Origin: Phycisphaerae bacterium | GTDB lineage: Bacteria; Planctomycetota; Phycisphaerae; JAJVII01 | DNA length: 64,000 nt | NCBI GenBank assembly: GCA_022072085.1 | Contig: JAJVII010000060.1 | Coordinates: 1-64,000, forward strand | Direction: 5' to 3' | Part shown: positions 1 through 64,000 of the stretch, in pieces | How the letters are laid out: the number at the start of each line of letters is the position of its first letter | Numbering within the stretch: the first letter of the stretch is position 1 | The notes under the pieces: model-generated | What the model was told of the DNA's origin: nothing | What the model saw: only the letters and a program-made list of their open reading frames with translations | Databases searched by the model: none | Translations under genes and position numbers: made by a program

Positions 1-132
1 CAAGGACAGGGACAGGGACAGGGACAGGGGCAAGGACAGGGCCAAGGACAGGGGCAGGGACAAGGGCAGGGACAGGGACAGGGGCAGGGACAAGGACAAG
101 GCCAGGGACAAGGGCAGGGGCAGGGGCAGGGA
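1..132 (+). repeat. Hexanucleotide tandem repeat encoding (Gln-Gly)22
   Basis: About 22 copies of a six-base unit of the form CARGGN run in frame through the truncated first gene. Synonymous positions vary (CAA/CAG, GGA/GGG/GGC), so selection seems to have kept the peptide repeat rather than the DNA repeat. The repeat may continue to the left of the window. Confidence 0.95.
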
Positions 133-735
133 CAGGCCGGCGATCAGGGGCAGGGTGGCGGGCCTAACGGCAACAGCGGCCAGCAGAGTCAGGGCGGCTC
201 CGGCGGCGCAGGCCAGACCGGCGCCGGCGGCCTGACCGAAGGCATCCAGACCGGCGGCGGCGCCCTCCAGGGCCAGACGCCCGACAAACGCGGGCCGATC
301 GACGACCACGAACTCGGCCCGCAAGGCTCCGGTTCCAATCTCCAGACCGTCGGCAAGGCCATTGACACCGCCGCCGACCAGCTCCGCAAGGGCGAGCAGC
401 CCGACCCCGAGTTGCTCAAGAAGCTCGGCATGGATGCCGGTGAGTTCTCCAGCTTCGTCGAGAAGTACAAGGAGCACTTCGACCGCGTCCGCCAGGACGC
501 CGTCGCCCGCGACAACAAGGCTGCCAGCGACGACAAGGCTCGCATGGCCGGCAAGGAAGGCCTCCAGTCCGGCACCGGCGTCGGCCAGGGCCTCGGCGGC
601 AGTGACCGCCAGGCCGACGTCAAGGAAGACAAGCAGCGCCAGCTCCACGAGGACCATCGCAGCGATCTGTCCGAGGAGATGCAGCAGATCACCGACGATT
701 TCTACCGCGCCATCAGCGGCGGCGGGTCGCAGTGA
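1..735 (+). CDS. Gln-Gly repeat protein, 5-prime truncated by the window edge
   Basis: The reading frame is open from base 1 to a TGA at 733-735, so the start lies outside the window. The first 44 codons are 22 consecutive Gln-Gly pairs, followed by a Gly/Gln/Asn-rich stretch. The last third (about residues 125-244 of the visible part) is charged and looks folded: it has the segment PELLKKLGMDAGEF, then a Lys/Arg/Asp-rich helical region, and ends ISGGGSQ. The combination resembles low-complexity membrane-associated proteins that planctomycetes encode near MoxR/VWA gene sets, but that resemblance is from memory only. The next gene follows with a ribosome site at 748-754. The function is unknown, and the missing N-terminus could hold membrane segments. 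Confidence 0.75.
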   Translation, partial: QGQGQGQGQGQGQGQGQGQGQGQGQGQGQGQGQGQGQGQGQGQGQAGDQGQGGGPNGNSGQQSQGGSGGAGQTGAGGLTEGIQTGGGALQGQTPDKRGPIDDHELGPQGSGSNLQTVGKAIDTAADQLRKGEQPDPELLKKLGMDAGEFSSFVEKYKEHFDRVRQDAVARDNKAASDDKARMAGKEGLQSGTGVGQGLGGSDRQADVKEDKQRQLHEDHRSDLSEEMQQITDDFYRAISGGGSQ

Positions 736-761
736 TCGCGACCGGCTGGGAGGTAACGTCC

Positions 762-1364
762 ATGATTCGCCTGGGCCTGCGGGCGCTCGTGCTTGTGACT
801 GCCGCCGCCGTCGCCGGGACGATCGCCGGCTGCGAGGCCGGCCCGCCCGACATCGTCGACGCACGCAGCCAGGTCGAACTGAACGGCCATCTCGACGAGC
901 TTCAATCCGGCTGGGCCCTCGAGCGGGTCTGGGGCGCCTGGCAGATCGGCCTGATGGGCCCGGGCGGCCAGCGGGCCGTCCCCTATCTCGCCGATGCGCT
1001 GGCCCGCGATCCTGACGCCTACGTGCGGACATACGCCGCCGAGGCGCTCGGCCGCATCGGAGCGGCCGCGGCGCCGGCCCTGCCCGCGCTGGAGGCGGCC
1101 CTGGATGATCCCGACGACGGCGTGGTCCAGGCGGCTGCGCTGGCCCGGCGTCAGATCCGCGCTGCAATGGGCCTGCGGGCCGCCCCGGCGCCCCCGGTGC
1201 AGACAGCGCCGCCCGTGTCGCCTCCGCCGACCACGACGACTCCGCCGCCGCAGCCGCCGATGCAGGCCCCGGCCACCGTGCCGCCGGATTCGCCGCCGGC
1301 TGCGCCGCCCTCCACAACGCCGCCGCCCCAGCCGCCCCAGGACGATTCGCTGACCCCGGCGTAG
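762..1364 (+). CDS. HEAT-repeat lipoprotein with proline-rich tail
   Basis: 200 residues. The ATG at 762 follows GGGAGG (748-753) and gives a lipoprotein signal: MIRLGLRALVLV, a hydrophobic run, then IAGC with the lipid-accepting Cys near residue 24. An upstream in-frame start at 732 would bury this signal. Residues about 70-140 form HEAT/PBS-lyase-type helical pairs (PYLADALARDPDAYVRTYAAEALGRIG is typical), a protein-interaction scaffold. The last 60 residues are almost entirely Pro/Thr/Ala/Gln, a likely extended cell-wall spacer. It is probably anchored in the cytoplasmic or outer membrane. The partner is unknown. Confidence 0.8.
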   Translation: MIRLGLRALVLVTAAAVAGTIAGCEAGPPDIVDARSQVELNGHLDELQSGWALERVWGAWQIGLMGPGGQRAVPYLADALARDPDAYVRTYAAEALGRIGAAAAPALPALEAALDDPDDGVVQAAALARRQIRAAMGLRAAPAPPVQTAPPVSPPPTTTTPPPQPPMQAPATVPPDSPPAAPPSTTPPPQPPQDDSLTPA

Positions 1365-1482
1365 CGGCCGGCGGGGCGACAGCCTTTCGTTTCCTGCGGT
1401 CCCAGGCCGGCTGGGCGGGGTTGACAGATGAGTGTCGCAATCGGCCCCATGCGTGGGGCCCGTGTTGGAGTTGGAACGCAGG

Positions 1483-2040
1483 ATGTCCGAAAGATTTGAA
1501 CATCTCAGCGACGAGGCGCTGATGAAGCGCTTCGGGCAGAAGCTGGACGAGTCGGCGATCGACGAACTGATTGCCCGCCACCTACCCAGCGCGCTGGCTG
1601 TCGCGACGCGCCTGCTGCACGACCGGGCGTCGGCTGAGGACGCGGTGCAGGAGGCCCTGCTTCGCATCGTCCGCCACCGCAGCCAGTACGACCCCGACCG
1701 GCCGTTCACGACGTGGCTCTACGCCATCCTCCGCAACATCTGCATGGACGTGCTGCGTCGGCGTCATCGCCAGCGGCGGGCCATCGAGCAGGCCTCGCTG
1801 CTGATCCGCGAGTACGTTCCGCCGGCCGCTCCGGCTTCGGGCGAGGGCGACCTGCTGGCCCGCCTGCCGCGCGGCGAACGCGACGTGCTGTCGCTGCGGA
1901 TCGTCGAGGATCTCCCGTTCCGCGACGTGGCCGCCGCCCTGGGCATCAGCGAGGACGCCGCCCGTAAGCGGGCCCAGCGCGGCCTGGACCGCCTCCGCCA
2001 GACCTACGCCGCCGGCCGATCGGCCGACCTCCGTTCCTAA
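1483..2040 (+). CDS. ECF-type RNA polymerase sigma factor
   Basis: 185 residues from the ATG at 1483; a GTG at 1432 would add 17 residues. Region 2 (DELIARHLPSALAVATRLLH, then DAVQEALLRIVRHR and FTTWLYAILRN) and the region 4 helix-turn-helix (RDVAAALGISEDAARKRAQRGLDRLR) are clear. The sequence LPRGERDVLSLRIVEDLPFRD is the usual start of sigma region 4. The next gene (2103) encodes a zinc-type anti-sigma factor, so this is a regulated sigma/anti-sigma pair. Its targets could include the PEP-CTERM and prepilin genes just downstream, which is inference from position only. Confidence 0.93.
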   Translation: MSERFEHLSDEALMKRFGQKLDESAIDELIARHLPSALAVATRLLHDRASAEDAVQEALLRIVRHRSQYDPDRPFTTWLYAILRNICMDVLRRRHRQRRAIEQASLLIREYVPPAAPASGEGDLLARLPRGERDVLSLRIVEDLPFRDVAAALGISEDAARKRAQRGLDRLRQTYAAGRSADLRS

Positions 2041-2102
2041 GCGATCCCGAATCCCGTCACGCCGCCGTCACTCCGGGCGTATTCTTGTTTCGAGGAGAGG
2101 TG

Positions 2103-3482
2103 ATGAACTGCGAACGGGCAGGCGAACTGATCGCCGCGATGGCGCTTGAAGGGCCGGGCGTCGGACCCCGGGCAGAACTGGACGAGCATCTGGCCGCCTG
2201 TGCGGACTGCCGTGCCCTGGCCCGTGAATACGGCGACCTCGTCCTTGGCGTCGCCGCGGGCGAGGTTCCGACGGCCCCGCGGCCGCAGTTCGCCGCGGTC
2301 CTGGGGGCGGCTGTCGCCAGGGAGATTCGCGGCGTCCGGCGCGGGCGCTTCCTCCGCTGGTTCGCCGTCGGAGGGATGGCGGCTGCGGCGGTGCTGCTGG
2401 TCCTGTCGGTGCGGCTGTATCTCCACGACACCGACCGCCCGGTCGACGCGCCGGCTGCCGGGCCCGTCGCGGCTGAATCCCACCTCCAGATCTGGCAGAG
2501 CGGCGGGGCGCGCTCCGCGGCCATGTCGCCGGCTGACACGGCCATCATGGCCGACGGCCGCATCTACCTGATGTCCGGCCTGGGCGACATGCGCGTCGCC
2601 GCGATGAACGCTTCGGACGGGCGGCGGCTGTGGCTTTCGCCGATTCGCAGCATGGGCTACCTGGCGGCCGACCGCAACCGGGTCTACTGCCTCAGCGAAC
2701 AGAGCGGGTCGGTTGGAATCGTGGCATTGGACGCCGCGACCGGCCGACCCCTGTGGCACTATCGCCCGGACCACGCGGCCCGTCCGCTCCAACTCCAGCG
2801 CCCCGTGCTGATGGGCGACTCGGTCTGCTGGTCTAGCGAGCGGACGGTCCACATGCTCGACGCCGCGGGCCAGCCGCGCTGGGTCCGGCCGATCGACGGC
2901 GAGGGGCTGGTCTCCTCCGCGGCCGGGGACGGCGGGCGCGTCTACGTCGCCACCGACCGGGCAGCCTACGGCCTGAGCGCGGACGACGGGCGGATTCTCT
3001 GGCGTGAGTCGTTCGACCAGCCGGGCATGTCGTTCGACCGTCCGGAACTGGCGGTGGCAGGCGGAGGGCTCTGCGTATCGCGCCGGTTGGCGGACGGGGG
3101 CGAAATCTGCTGCCTCGATCCGCAGTCTCGCCTGGTGCTCTGGAGACGTTCGAGCGATCCGGCGCAGCACGTCCTGGCGGCGGACGGGCGGCTCTACATC
3201 CGCGGCAAGTCGGTCCGTGCGATCCGGCTGGCAGACGGCCAGCCGGAATGGGAGCACGCGGCCGAGGGCTGCGGGCCGTTGACGCTGGGCGAAGGCAAGC
3301 TCTACTTCGCCGACAGCCGCGGCAACGGGAGTGTTGTGGCCGTTGATATTGCCGACGGGCAGGTCCGGTGGCAGCAGGAGGACCTGCCGTCCTGCGATCC
3401 GTTCCTTGTAGCCGGCGAGCGGGGCTACCTCAAGACGCGGGATGGCGTCATCCACGCGGTGGCCCTGGCCGGCAGGTCTTGA
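2103..3482 (+). CDS. Anti-sigma factor fused to PQQ-like beta-propeller
   Basis: 459 residues; the ATG at 2103 follows GAGGAGAGG (2091-2099). The cytoplasmic N-terminus has the zinc anti-sigma signature: Cys3, then His29-x3-Cys33-x2-Cys36. A single membrane segment lies at about residues 85-107. The rest (about 340 residues) is a string of PQQ-type blades, for example VYVATDRAAYGLSADDGRILW and LDAATGRPLWHY, which would face the periplasm. The architecture suggests that ligand or partner binding at the propeller controls release of the ECF sigma factor encoded 62 bases upstream. The zinc and propeller folds are read from sequence; the sensing role is inferred. Confidence 0.88.
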   Translation: MNCERAGELIAAMALEGPGVGPRAELDEHLAACADCRALAREYGDLVLGVAAGEVPTAPRPQFAAVLGAAVAREIRGVRRGRFLRWFAVGGMAAAAVLLVLSVRLYLHDTDRPVDAPAAGPVAAESHLQIWQSGGARSAAMSPADTAIMADGRIYLMSGLGDMRVAAMNASDGRRLWLSPIRSMGYLAADRNRVYCLSEQSGSVGIVALDAATGRPLWHYRPDHAARPLQLQRPVLMGDSVCWSSERTVHMLDAAGQPRWVRPIDGEGLVSSAAGDGGRVYVATDRAAYGLSADDGRILWRESFDQPGMSFDRPELAVAGGGLCVSRRLADGGEICCLDPQSRLVLWRRSSDPAQHVLAADGRLYIRGKSVRAIRLADGQPEWEHAAEGCGPLTLGEGKLYFADSRGNGSVVAVDIADGQVRWQQEDLPSCDPFLVAGERGYLKTRDGVIHAVALAGRS

Positions 3483-3519
3483 GATCCGTATTCCCCGGCC
3501 AACGAAGGGAGCATCACGG

Positions 3520-4260
3520 ATGCGGAGGGGATTGTCTGTACTCATCGTTCTTGGACTGGCCGGCACGGCCGCGGCGGCCACGGTGTCGGTGGACGTCATA
3601 CCGACGGCGGACACCTACGTCCGACAGAATGCGTCCACGTCCAACTACGGCACGAACGGCGCGCTGTCGGTCGCCGGTGCCGACGCGCTCAACGGATCGG
3701 GCAGCCTGACAGGACTGGCCGACACGTTCATCCGGTTCAACGTCGCCGCAGCCGTTGCGAGCCTGGACGCGCAGTTCGGCGCGGGGGCGTGGACCCTGAC
3801 GGGCGCGACGCTGAAGGTGTGTGAGTTCGGCGAGCCGTCCAACAACAACTTCGGCCGCGGCGCCGGCACGTTCGAAATCCGCTGGCTGGCGTCGGACAGT
3901 TGGTCCGAGACGAGCTTGACCTGGGATACCCTGGGCAGCTACCTGAGCGCCGTCAACGACGTGTCGCTGGGCAGCGCGTTCGCCAACCTGGGCTCCGGCG
4001 ACCAGACGATTGCGTCGCAACGCGTCCACAGTCTGCCGCTGGCGGCGGCGCTGTTGGCCGACATCCGGGCCGGCGGCGACGTGAGTTTCCTGATGGCAGC
4101 GACCAGCGACTCGATCGGCTTCACGTTCAACTCCCGCAACATCACCGGCGCGACGCGCCCCATGCCCGTGCTGACGCTGACGGCTGTGCCCGAGCCGGCG
4201 ACGGCGGCGCTGCTGCTGGTCGGCGCGGCAATGGGCGTGGGGAGGCTGAGGCGGCGATGA
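3520..4260 (+). CDS. PEP-CTERM sorting-domain protein, DNRLRE-like
   Basis: 246 residues. The ATG at 3520 gives a signal peptide (MRRGLSVLIVLGLAGTAAAA). The body begins with IPTADTYVRQNASTSNYGTNGALSV, the hallmark opening of DNRLRE-type beta-sandwich domains found in secreted proteins. The C-terminus is a PEP-CTERM sorting signal: VPEPAT, a hydrophobic helix, then RLRRR. Such proteins are processed by an exosortase, which is not in this window. The stop codon overlaps the start of the prepilin gene (ATGA at 4257-4260), so the two are probably translated together. Confidence 0.9.
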   Translation: MRRGLSVLIVLGLAGTAAAATVSVDVIPTADTYVRQNASTSNYGTNGALSVAGADALNGSGSLTGLADTFIRFNVAAAVASLDAQFGAGAWTLTGATLKVCEFGEPSNNNFGRGAGTFEIRWLASDSWSETSLTWDTLGSYLSAVNDVSLGSAFANLGSGDQTIASQRVHSLPLAAALLADIRAGGDVSFLMAATSDSIGFTFNSRNITGATRPMPVLTLTAVPEPATAALLLVGAAMGVGRLRRR

Positions 4261-4961
4261 CTCGATGCGGGCAGTCCGGTGCGGCGTTCACGCTGATCGA
4301 ACTGCTTCTGATCCTGGCGATCATGGCCCTGCTGCTGGCGGTGCTGATGCCGGCGTTGGGCCAGGCCCGCGCGCAGGCCGAGTCGGCTGCCTGCCAGTCC
4401 AACCTCCGCCAATGGTGCATCGCTTTGCAGATGTACATGAACGAGCACGACGACGTGATCCCGCGGCGAGGGCAGGGCATCCAGGAGTTGTCGCGCATCG
4501 ACCGGCCTGAGGACTGGTTCAACGTGCTGCCGCCGCAGGTCGGCGAGCCGGCTTACGTCGACGCCGTCGCCGCCGGGCGGCGCGTCGGCGATGATCGGCG
4601 GTCCATCTTCTGCTGCCCGTCGGCCCGGGACCCGGGCAGCGCGAACTACCTGCCTTACGCGATGAACATGTACCTGTCGCCGTGGATCCGGCCGCGGCCG
4701 CATGTCCTGAGCGAGTTCACGCGCCCCGAGACGGTCGTGTTCATGGCCGACGCCCCCGGGCCGTACGCCTCGACCGTGCCGTCGATGCTGGTATACAGCG
4801 TGCTTGCCCGTCACATGGGCCGGGCGAACCTCTCCTTCCTCGATGGCCACGTCGAGAGCCGCAGCGGGACCGAACTCGGCTGCGGCGTGGGCGATCCGAA
4901 CCTGCCCGACGTGCGATGGCAGCCGGGTACCACGGGCGTCAACCAGGGCCCCGTACAATAG
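4257..4961 (+). CDS. Prepilin-like protein with N-terminal methylation motif
   Basis: 234 residues. The ATG overlaps the previous stop. The type IV prepilin motif GAAFTLIELLLILAIMALLLAVLMPALGQ is at residues 8-36, with the cleavage site before Phe and Glu at mature position 5. The rest has the planctomycete pattern of these proteins: paired Cys (residues 43 and 52; CC near 118), CPSARDPGSANY, and a C-terminal H-x-G-x-x-x-x-x-F-x-D-G-H-V signature (HMGRANLSFLDGHV). It is probably exported and processed by a PilD-type peptidase. Whether it joins the pilus module encoded at 5824-17791 is unknown. Confidence 0.9.
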   Translation: MTRCGQSGAAFTLIELLLILAIMALLLAVLMPALGQARAQAESAACQSNLRQWCIALQMYMNEHDDVIPRRGQGIQELSRIDRPEDWFNVLPPQVGEPAYVDAVAAGRRVGDDRRSIFCCPSARDPGSANYLPYAMNMYLSPWIRPRPHVLSEFTRPETVVFMADAPGPYASTVPSMLVYSVLARHMGRANLSFLDGHVESRSGTELGCGVGDPNLPDVRWQPGTTGVNQGPVQ

Positions 4962-4971
4962 GAGCGTGACC

Positions 4972-5820
4972 ATGCGGCTGACCGCGATCGCCTGCTGCCT
5001 GTTGACCTTCTCGACGCTGGTCGGCTGCTCGGGCAAGCCCGACGCCCGTGCGGGCGGGCGCCCGGGCGTCGTGCGCGTCGCGGTCATCGGGGGCATGACC
5101 ATGACCGGACTATGGGAACGGGTCAGCCGAATGTTCGAGGCCGACACCGGGCTGAAGGTGGAAGTCGTGGCGACGGGCCCGCGGCCGGTTCTGGACCTGG
5201 CGATGCGCCAAGGCGGCGTTGATCTGCTGACGATGCACTCGGGCGACATTACGACGGACCTTGTGGCTGACGGCTACGGCAGGCGGATGCGGCCGTGGAC
5301 GCGGAACGACCTGGTGATCGTGGGGCCCGTCGACGACCCGGCCAAGGTGCGCGGGCTGACCGACGGCGCGGAGGCGTTCCGGCGAATCGCCGCCGCGGAG
5401 GCGCCGTTCATCGACTTCTCGGGCATCGGCAGCCGGGAGATGTGCCACAAGCTCTGGAAGCAGGCCGGCATCTCGCCGGCTGGGGCGTGGTATCTCCAGG
5501 ACGAGGGGGTGGAGCACACGCGGATCCTCGACCTGGCGGTGAAGCGGCACGCTTACGTCGTCGTCGGCCGAATGCCTGTGCTCTATGAGAAGCTCAAGGG
5601 CCAGGAGATGGAAATCCTCGTGCAGGGCGACCCGCAGATGCGGCGGCCCTACGTGGTGATGGAGGCCGACCCGGCCAAGGCGGGCGAAGTGAACGTCGAG
5701 GGGGCGCGGAAGTTGGCCGACTACCTGCTGTCGGAGAAGGTGCAGCGATTCCTGGCCGAGGACTCGGCCAACCGACGCGACGGCATGCCGCTGTTCTACC
5801 CGGTGGCGGCGGGGCAGTGA
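4972..5820 (+). CDS. Tungstate/molybdate-type periplasmic binding lipoprotein
   Basis: 282 residues; ATG at 4972 with AGGAG at 4960-4964. The signal ends in a lipobox (LVGC). The fold matches TupA-like anion-binding proteins of the PBP2 type: VRVAVIGGMTMTGLWERV at the start, RPVLDLAMRQGGVDLLTMHSG, the line RNDLVIVGPVDDPAKVRGL, and FIDFSGIGSREMCHKLWKQAG, which is close to the oxyanion-binding region of TupA. No permease or ATPase gene is nearby, so it is an orphan binding protein here. The moaE/moaD genes at 37815-38521 show that a molybdopterin pathway exists in the organism. Exact anion specificity cannot be read. Confidence 0.8.
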   Translation: MRLTAIACCLLTFSTLVGCSGKPDARAGGRPGVVRVAVIGGMTMTGLWERVSRMFEADTGLKVEVVATGPRPVLDLAMRQGGVDLLTMHSGDITTDLVADGYGRRMRPWTRNDLVIVGPVDDPAKVRGLTDGAEAFRRIAAAEAPFIDFSGIGSREMCHKLWKQAGISPAGAWYLQDEGVEHTRILDLAVKRHAYVVVGRMPVLYEKLKGQEMEILVQGDPQMRRPYVVMEADPAKAGEVNVEGARKLADYLLSEKVQRFLAEDSANRRDGMPLFYPVAAGQ

Positions 5821-5823
5821 AAG

Positions 5824-6339
5824 TCAGAACGCGATGGTCTGGCGCGGAACGGCTGATGTGGTGGTTGTCGCGGTGTTGCCGCCGACGTTGAGCGTCATCG
5901 AGAGCGTCAGCCGCGGCGGGTTGGTGGTCCACTGCGGCGAAGGGATCGAAAACGCGTCGACGTGATCGACCGTGCCGAGGCTTTCGACGGCCAGCGTGTC
6001 CAGGTTCATGCGTGAAAGCGTGACCTGCTTCTGGCCCGCGGAGTAGACGTAGATGTACTGGTAGTTCTCGTCGGGGGTTTCCACTTCAATCCGGTTGCCG
6101 CTGTCGCTGACGTTGAGGTAGCTGCTGCGCCGGGCCTGGTTCATGATGCGATAGCTCAGGACGCGGGCGGCCTGCGTGGCGTCGGCCAGCTCCTGGTTCT
6201 CGGTGTAGCTGGAGAAGCTGCCGTCGAAGGCGATGCTGACGGCCATCAGCAGCACGGCGGTGATGGCCAGCGCTATCAGCAGTTCGATCAGGCTGACGCC
6301 GGTGCGGCGGGCGCGGGATGTGCGAACGCGCCTGGTCAC
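5824..6339 (-). CDS. Minor pseudopilin, PilW/PulJ-like
   Basis: 171 residues from a GTG at 6339 that overlaps the stop of the upstream gene (GTGA). The N-terminus has a type III/IV prepilin signal: RRTGVSLIELLIALAITAVLLMAVSIAF, with Glu at mature position 5. The body is beta-rich (QARRSSYLNVSDSGNRIEVE), as in minor pseudopilins that cap a pilus. It is the last gene of the minus-strand pilin set. Three bases separate its stop from the stop of the convergent binding-protein gene. Confidence 0.85.
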   Translation of the reverse strand: MTRRVRTSRARRTGVSLIELLIALAITAVLLMAVSIAFDGSFSSYTENQELADATQAARVLSYRIMNQARRSSYLNVSDSGNRIEVETPDENYQYIYVYSAGQKQVTLSRMNLDTLAVESLGTVDHVDAFSIPSPQWTTNPPRLTLSMTLNVGGNTATTTTSAVPRQTIAF

Positions 6340-7778
6340 GGCGTGATCTCCTGGTAGCTGCTGGGCACGAGCTGGAGAACCTTGAGCTTGTCGAAGACCA
6401 GGCCGGCCGGGACGTCGTCCGTGCCGCCCTTGATGAAGTAGAGGTCCACCGAGTCGAACTTGGTGAACTGGCGGCGGCGGTCGACGAGGATCGCCCCGCG
6501 GACCGTGCCGGTGGTCTTTCCGTTGAGGTCCAGTTCACTGGTGTAGATCGTGCCGTTGACGGTTCCCATCGCGCCGTTGAACTCGGTCTCGTAGTCCGGG
6601 GCGAGGATGAATGAGCCGGTCTTGTCGCGCAGCCCGGCGTACTCGGCCGTATCGGGCAGATTCTCCACGCCGCTGCTGGTGACCGCGCCGTTGAAGCGGA
6701 GCAGGTTGGTGGCCGGGTCGTCCACGTCGGGCGTGTAGGGCGGCGGCTGGCAGGCGATGATGCCCGTGATCGTGGCGCTGCCGTTGAAGGTGACGCGGTT
6801 GGGCCACTCGATGTAGATCAGCCCCTGGATGTTGACCCCGCTCTTGAAGGTCGGATTGGCGCCGGCCTTGATGAGGACGTTGTGAAGGCTGCTCATCGAA
6901 CTCGTGTCGGTCGTGCTCGTGACGACCGTGCGGGGCAGGGCCGCGATCAGGGACGCGAACGGCGCCGTGTCGACCGTCGGCCACTGGGGCTCCGGAACGC
7001 CGGAGTGCGTGTGGGCGTCCTCGTTGCTGTCGTAGGTCGTCCCGTCAGCCGACAGGAAGGTGGAGTTCGTGTTGTTGAACACGTCGGCGCCGGTCAGGCC
7101 GTCCTTGGTCATGTAGAAGTCGCCGTCGAACTGCCCCGTTCCGTTGACGCGGATCGGCCGCCAGGCTTCGGTGTCCAGGCTCATCACCGCGCTGCCGCCG
7201 GGGATGTTCGACCGCATGGTGGCTGCCCCGTTGAACACCAGGGCCCCCTGGCTGCTGATGCCGTGCTGGAGGATCATCCTATCCAGGGGACCCTCGGCCT
7301 CGGCGAAGTCGATGCGGATCGTGCGGCTGACGTCGCGCATCCTCCCGGTCACCTCGAGGATGTAGGTCGTTCCGTTGCGGGAAATCCTCGCGCTGAAAAC
7401 CGTATCGGGCATGGCGGCGTCGGCGGCGATTTCCGGTACGAGAATCTGCGTCTGCGAATACGCGACCGAGTGGCCGCTCGTGTTCATCGTACCGTCGAAC
7501 TCGGCGGCGAGCTGCTGGCCCAGGCCAGTGAAGATTTCGTCGCTGCTCAGGTTGCCCTTGAACGTCAGCCCGGCGATGTGGTAGCGCAGAATGCTCAGGC
7601 CCGACTCGGCCGCCCGCATCGCCCGGTCGATTCGACCGACGTTGGCGCTGGCCTCGGTGTTGGCGCCGCTCATCGCGACGTAGGCCGTCGCCAGCGAGGC
7701 GAACAGCACGACGTAGACCGTCGCCATCAGCGACGAAAAGCCCGCACGGACACGAAGGGCACGTCTGTCGGTGATCAT
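6336..7778 (-). CDS. PilX-like pilus assembly protein (second tandem copy)
   Basis: 480 residues, ATG at 7778. The N-terminus is not a full prepilin motif but has the PilX-type hydrophobic helix GFSSLMATVYVVLFASLATAYVAMSGANTEAS followed by AMRAAESGLSILRYH; AAESG is typical of PilX N-terminal domains. The rest is a run of beta strands with repeated FNG/VNG motifs (VFNGAATMRSN, VNGTGQFDGDFY, FNGSATITGII, FNGAMGTVNG, LNGKTTGTVRG), which suggests a beta-solenoid or stacked-strand domain. It is about half identical by eye to the gene at 7800-9338, in the same order throughout. Confidence 0.82.
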   Translation of the reverse strand: MITDRRALRVRAGFSSLMATVYVVLFASLATAYVAMSGANTEASANVGRIDRAMRAAESGLSILRYHIAGLTFKGNLSSDEIFTGLGQQLAAEFDGTMNTSGHSVAYSQTQILVPEIAADAAMPDTVFSARISRNGTTYILEVTGRMRDVSRTIRIDFAEAEGPLDRMILQHGISSQGALVFNGAATMRSNIPGGSAVMSLDTEAWRPIRVNGTGQFDGDFYMTKDGLTGADVFNNTNSTFLSADGTTYDSNEDAHTHSGVPEPQWPTVDTAPFASLIAALPRTVVTSTTDTSSMSSLHNVLIKAGANPTFKSGVNIQGLIYIEWPNRVTFNGSATITGIIACQPPPYTPDVDDPATNLLRFNGAVTSSGVENLPDTAEYAGLRDKTGSFILAPDYETEFNGAMGTVNGTIYTSELDLNGKTTGTVRGAILVDRRRQFTKFDSVDLYFIKGGTDDVPAGLVFDKLKVLQLVPSSYQEITP

Positions 7779-7799
7779 GGCATCACTTCCCTGCCGGCC

Positions 7800-9338
7800 T
7801 CACGGCTCGGCGTAACTGCTGGGCACGACTTTGAGCACCTTGTTGCTGGGGAACTGGAGGCCGGCCATGTCCTCGTCGCCCTCCTGAACCTCGAAGTACA
7901 CGTTCATCGAACCGTTCTTGCTGAACTCCAGCCGCCGGTCCACGATGATCGAGCCGCGAATCGTGCCCGACGTGGCTCCGTTCATCCGCAGGCTGCTGGT
8001 GTAGATCGAGCCGACCACATTCCCGAACGCCCCGTTGAACGTCACCCCCGTGTCCGGCGCCAGCAGGAACGTGTGCAGCTTGTCGCGCAGCCCGGCGTAC
8101 TCGGCGGTGTCCGGGAGGTTGTCCGGGCCCCGGGCGTTGATCGAACCGTTGAACGTCAGGCTGTTGGTCGGCTCGGCGTTCACGTCCGGCTCAAACGGCG
8201 GCTTCTCGAAGACGATCATTCCGGTGATGTTCAGCGACCCGTTGAAGCGGATGTCGTTGGGCCACTCGACGTAGACCAGCCCGTTGATCGTCGTCGTGCC
8301 GTTGAACCTGACGTTCGAGTTGGCCGGGATCAGGACATTGTGCAGGTCCTGCACGCCGTTCTGGTTACTGTTGACCACGGTGTGGGGCAGTGCCGTGATG
8401 AGGTTGGCGAAAGTCTCGGTGTCCACCTCTGGCCAGGTCGGCTCGGTGATGCCGGCGTGCACGTGGGCGTCGGCGTCGGTCTCGTACTGGCCTGTCTCGG
8501 CGTTCAGGAACCGGTGCGAGCCGTTGAAGATGTCGCCGGCCTCGACGCCCGCCTTCACGGTGTAGAAGTCGCCGTCGTACTGGCCAGACCCGTTGACGTG
8601 GATGGGCTGCCAGGCGTCGGCGTCCAGGCTCATCACCGACGAGCCGCCGGGGACGTTCGACCGCAGGACCGCCGACCCGTTGATGTCGATCGAGCCGCGG
8701 CTGATGATGCCGTGCGTCGGGAACCCGCCGCTGCCCGGGGCATTGGCTTCAGCCAGCGTCAACTGGAGTCGGCGGTCGATCCCGTGACAGTCGCCGGTCA
8801 CCGTGAGGACGTAGTTCGCTCCGTCGCGGGTGATCGTCGCGGCGAACGTGCTGCCCGGCAGCGACGAATCGGTCGAGATCGACGGGATGACGATGCGGCT
8901 GCCGTCATACTGGACGTGCTGCGTGCCGGCGTTCATCGTGCCGTCGAACGTGGCCGCCAATTGCTCGCCCAGCGCTTGGAATACCTCGTCGCTGGTCGTG
9001 CGGCCGGCGAAGGTCAGGCCGGCCATGTGATACCGCAGCACTGACAGGCCCGACTCGGCTGCGGTGTAGGCCACCTGGTCGCCGCGCGTGTTGCCGGAGA
9101 CCTCCGCGTTGGACCCGCTCATGGCCGCGTAGGCGACGGCCAGGCCCGAGAAGAGAATCAGGTAGAAGGTGGCCAGCACCGACGAAAATCCGCGCCGCGT
9201 GCGGCCCAGGAACGGCGGCAGGCCCGTCGGCCGGGGCGGGTCCGGCGGACCCTCGACGCCCGGATGCACCTGCCGTCGCGGCCGGACGACGGGACGGCTG
9301 CCCGCCCCCGCGTCGTTCTGTCGCGTCTGATCGCTCAT
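7800..9338 (-). CDS. PilX-like pilus assembly protein (first tandem copy)
   Basis: 512 residues from the ATG at 9338, two bases after the stop of the preceding pseudopilin gene. An extra N-terminal 45 residues (Arg/Pro-rich, cytoplasmic) precede RRGFSSVLATFYLILFSGLAVAYAAMSGSNAEVSGN and AYTAAESGLSVLRYHMAGL. The beta-rich body carries the same NG repeats as its neighbour (INGSAVLRSN, VNGSGQYDGDFY, FNGTTTINGL, FNGSLNITGMI, FNGAFGNVVG). Matching landmarks, such as SNVPGGSSVMSLDADAW against SNIPGGSAVMSLDTEAW, show tandem duplication. Likely role: a surface or adhesive component assembled with the minor pseudopilins. Confidence 0.82.
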   Translation of the reverse strand: MSDQTRQNDAGAGSRPVVRPRRQVHPGVEGPPDPPRPTGLPPFLGRTRRGFSSVLATFYLILFSGLAVAYAAMSGSNAEVSGNTRGDQVAYTAAESGLSVLRYHMAGLTFAGRTTSDEVFQALGEQLAATFDGTMNAGTQHVQYDGSRIVIPSISTDSSLPGSTFAATITRDGANYVLTVTGDCHGIDRRLQLTLAEANAPGSGGFPTHGIISRGSIDINGSAVLRSNVPGGSSVMSLDADAWQPIHVNGSGQYDGDFYTVKAGVEAGDIFNGSHRFLNAETGQYETDADAHVHAGITEPTWPEVDTETFANLITALPHTVVNSNQNGVQDLHNVLIPANSNVRFNGTTTINGLVYVEWPNDIRFNGSLNITGMIVFEKPPFEPDVNAEPTNSLTFNGSINARGPDNLPDTAEYAGLRDKLHTFLLAPDTGVTFNGAFGNVVGSIYTSSLRMNGATSGTIRGSIIVDRRLEFSKNGSMNVYFEVQEGDEDMAGLQFPSNKVLKVVPSSYAEP

Positions 9339-9340
9339 GG

Positions 9341-9892
9341 TCAGTTCCCCGTGTCCTGCGTGGCGAAGTCGGCCACCAGCCATGACATCTGGTGGACCTG
9401 CTTCGTCCCCTTGTAAATTCGGACGGTGACGCGCACGAAGTCGGTCGACCCCTGCGGCACGGTCAGGTGGCCGGCCAGGTTGTTGGGGTCGACGCTCTCG
9501 ACGGAAATTTGCTGCCGCCAGTCGCTCCACTCCTGGCCGCTCAGCGTCTGCCGCTGGGCGTTGACCGGCGGGGAGAAGCTTCGGCCGTTGAAGTCGTCCA
9601 GGTCGTCCCATGCGGCCAGGGAAGTCTCGCCGCTCTCGGCGCCGAAAGTCGTGCTGCCCTCCTCCCGCATGGGCAGGGGGGCGAGCATCTCCCGAACCTC
9701 CTGGGCCAGGAAGATCGCGCGGACGAGGTCGCGGCTGCCGGCGTTGCTGCGGGTTCCGGCGCCCATGACGGCCAACAGCGCGACGACGGCCACCCCGATG
9801 ATGACCGTCGTCAGGGCCGCTTCAATGAGCATGAAGCCGCGACGGCCCGATCGGCGCGGAACGGGTACGAGTTTCAAGGGTCGGCGCAACAT
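9341..9892 (-). CDS. Pseudopilin, PilV/PulI-like
   Basis: 183 residues, ATG at 9892. The prepilin signal RRGFMLIEAALTTVIIGVAVVALLAVMG is at residues 18-45, with cleavage before Phe and Glu at mature position 5. The following helix (GSRDLVRAIFLAQEVREMLAPL) is typical of PilV/GspI proteins. It starts the four-gene pseudopilin set, 210 bases downstream of pilC and its putative terminator. Confidence 0.85.
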   Translation of the reverse strand: MLRRPLKLVPVPRRSGRRGFMLIEAALTTVIIGVAVVALLAVMGAGTRSNAGSRDLVRAIFLAQEVREMLAPLPMREEGSTTFGAESGETSLAAWDDLDDFNGRSFSPPVNAQRQTLSGQEWSDWRQQISVESVDPNNLAGHLTVPQGSTDFVRVTVRIYKGTKQVHQMSWLVADFATQDTGN

Positions 9893-10002
9893 GCCTTCTG
9901 TCCCTCTGGATCGTTCTGCCTCGCCTGGCGGCCCAGCCGCCAGCGCTTCTCACATCAAGTTTCCAATACGGGCAGGGGGCAGTGCAAATGCGCGGGGCGG
10001 GA

Positions 10003-10043
10003 AAATAGCGTCCGGCAGCGGGCGGGCGCGCCGGCTGCCGGAC
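10003..10043 (-). terminator. Possible intrinsic terminator after pilC
   Basis: On the minus strand a perfect 9-bp stem (GTCCGGCAG at 10043-10035 with CTGCCGGAC at 10018-10010) is followed by GCTATTTT. The T run is short, so it may be only partly efficient and allow read-through into the pseudopilin genes. Confidence 0.5.
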
Positions 10044-10102
10044 CTGGAAGGCGATGCCCATGACGGGCGCCGCGTTGACGATTTTATCGGCCTGTCGGCC
10101 GC

Positions 10103-11329
10103 TCACTTCACCAGGCTGGAGAGCTTGAAGATCGGCAGCACGATCGACATCGCGATGAAGCCGACCACAAGACCCATAATCACGATCATCAGCGGTTCGA
10201 TCATGGCCGTCACGTTCTTGATGACCGTCCGAAGTTCCTTGGAGTAGAAGGTCGAAACGTCGTCGAGCACCTCGCCCAGGCGGCCGGACTCCTCGCCGCT
10301 GGCGATCATCTGCACCACCGAGCGGGGCAGGTAGTTGGACCGCAGCAGCGGGGCCGAAATCTTCTTGCCCTGCTTGACCGAACTGAAGACCAGCATCCAC
10401 AGGTTGCGGTAGTGCACGTTGCCGCTGATCTGGGCGGTGATCGAAATCACGTCCAGCATCGGCACGCCGGCGTTGACCAGCACGCCCATGGTGTGCAGGC
10501 TTCGGCTGATGTAGAGGGCCCGGCACATCCGCTTGAAGATCGGGATGCGCAGCTTCACGCCGTCCCACCAGGTCCGCCCGCCGACCGTTCGGATCAGCAG
10601 CAGGAAGCCCCAGATCGACGCCCCGATGAGCATCAGCAGCAGCCACCAGTACTCGATCATGAACCCGGACATGCCCAGCAGCAACTTGGTCGGCGCGGGC
10701 AGGGCGGCTTCCTTGCCCTCGAAGATCGTGACGAACTTGGGCAGCACGTAGGTCAGCAGGAACACGGTGGTAGTGACGGCCATCACCGCGATGATGATCG
10801 GGTAGATCATGGCCGACCGGACCATCGAACGGGTCTCGGACTGCTGGGTCAGGTAGTCGGCGATGCGGTCGAGCATCTTGCCGAACGAGCCCGACATCTC
10901 CGACGCCCGCACCATGTTCAGGTAGAGCGGCGAGAAGGTCTTGGGGAAGCGGGCCAGCGAATCGCTGAGCTGCTTGCCGCCCTCGAGGTCGCGGCGGACC
11001 TGGTCGAGCATCTCCTTGAACTTCGGCTTGGAGGTCTGCTCGGCGATGCCTTCGATGGCGGCTCGCAGGCTGATGCCGGCCTTTATCATCACGCCGAGTT
11101 GGTTCGTGAAGTTCAGGACGTCCTTGAGCGTCGGGTTGCCGCCGACGCGGAACTGCATGACCGACGCCCCGCCGCCGCTCTTGCGCGGGGCGGCTGCCGG
11201 CGCCAGCGCCAGGATGTGCCCGCCCTGGCGGCGCAGCATCTCGCTGGCCTCGGTCATGTTCGTGGCGACCATTACGCCCGAGGCGACCTGGCCTCCCGTC
11301 TGCCGGATTTCAAACCGATAGTGCGGCAT
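10103..11329 (-). CDS. pilC: Type IV pilus inner-membrane platform protein PilC/GspF
   Basis: 408 residues from the ATG at 11329 (GGAAG just upstream); an in-frame TTG at 11353 is less likely. Two T2SSF domains are visible: residues about 62-185 (LNFTNQLGVMIKAGISLRAAIE with LEGGKQLSDSLARFPKTFSPLYLNMVRASEMSG) and about 265-390 (ALYISRSLHTMGVLVNAGVPMLDVI with LPRSVVQMIASGEESGRLGEVL). Three long hydrophobic helices match the family. It is the membrane core onto which PilB and PilT dock. The family length (about 400) is normal. Confidence 0.95.
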   Translation of the reverse strand: MPHYRFEIRQTGGQVASGVMVATNMTEASEMLRRQGGHILALAPAAAPRKSGGGASVMQFRVGGNPTLKDVLNFTNQLGVMIKAGISLRAAIEGIAEQTSKPKFKEMLDQVRRDLEGGKQLSDSLARFPKTFSPLYLNMVRASEMSGSFGKMLDRIADYLTQQSETRSMVRSAMIYPIIIAVMAVTTTVFLLTYVLPKFVTIFEGKEAALPAPTKLLLGMSGFMIEYWWLLLMLIGASIWGFLLLIRTVGGRTWWDGVKLRIPIFKRMCRALYISRSLHTMGVLVNAGVPMLDVISITAQISGNVHYRNLWMLVFSSVKQGKKISAPLLRSNYLPRSVVQMIASGEESGRLGEVLDDVSTFYSKELRTVIKNVTAMIEPLMIVIMGLVVGFIAMSIVLPIFKLSSLVK

Positions 11330-11420
11330 GGCTCTTCCGTCCGCGTCAGCCAACCGGCGCCGTTCCTCGACCCCCGGCGCCCGTTGCTGTCGTGCCTCTC
11401 CTGTTCCCTGGTCTCTGACC

Positions 11421-11450
11421 TCTAGCCCTAGCCCCTAGCCACTGGCCCCT
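11421..11450. repeat. Short CTAGCCC direct repeats between pilC and pilT
   Basis: The pilC-pilT gap (11330-11458) holds imperfect copies of CTAGCCC/CTAGCCACTGGCCCC within a CT-rich stretch. On the minus strand this reads as GGCTAGGGGCTAGGGCTAG. No gene is apparent. Confidence 0.6.
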
Positions 11451-11458
11451 CTCTTCTC

Positions 11459-12517
11459 TCATGCACACATCGCCTGCTGGAGTTTGTCGGGGTGGGACGC
11501 CTTGCTCAGGGCGTCGTCCCGGCTGATCCGGCCGTTGAGGTAGTGCGTCTTGATCGACTCGTCCAGCGACTGCATTCCGATCGCCCGGTTGGTCTCGATG
11601 ACGTTGGGAATCTCAAAGATGCGGTTCTCGCGGATGCAGTTGCGGACCGCCGGCGTGCAGATCATCACCTCGACGCCGGGGACCATGCCCGGCTGGTCGA
11701 TCCGTTTGAAGAGCACCTGGCTGAGCACGGCCTGTAGCGTGTTGGCCAGCATCGAGCGGATCTGGTTCTGCTCGGTCTCGGGGTACATGTCGATGATGCG
11801 CTCGATCGTCTGCGACGCGTTGTTGGTGTGCAGCGTCGAGAGGACCAGGTGGCCGGTTTCGGCGGCGGTGATGGCGGCCCGGGTGGTCTCCAGGTCGCGC
11901 ATTTCGCCGATGAGGATGACGTCGGGGTCCTGTCGCAGGACATGCCGCAGGCCGCTGGCGAAGTTGGGGCAGTCCTGCCCGATCTCGCGCTGCTCGATCG
12001 CGCTGCGATTGCTCTTGAGCGAATACTCGACGGGGTCCTCCAGCGTGATAATGTGCTTGGCGTAGTGCCGGTTGACCTTCTCGATCATCGCGGCCAGCGT
12101 GGTTGACTTGCCCGAGCCGGTGTCGCCGGTGACCAGCACCAGGCCGCGGGGCAGGTGGGGCATCCGCGAGACGGCCTCGGGCAGGTTCAGCTCTTCCAGC
12201 GGGCGGACGCGGTCCTGGATCGCTCGCATGGCGATCGCGACCGTGCCGCCCTGGAAGTGGGCGTTGACGCGGAATCGGCCGAGGCCCGCGACCTCAGTCG
12301 AGAAGTCGATGTCGCGGTTCTGCTCGAATCGCTCCATCCGCTCGGGGCCGAGCATCTCCTCGGCCATCCGCTTGGCGCCCTCGGCGGTGGTGATGGGGTA
12401 GTCGGTCCGCTGCAACTCGGTGTGCAGCCGGATCAGGGGGGGCAGCCCGACGATGATGTGCACGTCGGACGCGCCGGCCTGCAACGCCTCAGCCAGTATC
12501 TTGTTCAGAATGCTCAT
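11459..12517 (-). CDS. pilT: Type IV pilus retraction ATPase PilT
   Basis: 352 residues; ATG at 12517 with GGAG nine bases before it. Motifs in order: the PilT N-terminal ASDVHIIVGLPPLIRLHTEL, Walker A GDTGSGKSTTLAAM, Asp box ITLEDPVEY, Walker B DVILIGEMRDLETTRAAITAAETGHLV, His box STLHTNNASQTIERIIDMYP. The C-terminal retraction signature of PilT (AIRNLIRE in most family members) appears as AVRNCIREN. Presence of both pilB and pilT suggests a retractable pilus. Confidence 0.96.
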   Translation of the reverse strand: MSILNKILAEALQAGASDVHIIVGLPPLIRLHTELQRTDYPITTAEGAKRMAEEMLGPERMERFEQNRDIDFSTEVAGLGRFRVNAHFQGGTVAIAMRAIQDRVRPLEELNLPEAVSRMPHLPRGLVLVTGDTGSGKSTTLAAMIEKVNRHYAKHIITLEDPVEYSLKSNRSAIEQREIGQDCPNFASGLRHVLRQDPDVILIGEMRDLETTRAAITAAETGHLVLSTLHTNNASQTIERIIDMYPETEQNQIRSMLANTLQAVLSQVLFKRIDQPGMVPGVEVMICTPAVRNCIRENRIFEIPNVIETNRAIGMQSLDESIKTHYLNGRISRDDALSKASHPDKLQQAMCA

Positions 12518-12554
12518 TTCCAATCGCTCCGGGCGGCCCGTGCCGCCTTCAGGT

Positions 12555-14336
12555 TCAGATCGCACTTTCGGTCACGCGCAGGATCTCGTCGATCGTCGTC
12601 ACGCCGGCGGCCACCTTGGCGAAACCGGCCTCGCGCAGGTTCACCATGCCGCGTTCCTTGCAGAACCGCCGCAGCTCGGTCACCGACGGGTTGCCCACGA
12701 TCATGTCGCGGCAGGTGTCGTCCAGCACCAGCAGTTCGTAGATGCCCGTACGCCCGCTGTAGCCGGTCTTGCGGCACTTGTCGCAGCCGCGGCCGCGGAA
12801 GACCTTGTCAGACGGCAGGCCCTGGGTCTGGAGGAAGTCGCGCACCTGGTCGTCGGGCTCCTCCGGCTCCTTGCAGTGGTTGCAGATGTTCCGGGCCAGC
12901 CGCTGGGCCAGCACCGCGTTGACCGACGCGCTGATGAGATACGGCTCGACGCCGATGTTGATCAGCCGCGTGATAGTCGCCGGGGCGTCGTTGGTGTGCA
13001 GCGTCGAGAGGACCAGGTGGCCGGTCAGCGAGGCCTGGACGCTGATGCGGGCGGTCTCCTCGTCGCGGATTTCGCCGACCATGATGACGTCGGGATCCTG
13101 CCGCAGCAGGGACCGCAGGGCGGCGGCGAAGGTCATGCCGATGCGCTCGCTCACCTGCACCTGGTTGGCGAAGGGGAGCTGATACTCCACCGGGTCCTCG
13201 ACCGTCGAGATGTTCAGCGAGGCCCCGTCCATCGTCCGCAGCGCCGAGTAGAGCGTCGTGGTCTTGCCCGAGCCGGTCGGGCCGGTCACCAGCACGATGC
13301 CGTGCGGGTTCTCGATCTGGCGCTGGAAGATGTTCCGCGTGTCCTCGTCCATGCCCAGCCGCTCCAGGCCCAGCAGGATGGAGCGGTTGTCCAGGATTCG
13401 GATGACCGCCTTTTCGCCGTGGGTGACCGGCAGCGTGCTGACGCGCAGGTCCACGTGGCGGTTGTTGATCATCGCCTGGATGCGCCCGTCCTGCGGCAGG
13501 CGGCGTTCGGAGATGTCCAGGTTGCTCATGATCTTCAGACGAGAGATCACCGCCGGGTGCAGCGACTGGGACGGCCGCGACTGCTCGAACAGCACGCCGT
13601 CGATGCGGTAACGCACTTTGAAAGTCGTCTCGCCCGGCTCGATGTGGATGTCCGACGCCCCCTGGCGGACGGCGTTGTAGATCAGGTAGTTCACGAACCG
13701 GATGACCGGGCTCTCGCCGGCGAATTTCTCCAGGTCGCCGATCTCCTCGACCTGGGTGTCCATGATCTCGACCTGGTCGTCGACGCCTTCTTCCATCTCC
13801 TCGAACAGGTCGTCGACGTCGGCCTCCATCGGGTTGCTGTTCAGCTCGCCGAGGACCTTGCGGATGTCGGTGGCGGTTGCGACGACGATGTCGACGGGTC
13901 GGCCGCCGGCCTTGCGCCGCGCCTCCTCGTGCAGGAAGATGTTGGCCGGCTCGCAGGTCGCGACGACCAGCGTGCCCTCGGGCGTGATGCGCAGCGGCAG
14001 CAGCAGCGAGTGGGTGAGGAAGTCCATCGGCAGGGCGGCCACCGCGTCATCCTGCACCTGGGCCCGCGCCAGCCGCTCGAAGGACAGGCCGTCGCGCTCA
14101 GCAAGGCAGGCCATCAGGTCGGTCTCGTTGATCGCGCCGCTCTCGACCAGAGCCTGGCCGATGCTCTTGCCGGGATGGTCGGCCGTCAGTTTCGCGGCGT
14201 TCTCGATCTGCTGCGGAGTGACCAGGCTGCGGTCGAGGAGGATTTCCTCCAGGCGCATGGGGCGGGTGATCTGCTCGTCGGGGACGTAGAGCAGGTCGAA
14301 CCCTTCGGCGCCGTTCTGGACCGGCTTCTTGCCCAT
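12555..14336 (-). CDS. pilB: Type IV pilus extension ATPase PilB/GspE
   Basis: 593 residues from the ATG at 14336, which shares one base with the stop of the upstream pilP-like gene (TGATG). An N-terminal MshEN-type domain (about residues 25-175; LEEILLDRSLVTPQQIENA) precedes the motor: SDIHIEP, Walker A GPTGSGKTTTLYS, Walker B DVIMVGEIRDEETA, His box STLHTNDAPATI. A C4 zinc site is present as CNHC and CDKC. MshEN domains in some homologues bind c-di-GMP; this fits the riboswitch upstream of the operon, but binding by this copy is inference. Confidence 0.95.
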   Translation of the reverse strand: MGKKPVQNGAEGFDLLYVPDEQITRPMRLEEILLDRSLVTPQQIENAAKLTADHPGKSIGQALVESGAINETDLMACLAERDGLSFERLARAQVQDDAVAALPMDFLTHSLLLPLRITPEGTLVVATCEPANIFLHEEARRKAGGRPVDIVVATATDIRKVLGELNSNPMEADVDDLFEEMEEGVDDQVEIMDTQVEEIGDLEKFAGESPVIRFVNYLIYNAVRQGASDIHIEPGETTFKVRYRIDGVLFEQSRPSQSLHPAVISRLKIMSNLDISERRLPQDGRIQAMINNRHVDLRVSTLPVTHGEKAVIRILDNRSILLGLERLGMDEDTRNIFQRQIENPHGIVLVTGPTGSGKTTTLYSALRTMDGASLNISTVEDPVEYQLPFANQVQVSERIGMTFAAALRSLLRQDPDVIMVGEIRDEETARISVQASLTGHLVLSTLHTNDAPATITRLINIGVEPYLISASVNAVLAQRLARNICNHCKEPEEPDDQVRDFLQTQGLPSDKVFRGRGCDKCRKTGYSGRTGIYELLVLDDTCRDMIVGNPSVTELRRFCKERGMVNLREAGFAKVAAGVTTIDEILRVTESAI

Positions 14337-15178
14337 CAGTACGTCATCTCCAGGCGGAACTTGGCCCCGTCGCGCGAGAGGGAGACCCATCGCGGCTGGA
14401 TATCGTCGACGGTGAAGCCCTCAATGACCGAGCCGGGGCGGACGATCGTTGAGTTGATCATCGCCTGGTAGCCGGACGGGCCGCTGAGGATCGACTGGAG
14501 CGTGAGCTTCTGGAGGTCCTTGGCGGCCAACTCAGCCTTCTTCTTATGAGCGGCTTCGTCGGCTTCCTTTTGTTTGCGGGCGGCCTCGGCGGCGGCCTCG
14601 GAGTCTTCGAGCTTGAACTCGAAGGGGTTGGCCCGCAGGTCTTCGAGGGGGACCTGGTTCTTGGCGGTGAAGTTGTAGAACATATCGACCAGACCCTGCG
14701 TGTCTTTCATCAGGGCCTCGGGGGAGCGGCTCTTCTTGCTGGCGTCGGCCGCGGGCTTGTCGCTGGACGACTGCTGGATCGCCTCCTGGCGGGCCAGGAA
14801 CTTCTTGATCGCCGAGTCAACTTCCTGCTGCTTCTTCTCCTGGGCCGCCGACGACTTGTCAGGCCCGCCGCGCAGCGACATGAACGCGACCAGCCCGACG
14901 CCGATCAGGAAGATGCCGAAGAAGAAGATGTTCGCGCGGGTCATGTAGGCCTTCAGGCCGGTCGCGGTCTGGGCGATGGGCAGACCTTCCTCGGCGGCGG
15001 CCTCAGCCGCCTGGAGTTCGGGACGCCAGGCGGCGAGGGATTCCTCCTGCGGCGTCTGGCCGGTTTCGACCAGCGTCTGGCCCTTGGCCGGCGAAGGCGC
15101 GGCCCCGGCCGTCTTGAACGACTTGGGCGTCATCGAGAAGCCATCCCCGGCATCGGACGGATGCGGTTCTTTCACCAT
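14336..15178 (-). CDS. PilP-like type IV pilus assembly protein
   Basis: 280 residues, ATG at 15178, overlapping pilO by 7 bases. A long cytoplasmic N-terminus (about 80 residues) is followed by one membrane helix (NIFFFGIFLIGVGLVAFMSL), then a long Lys/Glu/Ala-rich coiled region. The C-terminus (LTLQSILSGPSGYQAMINSTIVRPGSVIEGFTV and then VSLSRDGAKFRLEM) matches the small beta domain of PilP/GspC, which contacts the secretin. PilP is normally a short lipoprotein; here it is membrane-spanning and longer, closer to GspC. No secretin gene is in the window. Confidence 0.75.
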   Translation of the reverse strand: MVKEPHPSDAGDGFSMTPKSFKTAGAAPSPAKGQTLVETGQTPQEESLAAWRPELQAAEAAAEEGLPIAQTATGLKAYMTRANIFFFGIFLIGVGLVAFMSLRGGPDKSSAAQEKKQQEVDSAIKKFLARQEAIQQSSSDKPAADASKKSRSPEALMKDTQGLVDMFYNFTAKNQVPLEDLRANPFEFKLEDSEAAAEAARKQKEADEAAHKKKAELAAKDLQKLTLQSILSGPSGYQAMINSTIVRPGSVIEGFTVDDIQPRWVSLSRDGAKFRLEMTY

Positions 15179-15795
15179 CGCGAACCTCCATGCGAACTGC
15201 TGCTGCCGGACGACTTGCCCGAGGTAATGGTCGCCGGGTTGAAATCAGTGACCTTTTCGCCTCCCTCGGGCTCAAAGTAGATCAGCACGACGAGGGTCAC
15301 CTCGACCTGGCCGGCGGTCGACTTGCCGTCGCTGCGGATTTCCATCTGCTGAATCCGCGTGATGCGGGGCAGGGCCTCCAGCGCCTTAAGGAACTGGTAG
15401 AAGCCCTCGAAGCTGCCGGCGATCTTCATCTCGATCGGCTGGGCGACATAGTCGGCCGACATCACCCGCTTCTGTGTCAGGAACGACCGCGACGAGAGCT
15501 TGTATCTCTCGCGCAGGGCCGTGACTTCCTCCAGCACGGTGTCGATCTGCTGGCTGTTGGGCAGCTTGGACTCGAAGAAGTCCAGGGCCTTCTTCAGCTC
15601 GGTCAGCTCCTTGTTCAGGCTCGTCGAGGCCTGACCGAGCTGGTCCAGTCGCGCCAGCCGCGTTTCCTTCTCCTGCGTGCTGTTGCGTAGCTCAGCCACC
15701 TGCTTGAACCGCGGCACGAACACGAAGAAGGCTGCGCCGGCCGGTATGGCCAGCAGCAGCAGGAAGAACGTCAGTTCGCGAAGTCCGAATTTCAT
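15172..15795 (-). CDS. pilO: Type IV pilus alignment protein PilO
   Basis: 207 residues. One N-terminal membrane helix (LTFFLLLLAIPAGAAFFVFV), a coiled coil with heptad Leu (residues about 35-75), then the ferredoxin-like fold of PilO: IEMKIAGSFEGFYQFLKALEALPRITRIQQMEI. It pairs with PilN in the periplasmic alignment ring. Its stop lies inside the start region of the pilP-like gene. Confidence 0.88.
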   Translation of the reverse strand: MKFGLRELTFFLLLLAIPAGAAFFVFVPRFKQVAELRNSTQEKETRLARLDQLGQASTSLNKELTELKKALDFFESKLPNSQQIDTVLEEVTALRERYKLSSRSFLTQKRVMSADYVAQPIEMKIAGSFEGFYQFLKALEALPRITRIQQMEIRSDGKSTAGQVEVTLVVLIYFEPEGGEKVTDFNPATITSGKSSGSSSSHGGSRW

Positions 15796-15829
15796 TCCGG
15801 CACCTCCGGCTACCGAGCGCCCGTCGGGC

Positions 15830-16543
15830 TTACTTCATCGCCTGGGCCTTGAATTTCTGGTTGCGGGCCATCTCGGGGGTGACCTGCACGTTCTCGTTCA
15901 CGTCGATCAGCACCAGGAACTGCCGCACGACCTCCTTGTCGTAGGTGAATTCCTTGCTGAACAGCAGGTTCACCTCGTCGAACAGCTCCGACTCGCCGAG
16001 GTTGGCGATGAACTTGCTGACCACCTTGTCGTTGGCCGCCATGCCCATAACCTTGATCTGCTCGGTCACCTTCATCGGCGTGGGCTCGTCGTCGGGCCGG
16101 GCGGGCTTGACGGCCCGGCTGGTTCGGCTGTTCTTGACGGCCGTCTTGGCATCGGTCTTGGGCTTCTCTTCCTTGGTGGTCAGTTCCACGCTGGTCAGTC
16201 CCGCGCCGTTTGGCAGGGCATTGGTGATCTCGGCGATGATGTAGTGCCGCGGCCGGCGCTCCAGCAGCGAGGCCGTCACGTCCGCCTTGTGGATCATCTT
16301 CTGCTTCTGCTTCTCCATCTGGTCGATCCACGCGAGCTGCTGGCCGACGTCGGCCAGCCGCGTGTTGACCCGGTCCTGGTCATCGGCCGCCGCCGCCTGT
16401 CGCTTTTCGACGAGCATGAACGCGCCGATCAGCCCGGCCATCACCACCCCGAACAGCACCAGGCAGAGGATGTTCGTCCTCTGCTGCCGGCGCTTCTCCA
16501 GGTAGTCTTCCGGGAGAAAGTTGATCTGGTTGTCCTTGGCCAT
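15830..16543 (-). CDS. pilN: Type IV pilus protein PilN
   Basis: 237 residues. The N-terminal NQINFLPEDYLEKRRQQRT is the PilN motif that binds PilM in the cytoplasm (consensus INLLP). A membrane helix follows (ILCLVLFGVVMAGLIGAFML), then a coiled coil and a periplasmic domain with an inserted Lys/Thr-rich linker (about residues 135-160), which is longer than usual. It is 42 bases from pilM and 34 from pilO, in one operon. Confidence 0.88.
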   Translation of the reverse strand: MAKDNQINFLPEDYLEKRRQQRTNILCLVLFGVVMAGLIGAFMLVEKRQAAAADDQDRVNTRLADVGQQLAWIDQMEKQKQKMIHKADVTASLLERRPRHYIIAEITNALPNGAGLTSVELTTKEEKPKTDAKTAVKNSRTSRAVKPARPDDEPTPMKVTEQIKVMGMAANDKVVSKFIANLGESELFDEVNLLFSKEFTYDKEVVRQFLVLIDVNENVQVTPEMARNQKFKAQAMK

Positions 16544-16585
16544 GTCATTCGCCTCCCGCTGGAGGAGTCCTCATCGTCGCCGCCG

Positions 16586-17791
16586 TCACTCCGACTCGGT
16601 CCGGGCCATGCTGCATCCGAACGCGATCGCCCATTCCGGGGCCGGCGTGCCGACCGTCAGGTCGCCGCAGTCCACCCCCGCGTGCGTCCCGTGCAGCCGC
16701 AGCATCGGGTCGCCCAGCATCGCCGGCAGCCGCAGCGCCCGGGCCACCTGCTGGCAGACGGCCGTGTGATGCGACTGGCCGCCCAGAAAGACCAGCCGGT
16801 CCACCGGCCGATCGGGAAACAGCGACTGGTAATACCGCAGGCAGTAGGTCAGCTCGCGCGACAGCCGCTCGACCTGCTCCTCAGCCGCCTCGCGCAACTT
16901 GGCGGCCCGCTCGGCCGTCAGCTTGACCGGCGCCGAGACGGCCACCGCGCCGGCCATGGGCAATTTGCACGCCGCCGTCGCCTCGGACGGATCCGCGGAC
17001 TCGGCGGGAATCTCGCGGTCGCGGGCATCGGCCTCGGCCAGTTCCCGCCGCAGACGGGCCGCGTCGTCGCGCGAGCAATCCAGCCGCGTCGCGACGCCCG
17101 CGTTGATCGTGTGTCCGGCGACGGGGATCTGCTTGACGAAGACGACCTTGGTCGAGTGCGTAATCATCGCGCAGGTCTGGCTGGCGCCGATGTCGACGAA
17201 GAGCGTGGCCATGTCCTGTTCGTTGGACCGGGTGAAAAGGAAGCGGAACGCCTCGATGACGGCCAGCGGCGGGACCATCACCGACTCCACTTCGAGTTTG
17301 GCCCGGGCGATTGCGCCGAGGTGGCGCTCGACGGCCGGCCGCGGGGCGGCCATCAGGATCACTTCGGTCTTGGCTTCGTTCTCGACCATCAGCTCTCCGG
17401 CGATCAGGTGCCGCAGCACCGCGTCGCGCGTGGGGAAGGGCAGCTTGCCCTGGGCCTCCCACGGCAGGGCCTTGGCCAGGTCGGCTTCGCTCATGCGGGC
17501 CATGCGCAGATGGCTGGCGAAGAAGTGCTCCGCCGGCACCGCCGATACGACGCGCTTGCCGCGGAACGGGTGGCTGGCCATCACGTCGCGGAGCGACTCG
17601 GTCAGGAACCGCGCCATCGCCTGAGGGTCGCCGGCCACCGTGGAGGGCACGTCGCGTCGGGCGGCTGCGACGATCCGCGTCTCGCCGTTCTCGCGTGCGA
17701 CCTGGACGACCTTCAGGGAGTCATTGCCCAGGTCGATGCCGATGGGGCAGCTCTTGGCGGAGAACCACTTTTTCAGGTTGACTCCCAGCAC
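16586..17791 (-). CDS. pilM: Type IV pilus actin-like ATPase PilM
   Basis: 401 residues; ATG at 17791. Actin/FtsA-like ATP-binding motifs: phosphate 1 CPIGIDLGNDSLKVVQV (residues 15-31) and phosphate 2 TLFVDIGASQTCAMIT, with the adenosine-side VDRLVFLGGQSHHTAV near residue 340. It is a cytoplasmic ring component that binds the PilN N-terminus. It is the first gene of the pilus operon; its leader (17792-18073) carries a cyclic-dinucleotide riboswitch and an intrinsic terminator. An insertion with Asp/Glu residues at about 240-260 is longer than in proteobacterial PilM. Confidence 0.92.
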   Translation of the reverse strand: MLGVNLKKWFSAKSCPIGIDLGNDSLKVVQVARENGETRIVAAARRDVPSTVAGDPQAMARFLTESLRDVMASHPFRGKRVVSAVPAEHFFASHLRMARMSEADLAKALPWEAQGKLPFPTRDAVLRHLIAGELMVENEAKTEVILMAAPRPAVERHLGAIARAKLEVESVMVPPLAVIEAFRFLFTRSNEQDMATLFVDIGASQTCAMITHSTKVVFVKQIPVAGHTINAGVATRLDCSRDDAARLRRELAEADARDREIPAESADPSEATAACKLPMAGAVAVSAPVKLTAERAAKLREAAEEQVERLSRELTYCLRYYQSLFPDRPVDRLVFLGGQSHHTAVCQQVARALRLPAMLGDPMLRLHGTHAGVDCGDLTVGTPAPEWAIAFGCSMARTESE

Positions 17792-17897
17792 TGCCGCTCT
17801 GCCTCCTCGCGTTGGAATTCCGGCGCCGGCTTCATGCCGGCCAGGCGGGCGTCGTGCGCCTGCCTTCGCGGGCGACTGGGATGGGGATGCGCGCGGG

Positions 17898-17920
17898 AAA
17901 AAAGGCCTGACCGCCTCAGG
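17898..17920 (-). terminator. Intrinsic terminator in the pilM leader
   Basis: On the minus strand CCTGA-GGCGG-TCAGG (17920-17906) is followed by CC and six T (17903-17898). A competing pairing, CCGCC with GGCGG, shares the same bases. A second hairpin (GCCCC/GGGGC, 17946-17963) sits between this and the riboswitch. The layout fits ligand-controlled transcription termination about 107 bases before the pilM start. Confidence 0.75.
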
Positions 17921-17971
17921 GGGCGGCGCCCGTCGGGGGATTTACGCCCCGGCTCATCGGGGCGGGCATCA

Positions 17972-18046
17972 TGGGCAGCCTGGCCGTCCCGGGCGTGCCG
18001 GGACCCAGCGCTTTGCGTCTCCACCTTACGATGGAGTTGCCTTTTT
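17972..18046 (-). promoter_or_regulatory. GEMM-I (c-di-GMP-I class) riboswitch upstream of pilM
   Basis: Minus-strand RNA has all GEMM-I landmarks in order: GGCAAC (18043-18038), a stem CUCCAUC/GGUGGAG closed by a GUAA tetraloop of the GNRA type, the invariant GACGCAAAGC (18019-18010), a second stem GGGUCCC...GGGAC, and GGCCAGGCUGCC, whose UGCC pairs with the first GGCA. The base that I align with position 20 of the Vibrio Vc2 aptamer is G, which favours c-di-GMP over 3,3-cGAMP, though this alignment was made by eye. It precedes a terminator and the pilMNO operon. The family is established; whether ligand turns genes on or off cannot be read. Confidence 0.9.
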
Positions 18047-18067
18047 CCATCTCAGCCTTCCGCGCCA

Positions 18068-18096
18068 AACCTAAAATCCAGCGCCCTTCCAGTCAA
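18068..18096 (-). promoter_or_regulatory. Sigma-70-like promoter of the pilM operon
   Basis: TTGACT (18096-18091), a 17-base spacer, and TAGGTT (18073-18068) on the minus strand. Transcription would start near 18060, about 15 bases before the first riboswitch base, which is the expected arrangement. Confidence 0.6.
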
Positions 18097-18631
18097 ATCA
18101 CCGCGGCGCCGACGCAACGCAGGTCGGCGTGGCTTTCGCCTTCCCAGGCTCGGACCCCGCAGGGCCTCGCCGTACGCATATCGACTCGTTATCCACGACG
18201 GTTTAGATAGCGGCTCTCCATTTCGCCGGCGCCCTTGCGGGCAGGCGAAGCGGTCTGGATGCCTGCAAAATCCCGCGGGCGAGGGTACGATTCCTGTTGA
18301 ATGTGACCTGCGGTGCTGCTAATTTCACCAGCCACGGCCCGGCATGACGCCGTGGCACATCACAGCTTTCGCTACTCGTTTACACGGCTTGACTTGGAAC
18401 CAGCGCGGGCCAACAATAACCCTGTCGGCAGCTCCCGGCAGGCCGACCGCGCGGCTGTTATCGGTCCCAATTGGCGATCCGTGCAGACGCGCGTCTGGCG
18501 GACCAGAATCGTGATTCAGTCGGTCGCGACTTGTGCATTCCTTCACGAGTCGCCCGACGCGGCAGCAGAGACAAGCGAACCGCGCGGCACGCAAACCGTG
18601 GAAACAAGGCGCCCAGGCAAGGACGGCTGAG
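18097..18631. other. Intergenic region between divergent pilM and HEAT genes
   Basis: About 535 bases without a convincing gene. Possible plus-strand promoter: TTGACT (18389-18394), a 17-base spacer and AACAAT (18412-18417). AAGGA at 18618-18622 is the ribosome site of the next gene. Short frames here lack ribosome sites and codon bias. Confidence 0.6.
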
Positions 18632-19843
18632 TTGGCCGACAGCGAACAATCCAGGCAGACCTGTTCCCGCTGCGACTTTCAGAACGCAGCCGAGGCCCAA
18701 TTCTGCTCGATGTGCGGGCAACCGCTCGGCGGCGCGGAGAAGGCCGGCGGCGAGCCGGACGCCGGGCAGTCGGCCGACCAGGCCGAGGCCGCCCCCGGCG
18801 GGGCGGCGGCGGTCGAGCAGAGCACCATCGGCGTGATCGCCCGGCTGTTCGTCCTGCCGCTGCTGATCGTGGTCGGGTTCGTCGGGCTGGTGATGGTGCT
18901 CAGGATGGCCGGCTGCTGGGCGTCGAGCAAGGCGTCGCCGGAGGCCAACCTTCAGACGATCAGCGAGGGCGTCAAGAACGACTGGGGCGACCCCGGCGCC
19001 CTGGGGACCGTGGGCCCGCGCAGCAAGAAGGTGATGATCGCGGCGATCAACTTCGCGTTACAGGTCCAGGAGATCGACGAGCCGGCCCGCAAGGCGGCGC
19101 TGGCGTCGCAGGTGGAAGGCCTGCTGGCCGAAATCGACAGGAAGCAGGAGCAGTGGCGGCGGCAGAACCCCGGCCGCAAGCCGGCTGAGGCGTCCAACCG
19201 CACGTTGCAGGACTACCTGGTGAGGGCGCTGGCGCAGTTGGCTCAACCCTCCTCGCTGGAGACGATCCTGCGGGCGATGGAGAACGAGTTCGATGCGACG
19301 ACGCGGCAGGACGCGGTCTGGGCGGTCAGCCGACTCAGCGAGGCTGGCGCTCTGAAGGACCTGTCGGACGCGAAGCGGAACGAGGTTGCCGACGCCATCG
19401 TGCGGCGGCTGTCGGACGATCAGATTCGCGTGCAGATGCTGGCGGCCCAGGCGGCCGGTCACATTGGCGCCGACGGCAACGCCCGGCTGATCGACGCGTT
19501 GAAGCAGGCCGCCGGCGGCGGGATGGGCGAACTGGTTGCCTGGAACGCCGCCCTGTCGCTGGTGAACATGCACGCCGACGCGCCGGCGGCCCGCGATCTG
19601 GTTCGCGACAAACTGCTGAACCGGCCTTACCTGGAGTCGGCCGAGGTGCGGACCGACGAGGGCGGCCGCGGCAAACTGCTGGCTGAGAACGTCCGGGCGA
19701 CGCTGATCGGGGCGGCCCAGGCCGCCGGTGACAGCGCCGACCGATCGTTCGTCGCGGTCCTGGAGAAGCTCAAGGGCGACCCGGAGCCGGCGGTGCGGGA
19801 CGCGGCCATCAAGGCGCTCCGCAGACTGGAACCGACGCAGTGA
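18632..19843 (+). CDS. Zinc-ribbon membrane protein with HEAT repeats
   Basis: 403 residues from a TTG at 18632 preceded by AAGGA; upstream ATG codons would add an unlikely Arg-rich leader. The N-terminus is a zinc ribbon (Cys11-x2-Cys14, Cys25-x2-Cys28). An acidic/Ala/Gly linker leads to one membrane helix (about residues 70-95, LFVLPLLIVVGFVGLVMVL). The remaining 300 residues are helical repeats (DAVWAVSRLSEAGALKDL, QMLAAQAAGHIGADGNARLIDAL, VRDAAIKALRRLEP) of the HEAT type. It stands directly upstream of the respiratory genes and may belong to the same unit. The function is unknown. Confidence 0.82.
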   Translation: MADSEQSRQTCSRCDFQNAAEAQFCSMCGQPLGGAEKAGGEPDAGQSADQAEAAPGGAAAVEQSTIGVIARLFVLPLLIVVGFVGLVMVLRMAGCWASSKASPEANLQTISEGVKNDWGDPGALGTVGPRSKKVMIAAINFALQVQEIDEPARKAALASQVEGLLAEIDRKQEQWRRQNPGRKPAEASNRTLQDYLVRALAQLAQPSSLETILRAMENEFDATTRQDAVWAVSRLSEAGALKDLSDAKRNEVADAIVRRLSDDQIRVQMLAAQAAGHIGADGNARLIDALKQAAGGGMGELVAWNAALSLVNMHADAPAARDLVRDKLLNRPYLESAEVRTDEGGRGKLLAENVRATLIGAAQAAGDSADRSFVAVLEKLKGDPEPAVRDAAIKALRRLEPTQ

Positions 19844-19893
19844 GGTGCGTAGAGTTGGCCTTAAGAACAGGACGGGCGAGACGCGGGCGACGG

Positions 19894-19935
19894 GAATGAC
19901 GAGTGCCGAAGGCCGAATGACGAAAGAATGACGAA
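19894..19935. repeat. Three GAATGACGAA direct repeats
   Basis: Copies of GAATGACGAR at 19894-19903, 19915-19924 and 19926-19935 lie between the HEAT gene and the Rieske gene. A single related GAATGACGGG also occurs at 21933-21942, between the two cytochrome b genes. Confidence 0.7.
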
Positions 19936-20021
19936 TGCTCAAGTGACGGATGGGGGGGGCGACGCGGCTCTTCGACATTGCCCCGGGCCTTCCGGCGCGG
20001 CGATAGGCAAAGGTAGCAACG

Positions 20022-21071
20022 ATGCCAGGTGCGGATTTCCAGGTTGTCAAAGTTTGGATCGAGCCGGGCTGCATCGTCTGCGATGCGTGCGAGACGGCCT
20101 GTCCGGACGTTTTCGACGTGCAGCAGGAAACGTGCGTCGTCAAGCCGGGCGCACAGTACGCCGGCATCTCCGCGCAGATCCTCGAAGCGACGACCGGCTG
20201 CCCGGTGGATGTGATCCGGTTCGAGACGGCCGACGGCAAGGTGGCCACCAGCGACGGCCTGCCGGGGATGGAAGAGGCGGCGCCTGCGGCCGTTGAAGCC
20301 GGCGCCCCCGCAGCCGACCGGCCCGCGGTCCCCAAGCCGCGCAAGGACGTAGCCCCCGACGAAGGCGTCCAGCGGATGCTGGACAGCGCCAACGTGACCC
20401 CGGGCCGATCAACCCGGGCAGGGGAGGCGGCCGGCGGCAAGCCGGCGGTCGCCCGCCAGCTCACCGATGTCCGCATCCGCGACGACTGGCCGGCGGACCT
20501 GAAGTTCGCGGTGCTGCTGGCCCGTCCGCGGCAGACGCTGGTGAAGCCCGAGCCCGTGCCGCGGGCGATCGGCGAGCAGTCGGGCATGTCGCGGCGGCAG
20601 TTCAACGTGGCGCTGGCGACGGCGTGGGGGGCGTTCGCGGCGTCGGCGGCGATCGGGCTGGGGGCGATCGGGCGGTTCATGCACAAGTGGTACGTGCCCA
20701 AGAAGCCGCCGCGGTTCCGGGCTGGTCGCATGGAGAACTATCCCGACGTCAACGTCTACGAGGAATACAAGAAGAGCGAGCAGGTCTGGATTGTCCACCT
20801 GCCGGACAACACGCTGGTGGCGCTGTCAACGATCTGCACGCACCTGGGCTGCACACCCAACTGGCTGCCGAACGACAACAAGTTCAAGTGCCCCTGCCAC
20901 GGCTCGGGCTACCGGATGACGGGGATTAACTTCGAGGGCCCGGCCCCGCGGCCGCTGCCCCGCTATAAGATAGAGAACCTCAACGACGTGGTCTGGGTCG
21001 ACAAGAGCATCGAGTTCCGCTGGGAGAAGGGCGACTGGGGCAAGCCCGGCTCGTTCATCCAGTTGGTCTGA
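20022..21071 (+). CDS. Ferredoxin-Rieske fusion, iron-sulfur subunit of a bc-type complex
   Basis: 349 residues. Residues 10-66 are a ferredoxin-like domain: Cys17-x2-Cys20-x2-Cys23-x3-Cys27-Pro and a distal Cys60-Pro, enough for one [4Fe-4S] cluster. A Pro/Ala-rich linker and a basic segment lead to SRRQF (residues 190-194), a twin-arginine-like motif, and a membrane helix (about 196-216). The Rieske [2Fe-2S] site is CTHLGC (272-277) and CPCHGSGY (290-297). If the usual topology holds, the ferredoxin is cytoplasmic and the Rieske head periplasmic. The cytochrome b genes follow at once. Ordinary Rieske subunits are about 150-200 residues without the ferredoxin. Confidence 0.92.
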   Translation: MPGADFQVVKVWIEPGCIVCDACETACPDVFDVQQETCVVKPGAQYAGISAQILEATTGCPVDVIRFETADGKVATSDGLPGMEEAAPAAVEAGAPAADRPAVPKPRKDVAPDEGVQRMLDSANVTPGRSTRAGEAAGGKPAVARQLTDVRIRDDWPADLKFAVLLARPRQTLVKPEPVPRAIGEQSGMSRRQFNVALATAWGAFAASAAIGLGAIGRFMHKWYVPKKPPRFRAGRMENYPDVNVYEEYKKSEQVWIVHLPDNTLVALSTICTHLGCTPNWLPNDNKFKCPCHGSGYRMTGINFEGPAPRPLPRYKIENLNDVVWVDKSIEFRWEKGDWGKPGSFIQLV

Positions 21072-21107
21072 GCAGAGGTCCACCATCCGGCAGGAGCAGG
21101 CGCATCG

Positions 21108-21884
<777 letters not shown>

Positions 21885-21949
21885 GCAGGAACGCTGAGTG
21901 CTGAGTGAAGAGCGGAAGCCGGGTCGCGACCGGTGAATGACGGGAATCC

Positions 21950-23038
21950 ATGGACGCAATCACACAGATCAAGGACTGGATCAACCTCGTCAGCCGCCCG
22001 GAGATATTCCTGGGCGCCGCCACGCTGCTGTTCGTCCTGATCCTGGTGTTCTACAAGCAGCTGACCCACCCGGCGGCGGCCATCGTCGTGCTGCTGGCGT
22101 CGGTGGGCGGATACGCCGCGTCGATGCTCGACAAGAACTTCCGGGCCATCGTGGGCAAGCCGGACAACGTGCCCATCACGATGCTGCTGTTCATGACCGG
22201 GTTCTTCCTCTGGCTGGCGCTGCGGCAGGCGGCGGTGAACGACACGCGGATGGAGCGGGGCGAGCCGCTGCTGGAAGGCAAGCCCGACGACAAGGTGCTC
22301 GTCTGGCCGGACCTGGTCTACATCGAGTTCATGATCGCCTGCGTCTGCACGATCGTCCTGATCGTGTGGGCCATCGCATTCGCCGCCCCGCTGGAAGAGC
22401 CCGCCAACCCGTCGATCATCCCCAACCCCTCCAAGGCGCCGTGGTACTTCCTCGGCCTCCAGGAGATGCTGGTCTACTTCGACCCCTGGCTGGCCGGCGT
22501 GGTCTACCCCTCGCTCATCATCCTGGGCCTGTGCGCGATCCCCTACATCGACGTCAACCCCAAGGGCAACGGCTACTACACGCTGAAGGAGCGGCGGTTC
22601 GCCATCTTCACCTGGCTGTTCGGGTTCCTCATCCTCTGGGTCGTGCTGATCGTGATCGGCACCTTCTTCCGCGGGCCGAACTGGAACTTCTTCGGCCCGT
22701 ACGAGGCGTGGGATCCCAACAAGGCCGTCGCGATGGTGAACGTGAACCTCAGCGAGCTGTTCTGGGCGATCTGGCTGCACAAGCCGATGCCCGACAACCC
22801 GCTGCTGCGCGAGCTGCCGGGGATCGTCGTATTCCTGGGCTACCTGATGCTCATTCCGCCGCTGGCCCTGGTGGTCAGGCCGGTACGGCGGCTGTACGAG
22901 AAGATGGGGTTCATCCGCTACTCGCTGATGATGGTGCTGGCGCTGTTCATGGCCCTGATGGTCATCAAGCCGGTGCTGCGGTGGACGGTGGACCTGAAAT
23001 ACATCATCTCGTTCCCGGAGTACTTCTTTAACATCTGA
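21950..23038 (+). CDS. Cytochrome b C-terminal subunit, extended
   Basis: 362 residues. Two or three extra N-terminal helices (LGAATLLFVLILVFY, AAAIVVLLASVGGYAASML, ITMLLFMTGFFLWLAL) precede the region homologous to the cytochrome b C-terminus: NPSKAPWYFLGLQEMLVYFDPWLAG. The Qo-site PEWY is APWY (163-166), lacking the Glu, as in several menaquinol-type complexes. The protein is about twice the length of plastid subunit IV. Together with the preceding gene it makes a split cytochrome b. Confidence 0.88.
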   Translation: MDAITQIKDWINLVSRPEIFLGAATLLFVLILVFYKQLTHPAAAIVVLLASVGGYAASMLDKNFRAIVGKPDNVPITMLLFMTGFFLWLALRQAAVNDTRMERGEPLLEGKPDDKVLVWPDLVYIEFMIACVCTIVLIVWAIAFAAPLEEPANPSIIPNPSKAPWYFLGLQEMLVYFDPWLAGVVYPSLIILGLCAIPYIDVNPKGNGYYTLKERRFAIFTWLFGFLILWVVLIVIGTFFRGPNWNFFGPYEAWDPNKAVAMVNVNLSELFWAIWLHKPMPDNPLLRELPGIVVFLGYLMLIPPLALVVRPVRRLYEKMGFIRYSLMMVLALFMALMVIKPVLRWTVDLKYIISFPEYFFNI

Positions 23039-23059
23039 CGACCTGAGCCGAGTGCCCCG

Positions 23060-26000
23060 ATGGCGACGCCGACCGAAACGTATTACAACATCCGCAAGCT
23101 CAACCGCATCTTCGCGGTGATCGCCCTGGCTGGGCTGGCGTCGATCTGCTGGCTGGTCGCCCGCAACTACACCCAGCCCTGGCGCACTCAGCAGCGCGAC
23201 GCCCAGAGCTGGGACCGCTTCCTGCTGCGGCAGGAGATCGAGCTGCGCCGCAGCGACGCCGATCGCAATATCGCCGAGGCCCAGGACGAGGTCGACCGGG
23301 CCCAGGAAATTCTCGACGACTTCGAAGCCGTTGCAGCCGACCTGACCGCAGCCGAGGTCGAGAAGTTCGCGGGGCTGGGGGACGAATACTATCGCCTCAA
23401 GGACGAGTTGAAGGCCCTCAAGGCCGAGTCCGACGACATCCAGCGTGAGATCGGGTTCGTCAAGGCCAACCGCGACAAGTTCAACCAGGACATCGAGCAG
23501 GCCCGCCAGATGAACCCGGCCGCCGTGCCCGATCTGATCCGGGCCCGCGAACAGAGCGACCGCATGCTGGACGAGTACCTCCGCAAGCAGTACGAGAACA
23601 ACAATCAGATCGCCGAGCACGGCGACGACATCAAGGCCATCGAGGACACGGTCGGCCTGACCGCCGCCCGCAAGAAGCTCTCCGACGCCCAACGCGACTG
23701 GAACGCGCTCAACGAGCAGTTGGCGGCCCTGGACCCCAACCTGAGTTTCGAGCTGCGCAGCGCCCCGCTGATGGACTTCCTCGCCCCCACGCAGGCCCCC
23801 AAGCAGGTCTTCCTGGCCGACATCTACCAGGACCTCGTCTTCGCCAAGGTGCCGACGACCGACCGCTGCATGACCTGCCACGTCAACATCGACAACCCGC
23901 GCTACGAGCGGCCGCAGATGATTGCCGACATGACCTTCTACCTCAGCCGCATCGGCCAGGCCGACCTGCTGTACGAGGTGCAGGATCCGGCGACGTGGGA
24001 CCCGGCCCCGCCGCCGTCGCAGGTCAAGACGCTCCAGCAGTGGTTCTACTATGACCTGCTGTCGGCCTGCCCGCCGGACGCCGGGCCGGACCTCCGCGCG
24101 ATGTGGCAGGAATTGATCGACGAGTCCGTCTTCCAGGGCTACCAGCAGGCGTGGGAGGAGATCGGCCCGCAGTTCGACGAGGCCGCCGCCGGCGCCATCA
24201 TCGCCGCCCTGACGGCCCGCAAGATCGACCCCGAGACCGGCGGCGCCTCCGAGGCCGGCGGCAAGGTCTCCATCTGGTCGGCCAAGGACCGCCTGGCTGT
24301 CGGCCAGTCGCTGGCGTCCAAGGGCGACGCGCTCCAGTCATGGACTTGGCTGGTGCAGACGGCGGTGCAGCACGGTTTCGCGCAGGCCGTCCCGTCCGTG
24401 TTGCGCGGCGTACGCTACACGCAGGACCAGCGCGACCGCTTCGCCCGGCTGCTCTATGAAATGCAGGTGCTGGACTACGACGTCGCCCCGCCGACCGGCA
24501 TTCCCGCGGGCGTCGCACCCGAGCAGGCCTACCTGATGACGCTGCTGGAGAGCGTGAACAAGCAGCGCAAGATCGACAAGCTGGACCCGCTGGACTGGAG
24601 CAACGCCCTGCTGGCCCACCCGCACCTGGAGCAGTATGTCGGGCCGGACTCGCCCCACCCGCTCAACAGCATGGGCTGCACGGTCTGCCACGAGGGCAGC
24701 GGCGGCGACCTCGACTTCACCCTATCGGCCCACACGCCCGACTCGTCGCTTCAGCGGGCCGTCTGGTCGAGCAAGGACTGGTCTGAGGTCGGCGAAAAGC
24801 TGGGTTACCTCGACCCGGCGGCCCGCGACCGGCAGGTCCGCGTCGCGAAGCTGAACGGGTGGCAGCCGCACGACTGGGAGGTCAACCATTTCTGGGACCG
24901 CCCGATGCTCCCGGCGACCTACGTGCAGGCCGCCTGCGCCAAGTGCCACACCGGCATCTACGACATCCAGTCGGCGGCCCCGCGGCTGGCTGAGGGGCGC
25001 AAGCTCTTCAGCGAAATCGGCTGCGCGAACTGCCACGCCGTGAGCGGCCTGGAGAACGACAGCCGCCGCGTCGGTCCAGACCTGGCCCACATCGCCGAGA
25101 AGACGACCCCCGAGTGGACCGCGGACTGGATTCGCGACCCGCGCGGCTTCCGGCCCTCCACGCGGATGCCGCACTTCTTCCGCCGGCCCAACAACAGCGA
25201 CCCCGACAACCTCTGGCGGACCGAGATCGAGATCGACTCTGTCGCCGACTACCTGTTCGACCGCTCGATGCCGTCGCAGAGCGAGAAGCCGCCGGCCGGC
25301 CTGGCCGGCGACGCCAGGCACGGCCGCGACCTGTTCAACAGCGTCGGCTGCCTGGCCTGCCACAGCAACCTGGCCGACAACGGCGGCGAGTGGATTGCCC
25401 AGGCGATGGTCGATCGCAAACACGGCTACGTCCCGCCGGCCGACGACGCCCAGCGCGACGCCTGGCAGCAAGCCGTCGACGCCGACTACGCCAAGGCCAA
25501 GGCCCAGGCCGCCGCCATGAGCTACGACCAGCAGGTCGCCTGGATGCTCAGCAATACGCCCGAGCGGACCAGCCGATTCGCCCCCGAGCTGTCGCGCGTC
25601 GGGATGAAGACCACCGCCGCCTGGCTCTACGGCTGGCTGCGCGATCCGAAGCATTACAGTTCGACGACGAAGATGCCGAGCCTTCGGCTGGGCCAGCAGG
25701 AGGCGATGGACCTGGCGACGTACCTGGCGGGCCTCAAGCTCGACCCGCAGGAATACGCCCAGTCGGTCAGCGACAAGCTGGCGGCGGCGTATCTGGAAAA
25801 ACGCCACCCGACCGCCCATGTCGAGTCGCTGGACATGAACAAGCTGTTGGCGACGGCCGGCCGGCAGCGGCTGGCGGCCCTGGCCGACCAGCTCAAGAGC
25901 GACCAGCCGCCGACGCCGACCGAGATCAAGTACGCCCTGATGGACGAGATCGACCGCGTCGTGGTCGAGCTGCTGGCGTCCAAGAGTTCCAAGCCGGTAG

Positions 26001-27811
26001 CCATCGACGAGCAGGTCTGGACGCTTCCGAACCTGGAGGACTGGGACGCGCTGCTGCACCCCGAGGAGGGCCCGGCCGTTGACCTGTCCAAAGCCACCGT
26101 CGAGAGTCTCCGCCAGAAGGTGCGCGAGCTGTCGGCCGAGGACGGCGAGAACGCGGGCCTGGTCGAGTCGCAGCGGCTCAACGCCCTGCGACGCGCCCTG
26201 GTGGAGGAACTCGTTCCCTACTGGGCCGCCGAGAACGCCCCGGCTGCCCGCCGAAAGGCCCAGGCCGACCTGATGGACCGCTTCAAGGTCCAGCCCGACG
26301 ACAAGCAGGTTCGCTACACGCCGGGTCTGCTGACGGGATACCGCCGCCAGACACGGCAGGCCGAGCGGCTGTTCGTCGGCGTCAAGGCGATCAACAACTA
26401 CGGCTGCTTCGGCTGCCACAACGTGCCGGGCTTCGAGGCGGCGACGCGGATCGGCACAGACCTGAGCGACTGGGGCGACAAGAACCTGCACAAGGTGGAC
26501 TTCGCGTATTTCGACCCGGTCTACGAGGGACGCGTGCCGTCGGCCATGCTCGCCCCGGGCACGGACGAGCAGTATCAGCCCGCCTGGTCGCGCATCGACG
26601 ACCCGCCGCAGCGGGTGCGGCACGAGAAACTGGACTGGCTGTTCTGGAAACTGCACTCCCCGCGGATGTGGGACCGCGGCAAGTCGGCCAAGGGCCCGTA
26701 CGAACTGCTCAAGATGCCGCAGTTTGGCCTGACGCGCGACGAGATCGAGGCGATCCAGACGTTCATCATCAGCCGCCGCGATCCGCTGGTCGCCCCCAGC
26801 CTCCAGCAGACGGGGTCGCCGGAGATTCCGCGCGGCCGACAGCTCGTGCGGACGTTCAACTGCATCGCCTGCCACCGCGTGGATGACAACATGCCGCTGG
26901 TGGCGCACACGTTCCGGTTCAACCAGGACCAGCCGCTGCCGTTCCGCTTCTGGATCGACCGGCTGAGCACGCAGGCGCCGCCGCTGCTGATCGGCGAAGG
27001 GGCCAAAGTCCAGCCGCAGTGGCTGGTGGGCTTCTTCGGCGACGTGATCCCGTTGCGTCCAGCGTTGAAGATCCGCATGCCGAGCTTCAACCTGACCCCG
27101 CAGGAGAAGAGCGACCTGGCGCAGTTCTTCCGGGCGACCGTGGACAAGGCCCACCGTGAGCTGGCCGCCGTCGTGCTGGACAAGGACGGCAACCCGGTCC
27201 GCGAACTGACGCCGGCGGACCTGGCGAAAGTGCGTCGCATCTTCAACGTGTCGGACAACCAACTCCCATCGGCGGACCTGCTGGACGGCCCGGCGGCTAG
27301 GCTGGTCCGCGGCACGCTGCCCAAGGTGAGCGATGCTCAGTTCATGACCGCGATGGCGCTGTACTACTGGAGCCTCTACGGCGGCGTGGGCGTGGACAAG
27401 CCCTACGACGTTTCGATGCCGGCGAACCCCGACATCGACCGCAAGGCCACCGAGGAACTGCTGGCCAGCGCCTGCCTGAACTGCCACGCGTTTTCGGGGC
27501 TCCAGAGCGGCGGCGGATTTCGCGCCCCGCCGCTGTCGCTGGCCCGCGAGCGTCTGCGGCGAAACTGGGTTGAGCAGTTCATCGTCGATGCCCCGGCGGC
27601 CATGCCCGGCAGCGGCGTCTACCCGCGCGTGGTGATGCCGATTCCGCCGTTCGCCCAGCCCGGCCTGGACGAGATGAGCACGCCCGCGCCGCTCCATCAC
27701 GCGATCCGGCCGGGCACGCCGGAATACAAGGACTATCGCCAGTTGATGGACTTCCTCTACCTCGAACATCCGCTGGCGCCGTCGCCGACGACCCAGCCGT
27801 CGGGCCCCTGA
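23060..27811 (+). CDS. Giant eight-haem c-type cytochrome with coiled coil
   Basis: 1583 residues. An N-terminal membrane anchor (about residues 16-36, IFAVIALAGLASICWLVA) is followed by a coiled coil to about residue 235 rich in Glu/Lys/Gln/Asp. Eight CxxCH sites start at residues 270, 540, 626, 655, 764, 1116, 1268 and 1472. The 626-764 trio resembles repeated class I cytochrome c domains (GRKLFSEIGCANCH, GRDLFNSVGCLACH, GRQLVRTFNCIACH), each with a downstream Met-Pro ligand motif such as TRMPHFFR, TKMPSLRL or IRMPSFNL. It lies 21 bases after the split cytochrome b and probably replaces cytochrome c1 as the electron exit. Nothing of this size occurs in standard bc complexes. Confidence 0.9.
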   Translation: MATPTETYYNIRKLNRIFAVIALAGLASICWLVARNYTQPWRTQQRDAQSWDRFLLRQEIELRRSDADRNIAEAQDEVDRAQEILDDFEAVAADLTAAEVEKFAGLGDEYYRLKDELKALKAESDDIQREIGFVKANRDKFNQDIEQARQMNPAAVPDLIRAREQSDRMLDEYLRKQYENNNQIAEHGDDIKAIEDTVGLTAARKKLSDAQRDWNALNEQLAALDPNLSFELRSAPLMDFLAPTQAPKQVFLADIYQDLVFAKVPTTDRCMTCHVNIDNPRYERPQMIADMTFYLSRIGQADLLYEVQDPATWDPAPPPSQVKTLQQWFYYDLLSACPPDAGPDLRAMWQELIDESVFQGYQQAWEEIGPQFDEAAAGAIIAALTARKIDPETGGASEAGGKVSIWSAKDRLAVGQSLASKGDALQSWTWLVQTAVQHGFAQAVPSVLRGVRYTQDQRDRFARLLYEMQVLDYDVAPPTGIPAGVAPEQAYLMTLLESVNKQRKIDKLDPLDWSNALLAHPHLEQYVGPDSPHPLNSMGCTVCHEGSGGDLDFTLSAHTPDSSLQRAVWSSKDWSEVGEKLGYLDPAARDRQVRVAKLNGWQPHDWEVNHFWDRPMLPATYVQAACAKCHTGIYDIQSAAPRLAEGRKLFSEIGCANCHAVSGLENDSRRVGPDLAHIAEKTTPEWTADWIRDPRGFRPSTRMPHFFRRPNNSDPDNLWRTEIEIDSVADYLFDRSMPSQSEKPPAGLAGDARHGRDLFNSVGCLACHSNLADNGGEWIAQAMVDRKHGYVPPADDAQRDAWQQAVDADYAKAKAQAAAMSYDQQVAWMLSNTPERTSRFAPELSRVGMKTTAAWLYGWLRDPKHYSSTTKMPSLRLGQQEAMDLATYLAGLKLDPQEYAQSVSDKLAAAYLEKRHPTAHVESLDMNKLLATAGRQRLAALADQLKSDQPPTPTEIKYALMDEIDRVVVELLASKSSKPVAIDEQVWTLPNLEDWDALLHPEEGPAVDLSKATVESLRQKVRELSAEDGENAGLVESQRLNALRRALVEELVPYWAAENAPAARRKAQADLMDRFKVQPDDKQVRYTPGLLTGYRRQTRQAERLFVGVKAINNYGCFGCHNVPGFEAATRIGTDLSDWGDKNLHKVDFAYFDPVYEGRVPSAMLAPGTDEQYQPAWSRIDDPPQRVRHEKLDWLFWKLHSPRMWDRGKSAKGPYELLKMPQFGLTRDEIEAIQTFIISRRDPLVAPSLQQTGSPEIPRGRQLVRTFNCIACHRVDDNMPLVAHTFRFNQDQPLPFRFWIDRLSTQAPPLLIGEGAKVQPQWLVGFFGDVIPLRPALKIRMPSFNLTPQEKSDLAQFFRATVDKAHRELAAVVLDKDGNPVRELTPADLAKVRRIFNVSDNQLPSADLLDGPAARLVRGTLPKVSDAQFMTAMALYYWSLYGGVGVDKPYDVSMPANPDIDRKATEELLASACLNCHAFSGLQSGGGFRAPPLSLARERLRRNWVEQFIVDAPAAMPGSGVYPRVVMPIPPFAQPGLDEMSTPAPLHHAIRPGTPEYKDYRQLMDFLYLEHPLAPSPTTQPSGP

Positions 27812-27821
27812 GCCCGCGCGG

Positions 27822-27850
27822 TTGACCCCTTCGGGGGGCCCGCGAATAAT
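27822..27850 (+). promoter_or_regulatory. Possible promoter before the oxidase genes
   Basis: TTGACC (27822-27827), 17-base spacer, AATAAT (27845-27850). A CCCC-TTCG-GGGG hairpin overlaps the -35 element and spacer and might end transcription from the bc genes only weakly, since no T run follows. Confidence 0.45.
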
Positions 27851-27951
27851 TCGAGGTGCGACGGGAGCCGCGAAGGCGCGGCCGGACGGAACGATTGAGA
27901 TCACGTTGCAGGACCGGCTGGCCATGCAACAGGGATGACGGGAGGTTGACG

Positions 27952-28986
27952 ATGAAGCGCAGTCTGACGATTTCGCTGATGGTGCTGTTGATGGCCGCCC
28001 CCGCAGACCTGCTGCTGAGCGGCTGCGGTGGCGGAGACGAGCAGAAGAAGCCGACCAGTGGCAAGCGGCCGACCCGCGGCGCGCGTCGCACGGGCGGCGG
28101 GGCGCCCAACGTGCCCCCGCCGGTGAACGTCGGCGTCAATACGGGTGGGTCGTCCGGCGGCGTGATGGGCCCGGGCGAGACGGCTGACTACACGCCGGGC
28201 AAGGTGGACAACGGCGGCTCGCTGACCGTGCAGGTGAACTGGACCGGCGACGCCAAGGCGATGAGCGAGCTGAAGGACTTCCCGACCAAGGGCGTGAACG
28301 CCGACGTCTGCAAGTGCGCGGAACCGGGGGTCGGGCCCAACATGATCCAGAACAACCGGCTGGTCATCAACGCGGACAAGAGCGTGCAGGGCACGCTGGT
28401 CTACCTGTCGGACATCACGGCGGGCAAGGATTGGGCATCCGACTGGCAGCCCCCGCTGGTCGACCAGAAGGGCTGCGAGTATTACCCGCTGATCAGCATT
28501 GCCCGCCAGGGCAAGCCGGTGAACGTTCGCAGCGACGACCCGACGCAGCACACGGTCATGTTCATCCCCTACGGCAAGGACGACTCGGCGGCTGTGGACA
28601 ACCTGAACTTCGACGCCAAGAGCGAAGGGAAGATTCAGCAGGAGAACAAGTTGACGCCGGGGCTGTACGAGCTCAAGTGCCAGGCGGGCCACACCTGGAT
28701 GGATGCCTACATCATGATGAGCCGCAACCCTTACGTCGGCGTGACCGACGCGAAGGGGCAGGTGACCTTCACCGACGTGCCGGCGGGGACCTATACGCTG
28801 GTCGTGATGCACCCGAACTGGAACTTCACGACGCTCCCGCAGGACAAGGGCGCCGACTCGTTCATCTTCCCCAAGATGATGCAGGTCGAGCAGTCCGTCG
28901 AGGTCAAGGCCGGCGCCGCCGCGACGACCGTGGCCGTCGAGATGGACGAGGCCGGGCTGTCGGCCAAGATGGCCTCGGCGCAGTGA
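27952..28986 (+). CDS. Cupredoxin-like lipoprotein with C-terminal beta domain
   Basis: 344 residues; ATG at 27952 with GGAGG at 27941. The lipobox LLLSGC puts the lipidated Cys at residue 25. A Gly/Pro/Arg linker leads to a domain with copper-type ligands: His200 in QHTVMF, then Cys243-x3-His247-x2-Met250 (KCQAGHTWM), as in plastocyanin-like proteins but with a short His-Met spacing. The C-terminal part (GVTDAKGQVTFTDVPAGTYTLVVMHP) is a carboxypeptidase-regulatory-like beta domain. Just upstream of ccoN, it could donate electrons or copper to the oxidase. Metal binding is inferred. Confidence 0.82.
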   Translation: MKRSLTISLMVLLMAAPADLLLSGCGGGDEQKKPTSGKRPTRGARRTGGGAPNVPPPVNVGVNTGGSSGGVMGPGETADYTPGKVDNGGSLTVQVNWTGDAKAMSELKDFPTKGVNADVCKCAEPGVGPNMIQNNRLVINADKSVQGTLVYLSDITAGKDWASDWQPPLVDQKGCEYYPLISIARQGKPVNVRSDDPTQHTVMFIPYGKDDSAAVDNLNFDAKSEGKIQQENKLTPGLYELKCQAGHTWMDAYIMMSRNPYVGVTDAKGQVTFTDVPAGTYTLVVMHPNWNFTTLPQDKGADSFIFPKMMQVEQSVEVKAGAAATTVAVEMDEAGLSAKMASAQ

Positions 28987-29071
28987 CGGGGATTGTGCAG
29001 CCGCCGGCCGGGGTCCGGCGGCGTCGCGGGGGTGAGGGATCCGGAGGCATCCGCCCGGGAGGAGTAGACGC

Positions 29072-30661
29072 TTGAGCACCGCCGCATCCGCAGCCGCCGG
29101 GTCGCCGCCGGCAGACGAGCCGGCCGTCCCGGCTGTCCGCGCCGATGAACTGGTCGACTACCGCCTGGTGAAGGCGTTCATCATCGCCAGTTGCGTCTGG
29201 CTGTTCCTGGCGCCGGTCGCCGGCTTTCTGTTCGCCGTCAAGTTCAGCGTGCCGCACTTCCTGAACCTGGCGACATGGACCTCCGGTCCGCTGATCCGCC
29301 AGTTCCACGTCAACGGCGTGATCTTCGGCTGGTTCACCTCCGCGACCATCGGGCTGAGCTACTACATCTGTCCCAAGCTGTGCGGCCGCCCGATCTGGTC
29401 GGTGCGCCTGGGCTGGTGGAGCTTCTGGATCTACAGCCTCGCGTTCCTGGCCGGCGAAATCTGCATCCTGGCTCAATACACGCAGGGCATCGAACTGGGT
29501 GAGTTCCCGCTGCCGGTGGACATCTTCTTCGCGCTGGGCTTCGTCACGGTGACGATCAACCTGTTGATGACGATCCTGACGCGGCGCGAGAAGCAGATTT
29601 ACGTCGCCTTGTGGTACCTGATGGCGGCTTACATCTGGACCTGCCTGAACTGGTGCGTGGGCAACTTCCTGCTGCCGTACGCGGCCGCGGGCCCCAACTC
29701 GGCGGCCCTGCACGGGTTCTACCTGCACAACCTGGTCGGCCTGTGGATCACGCCGTCGGGCTTGGCGATCATCTACTATTTCCTGCCCCCGGCCGCCAAG
29801 AACCCGCTGTTCAGCCACAAGCTCTCCATCCTGGGCTTCTGGTCGCTGGCGTTCTTCTACCCGTTCAACGGGACGCACCACTACATCTTCTCGCCGATCG
29901 ACGCCTGGGTGCAGACCATCGCGATCGTTGCGTCGATGTTCCTGTTCATCCCGGTCTGGGCCGTCTGTGCGAACTTCTTCGGCACGCTCCGCGGGCACTG
30001 GGCGCTGCTGCCGCGCTCCGGCGTGCTCAAGTTCCTCATCATGGGCGCCGTCTTCTACCTCATCGGCTGTGCCCAGGGGCCCATCGAGGCCCTGCGGACG
30101 GTGCAGGCCTGGACGCACTTTTCGGACTTCGTCATCGGCCACAGCCACGTGACCATCTTCGGCACGTTCACCTTCTGGGCATGGGCGGGCATCTACTTCG
30201 TCTGGCCGCGGATGAGCGGGCGGCAGATCTGGTCGTCCGCGCTGGTCGGGCTGCACTTCTGGCTGGCGACGCTCGGGTTCACGCTGATGTTCCTGGCGCT
30301 GACGATCAGCGGCTTCGTGCAGAACGCCATGCTGCACGGCGGGACCTTCTACGTCGACTCGATCGTGCCGCTGAAGATCTGGTGGCTGCTGCGGAGCGTC
30401 GGCGGCGGGGCCATGGTCCTGAGCATGTGGGTCTTCATGTTCAACATCTACATGACCAGCCGCCACGGCAAGCCGCTGGTTGACGCCGTCGGCTATCGCG
30501 ACTACATGCCCGCGGCAACCGAGCGGTACAGCCGGCCCTGGGAACGCCCGCAGGCGGCACCCCAGCGACTGCGCGAGCAATATGACCGCCCGATCCCGGT
30601 CGCCTTGGACGGCGGACAAGGCGAGGACGGCAACGGCGACGGCAACGGAGAACGCGGCTGA
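29072..30661 (+). CDS. ccoN: cbb3-type cytochrome c oxidase subunit I
   Basis: 529 residues from a TTG at 29072 (GGGAGGAG just upstream). Twelve or more membrane helices. Haem and copper ligands: His79 (QFHVNG, low-spin haem b), His219 (YLHNLVGLW, CuB), His269-His270 (THHYIF, CuB) and His357/His359 (GHSHVT, the haem pair). The catalytic centre reduces oxygen to water at low oxygen tension and pumps protons. The last codons overlap the ccoO start (TGATG at 30659-30663). The C-terminal 50 residues are polar and Gly/Asp-rich. Confidence 0.95.
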   Translation: MSTAASAAAGSPPADEPAVPAVRADELVDYRLVKAFIIASCVWLFLAPVAGFLFAVKFSVPHFLNLATWTSGPLIRQFHVNGVIFGWFTSATIGLSYYICPKLCGRPIWSVRLGWWSFWIYSLAFLAGEICILAQYTQGIELGEFPLPVDIFFALGFVTVTINLLMTILTRREKQIYVALWYLMAAYIWTCLNWCVGNFLLPYAAAGPNSAALHGFYLHNLVGLWITPSGLAIIYYFLPPAAKNPLFSHKLSILGFWSLAFFYPFNGTHHYIFSPIDAWVQTIAIVASMFLFIPVWAVCANFFGTLRGHWALLPRSGVLKFLIMGAVFYLIGCAQGPIEALRTVQAWTHFSDFVIGHSHVTIFGTFTFWAWAGIYFVWPRMSGRQIWSSALVGLHFWLATLGFTLMFLALTISGFVQNAMLHGGTFYVDSIVPLKIWWLLRSVGGGAMVLSMWVFMFNIYMTSRHGKPLVDAVGYRDYMPAATERYSRPWERPQAAPQRLREQYDRPIPVALDGGQGEDGNGDGNGERG

Positions 30662-33048
30662 TGGACAAGGCGAATCTCTACATCATCGTGGCCGGGGTGC
30701 TCCTGTTTGCCCTGGCGTTCTCCGTGATCGGCGCCATCCCCTGGATTCTCGACCACCAGGTCCGCACGCACACGGTGACGCTGGCCACTGGACCCAAGGC
30801 CGGCCAGACCTGGACGGTTCCCGACCCGTACCACATCGAGGGCACGCGGCAGCTCACCGTGCTGGGCGAAGCCAAGGACTACTACCAGGTCCAGATCTGC
30901 TACCAGTGCCACAGCCAGTTCGTCCGACCGCTGGCCCACGAGGTCGATCTCTACGGCCCGCCCAGCCAGGCCGGCGAGTCGAGCTGGGATACCCCGATGC
31001 TCTTCGGCACCAAGCGGACCGGGCCTGATCTGGCCCGCGAGGGCGGCGCCCACACCGACGACTGGCACCTGGCCCACTTCTTCGACCCAGAGTCGGTCGT
31101 GCCCGAGTCGGTCATGCAGCCGTATGACCGCCACTTCGGCTTCGCCAAGGGCGGCGGGCCGATGCCCGACTTTACCGACGAGGACCGCCAGATCGCCGAC
31201 GCCTACCTCAACCCGCCGCCGCTCGACCGCAAGGCGTCAGCCGCCCAGCGACAGCAGGCCCAGGTGGACGCCAGGCGGGCCGCCGACGATTTCGGCGCCC
31301 TGCTCAAGGCCTTCATGGGTCCCGGCGACGACGCGGACAACCCCCAGGGCCTGGCGGCCGCCGACAACACCGACCCGCAGGAGCAGCCCTGGCAGTGGCG
31401 CGACCGCTGGGTCCGCGCGGCCCTGTTCCTTTTCGACCAGGACGGGAACAATCGCCTGGACGACAAGGAGAAGAGCCTCTTCGTCAACGCTGGTCTGCCA
31501 GCCCAGTGGGGCCAACTCATCCAATACCTCGATTACGACGGCGACAAGATCGTCACGCTCTCGGATGCCAGACCGACGCCCGACGCCGACATCGAGAAGC
31601 TCGTCCACTATCTCCAGTATCTCGGCACGACCATCGGCGACTGGCGCGAGCAGGCCTACACCGGTCATCCGATCCGACCGGCCGCCGACCCGGTGGTCCG
31701 GCTCCAGCGCGAGATCATCGATCTGGACCGGACGATCCGCTCAGCCGACCTGGCCAGGCGGCTGGACGAGCTGAAGAGCCGATACGCCGGCCTCATCGAA
31801 CTGACCGAGGCCCAGTGGGCCGACGCGGCCGCGGTGAAGAGCGCCCTGACAGCCTGCCGCTACGACCTGATCGCCACGCAGCTCGTGCCGCTGTGGAAGA
31901 GCGACCGCGGGCAGCGCGTCTACGACAACAAGTGCGTCGGCTGCCACGGCGAGCAGGGCGACGGTTCGGGGCCGTCGGCGATGTTCCTCGGCCGCGGGCT
32001 GAACCCCTACCGCTACACCCGCTACGGCGACTACGAGCAGCAGCTCGACCAGCGCTGGGCCCGCTCGGCGTTCGAATATGGCCTGGACGAGAAGAACGAC
32101 CGTCCAGCCAAGCTCGAGCCGGTGGACGAGGAGACGTTCAACAACGAACTCGAACCGCGACTGTTCGGCGACTATCTCGAGATGCCGCGCGACTTCACGC
32201 AGGGCTTCTACAAGTTCGAGTCGCGGCCGAAGTCCGGCGTGAAGGACCAGGTGCCGACCGACGAGGACCTGTTCGCGACGATCAGCCGCGGCGTCAACGG
32301 GTCGGCCATGCCCGCCTGGAACCGCCTGCCCGAGCAGGACCGCTGGGCGGTGGTGGACTACGTCAAGGCCTTCTCGCTCAAGCCGGTCGAGGGTGCCTAC
32401 TCCGGCCCCGGCCCCGACGACGAGTGGAACACCGGCGACGACGTGCCGGCTGTCGACAGCCCGTTCCTCCAGTCGGCCAGGCAGACCCCGCAGATCGACA
32501 TCCCCGAGCCGCCCGGCGACGTGGACGGCGACAGCCAGGTTTGGCGGGGCCGCTTTATCTTCATGTCCGTCGGATGCCGCCAGTGCCACGGCGCCGACGG
32601 GCAGGCCGAGGACTACATCGACCGCGAAGCCTGGACCGGCCGAAGCATCCAGGCCCGCAACTTCGCCAAGGCCCCGCTGCTCAAGGGCGGAAGCGAGCCG
32701 CAGGACATCTTCCGCACGCTGCGCACGGGCATCAACGGCACGCCGATGCCGGCCTACAGCGCCGACAAGTTCCTCTTCGCCGGGGGCCCGCAGGCGGCGG
32801 CGGAGGACTACAAGGACAAGTCGGCCGAGGTCGTCGACGGCCAACGCGTCTTTGCGGACGACGAACTGGTCCCGATGCGCGACTGGCTGGCCGCCCAGCC
32901 GACCGCCGACCAGCTCAAGGCCATGACCGACGCCCAGCGCGACGCCGTCGCCCGCGAGCGGACCTACGCCCTGGTCGCCTACGTCCGCTGGCTCATGCGG
33001 ACGCACGGCGACGTGAAGTTCCCCCAGGGCGTCCCGCCGAAACGATGA
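30661..33048 (+). CDS. ccoO: CcoO fused to EF-hand loops and two cytochrome c domains
   Basis: 795 residues, versus about 200 for plain CcoO. Order: N-terminal membrane helix (LYIIVAGVLLFALAFSVIGAIPWIL); CcoO domain with CYQCH at 80-84 and the family signature SQFVRPL; two EF-hand calcium loops at 259-270 (DQDGNNRLDDKE) and 291-302 (DYDGDKIVTLSD), both with Asp at 1 and 3, Asn/Asp at 5 and an acid at 12; cytochrome c domain with CVGCH (425-429) and methionine-type MPAWNRLP; second c domain with CRQCH (639-643) and MPAYS. It appears to combine CcoO with the dihaem part of CcoP. No other ccoP gene is nearby. Confidence 0.92.
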   Translation: MDKANLYIIVAGVLLFALAFSVIGAIPWILDHQVRTHTVTLATGPKAGQTWTVPDPYHIEGTRQLTVLGEAKDYYQVQICYQCHSQFVRPLAHEVDLYGPPSQAGESSWDTPMLFGTKRTGPDLAREGGAHTDDWHLAHFFDPESVVPESVMQPYDRHFGFAKGGGPMPDFTDEDRQIADAYLNPPPLDRKASAAQRQQAQVDARRAADDFGALLKAFMGPGDDADNPQGLAAADNTDPQEQPWQWRDRWVRAALFLFDQDGNNRLDDKEKSLFVNAGLPAQWGQLIQYLDYDGDKIVTLSDARPTPDADIEKLVHYLQYLGTTIGDWREQAYTGHPIRPAADPVVRLQREIIDLDRTIRSADLARRLDELKSRYAGLIELTEAQWADAAAVKSALTACRYDLIATQLVPLWKSDRGQRVYDNKCVGCHGEQGDGSGPSAMFLGRGLNPYRYTRYGDYEQQLDQRWARSAFEYGLDEKNDRPAKLEPVDEETFNNELEPRLFGDYLEMPRDFTQGFYKFESRPKSGVKDQVPTDEDLFATISRGVNGSAMPAWNRLPEQDRWAVVDYVKAFSLKPVEGAYSGPGPDDEWNTGDDVPAVDSPFLQSARQTPQIDIPEPPGDVDGDSQVWRGRFIFMSVGCRQCHGADGQAEDYIDREAWTGRSIQARNFAKAPLLKGGSEPQDIFRTLRTGINGTPMPAYSADKFLFAGGPQAAAEDYKDKSAEVVDGQRVFADDELVPMRDWLAAQPTADQLKAMTDAQRDAVARERTYALVAYVRWLMRTHGDVKFPQGVPPKR

Positions 33049-33076
33049 CGCCTCCGCGTTCGAGGGAACCAGCGCC

Positions 33077-33913
33077 ATGCCGCACGCCGTGGGTTACATC
33101 GCGTTCTTCGCCGCCAACCTCGTGCTGAGCTGGCACTGCGTGGGCATGTGCGGGCCGTTCGTGCTGGCTGTCGCCGGCGCGGACCGCTGGCATGGCCTGT
33201 CGCGGCAGATCGCCTACCACGCCGGCAAGACGACGACCTACCTCATGCTCGGCCTGGGCGCCGGACTGCTCAGCCAGGCCATCGCCCGCAGCTCGAGGCT
33301 GACCTTCGCCCAGGATCTGCTTTCGTGGATCGCCGGCGGCTTCCTGCTGCTGATCGCGCTGCACCTGATGGGCCTGTTCCGCTGGTCGCCGCCGCTGGAT
33401 CGCTTCCTGTCCGGCCAGCGATGGGCGTCGGTCTGCGGACGTTTCCGACCGTCGAACTCGCACTCGGGGGCGCTGGCGATGGGCCTGCTCAACGGCTTCA
33501 TGCCGTGCCCGCTGGTGATGGGGGCGTTGGCGGCGGCGGCGTCGGCCGGCTCGCTGCTGGGCGGGCTGGGCTACATGGTCGCCCTGTCGCTGGCGACCGT
33601 GCCGGCGCTGACGATCCTGGCGATGGGCGGAGCGTGGATCCGGGCCGCCCTGGGACGACGCGGCGTGCGGCTGGCCGGCGGGCTCATGCTCGTGCTTGCC
33701 GCCGTGGCGATCCTTCGCCCGTCCCCCTGGCTGCACGCGGCGATGGGCCATCACCACAAGAACCACGAGGGCATGACGGGGATGAACCACGACGGCCACA
33801 TGGATCACGAGGGCCACATGGATCACGAGGGCCACATGAACATGGACCCGGCCGCCGGCGGGCACGACTGCTGCACGCCCATGCCCGCGCCCGCGACCCA
33901 GCCCGACGACTGA
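33077..33913 (+). CDS. TauE/DsbD_2-type membrane protein with His/Met copper tail
   Basis: 278 residues, about six membrane helices. The N-terminal SWHCVGMCGPF and mid-protein NGFMPCPLVMGAL are the paired motifs of the sulfite exporter/DsbD_2 family often found beside ccoI in oxidase clusters. The C-terminus (residues 223-257) is packed with His and Met (GHHHKNH, MNHDGH and repeated MDHEGH), followed by HDCCTP: a likely copper-binding tail. It probably handles copper for assembly of the oxidase. Sulfite transport is unlikely here given the context. Confidence 0.85.
   Translation: MPHAVGYIAFFAANLVLSWHCVGMCGPFVLAVAGADRWHGLSRQIAYHAGKTTTYLMLGLGAGLLSQAIARSSRLTFAQDLLSWIAGGFLLLIALHLMGLFRWSPPLDRFLSGQRWASVCGRFRPSNSHSGALAMGLLNGFMPCPLVMGALAAAASAGSLLGGLGYMVALSLATVPALTILAMGGAWIRAALGRRGVRLAGGLMLVLAAVAILRPSPWLHAAMGHHHKNHEGMTGMNHDGHMDHEGHMDHEGHMNMDPAAGGHDCCTPMPAPATQPDD
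33800..33835 (+). repeat. Two 18-bp tandem repeats encoding MDHEGH
   Basis: Identical units ATGGATCACGAGGGCCAC at 33800-33817 and 33818-33835, preceded by a diverged unit. They lengthen the metal-binding tail of the TauE-like protein and could vary in number between strains. Confidence 0.9.
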
Positions 33914-33934
33914 CCGCAAGCCGAGACGCGCATC

Positions 33935-36076
33935 ATGCCGCCACGGACACTCACCGGCGAATCGCACTCCGCCGCCGGGTTCTGCGCCCACTGCAACACA
34001 CCCGTGCGGCGCGGCCTGTTCTTCCGGCCCGTTCAGCGCGGCGACGACCTGTTCTGCTGCTACGGCTGCGCGGTCGCGTCGCTGATCGTCGGCCAGACCG
34101 GCGAAGGCGGCCGGGCGTCGTGGCTGCTGGCGCGGTTCGCCTTCGGCGTCTTCCTGGCGATGAACGTCATGCTTTTCTCCGCGCTGCTCTACTGGCCCGA
34201 GGCATCGGGCCTGCCGCGGGAATACGTCCCGGCGATCCGCAAACTCGTCTTCGGCCTGGCGACGCCCGCGATGGTCGTGCTGGTCTGGCCCTTCGTCCGC
34301 AACACCGTCGCCCAACTCCGCCGCGGCAGGGCGGGCATGGACAGCCTGATCGCCGTCGGCTCGCTGGCGGCCTACGGCTACTCGACCTGGTCGGTCTTCG
34401 GCGGCGGCGGGCAGATTTACTTCGAGACCGCCACCATGCTGCTCGTGCTGGTGACCCTCGGCAAGTTCCTGGAGGCCTCCGCGCGGGCCCGCACCGCCGA
34501 CGCGATCGAGCGGTTGACCAGCCGAACGGCCTCGGTGGCCCATCGCCTCGACGCCGCGGGCCAGCCGCAGGACATCGCCCCGGCCGACCTCTCGCCCGGC
34601 GACCGCATCCGCGTGCTGGTCGGCGAGTGCCTGCCGGCGGACGGGCGACTCGTCGCCGGCGCGACTGAACTGGACGAGTCGATCCTGACCGGCGAGTCGC
34701 GGCCGGTGTCCGCCGAGGTCGGCCGACTCGTCCTAGCCGGCTCGACGAACCTGGGCGCGCCGGTCGAAGTCGAAGTGACCACGGTCGGCGCCGACACCGT
34801 CGCCCGGCAGATCGAGCGGATGATGGACATCGCCCGGGCCAGCCGACCGGCCATCGCCCGGCTGACCGACCGCATCACCGAGTGGTTCACCCCCGCGGTG
34901 GTCGTGACCGCGACCGCGGGCGGGGCGTGGTGGTGGGTCCACGCCGACCCGGTCAGCGCCCTGCGGGTCTGGCTGGCGGTGCTGGTCGTTGCCTGCCCCT
35001 GCGCGCTGGGCATCGCGATCCCCGTCGCCGGCAGCGTCGCGCTGGGCTGGGCGGCTGCTCGCGGCCTGCTGGTGCGTTCCATCGAGTTGTTCGAGGGGAT
35101 CGGACGCGTCCGTACCGCCTGCTTCGACAAGACCGGCACGCTGACGCGCGGCTGCGTGTCGCTGACGGCGACGCAGGTCTTCGCGGGCAGCCCGGCGAAC
35201 GGAGCCGAGGCCCGGGCCCTGGCCGCGGCCGTCGAGGCCCATTCCGAGCACCCCTTGGCCCGCGCCTTCTCCTCCGGCGATGTGGCGCAGCCGCCCCCGG
35301 CTGCGCGCTGCGACTTCCGCGTCGCTGACGTGCAGGTCATTCGCGGCGGCGGCCTTGCCGCCCGCGAGACCGCCCGCGGCTGGGACCTGCTGCTGGGCAG
35401 CCGATCGATGCTGTCGGCCCGCGGCGTGGCGACCGACGCCGTCGTGGGGCAGGGCGGCGACGAGGGCATCGAGGTCCTGCTGGCGATTGACGGGGCGCTG
35501 TCTGCGAGGTTCCTGCTGGCCGACGAGCCGCGGCCGGAGTCGGCGGCCGCCGTCGCGTCGCTTCGGGCTGCGGGCGTGAATGTGGTCCTGCTCAGCGGCG
35601 ACCGCACGGGCGTCTGCCGGTCGCTGGCCGGGCGCGTCGGCATCGACGAGGTCCACGGCGACCTTCCGCCCGGCGGCAAGCTGGCCGAGATGGAACGCAT
35701 CCGCGCGGCAGGCGGCGGGCCTATCGCGATGATCGGCGACGGCATCAACGACGCGCCGGCGCTCGGCGGGGCGGACCTGGCGATCGCGGTCAACTCGGCC
35801 CGCGACCTGCTGCGGCTGAACGCCGACGTCTGCCTGGTCAGCGAGGATCTTCGACTGGTCCCGGCGCTGGTGCGGCTGGGCCGGAGGACGCGTCGGGTCA
35901 TGCGAGAGAATCTCGCGTGGGCGTTTGCCTACAACATCGCGGCGATTCCGGTGGCGTTGAGCGGCTGGCTGCACCCGTTGGTGGCGGCCGGGGCGATGGT
36001 GCTCTCCAGCCTGATGGTGGTGGCCAACTCGATGCGACTGGCCCGGAGTTCGCACCGCGGGGCGGAAGGCCTATAA
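33935..36076 (+). CDS. ccoI: Copper-exporting P1B-type ATPase for oxidase assembly
   Basis: 713 residues. The N-terminus has Cys17-x2-Cys20 (CAHC) and CCYGC (FCCYGCAVA), the Cys-rich metal-binding module typical of CcoI/FixI-type pumps. Core motifs: LTGES, the channel CPCALG (354-359), the phosphorylated Asp398 in DKTGTLT, HSEHPLA, and MIGDGINDAPAL. Position between the TauE-like protein and ccoS supports delivery of copper to the cbb3 oxidase rather than general detoxification. Confidence 0.94.
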   Translation: MPPRTLTGESHSAAGFCAHCNTPVRRGLFFRPVQRGDDLFCCYGCAVASLIVGQTGEGGRASWLLARFAFGVFLAMNVMLFSALLYWPEASGLPREYVPAIRKLVFGLATPAMVVLVWPFVRNTVAQLRRGRAGMDSLIAVGSLAAYGYSTWSVFGGGGQIYFETATMLLVLVTLGKFLEASARARTADAIERLTSRTASVAHRLDAAGQPQDIAPADLSPGDRIRVLVGECLPADGRLVAGATELDESILTGESRPVSAEVGRLVLAGSTNLGAPVEVEVTTVGADTVARQIERMMDIARASRPAIARLTDRITEWFTPAVVVTATAGGAWWWVHADPVSALRVWLAVLVVACPCALGIAIPVAGSVALGWAAARGLLVRSIELFEGIGRVRTACFDKTGTLTRGCVSLTATQVFAGSPANGAEARALAAAVEAHSEHPLARAFSSGDVAQPPPAARCDFRVADVQVIRGGGLAARETARGWDLLLGSRSMLSARGVATDAVVGQGGDEGIEVLLAIDGALSARFLLADEPRPESAAAVASLRAAGVNVVLLSGDRTGVCRSLAGRVGIDEVHGDLPPGGKLAEMERIRAAGGGPIAMIGDGINDAPALGGADLAIAVNSARDLLRLNADVCLVSEDLRLVPALVRLGRRTRRVMRENLAWAFAYNIAAIPVALSGWLHPLVAAGAMVLSSLMVVANSMRLARSSHRGAEGL

Positions 36077-36098
36077 TGGGCGGGAAGGAGGGTGCAAC

Positions 36099-36311
36099 AT
36101 GCTCGGCGTCGGCGGAGCGACAATCACGGTCATCCTGTTTACCGCGGCGGTGCTGATGGGGCTGGCGGCGTGGTGCTTCTTCCTGCTGGCTACCCGCGGC
36201 GGGCAGATGAGGAACCTGAACGAGGTGGCCAATCGCCAACTTCAACTCGAGGATTTCGAGACGACCGACGACTACGAGAAAGGCAGCGGAGGATCGAATG
36301 GCCGACAGTGA
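36099..36311 (+). CDS. ccoS: cbb3 oxidase assembly protein CcoS
   Basis: 70 residues, ATG at 36099, 22 bases after ccoI. One membrane helix (ITVILFTAAVLMGLAAWCFFLLA) is followed by TRGGQMRNLNEVANRQLQLED, which matches the CcoS/FixS pattern (AxWxFFWAVRSGQFDDLDTPA-x-RIL-x-DD). The C-terminal extension (TTDDYEKGSGGSNGRQ) is longer than usual. The last 14 bases overlap the next gene. Confidence 0.85.
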   Translation: MLGVGGATITVILFTAAVLMGLAAWCFFLLATRGGQMRNLNEVANRQLQLEDFETTDDYEKGSGGSNGRQ

Positions 36312-36630
36312 CGCGAAAGACCAGGCGGCGGGCGAAGCGGCTGCGGATCGGCCACAGGGCGAACCGGCGGCCAATGCGTCGGCCGAGGCGGCTGCAGCGG
36401 CCACGGAGCCCGAGCAGAGCCGGCGCGACGAGCAGCACAACTACTACTACGCGACCGCTGAGATCACCGAGCGCAGCGGCATCTTCCCCAAGTGGATGAT
36501 GGCCGTCGTCGCGTTCTTCGTCATCTTCGCGGTCGTCTACGTCATGCGATACTGGCACGGCGCCAATGACATCGAGCCCCCGCGCGTGCAGCATTCCCAG
36601 CAGGCGCCGGCGTCTGAGAGCGGACAATAG
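36298..36630 (+). CDS. Small membrane protein resembling the CcoP N-terminal anchor
   Basis: 110 residues, start overlapping ccoS by 14 bases. The first 45 residues are Ala/Glu/Asp-rich and likely disordered. Then YYYATAEITERSGIFPKWMMAVVAFFVIFAVVYVMRYW resembles the N-terminus of CcoP (DGIxExNNPLPxWW, a helix, GYLxxYP), but no haem motif follows. Because two haem domains are fused to CcoO here, this gene may be the detached CcoP anchor. That is a structural inference from a short segment; it could also be an unrelated single-helix subunit. Confidence 0.65.
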   Translation: MADSDAKDQAAGEAAADRPQGEPAANASAEAAAAATEPEQSRRDEQHNYYYATAEITERSGIFPKWMMAVVAFFVIFAVVYVMRYWHGANDIEPPRVQHSQQAPASESGQ

Positions 36631-36666
36631 CGAGCCCCGGGTCGCTGAATTGACCAGGCCGGGCTG

Positions 36667-37341
36667 CTACTTCTTGTTGTGCTCGAATGTGAACGCCGAG
36701 GGGCAGAGGTCCGACAGGCTGCACGCGTTACAGTCCGGCTTGCGGGCGTCACAGACACGGCGTCCGTGCTGGATCAGCGCGTGGGCCAGGAATATCCACT
36801 CTTTCCGAGCCACCACGTCCATCAGGTTGCGCTCGACCTTCTCGGGATCCTGCTGATCCTTGCCGGTCAGCGCCATGCGCCGAGCCAGTCGCCCGACGTG
36901 CGTATCGACGACCACGCCGACCGCGTCGCCGAACGCGACGCCGAGGATCACGTTGGCCGTCTTGCGTCCGACGCCGGCCAGTCGAGTCAGTTCCTCCATC
37001 GTGCGGGGGACCTGGCTGCCGTGCCGGCTGACGATGTCGCGGCAGGCGTTCTGGATCGACCGGGCCTTGTTGCGGTAGAAGCCGGTCGAGCGGACGGCCT
37101 CCTCGAGGTCGGCGATGTCCGCGTCAGCGAAGGCCTTCGCGTCGGGGAACCGCGCAAACAACGATGGGGTCACTTTGTTCACCCGCTCGTCGGTACACTG
37201 AGCCGACAGAATCGTCGCGACCAGCAACTGGAGCGGATTGACGTGGTCGAGCGAGCACTCGGCGTCGGGGTAGAGCCGGTGCAGGCTGCGGACAATCCGG
37301 GCGGCTCGGGCCTTGAGTTGCGACTTGCTTTCACGGGGCAC
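36667..37341 (-). CDS. nth: Endonuclease III
   Basis: 224 residues from a GTG at 37341. DNA glycosylase/AP lyase of base excision repair. Helix-hairpin-helix with catalytic Lys: LAGVGRKTANVIL; catalytic Asp in VDTHVGRLARR; the [4Fe-4S] cluster Cys-x6-Cys-x2-Cys-x5-Cys (CDARKPDCNACSLSDLC) at the C-terminus. STGFYRNKA is also conserved. Standard length. Three bases separate it from the next gene upstream. Confidence 0.96.
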   Translation of the reverse strand: MPRESKSQLKARAARIVRSLHRLYPDAECSLDHVNPLQLLVATILSAQCTDERVNKVTPSLFARFPDAKAFADADIADLEEAVRSTGFYRNKARSIQNACRDIVSRHGSQVPRTMEELTRLAGVGRKTANVILGVAFGDAVGVVVDTHVGRLARRMALTGKDQQDPEKVERNLMDVVARKEWIFLAHALIQHGRRVCDARKPDCNACSLSDLCPSAFTFEHNKK

Positions 37342-37344
37342 GGT

Positions 37345-37818
37345 TCACCTCGTAACGCCGAGGGCTTCGACCAGTGAGAGCAGGCCCAGTCCGCCGGCGA
37401 CGACCGACTGGAGCCAGACGGCCCGGGCGTGCAGTTTCTCGAACGGCTCGGCGTGCGGGTTGGGACCCTGGCCTCGGAACGCGTTGCGAAGCTGCCGCTC
37501 GCGGGCAGCCGACGGGATCGCCCATGTCGCGGCTGCCAGGGCGACGGCCAGCGTGGCGCCGAGCACGGCCAGCCGTGCCCAGGCGACCCAGTTGGCGTTG
37601 CGGACCAGGGTCCAAGCGGCCCACGCGACCAGCGGCGGCATGCAGGCGTAGCTCAGCCGCGACATGGCTGCGAGGCAATGTCCGATCAGGTCGCCGGCTT
37701 CGCCGCCGGCGTGGCGGAAGAGGATCACCGCGGCGATGATCAGGTAGACCAGCGAGCCGAGCCAGACGATCAGCGACAGCGATGCCAGCCAGCGAAGGAT
37801 GAATTCGATCAGCGTCAC
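37345..37818 (-). CDS. DUF4149-like membrane protein
   Basis: 157 residues from a GTG at 37818 that overlaps the moaE stop (GTGA). Four hydrophobic helices; WLGSLVYLIIAAVILF near the start and a central RQLRNAFRGQGPNPHAEPFEKLHARAVWLQ loop with a conserved FxxLH resemble DUF4149/TMEM205 proteins. The function is not established. It is probably co-transcribed with moaE and nth. Confidence 0.7.
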   Translation of the reverse strand: MTLIEFILRWLASLSLIVWLGSLVYLIIAAVILFRHAGGEAGDLIGHCLAAMSRLSYACMPPLVAWAAWTLVRNANWVAWARLAVLGATLAVALAAATWAIPSAARERQLRNAFRGQGPNPHAEPFEKLHARAVWLQSVVAGGLGLLSLVEALGVTR

Positions 37819-38273
37819 GGCGTTTGCGTTCTCCTGCGTGCGCCGTCGGTTGGGGCGGGGTGCACCCAGCGGCCGGCCGACGGATCGGCGAAGACCTCTT
37901 TCTTCCAGATCGGGACGGCCTGCTTGACCCGGTCGATGCAGAACCGGGCTGCGTCGAACGCGGCGGCGCGATGGGCGGCCGCCACTACGATGACGATCGA
38001 CGTCTCGCCGACCGCGAGTCGGCCGAGGCGGTGCACGACGGCGATCGCGGCCACGGCGAACCGGGCCATCGCTTCGGCGCGGACGGACTCCAGTTCCGAC
38101 AGGGCCATCGACTCGTAGGCTTCGTACTCCAGCGCCAGCAGCGGCCCGGCGGCCGGGTCGGTCTCGGCCCGCACGTCGCCGCTGAACGTAACGACCGCGC
38201 CGCAGTCGGGCGGCTGCCCGAGTGCGGCGGCGACGGACGCGGCGTTGATCGGATCACGGGTCAGTCGGATCAT
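37815..38273 (-). CDS. moaE: Molybdopterin synthase catalytic subunit MoaE
   Basis: 152 residues from the ATG at 38273 (a TTG two codons earlier, at 38279, also fits). It transfers sulfur from MoaD thiocarboxylate to precursor Z. Motifs: GAVVTFSGDVR, LEYEAYESMA, VHRLGRLAVGETSIVIVVAAAHR and the active-site Lys in VPIWKKEVF. Adjacent to moaD. It makes molybdopterin for molybdenum or tungsten enzymes, none of which are in view. Confidence 0.93.
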   Translation of the reverse strand: MIRLTRDPINAASVAAALGQPPDCGAVVTFSGDVRAETDPAAGPLLALEYEAYESMALSELESVRAEAMARFAVAAIAVVHRLGRLAVGETSIVIVVAAAHRAAAFDAARFCIDRVKQAVPIWKKEVFADPSAGRWVHPAPTDGARRRTQTP

Positions 38274-38275
38274 GC

Positions 38276-38521
38276 TCAACCCCCGCTCACCGGCGGGATC
38301 AGCGCGACCTCGTCGCCGTCGCTCAGGACGGTGGCCGCTGACGCGTAGGTTCGGTTGACCGCGAGCATCAGGCTGCCGCGGCGGTCCGCCAGCGCCGGCA
38401 GGTCGGCGGACAGGAGGGCGATCAGGTCACCTGCGGTCGCGCCCTCGGGAAGGTCCAGCACCCGCTCGCGGACACCGGCTAGGTCGGTCATGGCGGCGAA
38501 GAAAAGTACGCGCACCTTCAT
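38276..38521 (-). CDS. moaD: Molybdopterin synthase sulfur carrier MoaD
   Basis: 81 residues of ubiquitin-like fold. Starts MKVRVLFFAAMTDLAGV, ends ALIPPVSGG; the terminal Gly-Gly is the thiocarboxylated end. The stop is two bases from the moaE start, so they are translated together. Confidence 0.93.
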   Translation of the reverse strand: MKVRVLFFAAMTDLAGVRERVLDLPEGATAGDLIALLSADLPALADRRGSLMLAVNRTYASAATVLSDGDEVALIPPVSGG

Positions 38522-38522
38522 C

Positions 38523-39089
38523 TCATCGCGCCCATACGGTGTATTCGAAGCCGTTGCCTACCGGGACCGTCAGGCTGACCATGTGCGGGTCGTTGCGAAT
38601 GGTCGGGAGGTAGTCCCCGAACCTGGCTTCGTCGTGCGTGGTCAGGTTGTCGGTCAGGATCACGGCGCGGTCGGCGAGTTTGTCGCGGAACGCCTGGAAG
38701 TAGGCCAGGCTGTCCTCCTTCACCGCGTCGACGAAGACCATGTCGAAGGGACCGTGGACTTCACCCAGTACGTCCTGGGCCGGCCCGCATCGCTGATCGA
38801 CGACGCCGCCCAGGCCAGCCATGCGGAAGTGCTCGCCGCTGATCTTCACCTTACGCGGGTCGGCGTCGATGGTGGTCAGTCGGCCGCCGTTCACCTTGGC
38901 CGCCGCCGCCAGGTGCAGCCCGCTGAAACCGTAGCTCGTGCCGATCTCCAGGATGTTGCGGGCGCCGACGGCGATGGCCGTCGCGAAGAGGAACCGCCCG
39001 CCGTCGCGCGGCACGTTCCACGCGTCCTTGCTGTGCTCCTCGCAGAAGTCCCAGACCTTCTCGATGGCTGATTCGTGTTCGTGCAGCAT
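38523..39089 (-). CDS. O-methyltransferase family 3 protein
   Basis: 188 residues. SAM-binding motif ILEIGTSYGFSGLHLA, then LTTIDADPRKVKI and FDMVFVDAVKEDSLAYFQAF, as in caffeoyl-CoA/catechol-type O-methyltransferases. The Asp of VFVDA and the following DNLTTHDEARFG are expected metal ligands. The natural acceptor is unknown. Located one base upstream of moaD in the operon. Confidence 0.88.
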   Translation of the reverse strand: MLHEHESAIEKVWDFCEEHSKDAWNVPRDGGRFLFATAIAVGARNILEIGTSYGFSGLHLAAAAKVNGGRLTTIDADPRKVKISGEHFRMAGLGGVVDQRCGPAQDVLGEVHGPFDMVFVDAVKEDSLAYFQAFRDKLADRAVILTDNLTTHDEARFGDYLPTIRNDPHMVSLTVPVGNGFEYTVWAR

Positions 39090-39108
39090 GGGTCACTCCA
39101 GGTTGTGG

Positions 39109-40263
39109 TCAGCCGATGCCAATGGGTTTGTGGCCGGGGGCGTTGGCGGCGTTGCGGCCCTGCTGGTCGGGCTGGCCGATCGCCCGCGGCGGAGGCTTGG
39201 TGAGATTACGGACAGTGATCTGCCCGGCCAGGTTGCGGACCATTTCGCTGAAGGCCTGACCGGTCCGCTCGTGCTCGAACAGCCGCTCGGGACGGCCCTC
39301 GTCGCCGGCGGCGCGGATCACGCCGTTGATCGGAATCTCGCCGAGGAACGGGACGTTCAACCGGTCGGCCGACTGTTTCGCGCCGCCGCGGCCGAAGATG
39401 TCGTCTTCCTTGCCGCAGTGCGGGCAGGCGTAGTAGCTCATGTTCTCGACCATGCCCAGGCACTCGACGCCGACGTCGCGGAACATGCGCACGGCCCGGC
39501 GGGCGTCGATGAGGGCAACCTCCTGCGGCGTGCAGACGACGACCGCGCCGGTCAGCGGGACCGATTGGGCCAGCGTGAGCGGCACGTCGCCGGTTCCGGG
39601 GGGCAGGTCGATCACCAGGTAGTCCAGTTCGCCCCAGTCCACCTGGCCGAGGAACTGCCGCATCACGCCGTGAACCATCGGCCCGCGCCAGATCAGCGCC
39701 TTGTCCGGGTCGATCATGAAGCCTATGGAGATGACCTTCAGCACACTCTGCGAGCCGGGCAGCCGCCACTCGATGGGCAGAATCCTTTCGTTCTTCACGC
39801 GCGGCTGGGCGTCGCCCAGGCCGAGCATCGTCGGGATGCTGGGCCCGTAGATGTCGCCGTCGAGCAGGCCGACCGTTGCCCCGTCGCGCAGCAGGCCGAC
39901 GGCGGCGGCCACCGCAACGGTGCTCTTGCCCACGCCGCCCTTGCCGGCGCCGACAGCCAGGACGTTCTTCACGCCGGGCAGGGCGTCGGCGAGCGGGCCG
40001 GAGGACGGCCGCACGCTGGCGGAAAATTCGACCATCACCTGGGTGACCCCGGCGACGCCGCGGACGGCACGCTCGACGTCCTTGCGGATGACGTCCTTGA
40101 GCGGGCAGGCGGGCGTGGTCAGCTCAATCTCGACGCGGACGGCGCCGTCGCAGACGGCGACGCTCTTGACCATCTTGAGCTTGACGATGTCCTGGTGGAG
40201 TTCGGGGTCCATGACGCCGCGCAGGGCGTCGGTGATCTGTTCCTTGATGCGCTCGTTGCTCAC
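39109..40263 (-). CDS. mrp: Mrp/ApbC-type iron-sulfur carrier ATPase
   Basis: 384 residues from a GTG at 40263, with GGAGG directly upstream. The N-terminal MIP18/DUF59 domain (VMDPELHQDIVKLKMVKSV) leads to a ParA-type ATPase: GAGKGGVGKST, DGDIYGPS, YLVIDLPPGTGD, and a Cys pair CPHC that holds the transferable [4Fe-4S] cluster at the dimer interface. The last 30 residues are an unusual polar extension. It likely serves the many Fe-S proteins of this genome. Confidence 0.94.
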   Translation of the reverse strand: MSNERIKEQITDALRGVMDPELHQDIVKLKMVKSVAVCDGAVRVEIELTTPACPLKDVIRKDVERAVRGVAGVTQVMVEFSASVRPSSGPLADALPGVKNVLAVGAGKGGVGKSTVAVAAAVGLLRDGATVGLLDGDIYGPSIPTMLGLGDAQPRVKNERILPIEWRLPGSQSVLKVISIGFMIDPDKALIWRGPMVHGVMRQFLGQVDWGELDYLVIDLPPGTGDVPLTLAQSVPLTGAVVVCTPQEVALIDARRAVRMFRDVGVECLGMVENMSYYACPHCGKEDDIFGRGGAKQSADRLNVPFLGEIPINGVIRAAGDEGRPERLFEHERTGQAFSEMVRNLAGQITVRNLTKPPPRAIGQPDQQGRNAANAPGHKPIGIG

Positions 40264-40571
40264 GTTACCTCCGCGGGCAGGGGTCGGGTTCGCCCAATTA
40301 TAGCGCCGCGTCAGTTGCCCGCCAGCGCAATCGCCGGGGCGGCCGGGCGATCGTGCCGCTCTGCATGGGCCTGTGTTGGCCTGCGAGAACCTGTATCTGA
40401 GGGGTGGCCGGAAACCGCGGGCGGGCCTGGAGTTCGGCCGGCTCGTCGGCCGAGCCCGGCCAATGCGATCTGACGCAATCGGCCGGGTCGCCTCGACCTG
40501 GGATCGACCAAATCGGCCTCGTCGGCCCTGCGCAAGCGGCCACCCCTTAGAACGCAAGCGGCCGCCGGGGG
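40264..40571. other. Intergenic region with -10 box for mrp
   Basis: No gene is visible. On the minus strand TATAAT (40302-40297) lies about 35 bases before the mrp start, without a clear -35. Near 40531-40563 the element CGCAAGCGGCC occurs twice as a direct repeat separated by CACCCCTTAGAA. No terminator with a T run was found for dsbD. Confidence 0.5.
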
Positions 40572-42539
40572 TCACTCGACTGGCGGCAGGCCGAGCTGCT
40601 TGCGGACAGGGGCAACGGCTTTGATCAGGCCGTCGGGGCTGTTGTAGAAGTCGACGGGGAAGAAGATTTTCACGACCTCGCCCTTGCCGTCCAGGAAGAC
40701 CAGCGCGGGCTCGCCGGTGAGCTTGTACTTGTCCTTCAACTCGCGGCCCATTGAGAGCGACGTGTTCACCTCGACGGGCAGGATGCCGGCCAGCGCCTTG
40801 GCCGCCTGGCCGGTCGGCCAGACGTCGCGCTTCATGATGTTGCAGTTGCCGCAACTGGCGGTGACCATGTCCAGCATGACGGGCTTGCCCTCGCTGCGGG
40901 CCTGCTCCAGAAGCTGCGGCGAATACTCGTGCCACTGCGTGCCGCCGCGAACCATCGCGCCGCCGGACTTCTCCGCCGGCCAGCAGAACGCGATCAGTGC
41001 GATCGTCCCGCCCAGCGCGACCAGCCGCGGCAGCCAGAGGACGCCGGTTGGCGTGGTGAGCTTCCTGCGCTTGAAGACCCCGGCGGCCAGCCACAGCGCC
41101 GCCGACAGGCCGACGCTCGCCCAGATCGCGTAGAGGAACCGGTGCGGCTGGAGTCCCGACAGGACGCTGACGCCCAGGCCCAGCAGCACGAAGCCCAGGG
41201 CCATCTTGACCAGCTCGGTCCATCGGCCGGAGCGAGGGGTGCGTTCCAGCAGGCCAGGGGCGGCGGTCAGGAGCAGGTAGGGGGCCGCCATCCCGATGCC
41301 CATGCCGGCAAAGACGGCGACGCCCACCGCGGTCGGCAGCAGGGCGATCAGCCCGAGCATCGCGCCGATGACCGGGCCGGTGCAGGGGGTCGAGAGGATG
41401 GCCGCCAGGGTGCCCATCAGCAGCGCCCCGCCCAGTCCGCTTCGCCCGCCACTGAGTTTGGCGATCGAGCCGGGCAGTTGCACCGGGTAGACGCCGAACA
41501 TGCCCAGCGCCATCGCGACGATGAACAGGCCCAGGCCGAAGACGACGGGTTGGAAGTTGAACACTTCGCTGAAGTTGGCTGTCCCCAGCACGACCAGCAC
41601 GCCCAGCACGGTGAAGACGCCGACCAGCCCGGCCGAGAAGGCCACGCCGGCCAGCAGGATGCCGCCGCGCCTGCCGCCGCCAGCCGACTGCTTCTGCGAC
41701 TGGTGGAGGAAGAATCCGACCGTCAGCGGAATGACCGGCAGCACGCAGGGGGTCAGGTTGAGCAGCAGCCCCACCGGGACCGACAGCAGCAACGCCAGCA
41801 GCCAGTTCTCGCCGGTCAGCGTGTAGCCGAGGATCGTGAAGGTCCGGTTCGACGGAGTCGCGGCGGCGGGCGCGGGCGTCGGCGCGCCGGTCGGCGGGGT
41901 CGCTTGGCCGCCCGGCCAACCCGCGGTGACGTAAGGCGCGAACAGGTCCGCGTGCTCCTGCGTTACGGCGGCGCCGGCTGGGCGGATCGGCAGCATCAGG
42001 TCGAACTGCGGGTGATCGCCGAAGCTGACGAAGCAGGTCACGTTGTTGCAGATTTCGAAGTTGGCGTTGATACGAAGCTTCAGATCGCCCGGAGACAGGG
42101 CCTTGTCGGCGCGGACCGCGACCACGGCGGCGAAGTCGCCGGTGAGTTCGCGAAAGTGGACGTTGTCGCGGAACGTTTCGTGGCCGGCGGGGTAGACGAT
42201 GGAGGAGAACTCGACGCCGGGCGTCGGCTCCGGCCGAAGGGTCAGCGGCGATCCGAGGACCGTGCCGTCTGGCAGGGCGGCGCGGTGGTCGTGAGCGTAG
42301 ACGTGCATGCCGTCAGCCAGCTTGAACGTCAGCGCCAGGTAGACCGTGTCGCCCGGTCGGACGGCGTCCTGGCTGGCGAGCAGCTCGACCGTGCCGGCCT
42401 TGTGGACGAACTTTGCGGGCGTGGACTCCGCCTGCGGCGCGACGGGGAAGCCGTCGGTGAAGTCATCGCCGGCAACCGGTCGGCCGGCGGCGAACAGGGT
42501 CGCGAGGATCAGGCAAGCGGTGCACAGGCGTGCTGTCAT
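40572..42539 (-). CDS. dsbD: DsbD-type thiol:disulfide interchange protein
   Basis: 655 residues; ATG at 42539. Signal peptide, then an N-terminal DsbD-alpha domain (about 50-230, with EICNNVTCFVS carrying the two redox Cys), a membrane domain of eight helices with NLTPCVLPVIPL and STPCTGPVIGA, and a C-terminal thioredoxin-like domain with CGNC at 563-566. It moves electrons from cytoplasmic thioredoxin to periplasmic targets. Many c-type haem sites in this window (11 CxxCH) need reduced Cys, which may explain its place here; that link is inference. Confidence 0.92.
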   Translation of the reverse strand: MTARLCTACLILATLFAAGRPVAGDDFTDGFPVAPQAESTPAKFVHKAGTVELLASQDAVRPGDTVYLALTFKLADGMHVYAHDHRAALPDGTVLGSPLTLRPEPTPGVEFSSIVYPAGHETFRDNVHFRELTGDFAAVVAVRADKALSPGDLKLRINANFEICNNVTCFVSFGDHPQFDLMLPIRPAGAAVTQEHADLFAPYVTAGWPGGQATPPTGAPTPAPAAATPSNRTFTILGYTLTGENWLLALLLSVPVGLLLNLTPCVLPVIPLTVGFFLHQSQKQSAGGGRRGGILLAGVAFSAGLVGVFTVLGVLVVLGTANFSEVFNFQPVVFGLGLFIVAMALGMFGVYPVQLPGSIAKLSGGRSGLGGALLMGTLAAILSTPCTGPVIGAMLGLIALLPTAVGVAVFAGMGIGMAAPYLLLTAAPGLLERTPRSGRWTELVKMALGFVLLGLGVSVLSGLQPHRFLYAIWASVGLSAALWLAAGVFKRRKLTTPTGVLWLPRLVALGGTIALIAFCWPAEKSGGAMVRGGTQWHEYSPQLLEQARSEGKPVMLDMVTASCGNCNIMKRDVWPTGQAAKALAGILPVEVNTSLSMGRELKDKYKLTGEPALVFLDGKGEVVKIFFPVDFYNSPDGLIKAVAPVRKQLGLPPVE

Positions 42540-42635
42540 GTCAACAGGTCTCCGTTGGCGTCTGCTCATCACTGCTAATTCTACTCCGTCCGACAAGTCG
42601 CGGCGAGGCGGTCTCAATCGCCCGCGGCGGTCGCT

Positions 42636-43373
42636 CTATCGCTGCGGGCGATCAGGACGGGCAGGTGCGGTTGGCGGGCGCGAAGTGCCGCATTGACGAG
42701 GTTGCAGGAGGACGATGCGGCCGTGGGCGCCTTCCCATTCCGCCGGCTCGGTCGCGACCCGCCAGCCGGTGCGCGGGGCGTCTTCGAGGAATGCGTCGGC
42801 GGCCTGGCGGTTGGGGTCGGCCAGCACCGCCAGCCCGGCCTGTTCGAGGCATTCGTGCAGGCATTCGAGGATCGGCTGGTGGTTGCGCCGCTCGTAGAGC
42901 ACGTCGGCCGCCAGAATCACCGGGAACCGATGCGGCGGCGGGGTTCGCCAGTCGACTCGAACCGTGCGCAGGTGCACGCGGTTGAGTTCCGCGTTCTGCT
43001 CGGCGTAGGCCAGCGCGTCGTCGTCGTAGTCGCTTGCGGTCACCTGGTAGCCGTCCAAGGCGGCGAACAGCCCCGGTAAGGCCAGCCCGCAGCCCAGTTC
43101 GAGCAGCCTGGCAGGCGGCGGCGGCAGGCCGACCTCGGCGGCGGCCTCCGGGCTCGCGGCGTGGCGGATCAACCAGCCGGCGAGCATGCAGGCCGCCGGC
43201 CAAAGGTGCGCCCAGTAGGGCATGTATTCGTCGGCGGCGAAGGCCTCCTCGACGGCCGGCAGGTCCAGCAGCGCGTAGGGGTTGTCCGGGGCGATCAGGT
43301 TCAATTCGCGCCCCGCGACGGCGATGTGCAGCCGGCGCGTCGGCCAATCGGAATGCAGTCGATGATGCCTCAT
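42636..43373 (-). CDS. SAM-dependent methyltransferase, protein-lysine type
   Basis: 245 residues from the ATG at 43373. Motifs: PYWAHLWPAACMLAGWL, LLELGCGLALPGLFAALDGYQVTASDYDDDALAYAEQN, and FPVILAADVLYERRNHQPILECL, typical of the METTL/Nnt1-like group that methylates proteins or small amines. The substrate is unknown. The C-terminal 25 residues are Pro/Arg-rich and may be disordered. Confidence 0.85.
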   Translation of the reverse strand: MRHHRLHSDWPTRRLHIAVAGRELNLIAPDNPYALLDLPAVEEAFAADEYMPYWAHLWPAACMLAGWLIRHAASPEAAAEVGLPPPPARLLELGCGLALPGLFAALDGYQVTASDYDDDALAYAEQNAELNRVHLRTVRVDWRTPPPHRFPVILAADVLYERRNHQPILECLHECLEQAGLAVLADPNRQAADAFLEDAPRTGWRVATEPAEWEGAHGRIVLLQPRQCGTSRPPTAPARPDRPQR

Positions 43374-43897
43374 GCCTGTTCCGTACGAGCAGCAACAGGC
43401 TATCAGTTTATCCGCCCGCAAGCCATACCCGTCGAGTATGCCTTCAGTGAAAACGCGAAGTCATGAACGCAGAGGAAGAGCATCTTTGATAATTCAGTTC
43501 GCCGCTGAGGCGCAGAGACGCTGAGGGAAAGGACTTGGTTCAGAACGGGCGTCGGAAGTGATCGAAAGACTCAAACGCAACGCCTTCTATAGACCATTGT
43601 CCCTCTGCGACTCAGCGCCTCAGCGGCTAATTATGAACAGTCCTCGGGTACAGAGGCGGGGACAGAGGCATTCATCTCTCAAAGAATTCAAGACTCTGTC
43701 GGACCTCTGCCACTCATCCGCTCTGCGTTTGATCCGGTCGCCTGGACTTTGCGATTGCCCTGAGTATGCCTCGGGGAATCCTGACATTTCTGCCGGATTT
43801 CGCTCAATCGGGTCTGTCCCATAACCGATGCAAATCGACGGCTGGACGCGCAACCGGGACTGGGGAAGGCCCCGGCGACCCCAACGGGAGACAGGCC
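43374..43897. other. Intergenic region with imperfect inverted repeat
   Basis: About 524 bases without a convincing gene. It holds an inverted repeat (43501-43528 with 43600-43627, described separately). Related words such as AACGCAGAGGAAG (43467-43479) lie nearby. A GGGAG ribosome site at 43885-43889 precedes the TTG start of the next gene. No clear promoter was found. Confidence 0.6.
43501..43627. repeat. Inverted repeat of the GCTGAGGCGCAGAGACGC type
   Basis: Arms of 28 bases (43501-43528 and 43600-43627) match at 25 positions when one is reversed; the loop is 71 bases. The word family (ccgctgaggcgcagagacgctgag) recurs as an intergenic element in many planctomycete genomes, as far as I recall. 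It may be a mobile palindromic element or a structured RNA. Confidence 0.8.
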
Positions 43898-44896
43898 TTG
43901 AACGCGACACGAAACGGACACTTCGGTCTTGTCGCCGCGTGCTGGGCGATCTTGCTGCTGACGGCTGCGCCGACAGCCGCCGACACGTTCAGCATCGACG
44001 CTGCTTCGCCGTCGGCTGGTGCGTCGCTGCTGCCGGGCAGCGTGCTGGCGTTCGGCCCGACCACGCACGTGCCGCAGCAATCGTTCGGACTGGCGATCGG
44101 CGACGAACTGGACGCCCTGTCCGACGGCACCGACATCGGACAGATCATCTTCTTCAGCGTGGGGCGCGGCTCGACCGGGGCGGCCGGGCAGACCGACCTG
44201 TTCACCGTCGGCGGCCAGGCGTTGCGGGGCCAGCAGGCCGGCGACGTCTTCGTCACCGTGACCGCTGACGGCGTGCTCTCGCGACCGGTCGGATACAACC
44301 AGTTGGCGACCGACCAGACGCAATATGGCCTGTCGCCGATCCTGGCGCCGTTCTTCTACAACAGCGGCCCGCTGGACAACCTGGACGCGCTGAACTTCAG
44401 CGAGTTCGACACGCTGCCGGTCGGCGGCGACGGCACGCCCGACCGGGCGATCTTCTTCTCGCTGGCGGCCGGCAGCCCGACGCTGACGACGCTGGGGGCG
44501 TCGGCGGCCGACGTGCTGCTGTGGAACCCGGTCGACTCGACGCTGTCGATCTGGCAGCCGGCGACGACGCTGGGGCTGACTTCCGGGGACGACCTGGACG
44601 CGCTGGCCCTGGGCGTGGTGGCAAACCCCGACGGCAGCTACACGCCGGTGCAGGCGTGGTTCTCGCTGGCGCCGGGCAGCCCGTCGCTGGGCGGCGACTC
44701 GGGGGCCGATATCTTCCACACGACCTTCGGCGGCGACTACTCGCTGCTCTACACGGCCGAGCAACTCGGCCTGTCCGATGCGGACAACGTGGACGCGCTG
44801 GAAATCTCGCCCGTCCCCGAGCCGGCGACGCTGGCATTGCTGCTGGTCGGCGGGGCGTTGGCCATCGGCTTAGCCCGGCGACGCCGCGTCCGCTGA
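43898..44896 (+). CDS. PEP-CTERM protein with repeated acidic beta domain (copy 1)
   Basis: 332 residues from a TTG at 43898 (GGGAG at 43885). Signal peptide: NGHFGLVAACWAILLLTAAPTAA. Repeated modules contain GDELDALSDG, WFSLAPGSPSL, SAADVLLWNP and SDADNVDALEI. The C-terminus is PEP-CTERM: VPEPATLALLLVGGALAIGLARRRRVR. The calcium-type Asp clusters (GDDLDAL, DNVDALE) suggest metal binding but this is inference. It is a paralogue of the gene at 45161. Confidence 0.87.
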   Translation: MNATRNGHFGLVAACWAILLLTAAPTAADTFSIDAASPSAGASLLPGSVLAFGPTTHVPQQSFGLAIGDELDALSDGTDIGQIIFFSVGRGSTGAAGQTDLFTVGGQALRGQQAGDVFVTVTADGVLSRPVGYNQLATDQTQYGLSPILAPFFYNSGPLDNLDALNFSEFDTLPVGGDGTPDRAIFFSLAAGSPTLTTLGASAADVLLWNPVDSTLSIWQPATTLGLTSGDDLDALALGVVANPDGSYTPVQAWFSLAPGSPSLGGDSGADIFHTTFGGDYSLLYTAEQLGLSDADNVDALEISPVPEPATLALLLVGGALAIGLARRRRVR

Positions 44897-44975
44897 CCCA
44901 TCTTCCACGGCTGTCTCCCCCTCCGCCGGTCGCGGCCGGCAGCCATTTCCCCTCGCACAACACCCGATAATTCGC

Positions 44976-45052
44976 TTGATCCCCCGCAGAATTGCCAGCT
45001 ATTATGGACATCGAGGAAGGGAAGCCCTTCCGGCATGTCACTTGCCGGTTGG
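44976..45052 (+). promoter_or_regulatory. Promoter and leader hairpins of the second PEP-CTERM gene
   Basis: TTGATC (44976-44981), 18-base spacer, TATTAT (45000-45005). The leader then has two hairpins: GGAAGGG/CCCTTCC (45015-45031) and CCGGCA/TGCCGG (45031-45049). The leader is about 150 bases, long enough for post-transcriptional control; it does not match a riboswitch class that I recognise. Confidence 0.45.
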
Positions 45053-45160
45053 CGGCGGGCCCCAGTGAGAGCATCGGCCGGCCGCACCCCAGGTCATCTC
45101 CGGGCATGGATCGCCCGCGGCCGCGGGATGTGACCCAATCGCCGTGAGGAGAGAGATCCC

Positions 45161-46222
45161 ATGTCTCGGACTCTTGACGCCCTTCGGGCGGCCGGCGGTA
45201 GCCTTGTACTTGCACTGGCAGTCCTGCTGATCCCCGCGACGCTTTCGGCTGGCACGTTCGCCACGTTCTCGATCGACAGCGGCTCGACCACCGCGCGGTC
45301 GGGGGCGGCGATCCTCTCGCCCGGGACGGCTGTGCCGGTTCACCTGACGCCGTCGGCGATCGGCCTGACGAGCGGCGACGAACTGGACGCCCTCTCCGAC
45401 GGGCAGGACGCCGGGAACGTGGTCTACTTCTCGGTCGATCGCGTGTCGGTCGGGCAGAATCTCGGCTACGGGTTCAGCTACGGATTCCTGACCATCTACG
45501 ACCAGCATGCCCTCGGCCACGCGGCCGCCGATCTCTACGTCACGACCAACGCCGTCTACGCCGGGTCCGCGCCGCCGTCGGTCGGGAGCGGCCTGCACAT
45601 CCTCGACGGCTTCGGACCGTCGGGCAACCAGGCGGCGTTCGGCCTGTATCCGACCAGCGGATATGCTTCGAAATATACGGGCGGCAGCCCCATCGACAAC
45701 ATCGACGCGATGAACTTTACTGACTTCGACATCAGCCCGGTCGGCGGCGACGGGGTGGCCGATCGGCCGGCCTTCTTCTCGCTGGGCGCCGGCTCGCCGA
45801 CGCTGGGTTCGCTGAGCGCGGGGGCCGCCGACGTGCTGGTCTGGACGCCGGGGGGCGGGCTGAGCATCCTGGCGACGGCGGCGCAGGTGGGGCTGACGGC
45901 CGGCGACGACATCGACGCAATGGCCCTGGTCACGTCGGGCCTGCCGGGCACGCCCACGCCGGTGGGGCTCTGGTTCTCGCTGGCCCCGGGCAGCCCGTCA
46001 CTGGGCGGCGACTCGGCGGCCGACATCTTCTTCTCTCGCTTCGACGGCAGCTACTCGGTGCTCTACACAGCCGAGTCGCTGGGCCTGCTGAACAGCGACA
46101 ACGTGGACGCCCTGGAACTTCAGCCGCTGCTGACCGTGACGCCCGAGCCGGCGACGCTTGCGCTGCTGGCGTTGGGCGGCGTCGGGGCGGCGATCGGCCT
46201 GCGGCGACGGCGACGAAGGTGA
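45161..46222 (+). CDS. PEP-CTERM protein with repeated acidic beta domain (copy 2)
   Basis: 353 residues; ATG at 45161 after GAGGAGAGAG. Signal peptide to about residue 30 (LVLALAVLLIPATLSAG). The modules match copy 1 closely: IGLTSGDELDALSDGQD, FFSLGAGSPTLGSLSAGAADVLVW, VGLTAGDDIDAMAL, WFSLAPGSPSLGGDSAADIFFSRFDGSYSVLYTAESLGL. C-terminal signal TPEPATLALLALGG, helix, then LRRRRRR. It differs from copy 1 mainly in the region around residues 95-170. A terminator-type hairpin lies 38 bases after the stop. Confidence 0.88.
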   Translation: MSRTLDALRAAGGSLVLALAVLLIPATLSAGTFATFSIDSGSTTARSGAAILSPGTAVPVHLTPSAIGLTSGDELDALSDGQDAGNVVYFSVDRVSVGQNLGYGFSYGFLTIYDQHALGHAAADLYVTTNAVYAGSAPPSVGSGLHILDGFGPSGNQAAFGLYPTSGYASKYTGGSPIDNIDAMNFTDFDISPVGGDGVADRPAFFSLGAGSPTLGSLSAGAADVLVWTPGGGLSILATAAQVGLTAGDDIDAMALVTSGLPGTPTPVGLWFSLAPGSPSLGGDSAADIFFSRFDGSYSVLYTAESLGLLNSDNVDALELQPLLTVTPEPATLALLALGGVGAAIGLRRRRRR

Positions 46223-46259
46223 TGCCCTGCGGGGAGCCATGGCATGGCGCAGAAAAACA

Positions 46260-46294
46260 CCCGCCGCCTGACGAACCAGGCGGCGGGCTGTTTT
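46260..46294. terminator. Bidirectional intrinsic terminator
   Basis: An 11-bp perfect stem, CCCGCCGCCTG (46260-46270) with CAGGCGGCGGG (46277-46287), loop ACGAAC. On the plus strand CTGTTTT follows and can end the PEP-CTERM transcript; on the minus strand TGTTTTT follows and can end the candidate RNA. Confidence 0.9.
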
Positions 46295-46326
46295 GTGAGG
46301 CTGCCACCAGGCAGCTGCGTGACTGC

Positions 46327-46356
46327 CTAGAGCAGCCCTCCTATGTCATGTAGCAC
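46327..46356 (-). CDS. Possible nine-codon leader peptide with extended ribosome site
   Basis: GTG at 46356, seven bases after AAGGAGG, opens a frame MLHDIGGLL that ends at TAG (46329-46327). The spacing is ideal, and the stop sits at the base of the AGGCAG/CTGCCT hairpin, so a ribosome there would disturb that hairpin. It may be a true peptide or simply chance within an RNA whose role is to bind ribosomes. The Shine-Dalgarno is much longer than the GGAGG-type sites of neighbouring genes. Confidence 0.3.
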   Translation of the reverse strand: MLHDIGGLL

Positions 46357-46637
46357 TGGATCACCTCCTTATTCTGCGGCTGGCCGGGTCGCTCGGGCGT
46401 GCGGCGCGATCGAACGCCATACCCGAGAGGACCGGACCTGCCAGGCTTCCCCAGCCGCCATCCGCGACACGTTTCCGCACGGCGCCGGTCCCGGGTAAAC
46501 GGGATTGGGCCACCGCACTTCCACGCCCGCGAACCGCCGGGCTCCTTTTCCCGGAATCGCCATCCCGGGCCCTGGCCCCGAGCGGGTGATCAGCCTCGCT
46601 CGCGGTCGTCGAATCGCGCTGAGCATTCGACTCTCTT

Positions 46638-46666
46638 ACTCTACACTCTGTCGGCTGATGGGTCAA
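46638..46666 (-). promoter_or_regulatory. Strong promoter of the candidate RNA
   Basis: TTGACC (46666-46661), a 17-base spacer and TAGAGT (46643-46638) on the minus strand, near consensus for sigma-70. Start of transcription expected near 46632. Confidence 0.65.
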
Positions 46667-46739
46667 TTTTCGATCATCATTTTCGCGCTGCCCGTCGCCG
46701 GTCCGCGACGCCCTGGCGGAGGCGGGAACCTTTTGGTCG

Positions 46740-46748
46740 TGGTACAAT
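46740..46748 (+). promoter_or_regulatory. Extended -10 promoter of the ARPP-1 gene
   Basis: TGGTACAAT (46740-46748) has the extended -10 form TGn-TAnAAT. No -35 is apparent. It is about 33 bases before the start codon at 46781, and GGTGGAGG (46766-46773) is the ribosome site. Confidence 0.55.
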
Positions 46749-46780
46749 CTAACGGTACATATCCGGTGGAGGCCCACGCG

Positions 46781-48022
46781 ATGAACAGACGACACTCTTG
46801 GCGCATCGGACGTTCGGGGCTGCATTCGCTGTCCGCACTGTTGGCGGTGTCAGCCGTCGTGCTGTCGGTCTGGCTGACGCTGCCGGTGATGGTGAACGCC
46901 GGCTACCTCGAAAGCGACTACCCCCGGCAGCAGGAACAGCCGCAACCGCAACCCCAGCCCCAACCCCAGCCGCAGCTGCGGCCGCTGCCGATCGTGGACA
47001 ACCCGACGACTCGGCTGATCCGCGACGTGACCCTCGGCGACGCGATCCGCTGGGGCAACCTGGTGCTCTATCCCGTGCGGCTGCGCGACGCCGAGCCCGT
47101 GGCCCGCGTCGAATCGCTGGGCACAGCCGTCGATCGCGGCTGGGTGACGATTGGCGAGACCGACCCGCCCGCGGTCGGCAAGGCCGTGCTGAACAACACG
47201 AGCGACCGCGTCGTGCTCGTGCTGGCGGGCGAACTGATCCAGGGCGGACGGCAGAACCGGTCGGCCCAGAAGGATCTGCTGCTGCTGCCGCACACGAAGG
47301 TCGAAATGGACCTCTACTGCGTCGAGCACGGGCGCTGGGAAGGCGGCGAGAAGTTCGCTGCCCGCAAGCAGCTTGCCCCCCAGTCGGTGCGGTCGGGCAA
47401 CGTCGCCGGCGCCGACCAGGCCGAGGTGTGGGAGAACGTCCGTCAGTTCAACGACGCCGCCAAGGCCGACAGCCGCAGCGAAAGCCTGCTGGCCGGCCTG
47501 GACAGCGCCGCCGTGAAGCGGGAACTGGACGACTGCCGGCGGGCGGTCCGCCCGAGGCTTCCCGACGACTGCGTCGGCCTGGTGGCCGGCAGGGCGGGGC
47601 GGGTCATCGCGGCAGACCTTTTCGTCGACCGCGACCTGTTCGCCGCCTACCGCGACATGCTGATCGACAGCTACGCCGGGCAGGAGGTTTACTGGAAACT
47701 GCGGCAGCCGGTGGCGGTCGAGCGCGACGCCGAAGGCCGCCTGATCCGCCGCCCGATCCCCGTACCGCCGCCGGGGCGCGAGGCGGCTCGCGAGTTCCTC
47801 GATCTGACTTTGCGGGCGAACTACGCGGACCTGGGGACGCCGGGCGGCGGCAGCCTCTGGCGGATCACGCGCGGCGATGTGAGCGGGCAGTCGCTGGACT
47901 ATCGCGGGCAGACGGTGCACGCGGCGCTGACGCGCCCGTCGCCGATCGTCCTGCCCCCGCCTCGGCCGATTCCGCGGCCGATGCCCAATCAGCGAGAGGA
48001 TGATCGAAACCTGGGACGATAG
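46781..48022 (+). CDS. ARPP-1 domain secreted protein with Pro-Gln repeat
   Basis: 413 residues; the ATG at 46781 yields a signal peptide (SALLAVSAVVLSVWLTLPVMVNA). A low-complexity Pro-Gln repeat (residues about 51-65) precedes an ARPP-1-type domain: VTLGDAIRWGNLVLYPVRL, ESLGTAVDRGWVTIGET, VGKAVLNNTSDRVVLVLAGELIQGGRQNRSAQKDLLL, CVEHGRW. The C-terminus is Pro-rich. The biochemical role of ARPP-1 domains is not established; they have been predicted to act in phosphate or sugar-related signalling. The gene is followed by a VIT/VWA gene, probably functionally linked. Confidence 0.82.
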   Translation: MNRRHSWRIGRSGLHSLSALLAVSAVVLSVWLTLPVMVNAGYLESDYPRQQEQPQPQPQPQPQPQLRPLPIVDNPTTRLIRDVTLGDAIRWGNLVLYPVRLRDAEPVARVESLGTAVDRGWVTIGETDPPAVGKAVLNNTSDRVVLVLAGELIQGGRQNRSAQKDLLLLPHTKVEMDLYCVEHGRWEGGEKFAARKQLAPQSVRSGNVAGADQAEVWENVRQFNDAAKADSRSESLLAGLDSAAVKRELDDCRRAVRPRLPDDCVGLVAGRAGRVIAADLFVDRDLFAAYRDMLIDSYAGQEVYWKLRQPVAVERDAEGRLIRRPIPVPPPGREAAREFLDLTLRANYADLGTPGGGSLWRITRGDVSGQSLDYRGQTVHAALTRPSPIVLPPPRPIPRPMPNQREDDRNLGR

Positions 48023-48153
48023 AGCCCATGCCTTCGCGGCCAGCGGGTGACGAAACATCAAACGATTTGCGTGCTGGAACGTCATAGATATGGGGCGGTC
48101 CGTTCGCGGATGCCCGAGTCGGCGGTGAAACGAACGCACACAAGGAGCGAACA

Positions 48154-50676
48154 ATGAACAAGACAGGGATGGTTCTCGTGGTCGGGCTGGCGATCCTCGC
48201 GGGGGCGGCGTCGGCCTGGGGGCAGGGCCTGCTTGTGCCGACCGACACGACGCTGCCGCCGCTGGCGATCAAGAGCCAGCAGGTGAGCATCAGCATCGAC
48301 AACCAGGTCGCGACCACCACGGTCAAGCAGGTGTTCATGAACTCGACCGGGCGGCAGCTCGAAGCCAACTACGTCTTCCCCATGCCGGCCCAGAGCACCA
48401 TCCGCGACTTCTCGATGATGATGGACGGCAAGAAGGTCAGCGGCGAACTGGTCGAGGCCAAGGAGGCCCGCCGCATCTACACGCAGATCGTCTCGCAGAT
48501 GCGCGACCCGGGCCTGCTGGAGCACCTGGGCGACAACCTGTTCCGCGTGAACATCTTCCCCGTGCCGGCCAACGGCACGCAGACCATCGAGCTGACCTAC
48601 AGCGAGGTCGTTAAGGGCAACGGCGGGGTCTACCGCTACGTCTACCCCTTGCGGACCGGCAGCAAGGCGTCGCAGGTGCAGGACTACTTCAGCGTCGGCG
48701 CCAAGCTCGCGAGCAAGGTCGCGATCAAGAGCGTCTACAGTCCCACGCATGAGATCGGCGTGACGCGCAAGGGCGATCACGCCGCGACCGTCGGGCTGGA
48801 GATCAACAAGGCGATCCTCGACCGCGACTTCTCGCTCTACTGGACGGTCAGCGACAAGGATTTCGGCCTCAACGCCGTCGCCCACCGCGCCGACGAGAAG
48901 CAGCCGGGCTACCTGATGCTGCTGATCTCGCCCAAGTCGGCGGTGAACGACGACGAGATCGTCGCCAAGGACGTGCAGTTCGTCTTCGATACCTCCGGCT
49001 CGATGAGCGGCGACAAGATCGAGCAGGCCAAGAAGGCCCTGCGCTACTGCATCGAGAACCTGGCGGCCAAGGACCGCTTCAACATCATCTCCTTCGCCAC
49101 CGACGTCACGCCGTTCAAGGAAGGTCTGGTCGAGGCGAGCAAGGAGAACCGCCGATCCGCGATCGACTACGTCAACAAGCTCCAGGCCCAGGGCGGCACG
49201 AACATCCATGACGCCCTGGACGCGGCGATGAAGACCGCCCGCGCCCAGAAGGACCGGCCACAGATCGTCGTCTTCCTGACAGACGGCCGGCCGACCATCG
49301 GTAACGTGGAGACCAAGGACATCGTCGGTCTGATCGGCAGCGAATCAAAGGAGGCCGCCGCCAAGGCCGAGCATGTCCGCGTCTTCACCTTCGGCGTCGG
49401 CAACGACGTGAACACCAAGCTGCTGGACCAAGTAGCCGGCAAGTCGGGCGGGCTCCCCGAATACGTCGGCGACGGCGAGGACATCGAGGTGAAGGTCTCC
49501 GACTTCTTCGCCAAGGCGTCGCATCCCGTAATGACCGGCCTGTCGCTGGCGTTCAGCGGGTCCGCCAAGATCGACGACATGCTGCCCAAGGCGCTGCCGG
49601 ACCTCTACTTCGGCCAGCAGATCGTCGCTTTTGCCCGCTACGACGGCGCGGGCGACGTGGCCGTCACTCTCAGCGGCACGGTCAGCAACGGCAAGACCGA
49701 GAAACACACCTACGAAGTCGCGCTGCCCGGCCAGACCACCGAAAGCGATTTCGTCGAGCCGCTCTGGGCCAACCGAAAGGTGGGCTTCCTGCTCGACCAG
49801 ATCCGCCTCAACGGCGAGAGCAAGGAACTGAAGGACGAGGTGATCCGGCTGAGCAAGGCCTACAGGATTCAGACGCCCTACACCAGCTACCTCGTGCTCG
49901 AAGAGCAGCACCGCCGGCAGTACCTCGACCGCGTCGCGTCGGGGAACGACTACGATCGCGATGGCCGTCGTTGGCGGTCCGGCCGCGAGGGGCAGGACGC
50001 CCCGCCGCCGCCGACTGCACCCGATACGTCCGTAACGCCGGTGACGCCGGGCGTTACTACCGGCAACCGTCCGGACGCCGAGGCGCCGGCCAGACCCGCG
50101 GAGGACCAGAAGCGACTGGAAACGGCCCTGGACATGGCGACCCGGACAGAAGGCGACGGCGGCGGCCACGGTGGCCCGCGGGGCCAGAAGGCCGATCCGG
50201 GGTCCGGCGGCTGGGCCGACAATGCGCCAGCCGACGAGGTCCTGGCCCTCCGTCGCGACGCGCTGGAGAAGGAGTCCGGCGAAGCCGCCGTCGAGGTGGC
50301 CAAGGACATCGCCCGCAAGAAGCAGGCCGACAAACTCGACGACGCCGGCAAGTTCAGAGCCGGCTACTATGGCGTGGTCAGCCAGGAGGCGGGCGGGCGA
50401 ACTTTCTACGCCCTGCGCGGCTTCTGGATCGACGGCGATTTCGACGGCAAAGCCAAGCTGACCTTCGTGAAGTGGGGCAGCGAGGCCTATTTTGACATCG
50501 TGTCGGCCCACGTCGAGTTGAAGGACGCGTTCGCCCTGGGCAAGAGCCTGATCGTCGTGACGGCTGAGGGCCGAGCCCTGGTCGTCAGTGAGACCGAGGG
50601 CGAGGAGAAACTCACCGAGGAACAGGTGAAGGCCCTGTTCACGGCCGTCGCCCCGACGACGCAGCCGGCGGAATAG
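48154..50676 (+). CDS. VIT and VWA domain secreted protein
   Basis: 840 residues with signal peptide. VIT domain at about 30-160 (VSISIDNQVATTTVKQVFMN, LEANYVFPMPAQSTIRDFSMMMDGK). VWA domain from about 270 with an intact metal-ion site: DTSGSMS, Thr in GGTNIHDAL, Asp in FLTDGRPTIG. A C-terminal extension (about 610-840) has a Pro/Gly linker and a separate domain (FRAGYYGVVSQEAGGRTFYALRGFW). The family resembles inter-alpha-trypsin inhibitor heavy chains and acts in protein-protein contact at the surface. A strong terminator follows. Confidence 0.92.
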   Translation: MNKTGMVLVVGLAILAGAASAWGQGLLVPTDTTLPPLAIKSQQVSISIDNQVATTTVKQVFMNSTGRQLEANYVFPMPAQSTIRDFSMMMDGKKVSGELVEAKEARRIYTQIVSQMRDPGLLEHLGDNLFRVNIFPVPANGTQTIELTYSEVVKGNGGVYRYVYPLRTGSKASQVQDYFSVGAKLASKVAIKSVYSPTHEIGVTRKGDHAATVGLEINKAILDRDFSLYWTVSDKDFGLNAVAHRADEKQPGYLMLLISPKSAVNDDEIVAKDVQFVFDTSGSMSGDKIEQAKKALRYCIENLAAKDRFNIISFATDVTPFKEGLVEASKENRRSAIDYVNKLQAQGGTNIHDALDAAMKTARAQKDRPQIVVFLTDGRPTIGNVETKDIVGLIGSESKEAAAKAEHVRVFTFGVGNDVNTKLLDQVAGKSGGLPEYVGDGEDIEVKVSDFFAKASHPVMTGLSLAFSGSAKIDDMLPKALPDLYFGQQIVAFARYDGAGDVAVTLSGTVSNGKTEKHTYEVALPGQTTESDFVEPLWANRKVGFLLDQIRLNGESKELKDEVIRLSKAYRIQTPYTSYLVLEEQHRRQYLDRVASGNDYDRDGRRWRSGREGQDAPPPPTAPDTSVTPVTPGVTTGNRPDAEAPARPAEDQKRLETALDMATRTEGDGGGHGGPRGQKADPGSGGWADNAPADEVLALRRDALEKESGEAAVEVAKDIARKKQADKLDDAGKFRAGYYGVVSQEAGGRTFYALRGFWIDGDFDGKAKLTFVKWGSEAYFDIVSAHVELKDAFALGKSLIVVTAEGRALVVSETEGEEKLTEEQVKALFTAVAPTTQPAE

Positions 50677-50709
50677 CCGCAAGGCCTGTCAATCCATGAG
50701 GATGCAACC

Positions 50710-50749
50710 GGGGCCGGTCCCGCAGAGCGGGGCCGGCCCCCTCTCTTTT
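50710..50749 (+). terminator. Intrinsic terminator after the VIT/VWA gene
   Basis: Stem GGGGCCGG (50710-50717) with CCGGCCCC (50733-50740), loop of 15 bases, followed by CTCTCTTTT. Confidence 0.85.
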
Positions 50750-50796
50750 CCGCTGCGTTTCACAGGGGCCTGCGTCGCCGAATATCCGATATCTCC

Positions 50797-50841
50797 TTGC
50801 TGCCTCCATGTATTAGTGTATACTAGTTTAGTGTACGCTAA
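50797..50841 (+). promoter_or_regulatory. Promoter overlapping a repeated operator-like element
   Basis: TTGCTG (50797-50802), 16-base spacer, TATACT (50819-50824). TTAGTGTA occurs at 50813-50820 and again at 50828-50835. The second copy extends into a near palindrome, TTAGTGTACGCTAA (50828-50841). The first copy overlaps the -10 box, so a repressor that binds these sites would block transcription. The regulator is not in the window. Confidence 0.6.
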
Positions 50842-50859
50842 TCTCTGGAAGGAGGAGCC

Positions 50860-51939
50860 ATGCGACAGGTCACGGGGTCTTCGGGGCGGGCGGAACGGAC
50901 GGAACGGACGGATCGGGCAGTCGGCGCGGCGGCCATCCGATGCGTCGTGGCGGTTGCGGCAACGGCGATCGTGCTGGCTGCCGGCGGGTGCGGCGGTGGT
51001 GACTCGGTATCGTGGCAACTGGCCGGGCAGGGCGGCGGCAAGGTCTACGTCCAGCAGTATGGCGGCACGATCCTGGGCGGGCGCGACAGGGAGGACCTCC
51101 AGTCGTTGGACATTGCCAACGGCCGGTGGGACGTCGTTCAGCCGAGCGAGGCGAAGGAGGTCCGGCTGGCCTCGCTCGGCGACCGCCCCGGGCCCAACTA
51201 CGCCGAGTGGCGTCAGGTGCAGTCGGCGGTGGAGCGAGACAGAGGCGTCCGCCTGCTGAACGGCGGATGGGACGGCTATCGCAAGGGCTACTGGTGCGTG
51301 ACCAATGGGATGGATGTCTACCTGGCGACGCGTGACGAGGGCGGCCGGTGGGAAGCGGAGTACTGGGCGCACATCCAGGCCCCGGATGTCGGAACGCCCG
51401 ACAGCGTCATCGCGGGCGAGCGATTCGTCTGGTTCGTCACCGGCGGGCGGCAGCGGCTGGTGCTGTTGGATACGCGGACGCTGGCGACGCGGGTCATCCG
51501 GCTGCCGGTTGAGGCGGGGCCCGACGCGCGCTGGCGGGATATGCAACTGGCGTGCGAATCGGCAGGGCGGCTTTACTACCCGGCGGCGAAGGCCTGGGGT
51601 ACCGATCACCCGACATGGCAGTTGCTGTCGCGGTCAGGGGAGGACCCCGAGGTCGAGACGGAAGTCGCCGACGTGACGCCGCTGATGAGCCAGGATCGGA
51701 TGGAGCGCGTCACGGCGATGTGCGTCGCGGACGGGCAGGCGGTGGCCGTCAGCGTCCGAGGGGTGTGCGTCATGCCGGTGGCGGGCGGGGCGGTTGCCTT
51801 CCACGCCTTCCAGGACAGTCGGGCCGTTCCACGCGGGCTGGCCAACGCGGCCTTGGCGCCGGCGGCGGTGGCGGCGGGGGCGGCCTACGTGGTGGTTGCT
51901 CCGGCCGCTCTGCTGCTCTGGGCACTGACGGCGGACTGA
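50860..51939 (+). CDS. Hypothetical lipoprotein of unknown function
   Basis: 359 residues; ATG at 50860 after GGAAGGAGGAG (50847-50857). Arg/Thr-rich N-terminus, hydrophobic run and a lipobox LAAGGC near residue 43. The remainder has repeated beta-strand pattern with Trp and Asp-Gly turns (VYVQQYGGTILGGRD, WVTNGMDVYLATRDEGGRW-like segments, LVLLDTRTLATRVIRL), suggesting a propeller or beta-barrel, and a C-terminal Ala/Val-rich hydrophobic segment. No family is recognised. Expression is likely controlled by the operator-like element upstream. Confidence 0.75.
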   Translation: MRQVTGSSGRAERTERTDRAVGAAAIRCVVAVAATAIVLAAGGCGGGDSVSWQLAGQGGGKVYVQQYGGTILGGRDREDLQSLDIANGRWDVVQPSEAKEVRLASLGDRPGPNYAEWRQVQSAVERDRGVRLLNGGWDGYRKGYWCVTNGMDVYLATRDEGGRWEAEYWAHIQAPDVGTPDSVIAGERFVWFVTGGRQRLVLLDTRTLATRVIRLPVEAGPDARWRDMQLACESAGRLYYPAAKAWGTDHPTWQLLSRSGEDPEVETEVADVTPLMSQDRMERVTAMCVADGQAVAVSVRGVCVMPVAGGAVAFHAFQDSRAVPRGLANAALAPAAVAAGAAYVVVAPAALLLWALTAD

Positions 51940-51946
51940 AAGGCGG

Positions 51947-53836
51947 TCAGGTGCGAGGCGTGCTCTTGCGCCCGCCAAAGCCGGTCCCGCGGGCCAGTTC
52001 CCCCTGGTAGCAGCGCATCAGGGCCGAGCGGGTGACCAGGCCCGCGACCCGTTCGCTGCCGTCGGGGGCCAGAACGGGCATCGCGGAAACCTCGTGGCGG
52101 CTGAAGGTGTCGTGGACGTCGGCAAGCGAGTCGGTCAGGCGGACGACGGGGATCTCGGGGCGCATCAGTTCGCCCACGAGCAGGAGTGGGACGGCTTCGC
52201 GTTCGAGCAAGGCGGTGCGCAAGTCCTCGGCGACGACCATGCCGGCGTAGCGGTCCTGGTCATCGACGACGACGAAGTCGGCGGTGGGGGCGGCGGCGGC
52301 CTTGGAGATGAGCACGGCCAGCGGATCGCCGCTGCGGACCGTGGTCGCCGGCGCCAGGCTGACCTGGGCGACAGTCAGCCGCCGCAGCAGGGTCATGTCG
52401 GCCAGCGAACTCATCTGCACGCCGCGGCGCTTGAGCTTCTCGGTGTAGATCGACTCCCGCTTGATCAATTGCGAGATGACAGTCGCGACGGTGGCGGCCA
52501 GCATGACCGGGACCATCACGCGGTAGGTCTGGGTCATCTCGAAGAGCATGACGATGCCAGTGAGGTAGGCGTGGGTCGAGCCGGCGAAGACGGCGGCCAT
52601 GCCGACGACCGCGTAGGCCAGCGGGTTCACGTCCATGCCCATCCGCTGGAGCAGCAGGCCGAACGTGCCGCCCAGGCAGGCGCCCATGAACAGCGCGGGC
52701 GAGAAGACGCCGCCGCTGCCGCCGCTGCCGAGGGTCAGGCTGGTGCCGATCAGCTTGGCCACCAGCAGAAGCAGCAGCAGTCCGACGGGATAGTACAACT
52801 CGCCGCCGAACTCATAGCTGTCGGGGATCAGCAGATCGCGGACGACGGGGTAGCCGTTGCCGAAGATAGCCGGCTGGCCCTGGATCGGCGTGTGGACGAT
52901 CAGCACCAGCAGGCCGACTCCGCCCAGCAGCAGCCCGCCCAGGGCCGGGCGGACGATCGGGTGCAGAACCTTGCCCAGCCGGTCGTCGAAGACGTCCTCG
53001 GCCAGGTAGAGCGAACGCGTGTAGGCCGCCGCCAGCACGCCGGCCAACAGGCCCAGCACGACGTAGTTGCCGACCTCCCACCAGGCGAAGGTGTAGGAGT
53101 TTGCGAAGGACGGGGGCAACTGGAGGATCGCGCGATTGTTGTGGGCCAGCGCCTGGGTGATCGTCGCGGACATCACCGCGCTGATGACCACCGGCGTGAA
53201 GGTCCGCAGCGAGAAGTCGAACAGGAAGATTTCCAGCGCGAACAGCACGCCGGCGATCGGGGCCTTGAAGATGGCGGCGATGCCCGCGGCCGTGCCGCAG
53301 CCGATGAGCATCGGCAGGTAGCGGCGCGAGACGCCCATGAACTGGCCGGCCGACGAGCCCAGGGCCGCGCCAATCTGCACGATGGGCCCCTCGGTGCCGG
53401 CCGACCCGCCCGAGCCGATCGTCAGCGCCGACGCGAGGGCCTTGGCGATGGAAACCCGCGGGCGGATGACGCCGTTGCGCCGGGCGATGGCGTCCATGAC
53501 TTCGGGGACGCCGTGGCCCTTGGCCTCGCGGGCGAAAAAGTGCGTCATCATCCCGACCAGCAGCCCGCCGACCGCCGGGAAGATGAGGAACACCAGCAGC
53601 AGCAGGTTGTCGCTGTGGCGGCCGGCCCGTTCGCCGACGAGCCTGTAGCAGAAGCCCGTCACGCCCTCGAGCAACTGGGCGAAGACCCAGGCCCCCAGCC
53701 CGGTGCCCAGGCCAATGACCACCGCCAGCACAAGCAGCTTGCTGCCCTCGCGCCCGCCGAAGGCCCGCAGCGAGGCAATCAGCCGGCGGTGCAGGCCGGT
53801 CCATTGGCTGGGCGGTGTCGAGTCTGGCTTGCTCAT
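51947..53836 (-). CDS. ClC-type chloride channel/transporter with CBS pair (copy 1)
   Basis: 629 residues from the ATG at 53836. Ten or more membrane helices. Anion-site motifs: GSGGSAGTEGP (GxxxP region) and LGSGGSGGVFSPALFMGA, with GxFxP-like FSP. A central conserved Tyr region lies near HAYLTGIVMLFEM. C-terminal CBS pair from about 485 (LTVAQVSLAPATTVRSGDPLAVLI; ADVHDTFSRHEVSAMPVL), which in this family gates by nucleotide binding. Next to a second ClC gene. Whether it is channel or proton antiporter cannot be stated. Confidence 0.92.
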   Translation of the reverse strand: MSKPDSTPPSQWTGLHRRLIASLRAFGGREGSKLLVLAVVIGLGTGLGAWVFAQLLEGVTGFCYRLVGERAGRHSDNLLLLVFLIFPAVGGLLVGMMTHFFAREAKGHGVPEVMDAIARRNGVIRPRVSIAKALASALTIGSGGSAGTEGPIVQIGAALGSSAGQFMGVSRRYLPMLIGCGTAAGIAAIFKAPIAGVLFALEIFLFDFSLRTFTPVVISAVMSATITQALAHNNRAILQLPPSFANSYTFAWWEVGNYVVLGLLAGVLAAAYTRSLYLAEDVFDDRLGKVLHPIVRPALGGLLLGGVGLLVLIVHTPIQGQPAIFGNGYPVVRDLLIPDSYEFGGELYYPVGLLLLLLVAKLIGTSLTLGSGGSGGVFSPALFMGACLGGTFGLLLQRMGMDVNPLAYAVVGMAAVFAGSTHAYLTGIVMLFEMTQTYRVMVPVMLAATVATVISQLIKRESIYTEKLKRRGVQMSSLADMTLLRRLTVAQVSLAPATTVRSGDPLAVLISKAAAAPTADFVVVDDQDRYAGMVVAEDLRTALLEREAVPLLLVGELMRPEIPVVRLTDSLADVHDTFSRHEVSAMPVLAPDGSERVAGLVTRSALMRCYQGELARGTGFGGRKSTPRT

Positions 53837-53963
53837 GCGGTTGGCCGCCGTTCGAGGGAAGCATTCGGGAGCGAGCGTGTTCAGCAGAAGAATACTCGCC
53901 CGACCCGGTCGGCGAAACCGAAAAAGCAAGCGGGAGACGCGGGGCTGGCCGGCGGGCGGACGC

Positions 53964-55826
53964 TCAGGCCGGCTCGCTGCCGTAGCCCGAGCGGGACTGG
54001 AGTTTCTCCTGGTAGCAGCGCATCATGGCCGACCGCGTCACCAGGCCCAGCACGCGGTCGCTGCTGAACAGGTCGACCACCGGCAGCGAGGCGACCTCGT
54101 GGCGGGTGAAGTGGTCCTGGAGCGCCACCAGCGAGTCGTGGGGGTTGATCAGCGGAATCTCCGGCCGCACCAGTTCCTTGGCCAGCAGCAGCGGCACGGC
54201 CTCACGCTCGAGCAGGGCGACGCGGAGGTCCTCGGCCACGATCATGCCGCAGTAGCGTTCCTGGTCGTCCAGCACGACGAAGTCGGCGGCCGGTGTGGCG
54301 GCGACCTTCTGGATCAGCACCGAGAGCGGCTCGTTCTCGTGGACCGTGACAGCGGGGGAGAGGGGAAGCTGGTCGACGTAGAGCCCGCGCAGGAGCGTCA
54401 TGTCGGCGATGCGTCCCATGACCACGCCGCGGCGGGCCAGGGCCTCGGTGTAGATCGACTGGCGGCGGAGCACCTGGCTGACGGCTGTCGCGACGGTGAC
54501 CGCGAGCATCGCCGGCAGCATCATGTGATAGTCCTTGGTCACCTCGACCAGCAGGACGATCGCGGTGAGATAGGCGTGCACCGTGCCGGCCAGCACCGCC
54601 ACCATGCCGACCGCGGCGTAGGCGATGGGGTCGATGTCGGCTGAGGGGAACATCTTATTGAGCACCAGGGCCAGCAGCGCCCCCAGCGTCGCGCCCAGGA
54701 ACAGCGCCGGGGCGAAGTTGCCGCCGTCGCCGCCGCTGCCCAGCGTGATGCAGGTGGCGACCAGCTTGGCGGCCAGCAGCAGGCCCAGGATCAGGACCGT
54801 CAATTGGGCGGCTTCGGCGGCGTGGGTCGCGGGGTTCAGGATGTCCTGGATGAAGTCGTAGCCGCGCCCGCTGATGACCGGGGCGCCGGCGGCCGGCTGA
54901 TAGACCTTCATCAGCACCAACCCCATCAGCCCGACGACCAGCCCGCCCAGCGCCGGGCGGAGCAGCCGCGGCACGGCCTTGAGCGCCCGCGAGAAGAAGT
55001 CCGACGCACGAAACAGCATTGCGATGAACGCGACCGACACCAGGCCGGCCAACAGGCCCAGGATGACGTAGTTGCCCAACTCCCACCAGTGGAACCTGTA
55101 GCTCACGCGGACCAGTTCCAGGATGCCCCGGTCGCCCTTGATGGTCTGGGTGATGGTGGCCGAGATGACCGAACTGAGCACGACCGGCGTGAAGGTGCGG
55201 AAGGAGAAGTCGAACAGGAAGATCTCCAGGGCGAACAGCACGCCGGCGATCGGGGCGTTGAATATCGAGCTGATGCCAGCGGCGATGCCGCAGCCGACCA
55301 GCACCGACATCGCCCCGCGGCGGACGTGGAAGAGCTGGCCGATCGTCGAGCCGATCGACGCGCCGATGGCGATGATGGGCCCTTCGGGACCGGCCGACCC
55401 GCCGCTGCCGATGGTCAGCGAGGCGGCGGCTGCGGTCGTCACCGAGACCCGCGGCGGGATGACGCTGTCCTTGCGGAGGATGGCGTCCATGACTTCCGGG
55501 ACGCCGTAGGCTTCCTTGCTGTGGCCGTGGGCGGTGAACCAGGCATGGATCGTCCCCACGAGCAGGCCGCCCAGGGCCGGCAGGACGGGCATCAGCCACC
55601 ACCACGAGCCGGTGAACAGCCCGGGCGAGCCCTGCTTGCCGAAGCAGAACTCCTCGGTGCTGACGACCAGCCAGTCGAAGCCGACCGCGCCGACGCCGGT
55701 GCCCAGTCCGATGACGATCGCCAGGACGAGGAGGAACGAGTCCTCGCGAAAGCCGAGGCTGCGGAACAGCCTGAGCAGCCGGGTCTGAAACCGCCAACTC
55801 AGTCTGGCCAGGCCCTTGCGTTCCAT
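53964..55826 (-). CDS. ClC-type chloride channel/transporter with CBS pair (copy 2)
   Basis: 620 residues; ATG at 55826. Same architecture as the neighbouring gene: GSGGSAGPEGPIIAIGA, ITLGSGGDGGNFAPALFLGA, HAYLTAIVLLVEV and the CBS pair (ADFVVLDDQERYCGMIVAEDLRVALLEREAVPLLL in both). The two proteins match strongly over their whole length, so this is a tandem duplication. One is 127 bases from the other, in the same direction. Confidence 0.92.
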   Translation of the reverse strand: MERKGLARLSWRFQTRLLRLFRSLGFREDSFLLVLAIVIGLGTGVGAVGFDWLVVSTEEFCFGKQGSPGLFTGSWWWLMPVLPALGGLLVGTIHAWFTAHGHSKEAYGVPEVMDAILRKDSVIPPRVSVTTAAAASLTIGSGGSAGPEGPIIAIGASIGSTIGQLFHVRRGAMSVLVGCGIAAGISSIFNAPIAGVLFALEIFLFDFSFRTFTPVVLSSVISATITQTIKGDRGILELVRVSYRFHWWELGNYVILGLLAGLVSVAFIAMLFRASDFFSRALKAVPRLLRPALGGLVVGLMGLVLMKVYQPAAGAPVISGRGYDFIQDILNPATHAAEAAQLTVLILGLLLAAKLVATCITLGSGGDGGNFAPALFLGATLGALLALVLNKMFPSADIDPIAYAAVGMVAVLAGTVHAYLTAIVLLVEVTKDYHMMLPAMLAVTVATAVSQVLRRQSIYTEALARRGVVMGRIADMTLLRGLYVDQLPLSPAVTVHENEPLSVLIQKVAATPAADFVVLDDQERYCGMIVAEDLRVALLEREAVPLLLAKELVRPEIPLINPHDSLVALQDHFTRHEVASLPVVDLFSSDRVLGLVTRSAMMRCYQEKLQSRSGYGSEPA

Positions 55827-56171
55827 CGTCGCGCACCGTCCCGTGAAAACATGCAAAATCGAGACGTTAGCAGGTGAGGGGGAAGCGGTCAAGGCACGTA
55901 TTGGAGGAGTTGAAATCATGCCGGGCGCGGGGACTGTCGTAAGAAATGCGTCCGGCGCGGTCGGAGCGGGATGAGGCAGGGGGACGCTTTTTTGCTTGAC
56001 ACCCACAAGACGTAATTCTACCCTTCATCGTTTCTTAGGGCGGTCCGCCGCCCGTTCTCCGTGCAGAGCCTGTGCGGAAAATGAGAAATGAGTTAGAATG
56101 TAGCCCGGCCGATCCTGGGCGACCAGCGGCAGAGGCGGAGACGGCCTGATCGGGCCGGGGAGTCAAGCAAG
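55827..56171 (+). promoter_or_regulatory. Divergent intergenic region with promoters for rpmF-plsX
   Basis: No gene. TTGACA (55996-56001) with a 17-base spacer and TACCCT (56019-56024) is one plausible plus-strand promoter; TAGAAT (56094-56099) is a second -10 without a clear -35. Either would give transcripts for the fatty acid cluster. Confidence 0.45.
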
Positions 56172-56354
56172 ATGCAGCCCAAAAAGAACACGAGCAGGTC
56201 GCGCAAGGGCAAGAGGCGGTCGCACCAGGCGATCACGCCCCCGCACGTGGACTACTGCCCGAAATGCGGCGCCCCGCGGAAGTCGCACTACGCGTGCGGC
56301 CGATGCGGCTACGTCAACCCGCGAGTGAGCCTGCCGGTTGAAGAGGAGAGCTGA
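56172..56354 (+). CDS. rpmF: 50S ribosomal protein bL32
   Basis: 60 residues. MQPKKNTSRSRKGKRRSHQA at the start, then CPKCGAPRKSHYACGRCG with four zinc-binding Cys. It lies next to plsX, the classical pairing. The gene is short but complete. Confidence 0.97.
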   Translation: MQPKKNTSRSRKGKRRSHQAITPPHVDYCPKCGAPRKSHYACGRCGYVNPRVSLPVEEES

Positions 56355-56358
56355 ACCG

Positions 56359-57357
56359 ATGCGCGTCGGTGTGGACGCCATGGGTGGTGACCATGCGCCG
56401 GGCGAGATCGTCAAGGGCGTGCTGGAGGCCCTGCCGACGCTGCCCGAGGGCGTGGAGGTCGTACTGTTCGGCGACCAGGCCCAGGTCGAGCCGCTGCTGT
56501 CGGGCGACTGGCAGAAGCGGATGACGCTGGTTCACTGCTCGCAGTCCATCGGGATGAACGAAAGCCCGGTGAACGCCCTGCGACAGAAGCGCGACAGCAC
56601 CATCTTCCAGATGGCCGTCCGCGCGGGCGAGGGGGAACTGGACGCGGTCGTGTCGGCCGGCCATACCGGCGCGATGGTGGCCGCCTGCCAGATGAAGATG
56701 CGCCTGTTGGAGGGCGTGAACCGCCCGGGCATCGCGGTGGTGATCCCGACGTTCCATGGACCGGTGACGATCTGCGACGTCGGCGCCGTGGTCCAGTGCA
56801 AGCCGGTCAACCTGCACCAGTTCGCCCAGATGGCGACGATCTATGCCCGCCGGGTGCTGAACATCCAGAAGCCGCGGGCGGCCCTGATGAGCATCGGCGA
56901 GGAAGACGCCAAGGGCAACGAACTGGTCAAGCACGCCCGTGAATTGATGAAGTCGGACCCGAACCTGAACTTCGTCGGCAACGCCGAGGGGCGCGACGTG
57001 TTCAACGGCCGGCTGGAAGTGATCACGTGCGACGGGTTCGTCGGCAATGTGATCCTGAAGCTGACCGAGGGGCTGGCTGAAGGCCTGTTCAAGACGATCG
57101 GCCGCGAGATCGCCGCCGAAAGCATGGAGTTGGCCAGGCAGTTCGAGCCCGTGGTCCGCAAGATCTGGAGCAAACACGACTACAGCGAGTTCGGCGGCGC
57201 CCCGCTGCTGGGCGTAGACGGCATTTGCATCATCTGCCACGGCTCCAGCGACCACCGGGCGATCAAGAACGCGATTCGAGTCGCCATCGAATACGCCAAC
57301 CAGAACGTCAACCAGCGAATCATCGAGGAGTTGGCCCAGTCGGCTGCCGGGTCCTGA
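56359..57357 (+). CDS. plsX: Phosphate acyltransferase PlsX
   Basis: 332 residues; ATG at 56359 with GAGGAGA (56343-56349), four bases after rpmF. Makes acyl-phosphate from acyl-ACP for phospholipid synthesis. Motifs: DAMGGDHAP at the N-terminus, VVSAGHTGAMVAA, GDVGA-like ICDVGAVVQCKP, LSIGEE-like LMSIGEEDAKGN, ALLGVDGICIICHGSSD. Standard length. Confidence 0.96.
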   Translation: MRVGVDAMGGDHAPGEIVKGVLEALPTLPEGVEVVLFGDQAQVEPLLSGDWQKRMTLVHCSQSIGMNESPVNALRQKRDSTIFQMAVRAGEGELDAVVSAGHTGAMVAACQMKMRLLEGVNRPGIAVVIPTFHGPVTICDVGAVVQCKPVNLHQFAQMATIYARRVLNIQKPRAALMSIGEEDAKGNELVKHARELMKSDPNLNFVGNAEGRDVFNGRLEVITCDGFVGNVILKLTEGLAEGLFKTIGREIAAESMELARQFEPVVRKIWSKHDYSEFGGAPLLGVDGICIICHGSSDHRAIKNAIRVAIEYANQNVNQRIIEELAQSAAGS

Positions 57358-57477
57358 CCGGCGCCGGTTTGACGCCGCCTCGCGAGGCGGCCGGACCCTT
57401 TCCGGCTGCACGCCTCACCGGTCGCATCCCCTTTGGAACGACCGCCGCAAGGGTCAAAAGCAACGGACGGATTGCGG

Positions 57478-58470
57478 ATGAGCCAAGCATACGGAATGGC
57501 CCTGATCGGGTCGGGTTACTACCTGCCCGCGAAACGCCTTACCAATGCCGATCTGATGAAACTCGTCGACACCACCGACGAGTGGATCACCTCGCGAACG
57601 GGCATCCGCGAACGGCGGATCGTCTCCGACGGCGAGACCACCGTTTCCATGGCCGTCTCGGCTGCCCGCGACGCCCTGCGCGAAGCCGACCTGTCGCCGC
57701 GCGACCTGGACGCGATTATCTGTGCGACGGTCACGCCGGACCTTATCCTGCCGTCCTGTTCCTGCCTGATCCAGGCTGAACTGGACGCCAGCACCTGCTG
57801 CGCGTTCGACCTCGCGGCCGCCTGCTCGGGGTTCCTCTACGGCATCGTGCAGGCCGACCTGATGGTCCGCCACGGCGGATACCGCAACGTCCTGCTGATC
57901 GGCAGCGAGTCGCTCAGCCGCGTCACCAACTACACCGACCGATCGAGTTGCATACTGTTCGGCGACGGCGCCGGCGCGATGGTGCTCCGCCGCACCGACG
58001 ACGCAGTGCGGGGCGTGAAGTTCCACAACCTCGGCGCCGACGGCAAGGGCTGGGACTTCATCTATGTGCCGGCAGGCGGCACGCGCACCCCGGCCACGCC
58101 CCAGACCATCGCTGAGCACCAGCACGCGATCCAGATGCGCGGGCGCGACGTTTACAAGTTCGCCGTGACCACCATGCACCGCCTGATCGAGGAGGCGATG
58201 GAACGTTGCGGCCTGACGCTGGACACCGTCAAACTCGTCGTGCCGCACCAGGTCAATCAGCGCATCATCGATTCGGCGGTCGAGAAGATCGGGCTGGCCC
58301 CCGAGCGGGTCTATGTCAACATCGACCGTTTCGGCAACACGTCGGCCGCCTCGGTGCCGATCGCCTTTCACGAGGCCCGCAAGCGCGGCCTGATCGAGCC
58401 CGGCGACGCGATCATCCTGGTGGGCTTCGGCGCCGGGCTGACCTGGGGGTCGGCGGTGCTGCAACTCTAG
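57478..58470 (+). CDS. fabH: 3-oxoacyl-ACP synthase III (FabH)
   Basis: 330 residues; ATG at 57478. Starts fatty acid chains by condensing acyl-CoA with malonyl-ACP. Catalytic Cys in AAACSGF, His in VPHQVNQRI, Asn in RFGNTSAAS. WITSRTGIRERRI and LFGDGAGAMVL are also conserved. 120 bases after plsX. Confidence 0.96.
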   Translation: MSQAYGMALIGSGYYLPAKRLTNADLMKLVDTTDEWITSRTGIRERRIVSDGETTVSMAVSAARDALREADLSPRDLDAIICATVTPDLILPSCSCLIQAELDASTCCAFDLAAACSGFLYGIVQADLMVRHGGYRNVLLIGSESLSRVTNYTDRSSCILFGDGAGAMVLRRTDDAVRGVKFHNLGADGKGWDFIYVPAGGTRTPATPQTIAEHQHAIQMRGRDVYKFAVTTMHRLIEEAMERCGLTLDTVKLVVPHQVNQRIIDSAVEKIGLAPERVYVNIDRFGNTSAASVPIAFHEARKRGLIEPGDAIILVGFGAGLTWGSAVLQL

Positions 58471-58566
58471 CCGGCCCGATCGCGCGACTCTTCACGAGGC
58501 TGACATTCGGCGGCCATACTCAGGACCAGACTGCAACCGGCTGACCCCGCACTTGGAAGGTGGATG

Positions 58567-59490
58567 ATGGGACGCACCGTATTCCTGCTGCCCGGACAAG
58601 GCGCCCAGCACGTCGGCATGGGCAAGGACCTCTACGAGGGCAACGCGACTGCCCGCGGCGTGTTCGACCTGGCCGACCGCGAGTTGGGCTTCGAACTGAC
58701 CCGGGTCTGCTTCGAAGGGCCCGAAGACCGGCTCAACGCGACAGACGTGAGCCAGCCGGCCATCTTCGTCCACTCCGCGGCCATGCTCGCTGCCCTGGGC
58801 GAAAAGGATGCCTGGAAGAGCCGCCGCCTGGAGTTGGCCGCGGGACTGAGCCTGGGCGAATATTCCGCCCTTTACGCCGCCGACGCGATGGACTTTCAGG
58901 TGGCCCTGCGGCTGGTCGCCCGCCGCGGCCAGTTGATGCAGCAGGCCTCGCTGGCGGCGCCGTCGGGCATGGTCTCGATCATCGGTCTGGACGAGGAACA
59001 GGTGGTCAAGCTCTGCGCCGAGGCCGCCCAGGGCCAGGTGCTCGCGCCCGCCAACTTCAACAGCCCGGGGCAGATCGTCATCTCCGGCAGCAAGGAAGCC
59101 TGCGAGCGGGCTGTGGTGTTGGCGCCCAAGTTCGAGGCCCGCGGGGCGATCCCGCTGAAGGTGGCTGGGGCGTTCCACACGGCGCTGATGGCCCCGGCGG
59201 CCGCCGAACTGGCCAAGGCCGTCGCGGCCGCGGACATCCGCATGCCCAATGCGCCGGTCATCGCGAACGTCACCGCGAAGCCCTACGAGTCGGTCGATGC
59301 GATCCGCAAGGGCCTGGTCGATCAGCTCACCCATCCGGTCCGCTGGTCGCAGTCGATGGAGCGTGTCGCCGAGGAAGACGAGGTGTTCGAGATCGGCCCG
59401 GGCAAGGTGCTGGCCGGCCTGATGAAGCGGATCAACCGGAAGGTGAAGGTCACCAACGTCAGCACGGTCGAGGGATTGGCGGCGGTGTGA
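58567..59490 (+). CDS. fabD: Malonyl-CoA:ACP transacylase FabD
   Basis: 307 residues; of the adjacent ATG codons at 58564 and 58567, the second is better placed after GGAAGG (58555-58560). Active-site Ser in GLSLGEYSAL, His in GAFHTALMAP, Gln in LPGQGAQHVGMG. Supplies malonyl-ACP for the cycle. Confidence 0.95.
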   Translation: MGRTVFLLPGQGAQHVGMGKDLYEGNATARGVFDLADRELGFELTRVCFEGPEDRLNATDVSQPAIFVHSAAMLAALGEKDAWKSRRLELAAGLSLGEYSALYAADAMDFQVALRLVARRGQLMQQASLAAPSGMVSIIGLDEEQVVKLCAEAAQGQVLAPANFNSPGQIVISGSKEACERAVVLAPKFEARGAIPLKVAGAFHTALMAPAAAELAKAVAAADIRMPNAPVIANVTAKPYESVDAIRKGLVDQLTHPVRWSQSMERVAEEDEVFEIGPGKVLAGLMKRINRKVKVTNVSTVEGLAAV

Positions 59491-59621
59491 TGCCGCCGGC
59501 GCCGCCCAGCCGATAGAGAGCAGGAAGCGTCGGAAACGGCTGGGCCGGGGAGTGCCCCGGGGCTCTCTGACAGCGATAAGAGCGTGTCCATTTTTTTCGA
59601 ATTTCCCGCTCGCAGTTACGC

Positions 59622-59649
59622 TTGACGCGGGCGAAAATGCCGCTACATT
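59622..59649 (+). promoter_or_regulatory. Internal promoter before fabG
   Basis: TTGACG (59622-59627), 16-base spacer, TACATT (59644-59649) in the 215-base fabD-fabG gap. Confidence 0.6.
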
Positions 59650-59705
59650 TGCCCTGTTGCCGACGGGGCGGCAGGCGGCGAACCCAGACGGGAGGATGAC
59701 GGAGC

Positions 59706-60455
59706 ATGCAAACCGACTCGATGAAGGGCAAAGTGGCCATCGTGACCGGCGCCGCACGCGGCATCGGCCGCGAGATCGTCCGTGAACTGGTCAGCGGCGG
59801 CGCGACGGTCGTGGCAGTGGATCTGCTGGCCGACGCGATGGCCGACCTGGCCCAGGCCGTCGGGGCCGCCGACGGGCAGGTGGACTGCCGCACGCTGGAC
59901 GTGACCAACAGCGAGGGCTTCACCGCCCTGGTCGAGGATGTGGCTGCCAGGTATGAGCACATCGACGTGCTGGTCAACAACGCGGGCATCACCCGCGACG
60001 GCCTGTTGATCCGAATGGAAGACGCGGACTGGGAGAAGGTCATCAAGGTGAACCTGACCAGCGCGTTCATCGGCACGCGGGCCGTGGGCAAGTACATGGT
60101 CCGCCAGCGCAGCGGTTCGATCGTGAACATGGCCAGCTACAGCGGCATCGAGGGCAACCGCGGCCAGGCCAACTACGCCGCGAGCAAGGCCGGTCTGATC
60201 GGCCTGACCAAGACGACCGCCAAAGAGCTGGCCGGCAAGAAGGTCCGCTGCAACGCGGTTGCGCCGGGGTTCATCAAGACCGACATGACCGACGCCCTGC
60301 CGCAGCAGGCCAAGGACATCGCCCTGAGCCTGATCCCGCTCAAGGAAATGGGCCTGCCGCAGGACATCGCCAAGGCGGTGGCGTTCCTGGCCAGCGACGA
60401 TTCGTCGTATATCACCGGCCAGGTGCTCAGCGTGGACGGTGGGATGCACATGTAG
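59706..60455 (+). CDS. fabG: 3-oxoacyl-ACP reductase FabG
   Basis: 249 residues. Short-chain dehydrogenase: GAARGIGREI binds NADPH, NNAGITRDGLL, catalytic Ser in NMASYSG, Tyr-x3-Lys in ANYAASKAG, and FLASDDSSYITGQVLSVDGGM at the end. Start at 59706 with GGGAGG at 59690; a Met five codons later also fits. Confidence 0.96.
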   Translation: MQTDSMKGKVAIVTGAARGIGREIVRELVSGGATVVAVDLLADAMADLAQAVGAADGQVDCRTLDVTNSEGFTALVEDVAARYEHIDVLVNNAGITRDGLLIRMEDADWEKVIKVNLTSAFIGTRAVGKYMVRQRSGSIVNMASYSGIEGNRGQANYAASKAGLIGLTKTTAKELAGKKVRCNAVAPGFIKTDMTDALPQQAKDIALSLIPLKEMGLPQDIAKAVAFLASDDSSYITGQVLSVDGGMHM

Positions 60456-60484
60456 GCGGTCCGGAAGGGGGGGCGCGGATCGCC

Positions 60485-60513
60485 TTGCATCCGGGCGGTC
60501 CAGTGGTTATAGT
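60485..60513 (+). promoter_or_regulatory. acpP promoter
   Basis: TTGCAT (60485-60490), exactly 17 bases, TATAGT (60508-60513). Separate strong promoters for acpP are usual because acyl carrier protein is needed in excess. Confidence 0.7.
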
Positions 60514-60598
60514 GTCGCGATTCCGGTGGACCCGGTTCGTGTGGATAAGGTGAGAAAGTTCCTCTAACCGGTCGTAAACGAATCAGGGAGGCACGAAA

Positions 60599-60844
60599 GT
60601 GGCCGACGAATTGGAAGCCAAGGTCATTGAAATCGTCAGTGACCAGATGGGCGTTGACAAGGGTGAGATCACCCGGGACACGAGCTTTGTCAACGATCTG
60701 AACGCTGACAGTCTGGACACCGTCGAACTGGTGATGGAGTTCGAGGACGAGTTCGAGATCTCCATCCCGGACGAAGAGGCGGAGAAGATCCAGACGGTGG
60801 GTCAGGCGATCGACTACATCCGTCAGCACGGTAAGAAAGAGTAG
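60599..60844 (+). CDS. acpP: Acyl carrier protein
   Basis: 81 residues from a GTG at 60599 with GGGAGG at 60586-60591. The 4-phosphopantetheine Ser is in [18 protein letters not shown]. Acidic helical protein of normal length; the Val/Met start is common. Confidence 0.97.
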
Positions 60845-60866
60845 CCCCGGAGGCTCCACGCGAGCG

Positions 60867-62108
60867 ATGTCGAAGAGGCGAGTTGTAATCACCGGCATGG
60901 GCGTGGTGACAGCCCTCGGGGAAACGCTCGATACTTACTGGGAGAACCTCGTTGCCGGACGAAGCGGCATCAGGAGGATTTCCCGTATCGACGCGAGCCC
61001 CTTCGCTTCCCAGGTGGGAGGCGAGTGCACCGATTTTGATCCGGCCCGGTACGTCGATCACCGGGAGATCAAGAGGCTCGACCGGTTCGCGCACTTCGCG
61101 ATGGCCGCCGGCACGATGGCCGTCACCGACAGCGGCCTGGACTTCTCGAAAGAGAACGACCTCCGCTGCGGCGTCATGGTCGGCAGCGGCGTCGGCGGCA
61201 TCGAGACCATCGAGCAGCAGCACGAGCGGATGCTCGAGAAGGGCGCCGACCGCCTCTCGCCGTTCACCGTGCCCAAGATGATGGTCAATGCCGCCAGCGG
61301 CAATCTCTCCATCATCTATGGCCTGCGCGGGCCCAACTCGGCGGTCGCCACTGCCTGTGCGTCGGCCGCCAACGCCATCGGCGACGCCTTCCGCATCATT
61401 GCCCGCGGCGAAGCCGACGTCATGATCACCGGCGGCTCCGAGGCCGCCCTGACCAAGATCGGCGTCGGCGCGTTCTCGGCCATGAAGGCCCTGAGCACCC
61501 GCAACGGCGACCCCGAGCACGCCAGCCGCCCGTTCGACAAGGACCGCGACGGCTTCGTGATCGCCGAGGGCGCGGGCATCGTCGTGCTCGAGGAATACGA
61601 GCACGCCCGCAAACGCGGCGCCCGCATCTATGCCGAGATGGTCGGTTACGGGATGAGCGGCGACGGCTCGCACATCACCGCCCCCGAGCCTGCCGGCAAG
61701 GGTGCTGCGGTTTCGATGCGGGCCGCGCTGGCCGACGCCGGCCTCAACGTCGACCAGGTCGACTACGTCAACGCCCACGGCACCGCGACGCCCCTGGGCG
61801 ACGTCGCCGAGACCAACGCCGTCAAGTCGGTCTTCGGACCGCAGGCCTACAAGGTCGCCATCAGTTCGACCAAGTCGATGCTCGGCCACCTGCTGGGGGC
61901 CTCGGGCGGCGTGGAACTGGTCGCGACCGTGCTGGGCATGAATCGCGGCGCGATTCACCCCACCATGAACCTGGACAACCCCGACCCCGAGTGCGACCTG
62001 GACTACGTGCCCAGGACGGCTCGCGAAATGACCGTCAACGTCGCCATGAGCAACTCATTCGGCTTCGGCGGCCACAACGCCAGCCTGCTGGTCCGCAGCG
62101 TCCAGTAA
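60867..62108 (+). CDS. fabF: 3-oxoacyl-ACP synthase II (FabF)
   Basis: 413 residues. Catalytic triad: Cys in TACASAANA, His in NAHGTATPLGD, His in KSMLGHLLGASGG. RVVITGMGVVTALG start and NSFGFGGHNA end are typical. It elongates acyl chains. 22 bases after acpP; a probable terminator follows at 62134. Confidence 0.96.
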   Translation: MSKRRVVITGMGVVTALGETLDTYWENLVAGRSGIRRISRIDASPFASQVGGECTDFDPARYVDHREIKRLDRFAHFAMAAGTMAVTDSGLDFSKENDLRCGVMVGSGVGGIETIEQQHERMLEKGADRLSPFTVPKMMVNAASGNLSIIYGLRGPNSAVATACASAANAIGDAFRIIARGEADVMITGGSEAALTKIGVGAFSAMKALSTRNGDPEHASRPFDKDRDGFVIAEGAGIVVLEEYEHARKRGARIYAEMVGYGMSGDGSHITAPEPAGKGAAVSMRAALADAGLNVDQVDYVNAHGTATPLGDVAETNAVKSVFGPQAYKVAISSTKSMLGHLLGASGGVELVATVLGMNRGAIHPTMNLDNPDPECDLDYVPRTAREMTVNVAMSNSFGFGGHNASLLVRSVQ

Positions 62109-62133
62109 GCCGGCGACATCCGAGCAACCCGCC

Positions 62134-62171
62134 GGGCTCAGCCGCACAGTCGGCTGGGCCCGTTCCGTTTC
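62134..62171 (+). terminator. Probable terminator of the fatty acid cluster
   Basis: GGGCTCAGCCG (62134-62144) pairs with CGGCTGGGCCC (62151-62161) through one G-U; the tail is GTTCCGTTT, not a pure T run. Confidence 0.5.
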
Positions 62172-62260
62172 CGCTGTTGCCCCAACTTGTCCGCTTCAGG
62201 GACCGGGCCCGTCTGGCCGATAGTAGACGGGGTGCGGCACACCCGCCGCCGGAGGTCGCC

Positions 62261-62716
62261 TTGAGTCAGGCCGCCACGCAATCCGCGTCCGACGTTCAAT
62301 CCGGGCGGCTGCGCGCGGACGTCACCCGGCTGTTGCGGCTGGGCGTCCCGGTCATTGTCAAGCTGGCTGAGCGCCGCATGCGGATGAAGGATCTGCTCCA
62401 GGTCAGCCCCGGCGCGATCATCGAGTTCTCCAAGCCCGCCGAGGAGCCCCTTGACTTGCTGGTGAACAACGTCCGCATCGGCTGTGGTGAGGTAGTGAAG
62501 GTAGGCGAGAACTTCGGCCTGCGGATCACGCTCATCGGCGCCGCCGCCGAGATGATCCGGGCGATGGGCCCCGGCCAGGAGCCGGTCGCCGCGACGCCCG
62601 GCGATTCAGCCGAGCCCGGCACTGAACAGGATATCTTCGGCCCGCCGCAGAACGCCCCCGTCGAACCCGCGCCCGGAGCGCCCGGCCCCGCCGGTCCTTC
62701 CACGCCGACCGCGTAA
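62261..62716 (+). CDS. Stand-alone FliN/SpoA-domain protein
   Basis: 151 residues from a TTG at 62261 with GGAGG at 62251-62255. Residues about 18-95 are a SpoA (FliN/YscQ) domain: LLRLGVPVIVKLAERRMRMKDLLQVSPGAIIEF, DLLVNNVRIGCGEVVKVGENFGLRITLIG. The remaining C-terminus is Pro/Ala/Glu-rich and probably disordered. FliN forms the flagellar C-ring or type III secretion sorting platform, but no flagellar or secretion genes are seen here. It could be a separated flagellar gene or have another role. Confidence 0.85.
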   Translation: MSQAATQSASDVQSGRLRADVTRLLRLGVPVIVKLAERRMRMKDLLQVSPGAIIEFSKPAEEPLDLLVNNVRIGCGEVVKVGENFGLRITLIGAAAEMIRAMGPGQEPVAATPGDSAEPGTEQDIFGPPQNAPVEPAPGAPGPAGPSTPTA

Positions 62717-62723
62717 ACCGTCG

Positions 62724-63956
62724 TCACCCAGACCGCATCGCGATCAACTCGCGCGCCCGCGCCACGGCCGCATCGCGCGACGCCAGGTGGCCTTCCAACT
62801 GTTCGTCGTAGAGCGTCGCCAGGATCGCCCCGACAGCCGGTCCCGCAGCCACGCCCAGGCCCATCACGTCGCGGCCGTCCAGCAGCGGCGGCGGGGCAAC
62901 CTGATCGGGCGGAATCTCGGCGGCGCGGGCGAGGTTGGCCGCCAGTGCATCGGCGGCCGGCCCCTGTGCGGGCGTGACGACGGCGGCGACCTGCGCCAGC
63001 CGGGTCCAGTGCGGACCGGCCATCAGCTTCTTGAGCGGGGCCAGCGACAGCGGCCCACCCGACAGGTCGCGGGCGTGCTCGATCAGCCAGGCCGTGCCCG
63101 TCCGGCGGTCGTTGTCGATCGTCAGCGCCCGGCAGGCGGCGTGCACGTCTACCGTCGGCAGGTCCATGAGCTGGCAGGCCAGGGCGGCCACCTCGTCAGC
63201 CGAGTCTGGCAACGCCGCCAGCCGATCGCTGATCGGCCCCGCCAGAGGAATCAGGCCCGGCCAGATCGCGGCGACCAGCCCGGTTCGCTCAGCCAGTTCC
63301 CATCCGCGGGCCCGGTGGCGGTCAGCCAGCAGCTTCCGCCACTCCTGCCAGATGCGTTCGGAGGAAACGTTGCCGATCCGGCCGACGTGGGTGCGGATCG
63401 CATCCGCGGTCGCCTCGTCCAGCGCGAAATCCAGCACCGACGCGAACCGCACCGCCCGCAGCATGCGGAGCCGGTCCTCGGCGAACCGGTCAGCAGCCGA
63501 GCCGATGGCACGCACGATCCGGGCGTCGAGGTCGGCCCGCCCGCCGACGTAGTCGATCACCTCGCCGTCGGCTGGCTGCATGAACATGCCGTTGATCGTG
63601 AAGTCGCGGCGGAGGGCGTCGGCGCGGGCATCGGAGAACTCGACGCGGTCGGGATGGCGGCCGTCGCTGTAGTCGGCCTCGCTGCGGAAGGTGGCCACCT
63701 CGATCTGGCGTCGGCCGACAAGGACGATGACCACGCCGAACTGCGCACCGACGCGCAGCGTGCGTCGGAACAGCTCGCAGACGCGGTCCGGCCGGGCGTC
63801 GGTGGCGATGTCGAAGTCGGACGGGGAGCGGCCCATCAGCAGGTCGCGCACGCACCCGCCGGCGAAGAGGGCCTCGTGGCCCGCCTCGACCAGCCGGGCC
63901 GCCACCTCCTCGGCCGCTTCCCGCTCCGTCGTCGCCCTGTCGCGTCTCGCGGACAT
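62724..63956 (-). CDS. CCA-adding enzyme / poly(A) polymerase family protein
   Basis: 410 residues from the ATG at 63956 (a GTG at 63962 is two codons earlier). Nucleotidyltransferase head: ALFAGGCVRDLLMGRSPSDFDIATDARP, with Gly-Gly and Asp-x-Asp (SDFDI) metal ligands; RRDFTINGMF; then the RNA-binding helix motif ADRFAEDRLRMLRAVRFASVLDF. Class II. The sequence alone does not separate CCA addition from poly(A) tailing. The C-terminal part is of normal size. It is convergent with the SpoA gene, seven bases apart. Confidence 0.9.
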   Translation of the reverse strand: MSARRDRATTEREAAEEVAARLVEAGHEALFAGGCVRDLLMGRSPSDFDIATDARPDRVCELFRRTLRVGAQFGVVIVLVGRRQIEVATFRSEADYSDGRHPDRVEFSDARADALRRDFTINGMFMQPADGEVIDYVGGRADLDARIVRAIGSAADRFAEDRLRMLRAVRFASVLDFALDEATADAIRTHVGRIGNVSSERIWQEWRKLLADRHRARGWELAERTGLVAAIWPGLIPLAGPISDRLAALPDSADEVAALACQLMDLPTVDVHAACRALTIDNDRRTGTAWLIEHARDLSGGPLSLAPLKKLMAGPHWTRLAQVAAVVTPAQGPAADALAANLARAAEIPPDQVAPPPLLDGRDVMGLGVAAGPAVGAILATLYDEQLEGHLASRDAAVARARELIAMRSG

Positions 63957-64000
63957 GGGCACATCTTACCACCGGCGGCGGCGGGGGCAAAGTTGTCCGG

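Follow-up and report, generated by a model that had tools for sequence, protein, structure and literature searches.

The closest described system is the GEMM-I riboswitch that precedes pilM in Geobacter metallireducens, which is reported to be of the cGAMP type and to act as an ON switch (PMC9262584). In Geobacter sulfurreducens, strains without the cGAMP synthase GacA are reported to express genes within pilMNOP at a 2–3 fold lower level (PMC6456294), and the base equivalent to position 20 of the aptamer is described as guiding ligand selectivity (PMC9262584). A further relative is the c-di-GMP-I riboswitch Cd1 of Clostridioides difficile, an OFF switch with a terminator, which demonstrates that an aptamer and a terminator can coexist (PMC9262584). 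In the alternative fold of Cd1, as in the one modelled here, the 3′ strand of the aptamer is taken (PMC9262584). The initial annotation of the present locus had noted that GEMM-I switches near pilus genes are known from other phyla. Such a precedent does exist but was understated, as detailed work on the pilM switch of Geobacter is available (PMC9262584). In the open-access literature that we searched, outside which most subscription journals lie, no paper addresses by title or abstract the riboswitch control of pili in planctomycetes, and little seems to be known about pilus control or the use of c-di-GMP in these bacteria.

The leader analysed here lies in a stretch of 64,000 nucleotides from a Phycisphaerae genome, referred to as the window. 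Like the Geobacter GEMM-Ib switch of pilMNOP (PMC9262584, PMC6456294), it leads a pilM operon and combines a GEMM-I aptamer with a terminator. The Geobacter switch is described as a cGAMP-dependent ON switch whose terminator is built with the 3′ strand of the aptamer (PMC9262584), whereas the window aptamer has the G20 of the c-di-GMP type, its terminator lies further downstream and the direction is weakly modelled as OFF. A GEMM-I switch before pilM is thus already known from Geobacter, and the interesting part is the class-wide use of such switches at two operons for pili.

In the scan of the window against 4227 families (cmscan, Rfam 15), c-di-GMP-I (GEMM-I, RF01051) is the sole RNA family above its gathering score. 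The match at 18051–17971 on the minus strand reaches 60.4 bits (gathering score 35 bits) with an E-value of 2.5e-9 and covers the model over its full length (1–87), so the aptamer is a real one and the comparison with the GEMM-I model proposed in the initial annotation is significant. The landmarks named there are all found in the alignment, namely GACGCAAAGC, a GUAA tetraloop of the GNRA type on P2, and GGC paired with GCC. With the family RF01051 the window shares the full-length match, the pocket residues and the surface-structure gene context, and we found no difference in the aptamer core.

The other elements that had been predicted for the pilM leader could also be located in the expected order, and we confirm a leader with a c-di-GMP-I aptamer in front of pilus genes. 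The promoter consists of a −35 hexamer TTGACT (18091–18096, minus strand) and, after a spacer of 17 nt, a −10 hexamer TAGGTT (18068–18073, minus strand), and it ends 16 nt upstream of the aptamer. A scan with the sigma-70 consensus did not pick it up because the −10 hexamer matches TATAAT at only three of six positions; it resembles the hexamers TAAGGT, TATGGT and TACGTT of relatives. Counted as TTG, 16–18 nt and TA...T within 70 nt upstream of the aptamer, this promoter type was found at 32 of the 63 related loci, where mononucleotide shuffles lead one to expect 2.5; in the pilM set, 12 of 17 loci have it. On the same strand, the aptamer is followed by an extra hairpin, CGCCCCGAUGAGCCGGGGCG (17945–17964), and by a GC-rich, terminator-like hairpin, GGCGCCGCC-CCCUGA-GGCGGUCAGGCC (17904–17930, −13.5 kcal/mol), both from predicted folds, and then directly by a tract of six U (17898–17903). 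The elements therefore extend from 18096, the start of the −35 hexamer, to 17898, the end of the U tract, exactly the limits given in the initial annotation. The U tract is 106 nt from the GTG start codon of pilM at 17791, and a Shine–Dalgarno-like AGGAGG (17802–17807, minus strand) is found 10 nt before this codon. The terminator scan alone is weak, with two finds in 721 bases on both strands, one of them the opposite strand of the aptamer P2, against 0.7 ± 0.8 expected; a U6 tract right behind such a hairpin is notable in so GC-rich a leader.

For the residues of the ligand pocket we use the numbering of the Vc2 structure. The alignment places a G at position 20 (18041, minus strand), an A at position 47 (18014, minus strand) and a C at position 92 (17975, minus strand), the last being the partner of the second guanine of the ligand. 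Because these three residues line the pocket and the cGAMP subclass (GEMM-Ib) has an A at position 20, c-di-GMP is the expected ligand; position 20, which was to be checked according to the initial annotation, is of the c-di-GMP rather than the cGAMP type. Across the 63 aptamers of the class G20 is found in 61, A47 in all and C92 in 61. The genome encodes nine GGDEF matches, one of which has a degenerate GEEEF, and all nine carry the Asp of GHxxGD; in the Hypr enzymes which make cGAMP this Asp is a Ser, and no Hypr-like Ser is present among the nine. The ligand could still be 3′,3′-cGAMP or another dinucleotide if the aptamer belonged to GEMM-Ib or to the c-di-GMP-I-GGC variant (RF03167, same clan), given that the Geobacter pilM switches are described as being of the cGAMP type (PMC9262584, PMC6456294) and that RF03167 scores 56.6 bits on the window. 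This score, however, is below the cut-off of 59 for that model, which has a G at position 47 (GACGCGAAGC) in place of the A47 of the window and of all 63 class aptamers, although RF03167 is above its cut-off in 6 of the 14 aptamers at PilM loci of named public genomes. Taken with G20 and the lack of a Hypr-like Ser, this makes another ligand very unlikely, and cGAMP and the GGC variant were rejected on the pocket residues G20 and A47. That the aptamer is a chance match or a decayed and functionless remnant we regard as extremely improbable: we found nothing in favour of this view, and against it stand the full-length match, with an E-value of 2.5e-9 in a search of 64 kb with 4227 families, and aptamers in the same place at 16 other loci. 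One well-scoring aptamer (locus L045, G238:C95:2682-2760) does carry the A at position 20 that is typical of cGAMP; the copy beside it on that contig has G20.

The expression platform was addressed by folding the leader at different lengths. When the part downstream of the aptamer is folded alone, the lower terminator pair has a probability of 0.53–0.72 (lengths 149–160), and in the unconstrained whole leader one of 0.00–0.02 (lengths 151–160); even when folded alone, the downstream part does not favour the lower stem at a length of 148 (0.06). The unconstrained fold pairs the 5′ strand of P1, AAAAAGGC, with GCCUUUUUU and the 3′ strand of P1 with GGGC, and the core of the terminator hairpin is predicted in both states. 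In a control with the same downstream sequence the probability was below 0.05 with 42 of 61 other natural aptamers (61 of 62 were used, one of more than 110 nt being left out) and with 109 of 200 shuffled aptamers. Since swapped and shuffled aptamers behave alike, the strand-exchange model is no better than chance. In addition, the expression platform is not conserved, as the scan used found a terminator of the window kind in none of the 16 other pilM leaders (1 of 17 with the window), and a conserved terminator among these leaders was therefore rejected. In the leaders without terminator the aptamer is 73–157 nt away from the start codon; the window leader is longer and the only one with six U behind a strong hairpin. 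Under ligand constraint, the accessibility of the ribosome site showed no uniform trend among the 16 of 17 leaders for which it was computed, and exposure of this site was discarded as a common mechanism.

From the folding model we lean towards an OFF switch in the window and give this direction about even chances; it is a lean and not a result, because the model fails its control and because no such terminator is found in the 16 other pilM leaders. An ON switch, in which the ligand prevents the terminator and allows pil transcription, would correspond to G. metallireducens, where the terminator is reported to use the 3′ aptamer strand (PMC9262584), and in the window this strand is likewise complementary to the downstream leader. 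The pairing modelled for the window, however, blocks the lower stem of the terminator rather than building it, and even with a model that does not pass its control an ON switch appears rather unlikely to us. The aptamer might also act on translation or mRNA stability, as presumably in the relatives that lack a terminator, with the U6 hairpin being incidental. Such a mode would fit the 16 of 17 pilM leaders without terminator by the scan used, but it would leave the U tract directly behind a hairpin of −13.5 kcal/mol to coincidence and is not reflected in any consistent ribosome-site change in the 16 leaders, so that on balance we consider it rather unlikely as well.

We predict that a working c-di-GMP riboswitch probably controls the pilus operon of the window. 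Transcription would start just upstream of the aptamer, and the nascent aptamer would bind c-di-GMP through G20, A47 and C92. This binding would refold the leader and thereby set the amount of pilM-N-O-(P)-B-T-C that is made, and in the window genome the most likely output is that transcripts end early at the U6 hairpin. Should the folding model hold, c-di-GMP would keep the aptamer together, the full terminator stem would be free to form and the operon would be OFF, and without ligand the two strands of P1 would engage both arms at the base of the terminator and permit read-through.

The genes behind the leader set it apart from Cd1, which controls a flagellar operon. All are on the minus strand and Pfam confirms six proteins in the order that had been annotated: pilM (16586–17791, PilM_2, E 1e-22), pilN (15830–16543, PilN, E 1.2e-6), pilO (15172–15795, PilO, E 2.4e-18), the extension ATPase pilB (12555–14390, T2SSE, E 2.3e-141), the retraction ATPase pilT (11459–12565, T2SSE, E 1.2e-50) and the platform protein pilC (10103–11353, T2SSF, E 1.3e-62). 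These six form the type IVa pilus assembly set and are all above the Pfam cut-offs. The operon can, however, not be called complete, as the initial annotation did. The protein in the position of pilP (14336–15178) has no PilP match, with CdsD_C (25.5 bits, cut-off 27) and T2SSB below cut-off, and the secretin PilQ is absent among the nine operon proteins scanned with Pfam; the five secretin matches of the genome are on the contigs C1, C2, C3, C8 and C41, whereas the window is on C22. Downstream a minor-pilin-like open reading frame (9341–9892, minus strand) has a prepilin-like N-terminus by eye and no Pfam match. Beyond pilC, the region 5824–9892 on the minus strand comprises pilin-like open reading frames and two similar long ones, one of them with a sub-threshold match to PilX_N, and these reading frames are probably a minor-pilin set of the same operon.

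PilB had also been proposed to bind c-di-GMP, which would add a second layer of control by the same signal, and its N-terminus does contain a degenerate MshEN domain (E 4.1e-14). The MshEN motif, RLGxx(L/V/I)2xxG(L/V/I)2xxxxLxxxLxxQ, is described as being present twice, and binding as being abrogated by mutation of Gly11 (PMC5013675). Inspected by eye, both halves are degenerate in the window PilB: motif I, RLEEILLDRSLV... (RLEEILLDRSLVTPQQIENAAKLT), has lost Gly3, Gly10 and Gln24, and motif II, SIGQALVESG...ER (SIGQALVESGAINETDLMACLAER), has lost Arg1 and Gln24. With these key residues gone from both motifs, a second c-di-GMP layer via this PilB is unlikely and the protein was rejected as a candidate receptor. 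Nine of ten aligned PilB N-termini of relatives are, also by eye, degenerate. The exception is genome G036, in whose PilB both motifs are almost fully retained (QLGQILIDEGVL...AHQ and RLGQVLIERG...LQ, by eye), so that a double layer would be plausible there. In this genome (locus L050, G036:C110:32000-38500) the PilB with nearly intact motifs occurs together with a pilM gene with a c-di-GMP-I aptamer.

At E ≤ 0.001 the genome of the window (5.49 Mb, 72 contigs, 97% complete) has one c-di-GMP-I match besides that of the pilM leader and no third; this second match is located at C2:97212-97312 (38.8 bits) and has a long P2. Behind this second aptamer (loci L071, G000:C2:96600-103500, and L141) we found two major-prepilin-like genes, minor pilins, a GspH-like protein, paralogues of PilM, PilN and PilO, and the secretin that is missing from the window operon; no pilus ATPase or PilC is present among the 10 proteins scanned in this cluster. 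From gene order and strand we infer that these genes are on one transcript. As the second copy leads the operon of the fibre side, a single signal could control the two halves of the pilus system.

Similar arrangements recur in the class, where 63 c-di-GMP-I matches were found in 43 of 397 genomes. The first downstream gene is pilM in 17 cases (the window included), a prepilin in 15, Tad-like in 13 and another gene in 17, and one match is at a contig end. Classes were assigned by tblastn with the window PilM, on which the 16 other pilM loci rest, and, where prepilins and Tad-like proteins are concerned, by regular expressions; the 13 Tad-like cases are a lower bound, since the remaining class still holds Tad-like genes (e.g. 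in G286). Pfam found Tad or Tad_C above cut-off in four of five candidates outside the PilM and prepilin sets, the fifth being a cadherin-DUF4347 protein. A pilM copy and a prepilin copy occur together in eight genomes (the window genome G000, G110, G140, G146, G158, G182, G202 and G222). In named public genomes the related PilM proteins are from planctomycetes, many of them labelled Phycisphaerae or Phycisphaerales, and 14 of 44 PilM loci have an aptamer above the gathering score; of those without one, five have less than 140 bases before the PilM match and are uninformative. The two loci whose PilM is most similar to that of the window, L088 (35% identity) and L089 (36%), have no aptamer. 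Recurrence before pilM at 16 other class loci and at 14 of the 44 named ones speaks for the proposed riboswitch.

We tentatively propose, as a view that is more doubtful than likely, that c-di-GMP-I riboswitches have become the common regulator of type IV-like filaments in Phycisphaerae-type planctomycetes, with copies before the machine operon (motors, platform and alignment proteins), the fibre operon (pilins and secretin) and Tad-like genes, and that through unlike expression platforms one signal might drive the two halves at different levels or with different thresholds. With a working two-operon arrangement, c-di-GMP could be coupled to the production of motor and fibre in this class by RNA sensors and nothing else. 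The recurring pairs of aptamers are also natural experiments in which a single aptamer family has been adapted to more than one expression platform.

In the phylum survey 132 of 392 genomes have a c-di-GMP-I match. The gene context was inspected for 20 hand-chosen matches among the matches listed, mostly from single-copy genomes, and in this sample pilM is nearby once (L145, 1 kb downstream, by tblastn) and a Tad-like gene is the second gene once (L157). As pilM or Tad-like genes are near so few of these 20 matches, the link with pili seems to belong to the class more than to the phylum. Eight of the 20 (L142, L146, L150, L151, L152, L154, L155 and L161) are right before a gene that by eye looks like a sigma factor of the FliA/WhiG type. 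Genomes of one family (f68; G637, G555, G703, G600, G512 and others) contain up to at least 10 matches each, far above the class of the window. Tad- or TadG-like genes are led by c-di-GMP-I aptamers at the loci L033, L041, L045, L060, L078 and others, and several contigs have at least two aptamers. At three loci (L056, L072 and L075) an open reading frame for a ParA-like ATPase takes the place of pilN after the riboswitch-led pilM, and in genome G169 a riboswitch precedes pilM at two loci (L052 and L056).

Follow-up and report, generated by a model that had tools for sequence, protein, structure and literature searches.

The window, a 64,000-nucleotide stretch of contig JAJVII010000060.1 from an uncultured Phycisphaerae bacterium (GCA_022072085.1), contains a gene whose product is, by its sequence, CcoO (FixO) with two further haem c domains. 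CcoO is the subunit through which electrons enter the cbb3 oxidase, an enzyme that reduces oxygen with high affinity. The protein has three haem sites, its gene lies in a cbb3 operon, and the CcoN encoded next to it groups in a tree clade of 12 rows, all fused (support 95/93). Judging from the conserved elements on both sides, its pair of EF-hand-type loops is an insertion that separates the ligand Met152 from the C-terminal helix within the CcoO cytochrome c domain. This arrangement, an EF insert plus two extra haem domains in CcoO, is shared by a few other planctomycetes and is apparently undescribed. None of the openly licensed papers searched was found to describe EF-hands in CcoO, and nothing on point was found for EF-hands together with cbb3 or for CcoO fusions in planctomycetes.

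A trihaem CcoO in a cbb3 operon

The open reading frame has 795 codons with no interruption, and its ATG shares one base with the stop codon of CcoN. The following features were recognized in it:

30661..33048, + strand: trihaem ccoO-type gene, 795 aa, with an internal EF-hand-like insertion and a C-terminal dihaem module
30664..30759, + strand: N-terminal membrane helix, residues 2-33 (AF2 helix, block pLDDT 79-94)
30835..31128, + strand: CcoO (FixO) core, residues 59-156, with CYQCH at 80-84 and ligand Met152 (Pfam FixO)
31129..31584, + strand: insertion of residues 157-308, flanked by Met152 and the conserved helix 309-323 of the CcoO cytochrome c domain
31435..31470, + strand: EF loop 1, DQDGNNRLDDKE, residues 259-270, preceded by helix 243-257 (loop pattern; AF2 helix)
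31531..31566, + strand: EF loop 2, DYDGDKIVTLSD, residues 291-302, with D295 and D302 invariant in relatives (loop pattern; alignment)
31585..31629, + strand: CcoO C-terminal helix, residues 309-323, containing LVHYLQYLG at 314-322 (Y317/G322 invariance; AF2)
31648..31872, + strand: predicted helical linker from CcoO to the dihaem module, residues 330-404 (AF2)
31873..33045, + strand: dihaem c module, residues 405-795, with CVGCH 425/Met550 and CRQCH 639/Met696, similar to Kuenenia 6h5l_B

Pfam FixO matches residues 59-156 (1.5e-35) with 123.1 bits, exceeding the curated cut-off of 29.6. The C-terminal half is matched by Pfam Cytochrom_C and Cytochrome_CBB3, and CXXCH motifs are found at positions 80, 425 and 639. 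The first-pass annotation of a CcoO extended by two haem c domains is supported. The residues C80, C83, H84 and M152 of the CcoO haem site are unchanged in all aligned proteins, and all three CXXCH motifs with their Met ligands are invariant in relatives. In the C-terminal helix, Y317 and G322 are invariant in 15 aligned CcoO proteins, and the full AF2 model has pLDDT ~86 across 311-320.

The gene adjoins ccoN and is followed by genes for assembly factors (DsbD_2, CcoI, FixS-like):

23060..27811, + strand: giant multihaem c cytochrome (octahaem), 1583 aa, about eight haem motifs, upstream in the operon
27856..28986, + strand: lipoprotein with a carboxypeptidase-regulatory-like part and a probable cupredoxin-like part
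29072..30661, + strand: CcoN, cbb3 oxidase catalytic subunit, TTG start (Pfam COX1 9.2e-77, NCBIfam ccoN 1.1e-78)
33077..33913, + strand: membrane protein of the DsbD_2 family, part of the cbb3 assembly cluster (Pfam 3.5e-37; syntenic)
33935..36076, + strand: CcoI-type copper P-type ATPase
36099..36311, + strand: FixS/CcoS-like small protein (Pfam FixS E 0.0016, under cut-off)
36298..36630, + strand: stand-alone CcoP membrane-anchor-like (FixP_N) protein, 110 aa (Pfam FixP_N 4.6e-4, under cut-off)

This order, from the octahaem cytochrome through the cupredoxin-like protein, CcoN, trihaem CcoO, DsbD_2, CcoI and FixS to the CcoP-anchor-like peptide, is kept in Planctomycetota. No FixP_N match over the cut-off was found in the source genome; the syntenic homologue of the 110-aa protein in genome G170 scores over it (7.9e-7).

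The insertion and its EF-type loops

The distance from the ligand Met to the C-terminal helix is 162 residues in the window protein, the longest among 76 CcoO frames. In six of the 76 it exceeds 100 residues; the same six frames, and no others, have an EF loop in this stretch. Pfam FixO bridges the insertion in relatives, as in L059, where residues 29-279 align to FixO 16-218. The loops had been annotated as a linker from CcoO to the dihaem part, a placement that we discard because the conserved CcoO C-terminal helix (314-322) lies downstream of them.

The two EF-type loops had been located exactly, and they are common to homologues. Both fit the PROSITE EF-hand pattern at 12 of 12 loop positions, with liganding residues at positions 1, 3, 5, 9 and 12, and both fail its hydrophobic 13th position. 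Position 6, usually Gly, is Asn in loop 1 and Lys in loop 2. Chance was rejected as the source of the pair: loops spaced by 20-60 residues arose in 2 of 100,000 composition shuffles of the 795-aa protein, and not even a single EF loop occurs in the other window frames of at least 100 aa (289 frames, 75,467 residues). On the isolated segment, Pfam EF-hand models gave E-values of 0.004-0.02 and at best 17.3 bits, under the curated cut-off of 25, and with such sub-threshold scores a single sequence is insufficient to prove an EF-hand domain.

The insertion is homologous across two lineages, being found at the same site in another planctomycete family, where loop 1 is accompanied by a weaker loop 2. 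Window residues 294-341 are 46-50% identical to relatives, and nine EF-type proteins all keep D295 and D302. A protein of the same class that has lost the CcoO haem retains two good loops, DSNGDGRYDLRD and DRNKDGILTPND. The test set beforehand for the annotated EF-hands, by structure models and by the acidic positions of homologues, gave a mixed answer. In loop 1, positions 1, 3 and 5 stay acidic or Asn while position 12 is mostly non-acidic; in loop 2, positions 5 and 12 are kept and Asp is missing at 1 and 3 in most. The loops lie 63-76 residues apart in homologues, with one exception, against 32 in the window protein, and the wide-spaced ones might not pair into an EF lobe. Pfam EF-hand scores stay under the curated cut-offs here too, and a profile built from ten loop-1 segments with the preceding helix retrieved calmodulins at 1e-11 to 1e-13. 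Altogether, the family evidence supports EF-hands more than the single sequence does.

In MAFFT alignments, loop 1 of the window protein is wrongly placed against that of its relatives, because a long extra stretch precedes loop 1 in the former and separates the loops in the latter, and a loop-anchored comparison was substituted. A peptide-pattern scan with the window protein alone as query returned no relatives, whereas the alignment query did retrieve them.

Structure prediction did not confirm the annotated EF fold. The full AF2 model places helices at 243-257, 268-276, 282-289 and 300-303, but with pLDDT ~42 in the EF region. For the isolated segment without alignment, one model reached pLDDT 71 and four stayed at 41-45. 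These models matched only homeodomain-like three-helix bundles (Z at most 3.1), with no calmodulin-type chain among the structural matches listed, and given the poor model quality we do not read the missing match as evidence against EF-hands.

Possible roles of the insert and of the dihaem arm

We lean towards a cbb3 CcoO with its own dihaem wire and a structural, Ca2+-stabilised EF insert, which as a whole seems somewhat better than an even bet. In this lineage, mostly Planctomycetota, CcoO would bear the two relay haems that the textbook enzyme puts on CcoP. A periplasmic donor, plausibly the cupredoxin-like lipoprotein or the octahaem cytochrome of the operon, would feed electrons into the dihaem arm with its two haems. 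From there they would pass to the CcoO haem (Cys80/Cys83/His84/Met152), a relay suggested by the haem count and the fusion, and on to CcoN. The EF insert would most likely bind one or two periplasmic Ca2+ ions; these would brace the structure rather than regulate it, folding the insert against CcoO and setting the position of the dihaem arm.

A fair minority chance belongs to loops that do not bind Ca2+, being EF- or dockerin-like remnants in an insertion-tolerant loop that offer a protein docking surface, for example for an electron donor. The non-Gly position 6, the weak Pfam scores, the missing Asp in loop 2 of the relatives and a weak dockerin match in L154 all agree with this. Length also varies here in canonical CcoO proteins, most of which have 20-70 residues between Met and helix. 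The fit of both window loops at every loop position and the invariance of D295 and D302 speak against it.

It is improbable that the loops bind Ca2+ reversibly and that Ca2+ changes how the dihaem arm lies with respect to the CcoO haem, tuning the oxidase activity to external calcium. The insertion does adjoin the Met-ligand loop and precede the helix leading to the dihaem arm, and loop 1 bears the full set of liganding side chains. However, no calcium-linked gene was recognized in the operon and loop sequences differ widely from relative to relative. Periplasmic Ca2+ is, moreover, usually high enough for EF-type sites to stay constantly filled. That Ca2+ on the EF pair would gate the flow from the attached arm, with respiration answering external calcium, we hold to be slightly less probable still.

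Very unlikely is the first-pass proposal that a calcium-binding linker connects CcoO with CcoP's dihaem part. The dihaem part does follow CcoO and would do the job of CcoP, and NCBIfam ccoP (TIGR00782) matches at 1.8e-9, but with 37.3 bits against a cut-off of 179.95. Besides the upstream position of the loops, the best solved match of the module is 6h5l_B, with an E-value of 3.7e-22 against 0.68-0.97 for CcoP chains and a Foldseek TM of 0.80 to 6h5l_B, and Pfam detected no FixP_N anchor in the chain. Proteins of the same dihaem type are also encoded as stand-alone genes in many planctomycetes. By sequence the module is 6h5l_B-like and not CcoP, which is barely detectable in it.

An assembly chimaera or annotation artefact fusing unrelated genes is close to negligible: the source genome is a draft of 72 contigs and no second full-length copy with identical spacing was found, but the frame is open throughout, GC is similar in all parts, gene order and fusion type are repeated in other genomes, and the insertion site is common to relatives.

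With such a subunit, cbb3 oxidases prove more variable at the point of electron entry than the textbook CcoNOP scheme. The dihaem wire apparently replaces CcoP in this lineage and apparently stems from another family of dihaem cytochromes, and the EF-hand-type insert in the cytochrome domain is present in one sub-branch. If the loops bind calcium, CcoO would have a Ca2+ site whose effect on electron transfer is testable on a single polypeptide.

Comparison with known systems

The window protein shares with solved CcoO/FixO chains (8smr_F, 6xkw_o, 3mk7_B) the membrane helix, CXXCH, the Met ligand and a C-terminal YLQxLG helix, and both adjoin CcoN and CcoI. Canonical CcoO, in contrast, has about 200-240 aa and one haem, without EF pair or dihaem tail. 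A CcoO fused to extra cytochrome c is also described by NCBIfam NF011054 (putative bifunctional CcoO/cytochrome c), although that model has 294 aa against 795 and the window protein scores 137 bits, not reaching the cut-off of 447. The canonical electron order CcoP to CcoO to CcoN is established (PMC7876108). CcoP resembles the dihaem part in having a pair of His/Met haem c domains from which CcoO would receive electrons; however, sequence similarity is marginal, and the dihaem part is unanchored, the FixP_N anchor-like peptide being a separate gene.

The loops share with calmodulin-type EF loops the twelve-residue ligand pattern and the preceding hydrophobic helix, but differ by Asn/Lys at position 6, and their paired fold is putative. 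The closest solved chain to the C-terminal module in sequence and fold, 6h5l_B, is the dihaem subunit of the Kuenenia Kustc0457/Kustc0458 complex, where it is a separate redox partner of a HAO-like enzyme outside any oxidase, while the window module is fused to CcoO. The trihaem CcoO proteins of Candidatus Scalindua sediminis (L079) and other planctomycetes (L074, L092), unlike the window protein, lack EF loops where the insertion lies, but they share the CcoO plus dihaem module, adjoin CcoN and belong to the same CcoN clade.

EF loops of the trihaem CcoO and their position

The trihaem CcoO gene (30661-33048, + strand) has an uninterrupted frame of 795 residues, and its ATG overlaps by one base the stop codon of the upstream gene for CcoN, the catalytic subunit. 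Pfam revealed a FixO match at residues 59-156 (1.5e-35) and placed cytochrome c domains within the C-terminal half; CXXCH motifs occur at residues 80, 425 and 639. The two EF loops proposed by the first-pass annotation are indeed present, DQDGNNRLDDKE at 259-270 and DYDGDKIVTLSD at 291-302, both satisfying all 12 loop positions of an EF-hand pattern modelled on PROSITE PS00018. Pairs spaced 20-60 residues appeared in 2 of 100,000 shuffles of the protein, and among the 289 window frames of 100 aa or longer this is the only one with even a single EF-type loop. The stretch GPGPDDEWNTGDDVPAVDS (residues 574-605, about 32380-32480 in the window), acidic and of low confidence, sits between haem domains 2 and 3.

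The same annotation placed the loops in a calcium-binding linker between CcoO and the dihaem part, a location that we do not retain. Fifteen CcoO-type proteins were aligned, among them one-haem CcoO of the ordinary kind (about 200-235 aa). Two residues of LVHYLQYLG, Y317 and G322, are invariant throughout and locate the C-terminal helix in the cytochrome c domain of CcoO. Since the loops follow the haem-ligand Met152 and precede this helix, they form an insertion within CcoO, not a linker behind it. Relatives also back this placement, as the Pfam FixO match of one of them (locus L059, 29-279) runs across the insertion. The Met-to-helix distance is 20-70 residues in most of the 76 CcoO frames from fetched loci and 162 in the window protein; it exceeds 100 in 6 frames, exactly those with an EF-type loop in that stretch, although these are interrelated and not a set of independent events.

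In the AlphaFold2 model of the full protein (27 alignment rows, mean pLDDT 67), the N-terminal part matches CcoO chains by Foldseek and the C-terminal CcoO helix (309-323) is predicted well. The helices flanking the loops (243-257, 268-276, 282-289 and 300-303) have a pLDDT of about 42, and segment 238-330, modelled alone and from its single sequence, had no EF-like match, which leaves an EF fold as a possibility.

Relatives of the insertion and descent of the operon

An EF-type CcoO profile matched 161 of 392 planctomycete genomes at 1e-10 or better. Among the listed matches, alignment across the insertion as far as the C-terminal helix is confined to the window's genome and the planctomycete family f75 (G170, G213, G249, G238, G292, G226, G138 and G199), all others ending near the Met loop or slightly beyond. 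Loop 1 of f75 reads D-x-[DN]-G-[DN]-G-[RIV]-[VIL]-[SA], after a helix-like stretch resembling that of the window (VREALSLL-DTNGDG vs VRAALFLF-DQDGNN); loop 2, x-x-x-G-D-[GA]-[IVL]-[VL]-[ST]-x-x-D, stands directly ahead of the C-terminal helix, and identity to window residues 294-341 is 46-50%. In genus g144 of this family, the surroundings of the haems have diverged in three EF-type CcoO/dihaem copies (L229, L230 and L231, from G226, G292 and G238), and no CcoN hit lies near them, as though they functioned independently of the oxidase.

In G452, a genome of the same class, a 584-aa dihaem protein carries two good loops, DSNGDGRYDLRD and DRNKDGILTPND, and shares 45% identity with the window protein over the dihaem part:

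L154, 1120-2871 (- strand), and L232, 9970-11721 (- strand): 584-aa dihaem EF-loop protein, N-terminal region CcoO-like, without the CcoO CXXCH

The CcoO haem appears to have been lost in the G452 protein. No CcoN is found beside the L154/L232 gene on its 12.4 kb contig, and in the family of G452 a protein of this type is found in no second genome at 1e-30. A cupredoxin/CarboxypepD_reg-like gene follows it, with an Rrf2 regulator on the opposite side.

The order octahaem giant, cupredoxin-like lipoprotein, CcoN, trihaem CcoO, DsbD_2, CcoI and FixP_N-like protein is identical in G170 and partly retained in G213, G249, G125 and G311. A 1583-aa multihaem cytochrome (23060-27811), whose N-terminal part is coiled-coil and which contains about eight haem motifs and two FixO-like stretches, is conserved upstream of trihaem-CcoO operons. 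In the CcoN tree, the window falls within a 12-row clade (support 95/93) whose CcoO neighbours are all trihaem fusions; the clade also holds Candidatus Scalindua, f75, some of f41 and two MAGs of other phyla. As the shorter trihaem fusions group in another clade, at least two changes of the trihaem label are needed. The tree does not resolve the window and f75 as sisters, hence the insert could possibly result from one gain followed by losses, or from transfer. A CcoO-type protein of a WOR-3 MAG (L122, 5977-7515, + strand) has four CXXCH. The window's genome encodes three further COX1-family oxidases (contigs C66, C36 and C62), and, setting aside the multihaem cytochrome, the window CcoO is the only clear FixO gene it has.

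Dihaem module and the CcoP role

The extra haem domains had been attributed to CcoP, an origin the searches contradict. By sequence, the best solved relative is 6h5l_B (3.7e-22), which is the dihaem chain in the Kuenenia Kustc0457/Kustc0458 complex and also the Foldseek match of the modelled dihaem part (E 1.1e-8, TM 0.80 on the target), whereas CcoP chains reach only E 0.68-0.97 and the NCBIfam ccoP model 37 bits, its cut-off being 180. A recent paper names kustc0458 as the HAO, with kustc0457 as the redox partner of that enzyme (PMC11897245). Similar dihaem proteins are encoded as separate genes in many planctomycetes. In canonical cbb3, CcoP hands electrons from cp2 to cp1 and onward to the haem of CcoO, from which they reach CcoN (PMC7876108), work probably taken over here by the dihaem module. 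The window's genome has no FixP_N domain at E 0.001, and the operon ends with a stand-alone 110-aa membrane protein (36298-36630), weakly similar to the CcoP anchor (FixP_N), whose syntenic homologue in G170 exceeds the Pfam cut-off. The CcoP role therefore looks split, with the anchor as a separate peptide and the haems fused to CcoO.

Possible role of the insertion

Calcium binding by the window loops is plausible, and the insert would most likely be a structural element braced by Ca2+, holding the enlarged CcoO domain and positioning the dihaem arm. Nine EF-type sequences all keep D295 and D302. A profile built from ten loop-1 segments, each with the helix before it, matched PDB calmodulins at 1e-11 to 1e-13 (summed over repeats), partly circularly since the segments were picked around the loop, and the match extends over the preceding helix. 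The main rival is that Ca2+ binding was lost and the loops were left as a docking surface. The EF-type reading is weaker in the relatives: in most of them, loop 1 has no acidic residue at position 12, Asp is absent from positions 1 and 3 of loop 2, and the loops are 63-76 residues apart vs 32 in the window protein, with Pfam EF-hand models below threshold in all of them and in the window protein. Ca2+ might instead regulate reversibly, but nothing positive points to this. Compared with known systems, the window enzyme is of a known type, a cbb3 oxidase, in a novel form, the origin of its extra haem domains and the location of its loops being revised from the first reading.

Follow-up and report, generated by a model that had tools for sequence, protein, structure and literature searches.

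tmRNA (SsrA) is a single-copy structured RNA, similar in size to the RNA described here, which engages the ribosome with a short built-in reading frame, has tRNA-like ends and acts by trans-translation. Dual-function small RNAs such as SgrS/SgrT are free-standing transcripts with an ORF, a promoter and an intrinsic terminator. In the TnaC and trp-leader attenuators, a short ORF is followed by a hairpin at the stop codon and by an intrinsic terminator, and minigenes such as lambda bar are very short ORFs that stop within a few codons. The large bacterial RNAs OLE, GOLLD, ROOL and raiA, of recently found or still unassigned function, were discovered by comparison and are free-standing, structured and present in a single copy. 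The Downstream-peptide/yfr6 RNAs of cyanobacteria place a structured RNA before a short ORF in a transcript of approximately 250 nt (yfr6); their peptides have 17–100 residues and the 5' UTR alone is conserved (PMC2864571). Table 1 of the same publication lists the Rhodopirellula-1 motif, a candidate RNA of Planctomycetes and Proteobacteria from 2010, which is marked there as probably cis-regulatory and carries no Rfam accession in that table (PMC2864571).

The RNA described here lies on the minus strand of the window (the whole 64,000-nt stretch of Phycisphaerae DNA that was analysed) between positions 46666 and 46253. It is composed of a promoter, a structured 5' domain, a 15-nt complement of 16S rRNA, a GTG start codon, nine codons, a stop-codon hairpin and an intrinsic terminator, in this order (Table 1). 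The initial annotation had reported a near-consensus promoter and a strong terminator enclosing about 375 bases of structured, non-coding-looking sequence. Both signals are present where they had been placed, and the promoter is the sole promoter-like match within 1.6 kb (mean of 0.1 in shuffled sequences). The terminator stem was called on both strands and could act for the convergent plus-strand gene as well. The folding energy of the enclosed RNA is below that of 100 of 100 shuffles, in agreement with the structured character of these bases, and the non-coding look is true of the 5' domain only. A divergent gene with an ARPP-1 domain is located upstream of the RNA and a convergent PEP-CTERM gene downstream. 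The latter (45161–46222, plus strand), which has the PEP-CTERM Pfam match, is the second of two adjacent similar ORFs with PEP-CTERM-like C termini, the other being at 43766–44896 on the same strand; the pair is an apparent tandem duplication.

Table 1. Features of the minus-strand RNA locus in the window.
Feature	Position	Strand	Remarks
Sigma-70-like promoter TTGACC-17-TAGAGT	46638..46666	-	9/12 match; predicted RNA start ~46631
Structured 5' domain, ~255 nt	46376..46631	-	Organisation taken from relatives; whole-RNA fold z = -3.8
P4 hairpin CCCGGGA-UGGCGA-UUCCGGG	46550..46569	-	Fits family loop consensus GRYGRCGRYC; assigned in the window copy by motif and position
P5 helix motif, 5' strand: AAAAGGAGCCCGGCGG (AAAGAGYCCGGCGGC in relatives)	46534..46549	-	By inspection
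P5 helix motif, 3' strand: GGATGGCGGCTGGGGAAGCCT (GCGACGGCTGGG in relatives)	46443..46463	-	By inspection
Lineage-specific extra 8-bp helix, GCGGCTGG (46458-46451) with CCAGCCGC (46383-46376)	46376..46458	-	Complementarity
Super Shine-Dalgarno AAGGAGGTGATCCAG	46356..46370	-	15 contiguous Watson-Crick pairs with 16S 3' tail
Micro-ORF GTG CTA CAT GAC ATA GGA GGG CTG CTC TAG	46327..46356	-	9 codons, MLHDIGGLL
P6 hairpin, stop codon in 5' arm, ACG in loop	46299..46337	-	Fold of window copy and relatives
Intrinsic terminator GCCCGCCGCCTGGTTCGTCAGGCGGCGGGTGTTTTT	46253..46288	-	13 pairs at 46288-46259 and T tail

Homologues were found well beyond close strains, across the window's class and two other classes of Planctomycetota, whereas the initial annotation had regarded confinement to close strains as a sign against the candidate. 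When 60 relatives were searched at the DNA level, the Shine-Dalgarno (SD)-ORF-hairpin region was matched in one genome of the same family (G001) and one of another family (G044). A pattern search of 298 genomes of the class gave 27 matches, of which 15 are clear members and the remainder are without the hairpin. The covariance model R1, which describes the 75-nt SD-ORF-hairpin region, matches 106 of 397 genomes of the window's class (E <= 0.01), approximately 92 of them with at least 30 bits; the weaker matches are partly due to chance, such as L149, which lies where a long ORF begins. The wider model R2, with the window's class as its training set, matches 79 of 297 genomes there (E <= 0.001), 48 of 149 genomes in another class of the phylum (E <= 0.01) and two genomes in a third class; because of this training, absence elsewhere is not readable as loss. 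Besides L153, 19 loci of the other class were inspected and all have the same layout. Where present, the RNA has a single sense copy in the genome. It occurs in roughly one in four genomes sampled from the window's class (Phycisphaerae-like) and in two other classes, a distribution that is a sample of the phylum and whose counts, drawn from related sequences, overstate the independent evidence. Every named record with the strict pattern is a MAG from Planctomycetota, in most cases from Phycisphaerae. A phage or mobile origin was rejected, as viral contigs gave no match to the strict pattern.

In most relatives, a TTGA(C)-(16–18)-TANANT promoter is located approximately 185–200 nt upstream of GAGG, and a promoter score of at least 9 is reached in 37 of 89 loci, compared with 2.3% of shuffles. 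The RNAs of the family, estimated from promoter to terminator, are mostly 280–390 nt long, and those of the other class are nearer to 200 nt by inspection. An all-against-all comparison of the flanking ORFs of the 89 loci identified no neighbour gene that is conserved beyond subclades, which indicates that the RNA gene is free-standing. Neighbours are shared within subclades only, for example one divergent upstream gene common to 11 loci. In a single genome, a cobalamin riboswitch (L124, 784–1019, plus strand) lies about 200 nt downstream of the family RNA.

The 16S gene of the same genome (L158, confirmed with Rfam) ends in ...CGGCTGGATCACCTCCTTTCT; AAGGAGGTGATCCAG is therefore complementary to the organism's own rRNA. 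The site had been described as matching the last 15 bases of 16S rRNA. The 15-nt complement is indeed perfect, though it ends approximately one base short of the presumed mature 3' end. The final G of the 15-mer also opens the GTG start codon. As proposed, the match is longer than any other in the window: the next-best site in the 64 kb carries two mismatches, and the other sites have at most 8 contiguous complementary bases including GGAGG. With G-U pairs counted, the relatives can form a median of 15 contiguous pairs with the 16S tail. Judged by this pairing potential, the SD complementarity is far beyond normal need, ranks among the strongest that a ribosome-binding site can have, and is retained across the family. 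Its predicted accessibility is moderate only, with a mean unpaired probability of 0.37 for the SD and 0.31 for the 5' domain. An anti-SD in the 5' domain that would mask the site, hinted at by CTGATCACC at 46593, was rejected as a conserved feature, because the longest complement to the SD in the 5' domain averages 7.25 over 79 RNAs and 7.2 in shuffles. In L092, L110, L126, L162 and their relatives, the base of P6 (roughly +13 to +20 of the ORF) contains a second SD-like stretch, GAGGTGG, at a normal SD distance from the stop codon; it is not present in other families.

The nine-codon reading frame with a stop at a hairpin is likewise present as proposed. All 88 inspected loci of the window's class (L149 being left out) contain an NTG start 9–11 nt downstream of the G of GAGGTG, at +10/+11 in almost all cases, and an in-frame stop after 6–14 codons. 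Among 74 aligned members, which are related and do not provide independent counts, P6 begins at +21, +24 or +27 in 65 and at +22 or +25 in 9. The stop codon starts 7 nt inside P6 in 62 of the 74, 3 nt before P6 in 8 and 10 or 21 nt inside in 4, and therefore occupies one of two fixed places relative to P6 in 70 of the 74; members with a different P6 phase have another in-frame stop. In these alignments, the length of the ORF varies mainly in steps of three, keeping the frame. The start codon, the frame and the position of the stop are kept despite this varying length, which supports recruitment of ribosomes to the ORF, and a fixed frame and stop relative to P6 would be hard to explain without translation. 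The predicted peptides of the window's class follow the patterns MxxxIG[RGWE]L[LP] (the type of the window), M[DE]IGxxxRWL[LPR], M[KQS]GDK[RPQ] and MTNSDCxCGLL, and those of the other class follow MC[SK]xNQ[GRV][RWG]L[ALH] and relatives. The C-terminal part is partly conserved (RWL[LP], GLL, RLP). A tRNA-Ile2/AUA minigene was rejected, since the fixed AUA is partly a product of the initial search pattern and there are covariance-model members without AUA.

The initial annotation had also asked for compensatory changes in the stems, and these are observed in both P4 and P6. In 34 type-A relatives, P4 has compensatory changes at 9 of 9 pairs, with 50 double-change cells against 11.5 expected from shuffles and far lower values in slid controls. 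P6 has 96% of its cells paired and changes on both sides at 6 of 11 pairs in the 74-member alignment, which was fitted to the covariance model and leans towards structure. An independent alignment of P6 from the other class also has 96% paired cells, with double changes at 5 of 19 pairs; the double-change cells number 20, compared with 5.4 in shuffles, and the pair count alone is not beyond shuffles (38/500). A putative P5 helix, identified by inspection, is directly 5' of the linker and takes the form GGGCAAGGCCCG...CGGGGAG...GCCC or AAAGAGYCCGGCGGC...GCGACGGCTGGG. The 5' domain of the window copy is about 255 nt long, compared with the approximately 190 nt typical of relatives, and contains the extra helix GCGGCTGG/CCAGCCGC, which makes the fold of this copy less certain. 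This helix, which closes immediately upstream of the docking site and is missing from the sister copy L055, competes with the 3' strand of P5 and could render the window's copy switchable. Of 76 members scored, 67 have ACG in the loop of P6; the P4 loop contains GRCG, and the other class keeps the same ACG-type loop. P4 and P6 both carry an ACG-type loop (GACG or GAACGUG) within covarying stems, a pattern that suggests a repeated recognition element. In the f7 family (L115, L133, L136, L138, L140, L142, L147), a T-arm-like hairpin is inserted in the P6 loop, for example CCGCAGG-TGCGATT-CCTGCGG.

Scans with Rfam 15, two permissive ones included, gave no sense-RNA match at the window copy or at 16 homologous loci. 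The best sense-strand score of the window copy is 20 bits, compared with a gathering threshold of 45, and membership of any Rfam family was rejected because the permissive scans returned chance-level matches only. The locus has no Rfam match to tmRNA (RF00023) and ARAGORN finds nothing there; RNase P RNA (RF00010) and 6S RNA (RF00013) are likewise without a match. A divergent tmRNA, RNase P RNA or 6S RNA was rejected, each being encoded elsewhere in the genome (G000:C32:48996–49347, G000:C17:74816–75231 and G000:C5:39779–39962, respectively). The sole Rfam match in the window is a c-di-GMP-I riboswitch aptamer at 17971–18051 on the minus strand (60.4 bits). An Acido-Lenti-1 match of 39 bits was recorded at L110 (4221–4267, minus strand), antisense to the segment immediately 3' of the terminator region, and a similar weak match of 14 bits occurs in the window; these are possibly an effect of the terminator hairpin. 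No earlier description was found in the open literature searched. Together with the absence of an Rfam match, this agrees with the view of the initial annotation that the element is undescribed, and from its sequence the RNA looks like an undescribed class built for ribosome engagement.

Comparison of the loci establishes a conserved architecture, pairing potential and reading frame in a free-standing gene; from these we infer transcription, translation, the holding of ribosomes and a regulatory role. The reading that is tentatively favoured, with close to even prospects, is a trans-acting RNA that holds the ribosome as a titrator, a sensor or a carrier of the 5' domain. The gene, with a promoter and a terminator of its own, would yield a free-standing structured RNA of approximately 200–390 nt in the family, in which the 5' domain folds and is followed by a short linker, a stretch of 13–15 nt that can form a duplex with the 16S 3' tail, and the start codon. 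About 40 nt, holding the SD and the start codon, separate the end of P5 from the start of P6 (spacing partly by inspection). The footprint of an initiating ribosome is close to 40 nt, and the stretch between the structured parts would be roughly that covered by one such ribosome. The ribosome would initiate, read 6–14 codons and reach the stop at the foot of or within P6. Ribosomes leave very long SD duplexes slowly, and the tight SD helix and P6 together would therefore provide highly efficient initiation followed by slow departure, i.e. ribosome retention. The RNA would capture 30S/70S particles as a trans-acting ribosome titrator or sensor, and a protein may read the ACG-loop hairpins P4 and P6. 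The initial annotation had suggested a ribosome decoy or regulator, a role that we likewise infer. Somewhat more tentatively, this may be an ancestral single-copy RNA of Planctomycetota that holds a ribosome in a ribosome-RNA particle, which either governs how many ribosomes are available or brings the 5' domain to them. The moderate predicted accessibility of the SD counts against docking; a strong SD may also just mean high expression, and the partly conserved C terminus of the peptide also fits a functional peptide.

A gene whose product is the 6–14-residue micropeptide, with the 5' domain and the hairpin only securing expression or stability, would agree with the conserved frame, start and stop and with the shared C-terminal patterns NQ[GR][RW]L[ALPH] in the other class and IG[RGWE]L[LP] or RWL[LPR] in the window's class. 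The peptides nevertheless vary between families (MKGDKR, MTNSDCKCGLL, MLHDIGGLL) and are less alike than the RNA structure; their shared C-terminal codons sit in the P6 stem, so that RNA pairing alone can explain their conservation, and a peptide function is hard to fit into the 6-residue versions, all of which makes this reading distinctly unlikely. The constant loops (ACG in P6, GRCG in P4, kept in the other class) surrounded by covarying stems could instead be bound by a protein, with translation of the micro-ORF opening P6 and gating the binding, as in a translation-sensing sponge. No candidate protein was found and the loops could alternatively make RNA tertiary contacts or touch the ribosome; a protein-binding RNA of this kind is therefore unlikely, if slightly less so than a micropeptide gene. 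The combination of a short ORF, a hairpin over the stop and an intrinsic terminator also recalls a leader peptide or attenuator, in which stalling on the micro-ORF governs readthrough into a downstream gene. This is very improbable, as the genes downstream of the homologues are unrelated and variable in orientation and the next gene in the window is convergent; a role as attenuator or leader of a neighbouring gene was rejected, with no synteny conserved across families in the 89 loci and sharing within subclades only. A chance pair of promoter-like and terminator-like sequences around a random SD-like match is already refuted by the homologues in many families, the covariation and the preserved frame, and can practically be dismissed.

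If the RNA does hold a ribosome in this way, it would stand beside tmRNA and 6S RNA as a new functional class among bacterial RNAs. If transcribed, it would be a housekeeping-like RNA across much of a bacterial phylum that is missing from Rfam and, within the range searched, from the open literature, and the second RNA, after tmRNA, to be built on a few codons and a stop. Its transcription would also open the question of how translation is regulated, or ribosomes are supplied, in Planctomycetota.

The comparison with the Rhodopirellula-1 motif is at the level of its table entry, where it differs from the family RNA in being marked as probably cis-regulatory. In the Downstream-peptide/yfr6 RNAs, the conserved part lies upstream of the ORF, whereas the conserved core of the family RNA is the SD, the frame of the ORF and the 3' hairpin. 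OLE, GOLLD, ROOL and raiA share its mode of discovery and single copy, but the family RNA has no Rfam match and places a ribosome site and a micro-ORF at the centre of its layout. The AUA codon, a minigene-like trait, is frequent in the window's subgroup but is not conserved family-wide, and in contrast to minigenes the micro-ORF is embedded in a large structured RNA. The leader-peptide attenuators (TnaC, the trp leader and the Erm leaders) have the same succession of short ORF, stop at a hairpin and terminator; the family RNA differs in having no conserved downstream gene and in its upstream domain with the covarying P4. Unlike SgrS/SgrT, it has just 6–14 codons at a fixed distance from a hairpin, an SD far stronger than usual and a 5' domain that is highly structured and covaries. 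tmRNA has tRNA-like ends, whereas the family RNA is without these and has an SD-driven start. Measured against Rfam and the limited literature covered, the layout of a super-SD micro-ORF between the structured parts of a free-standing RNA appears to be new.
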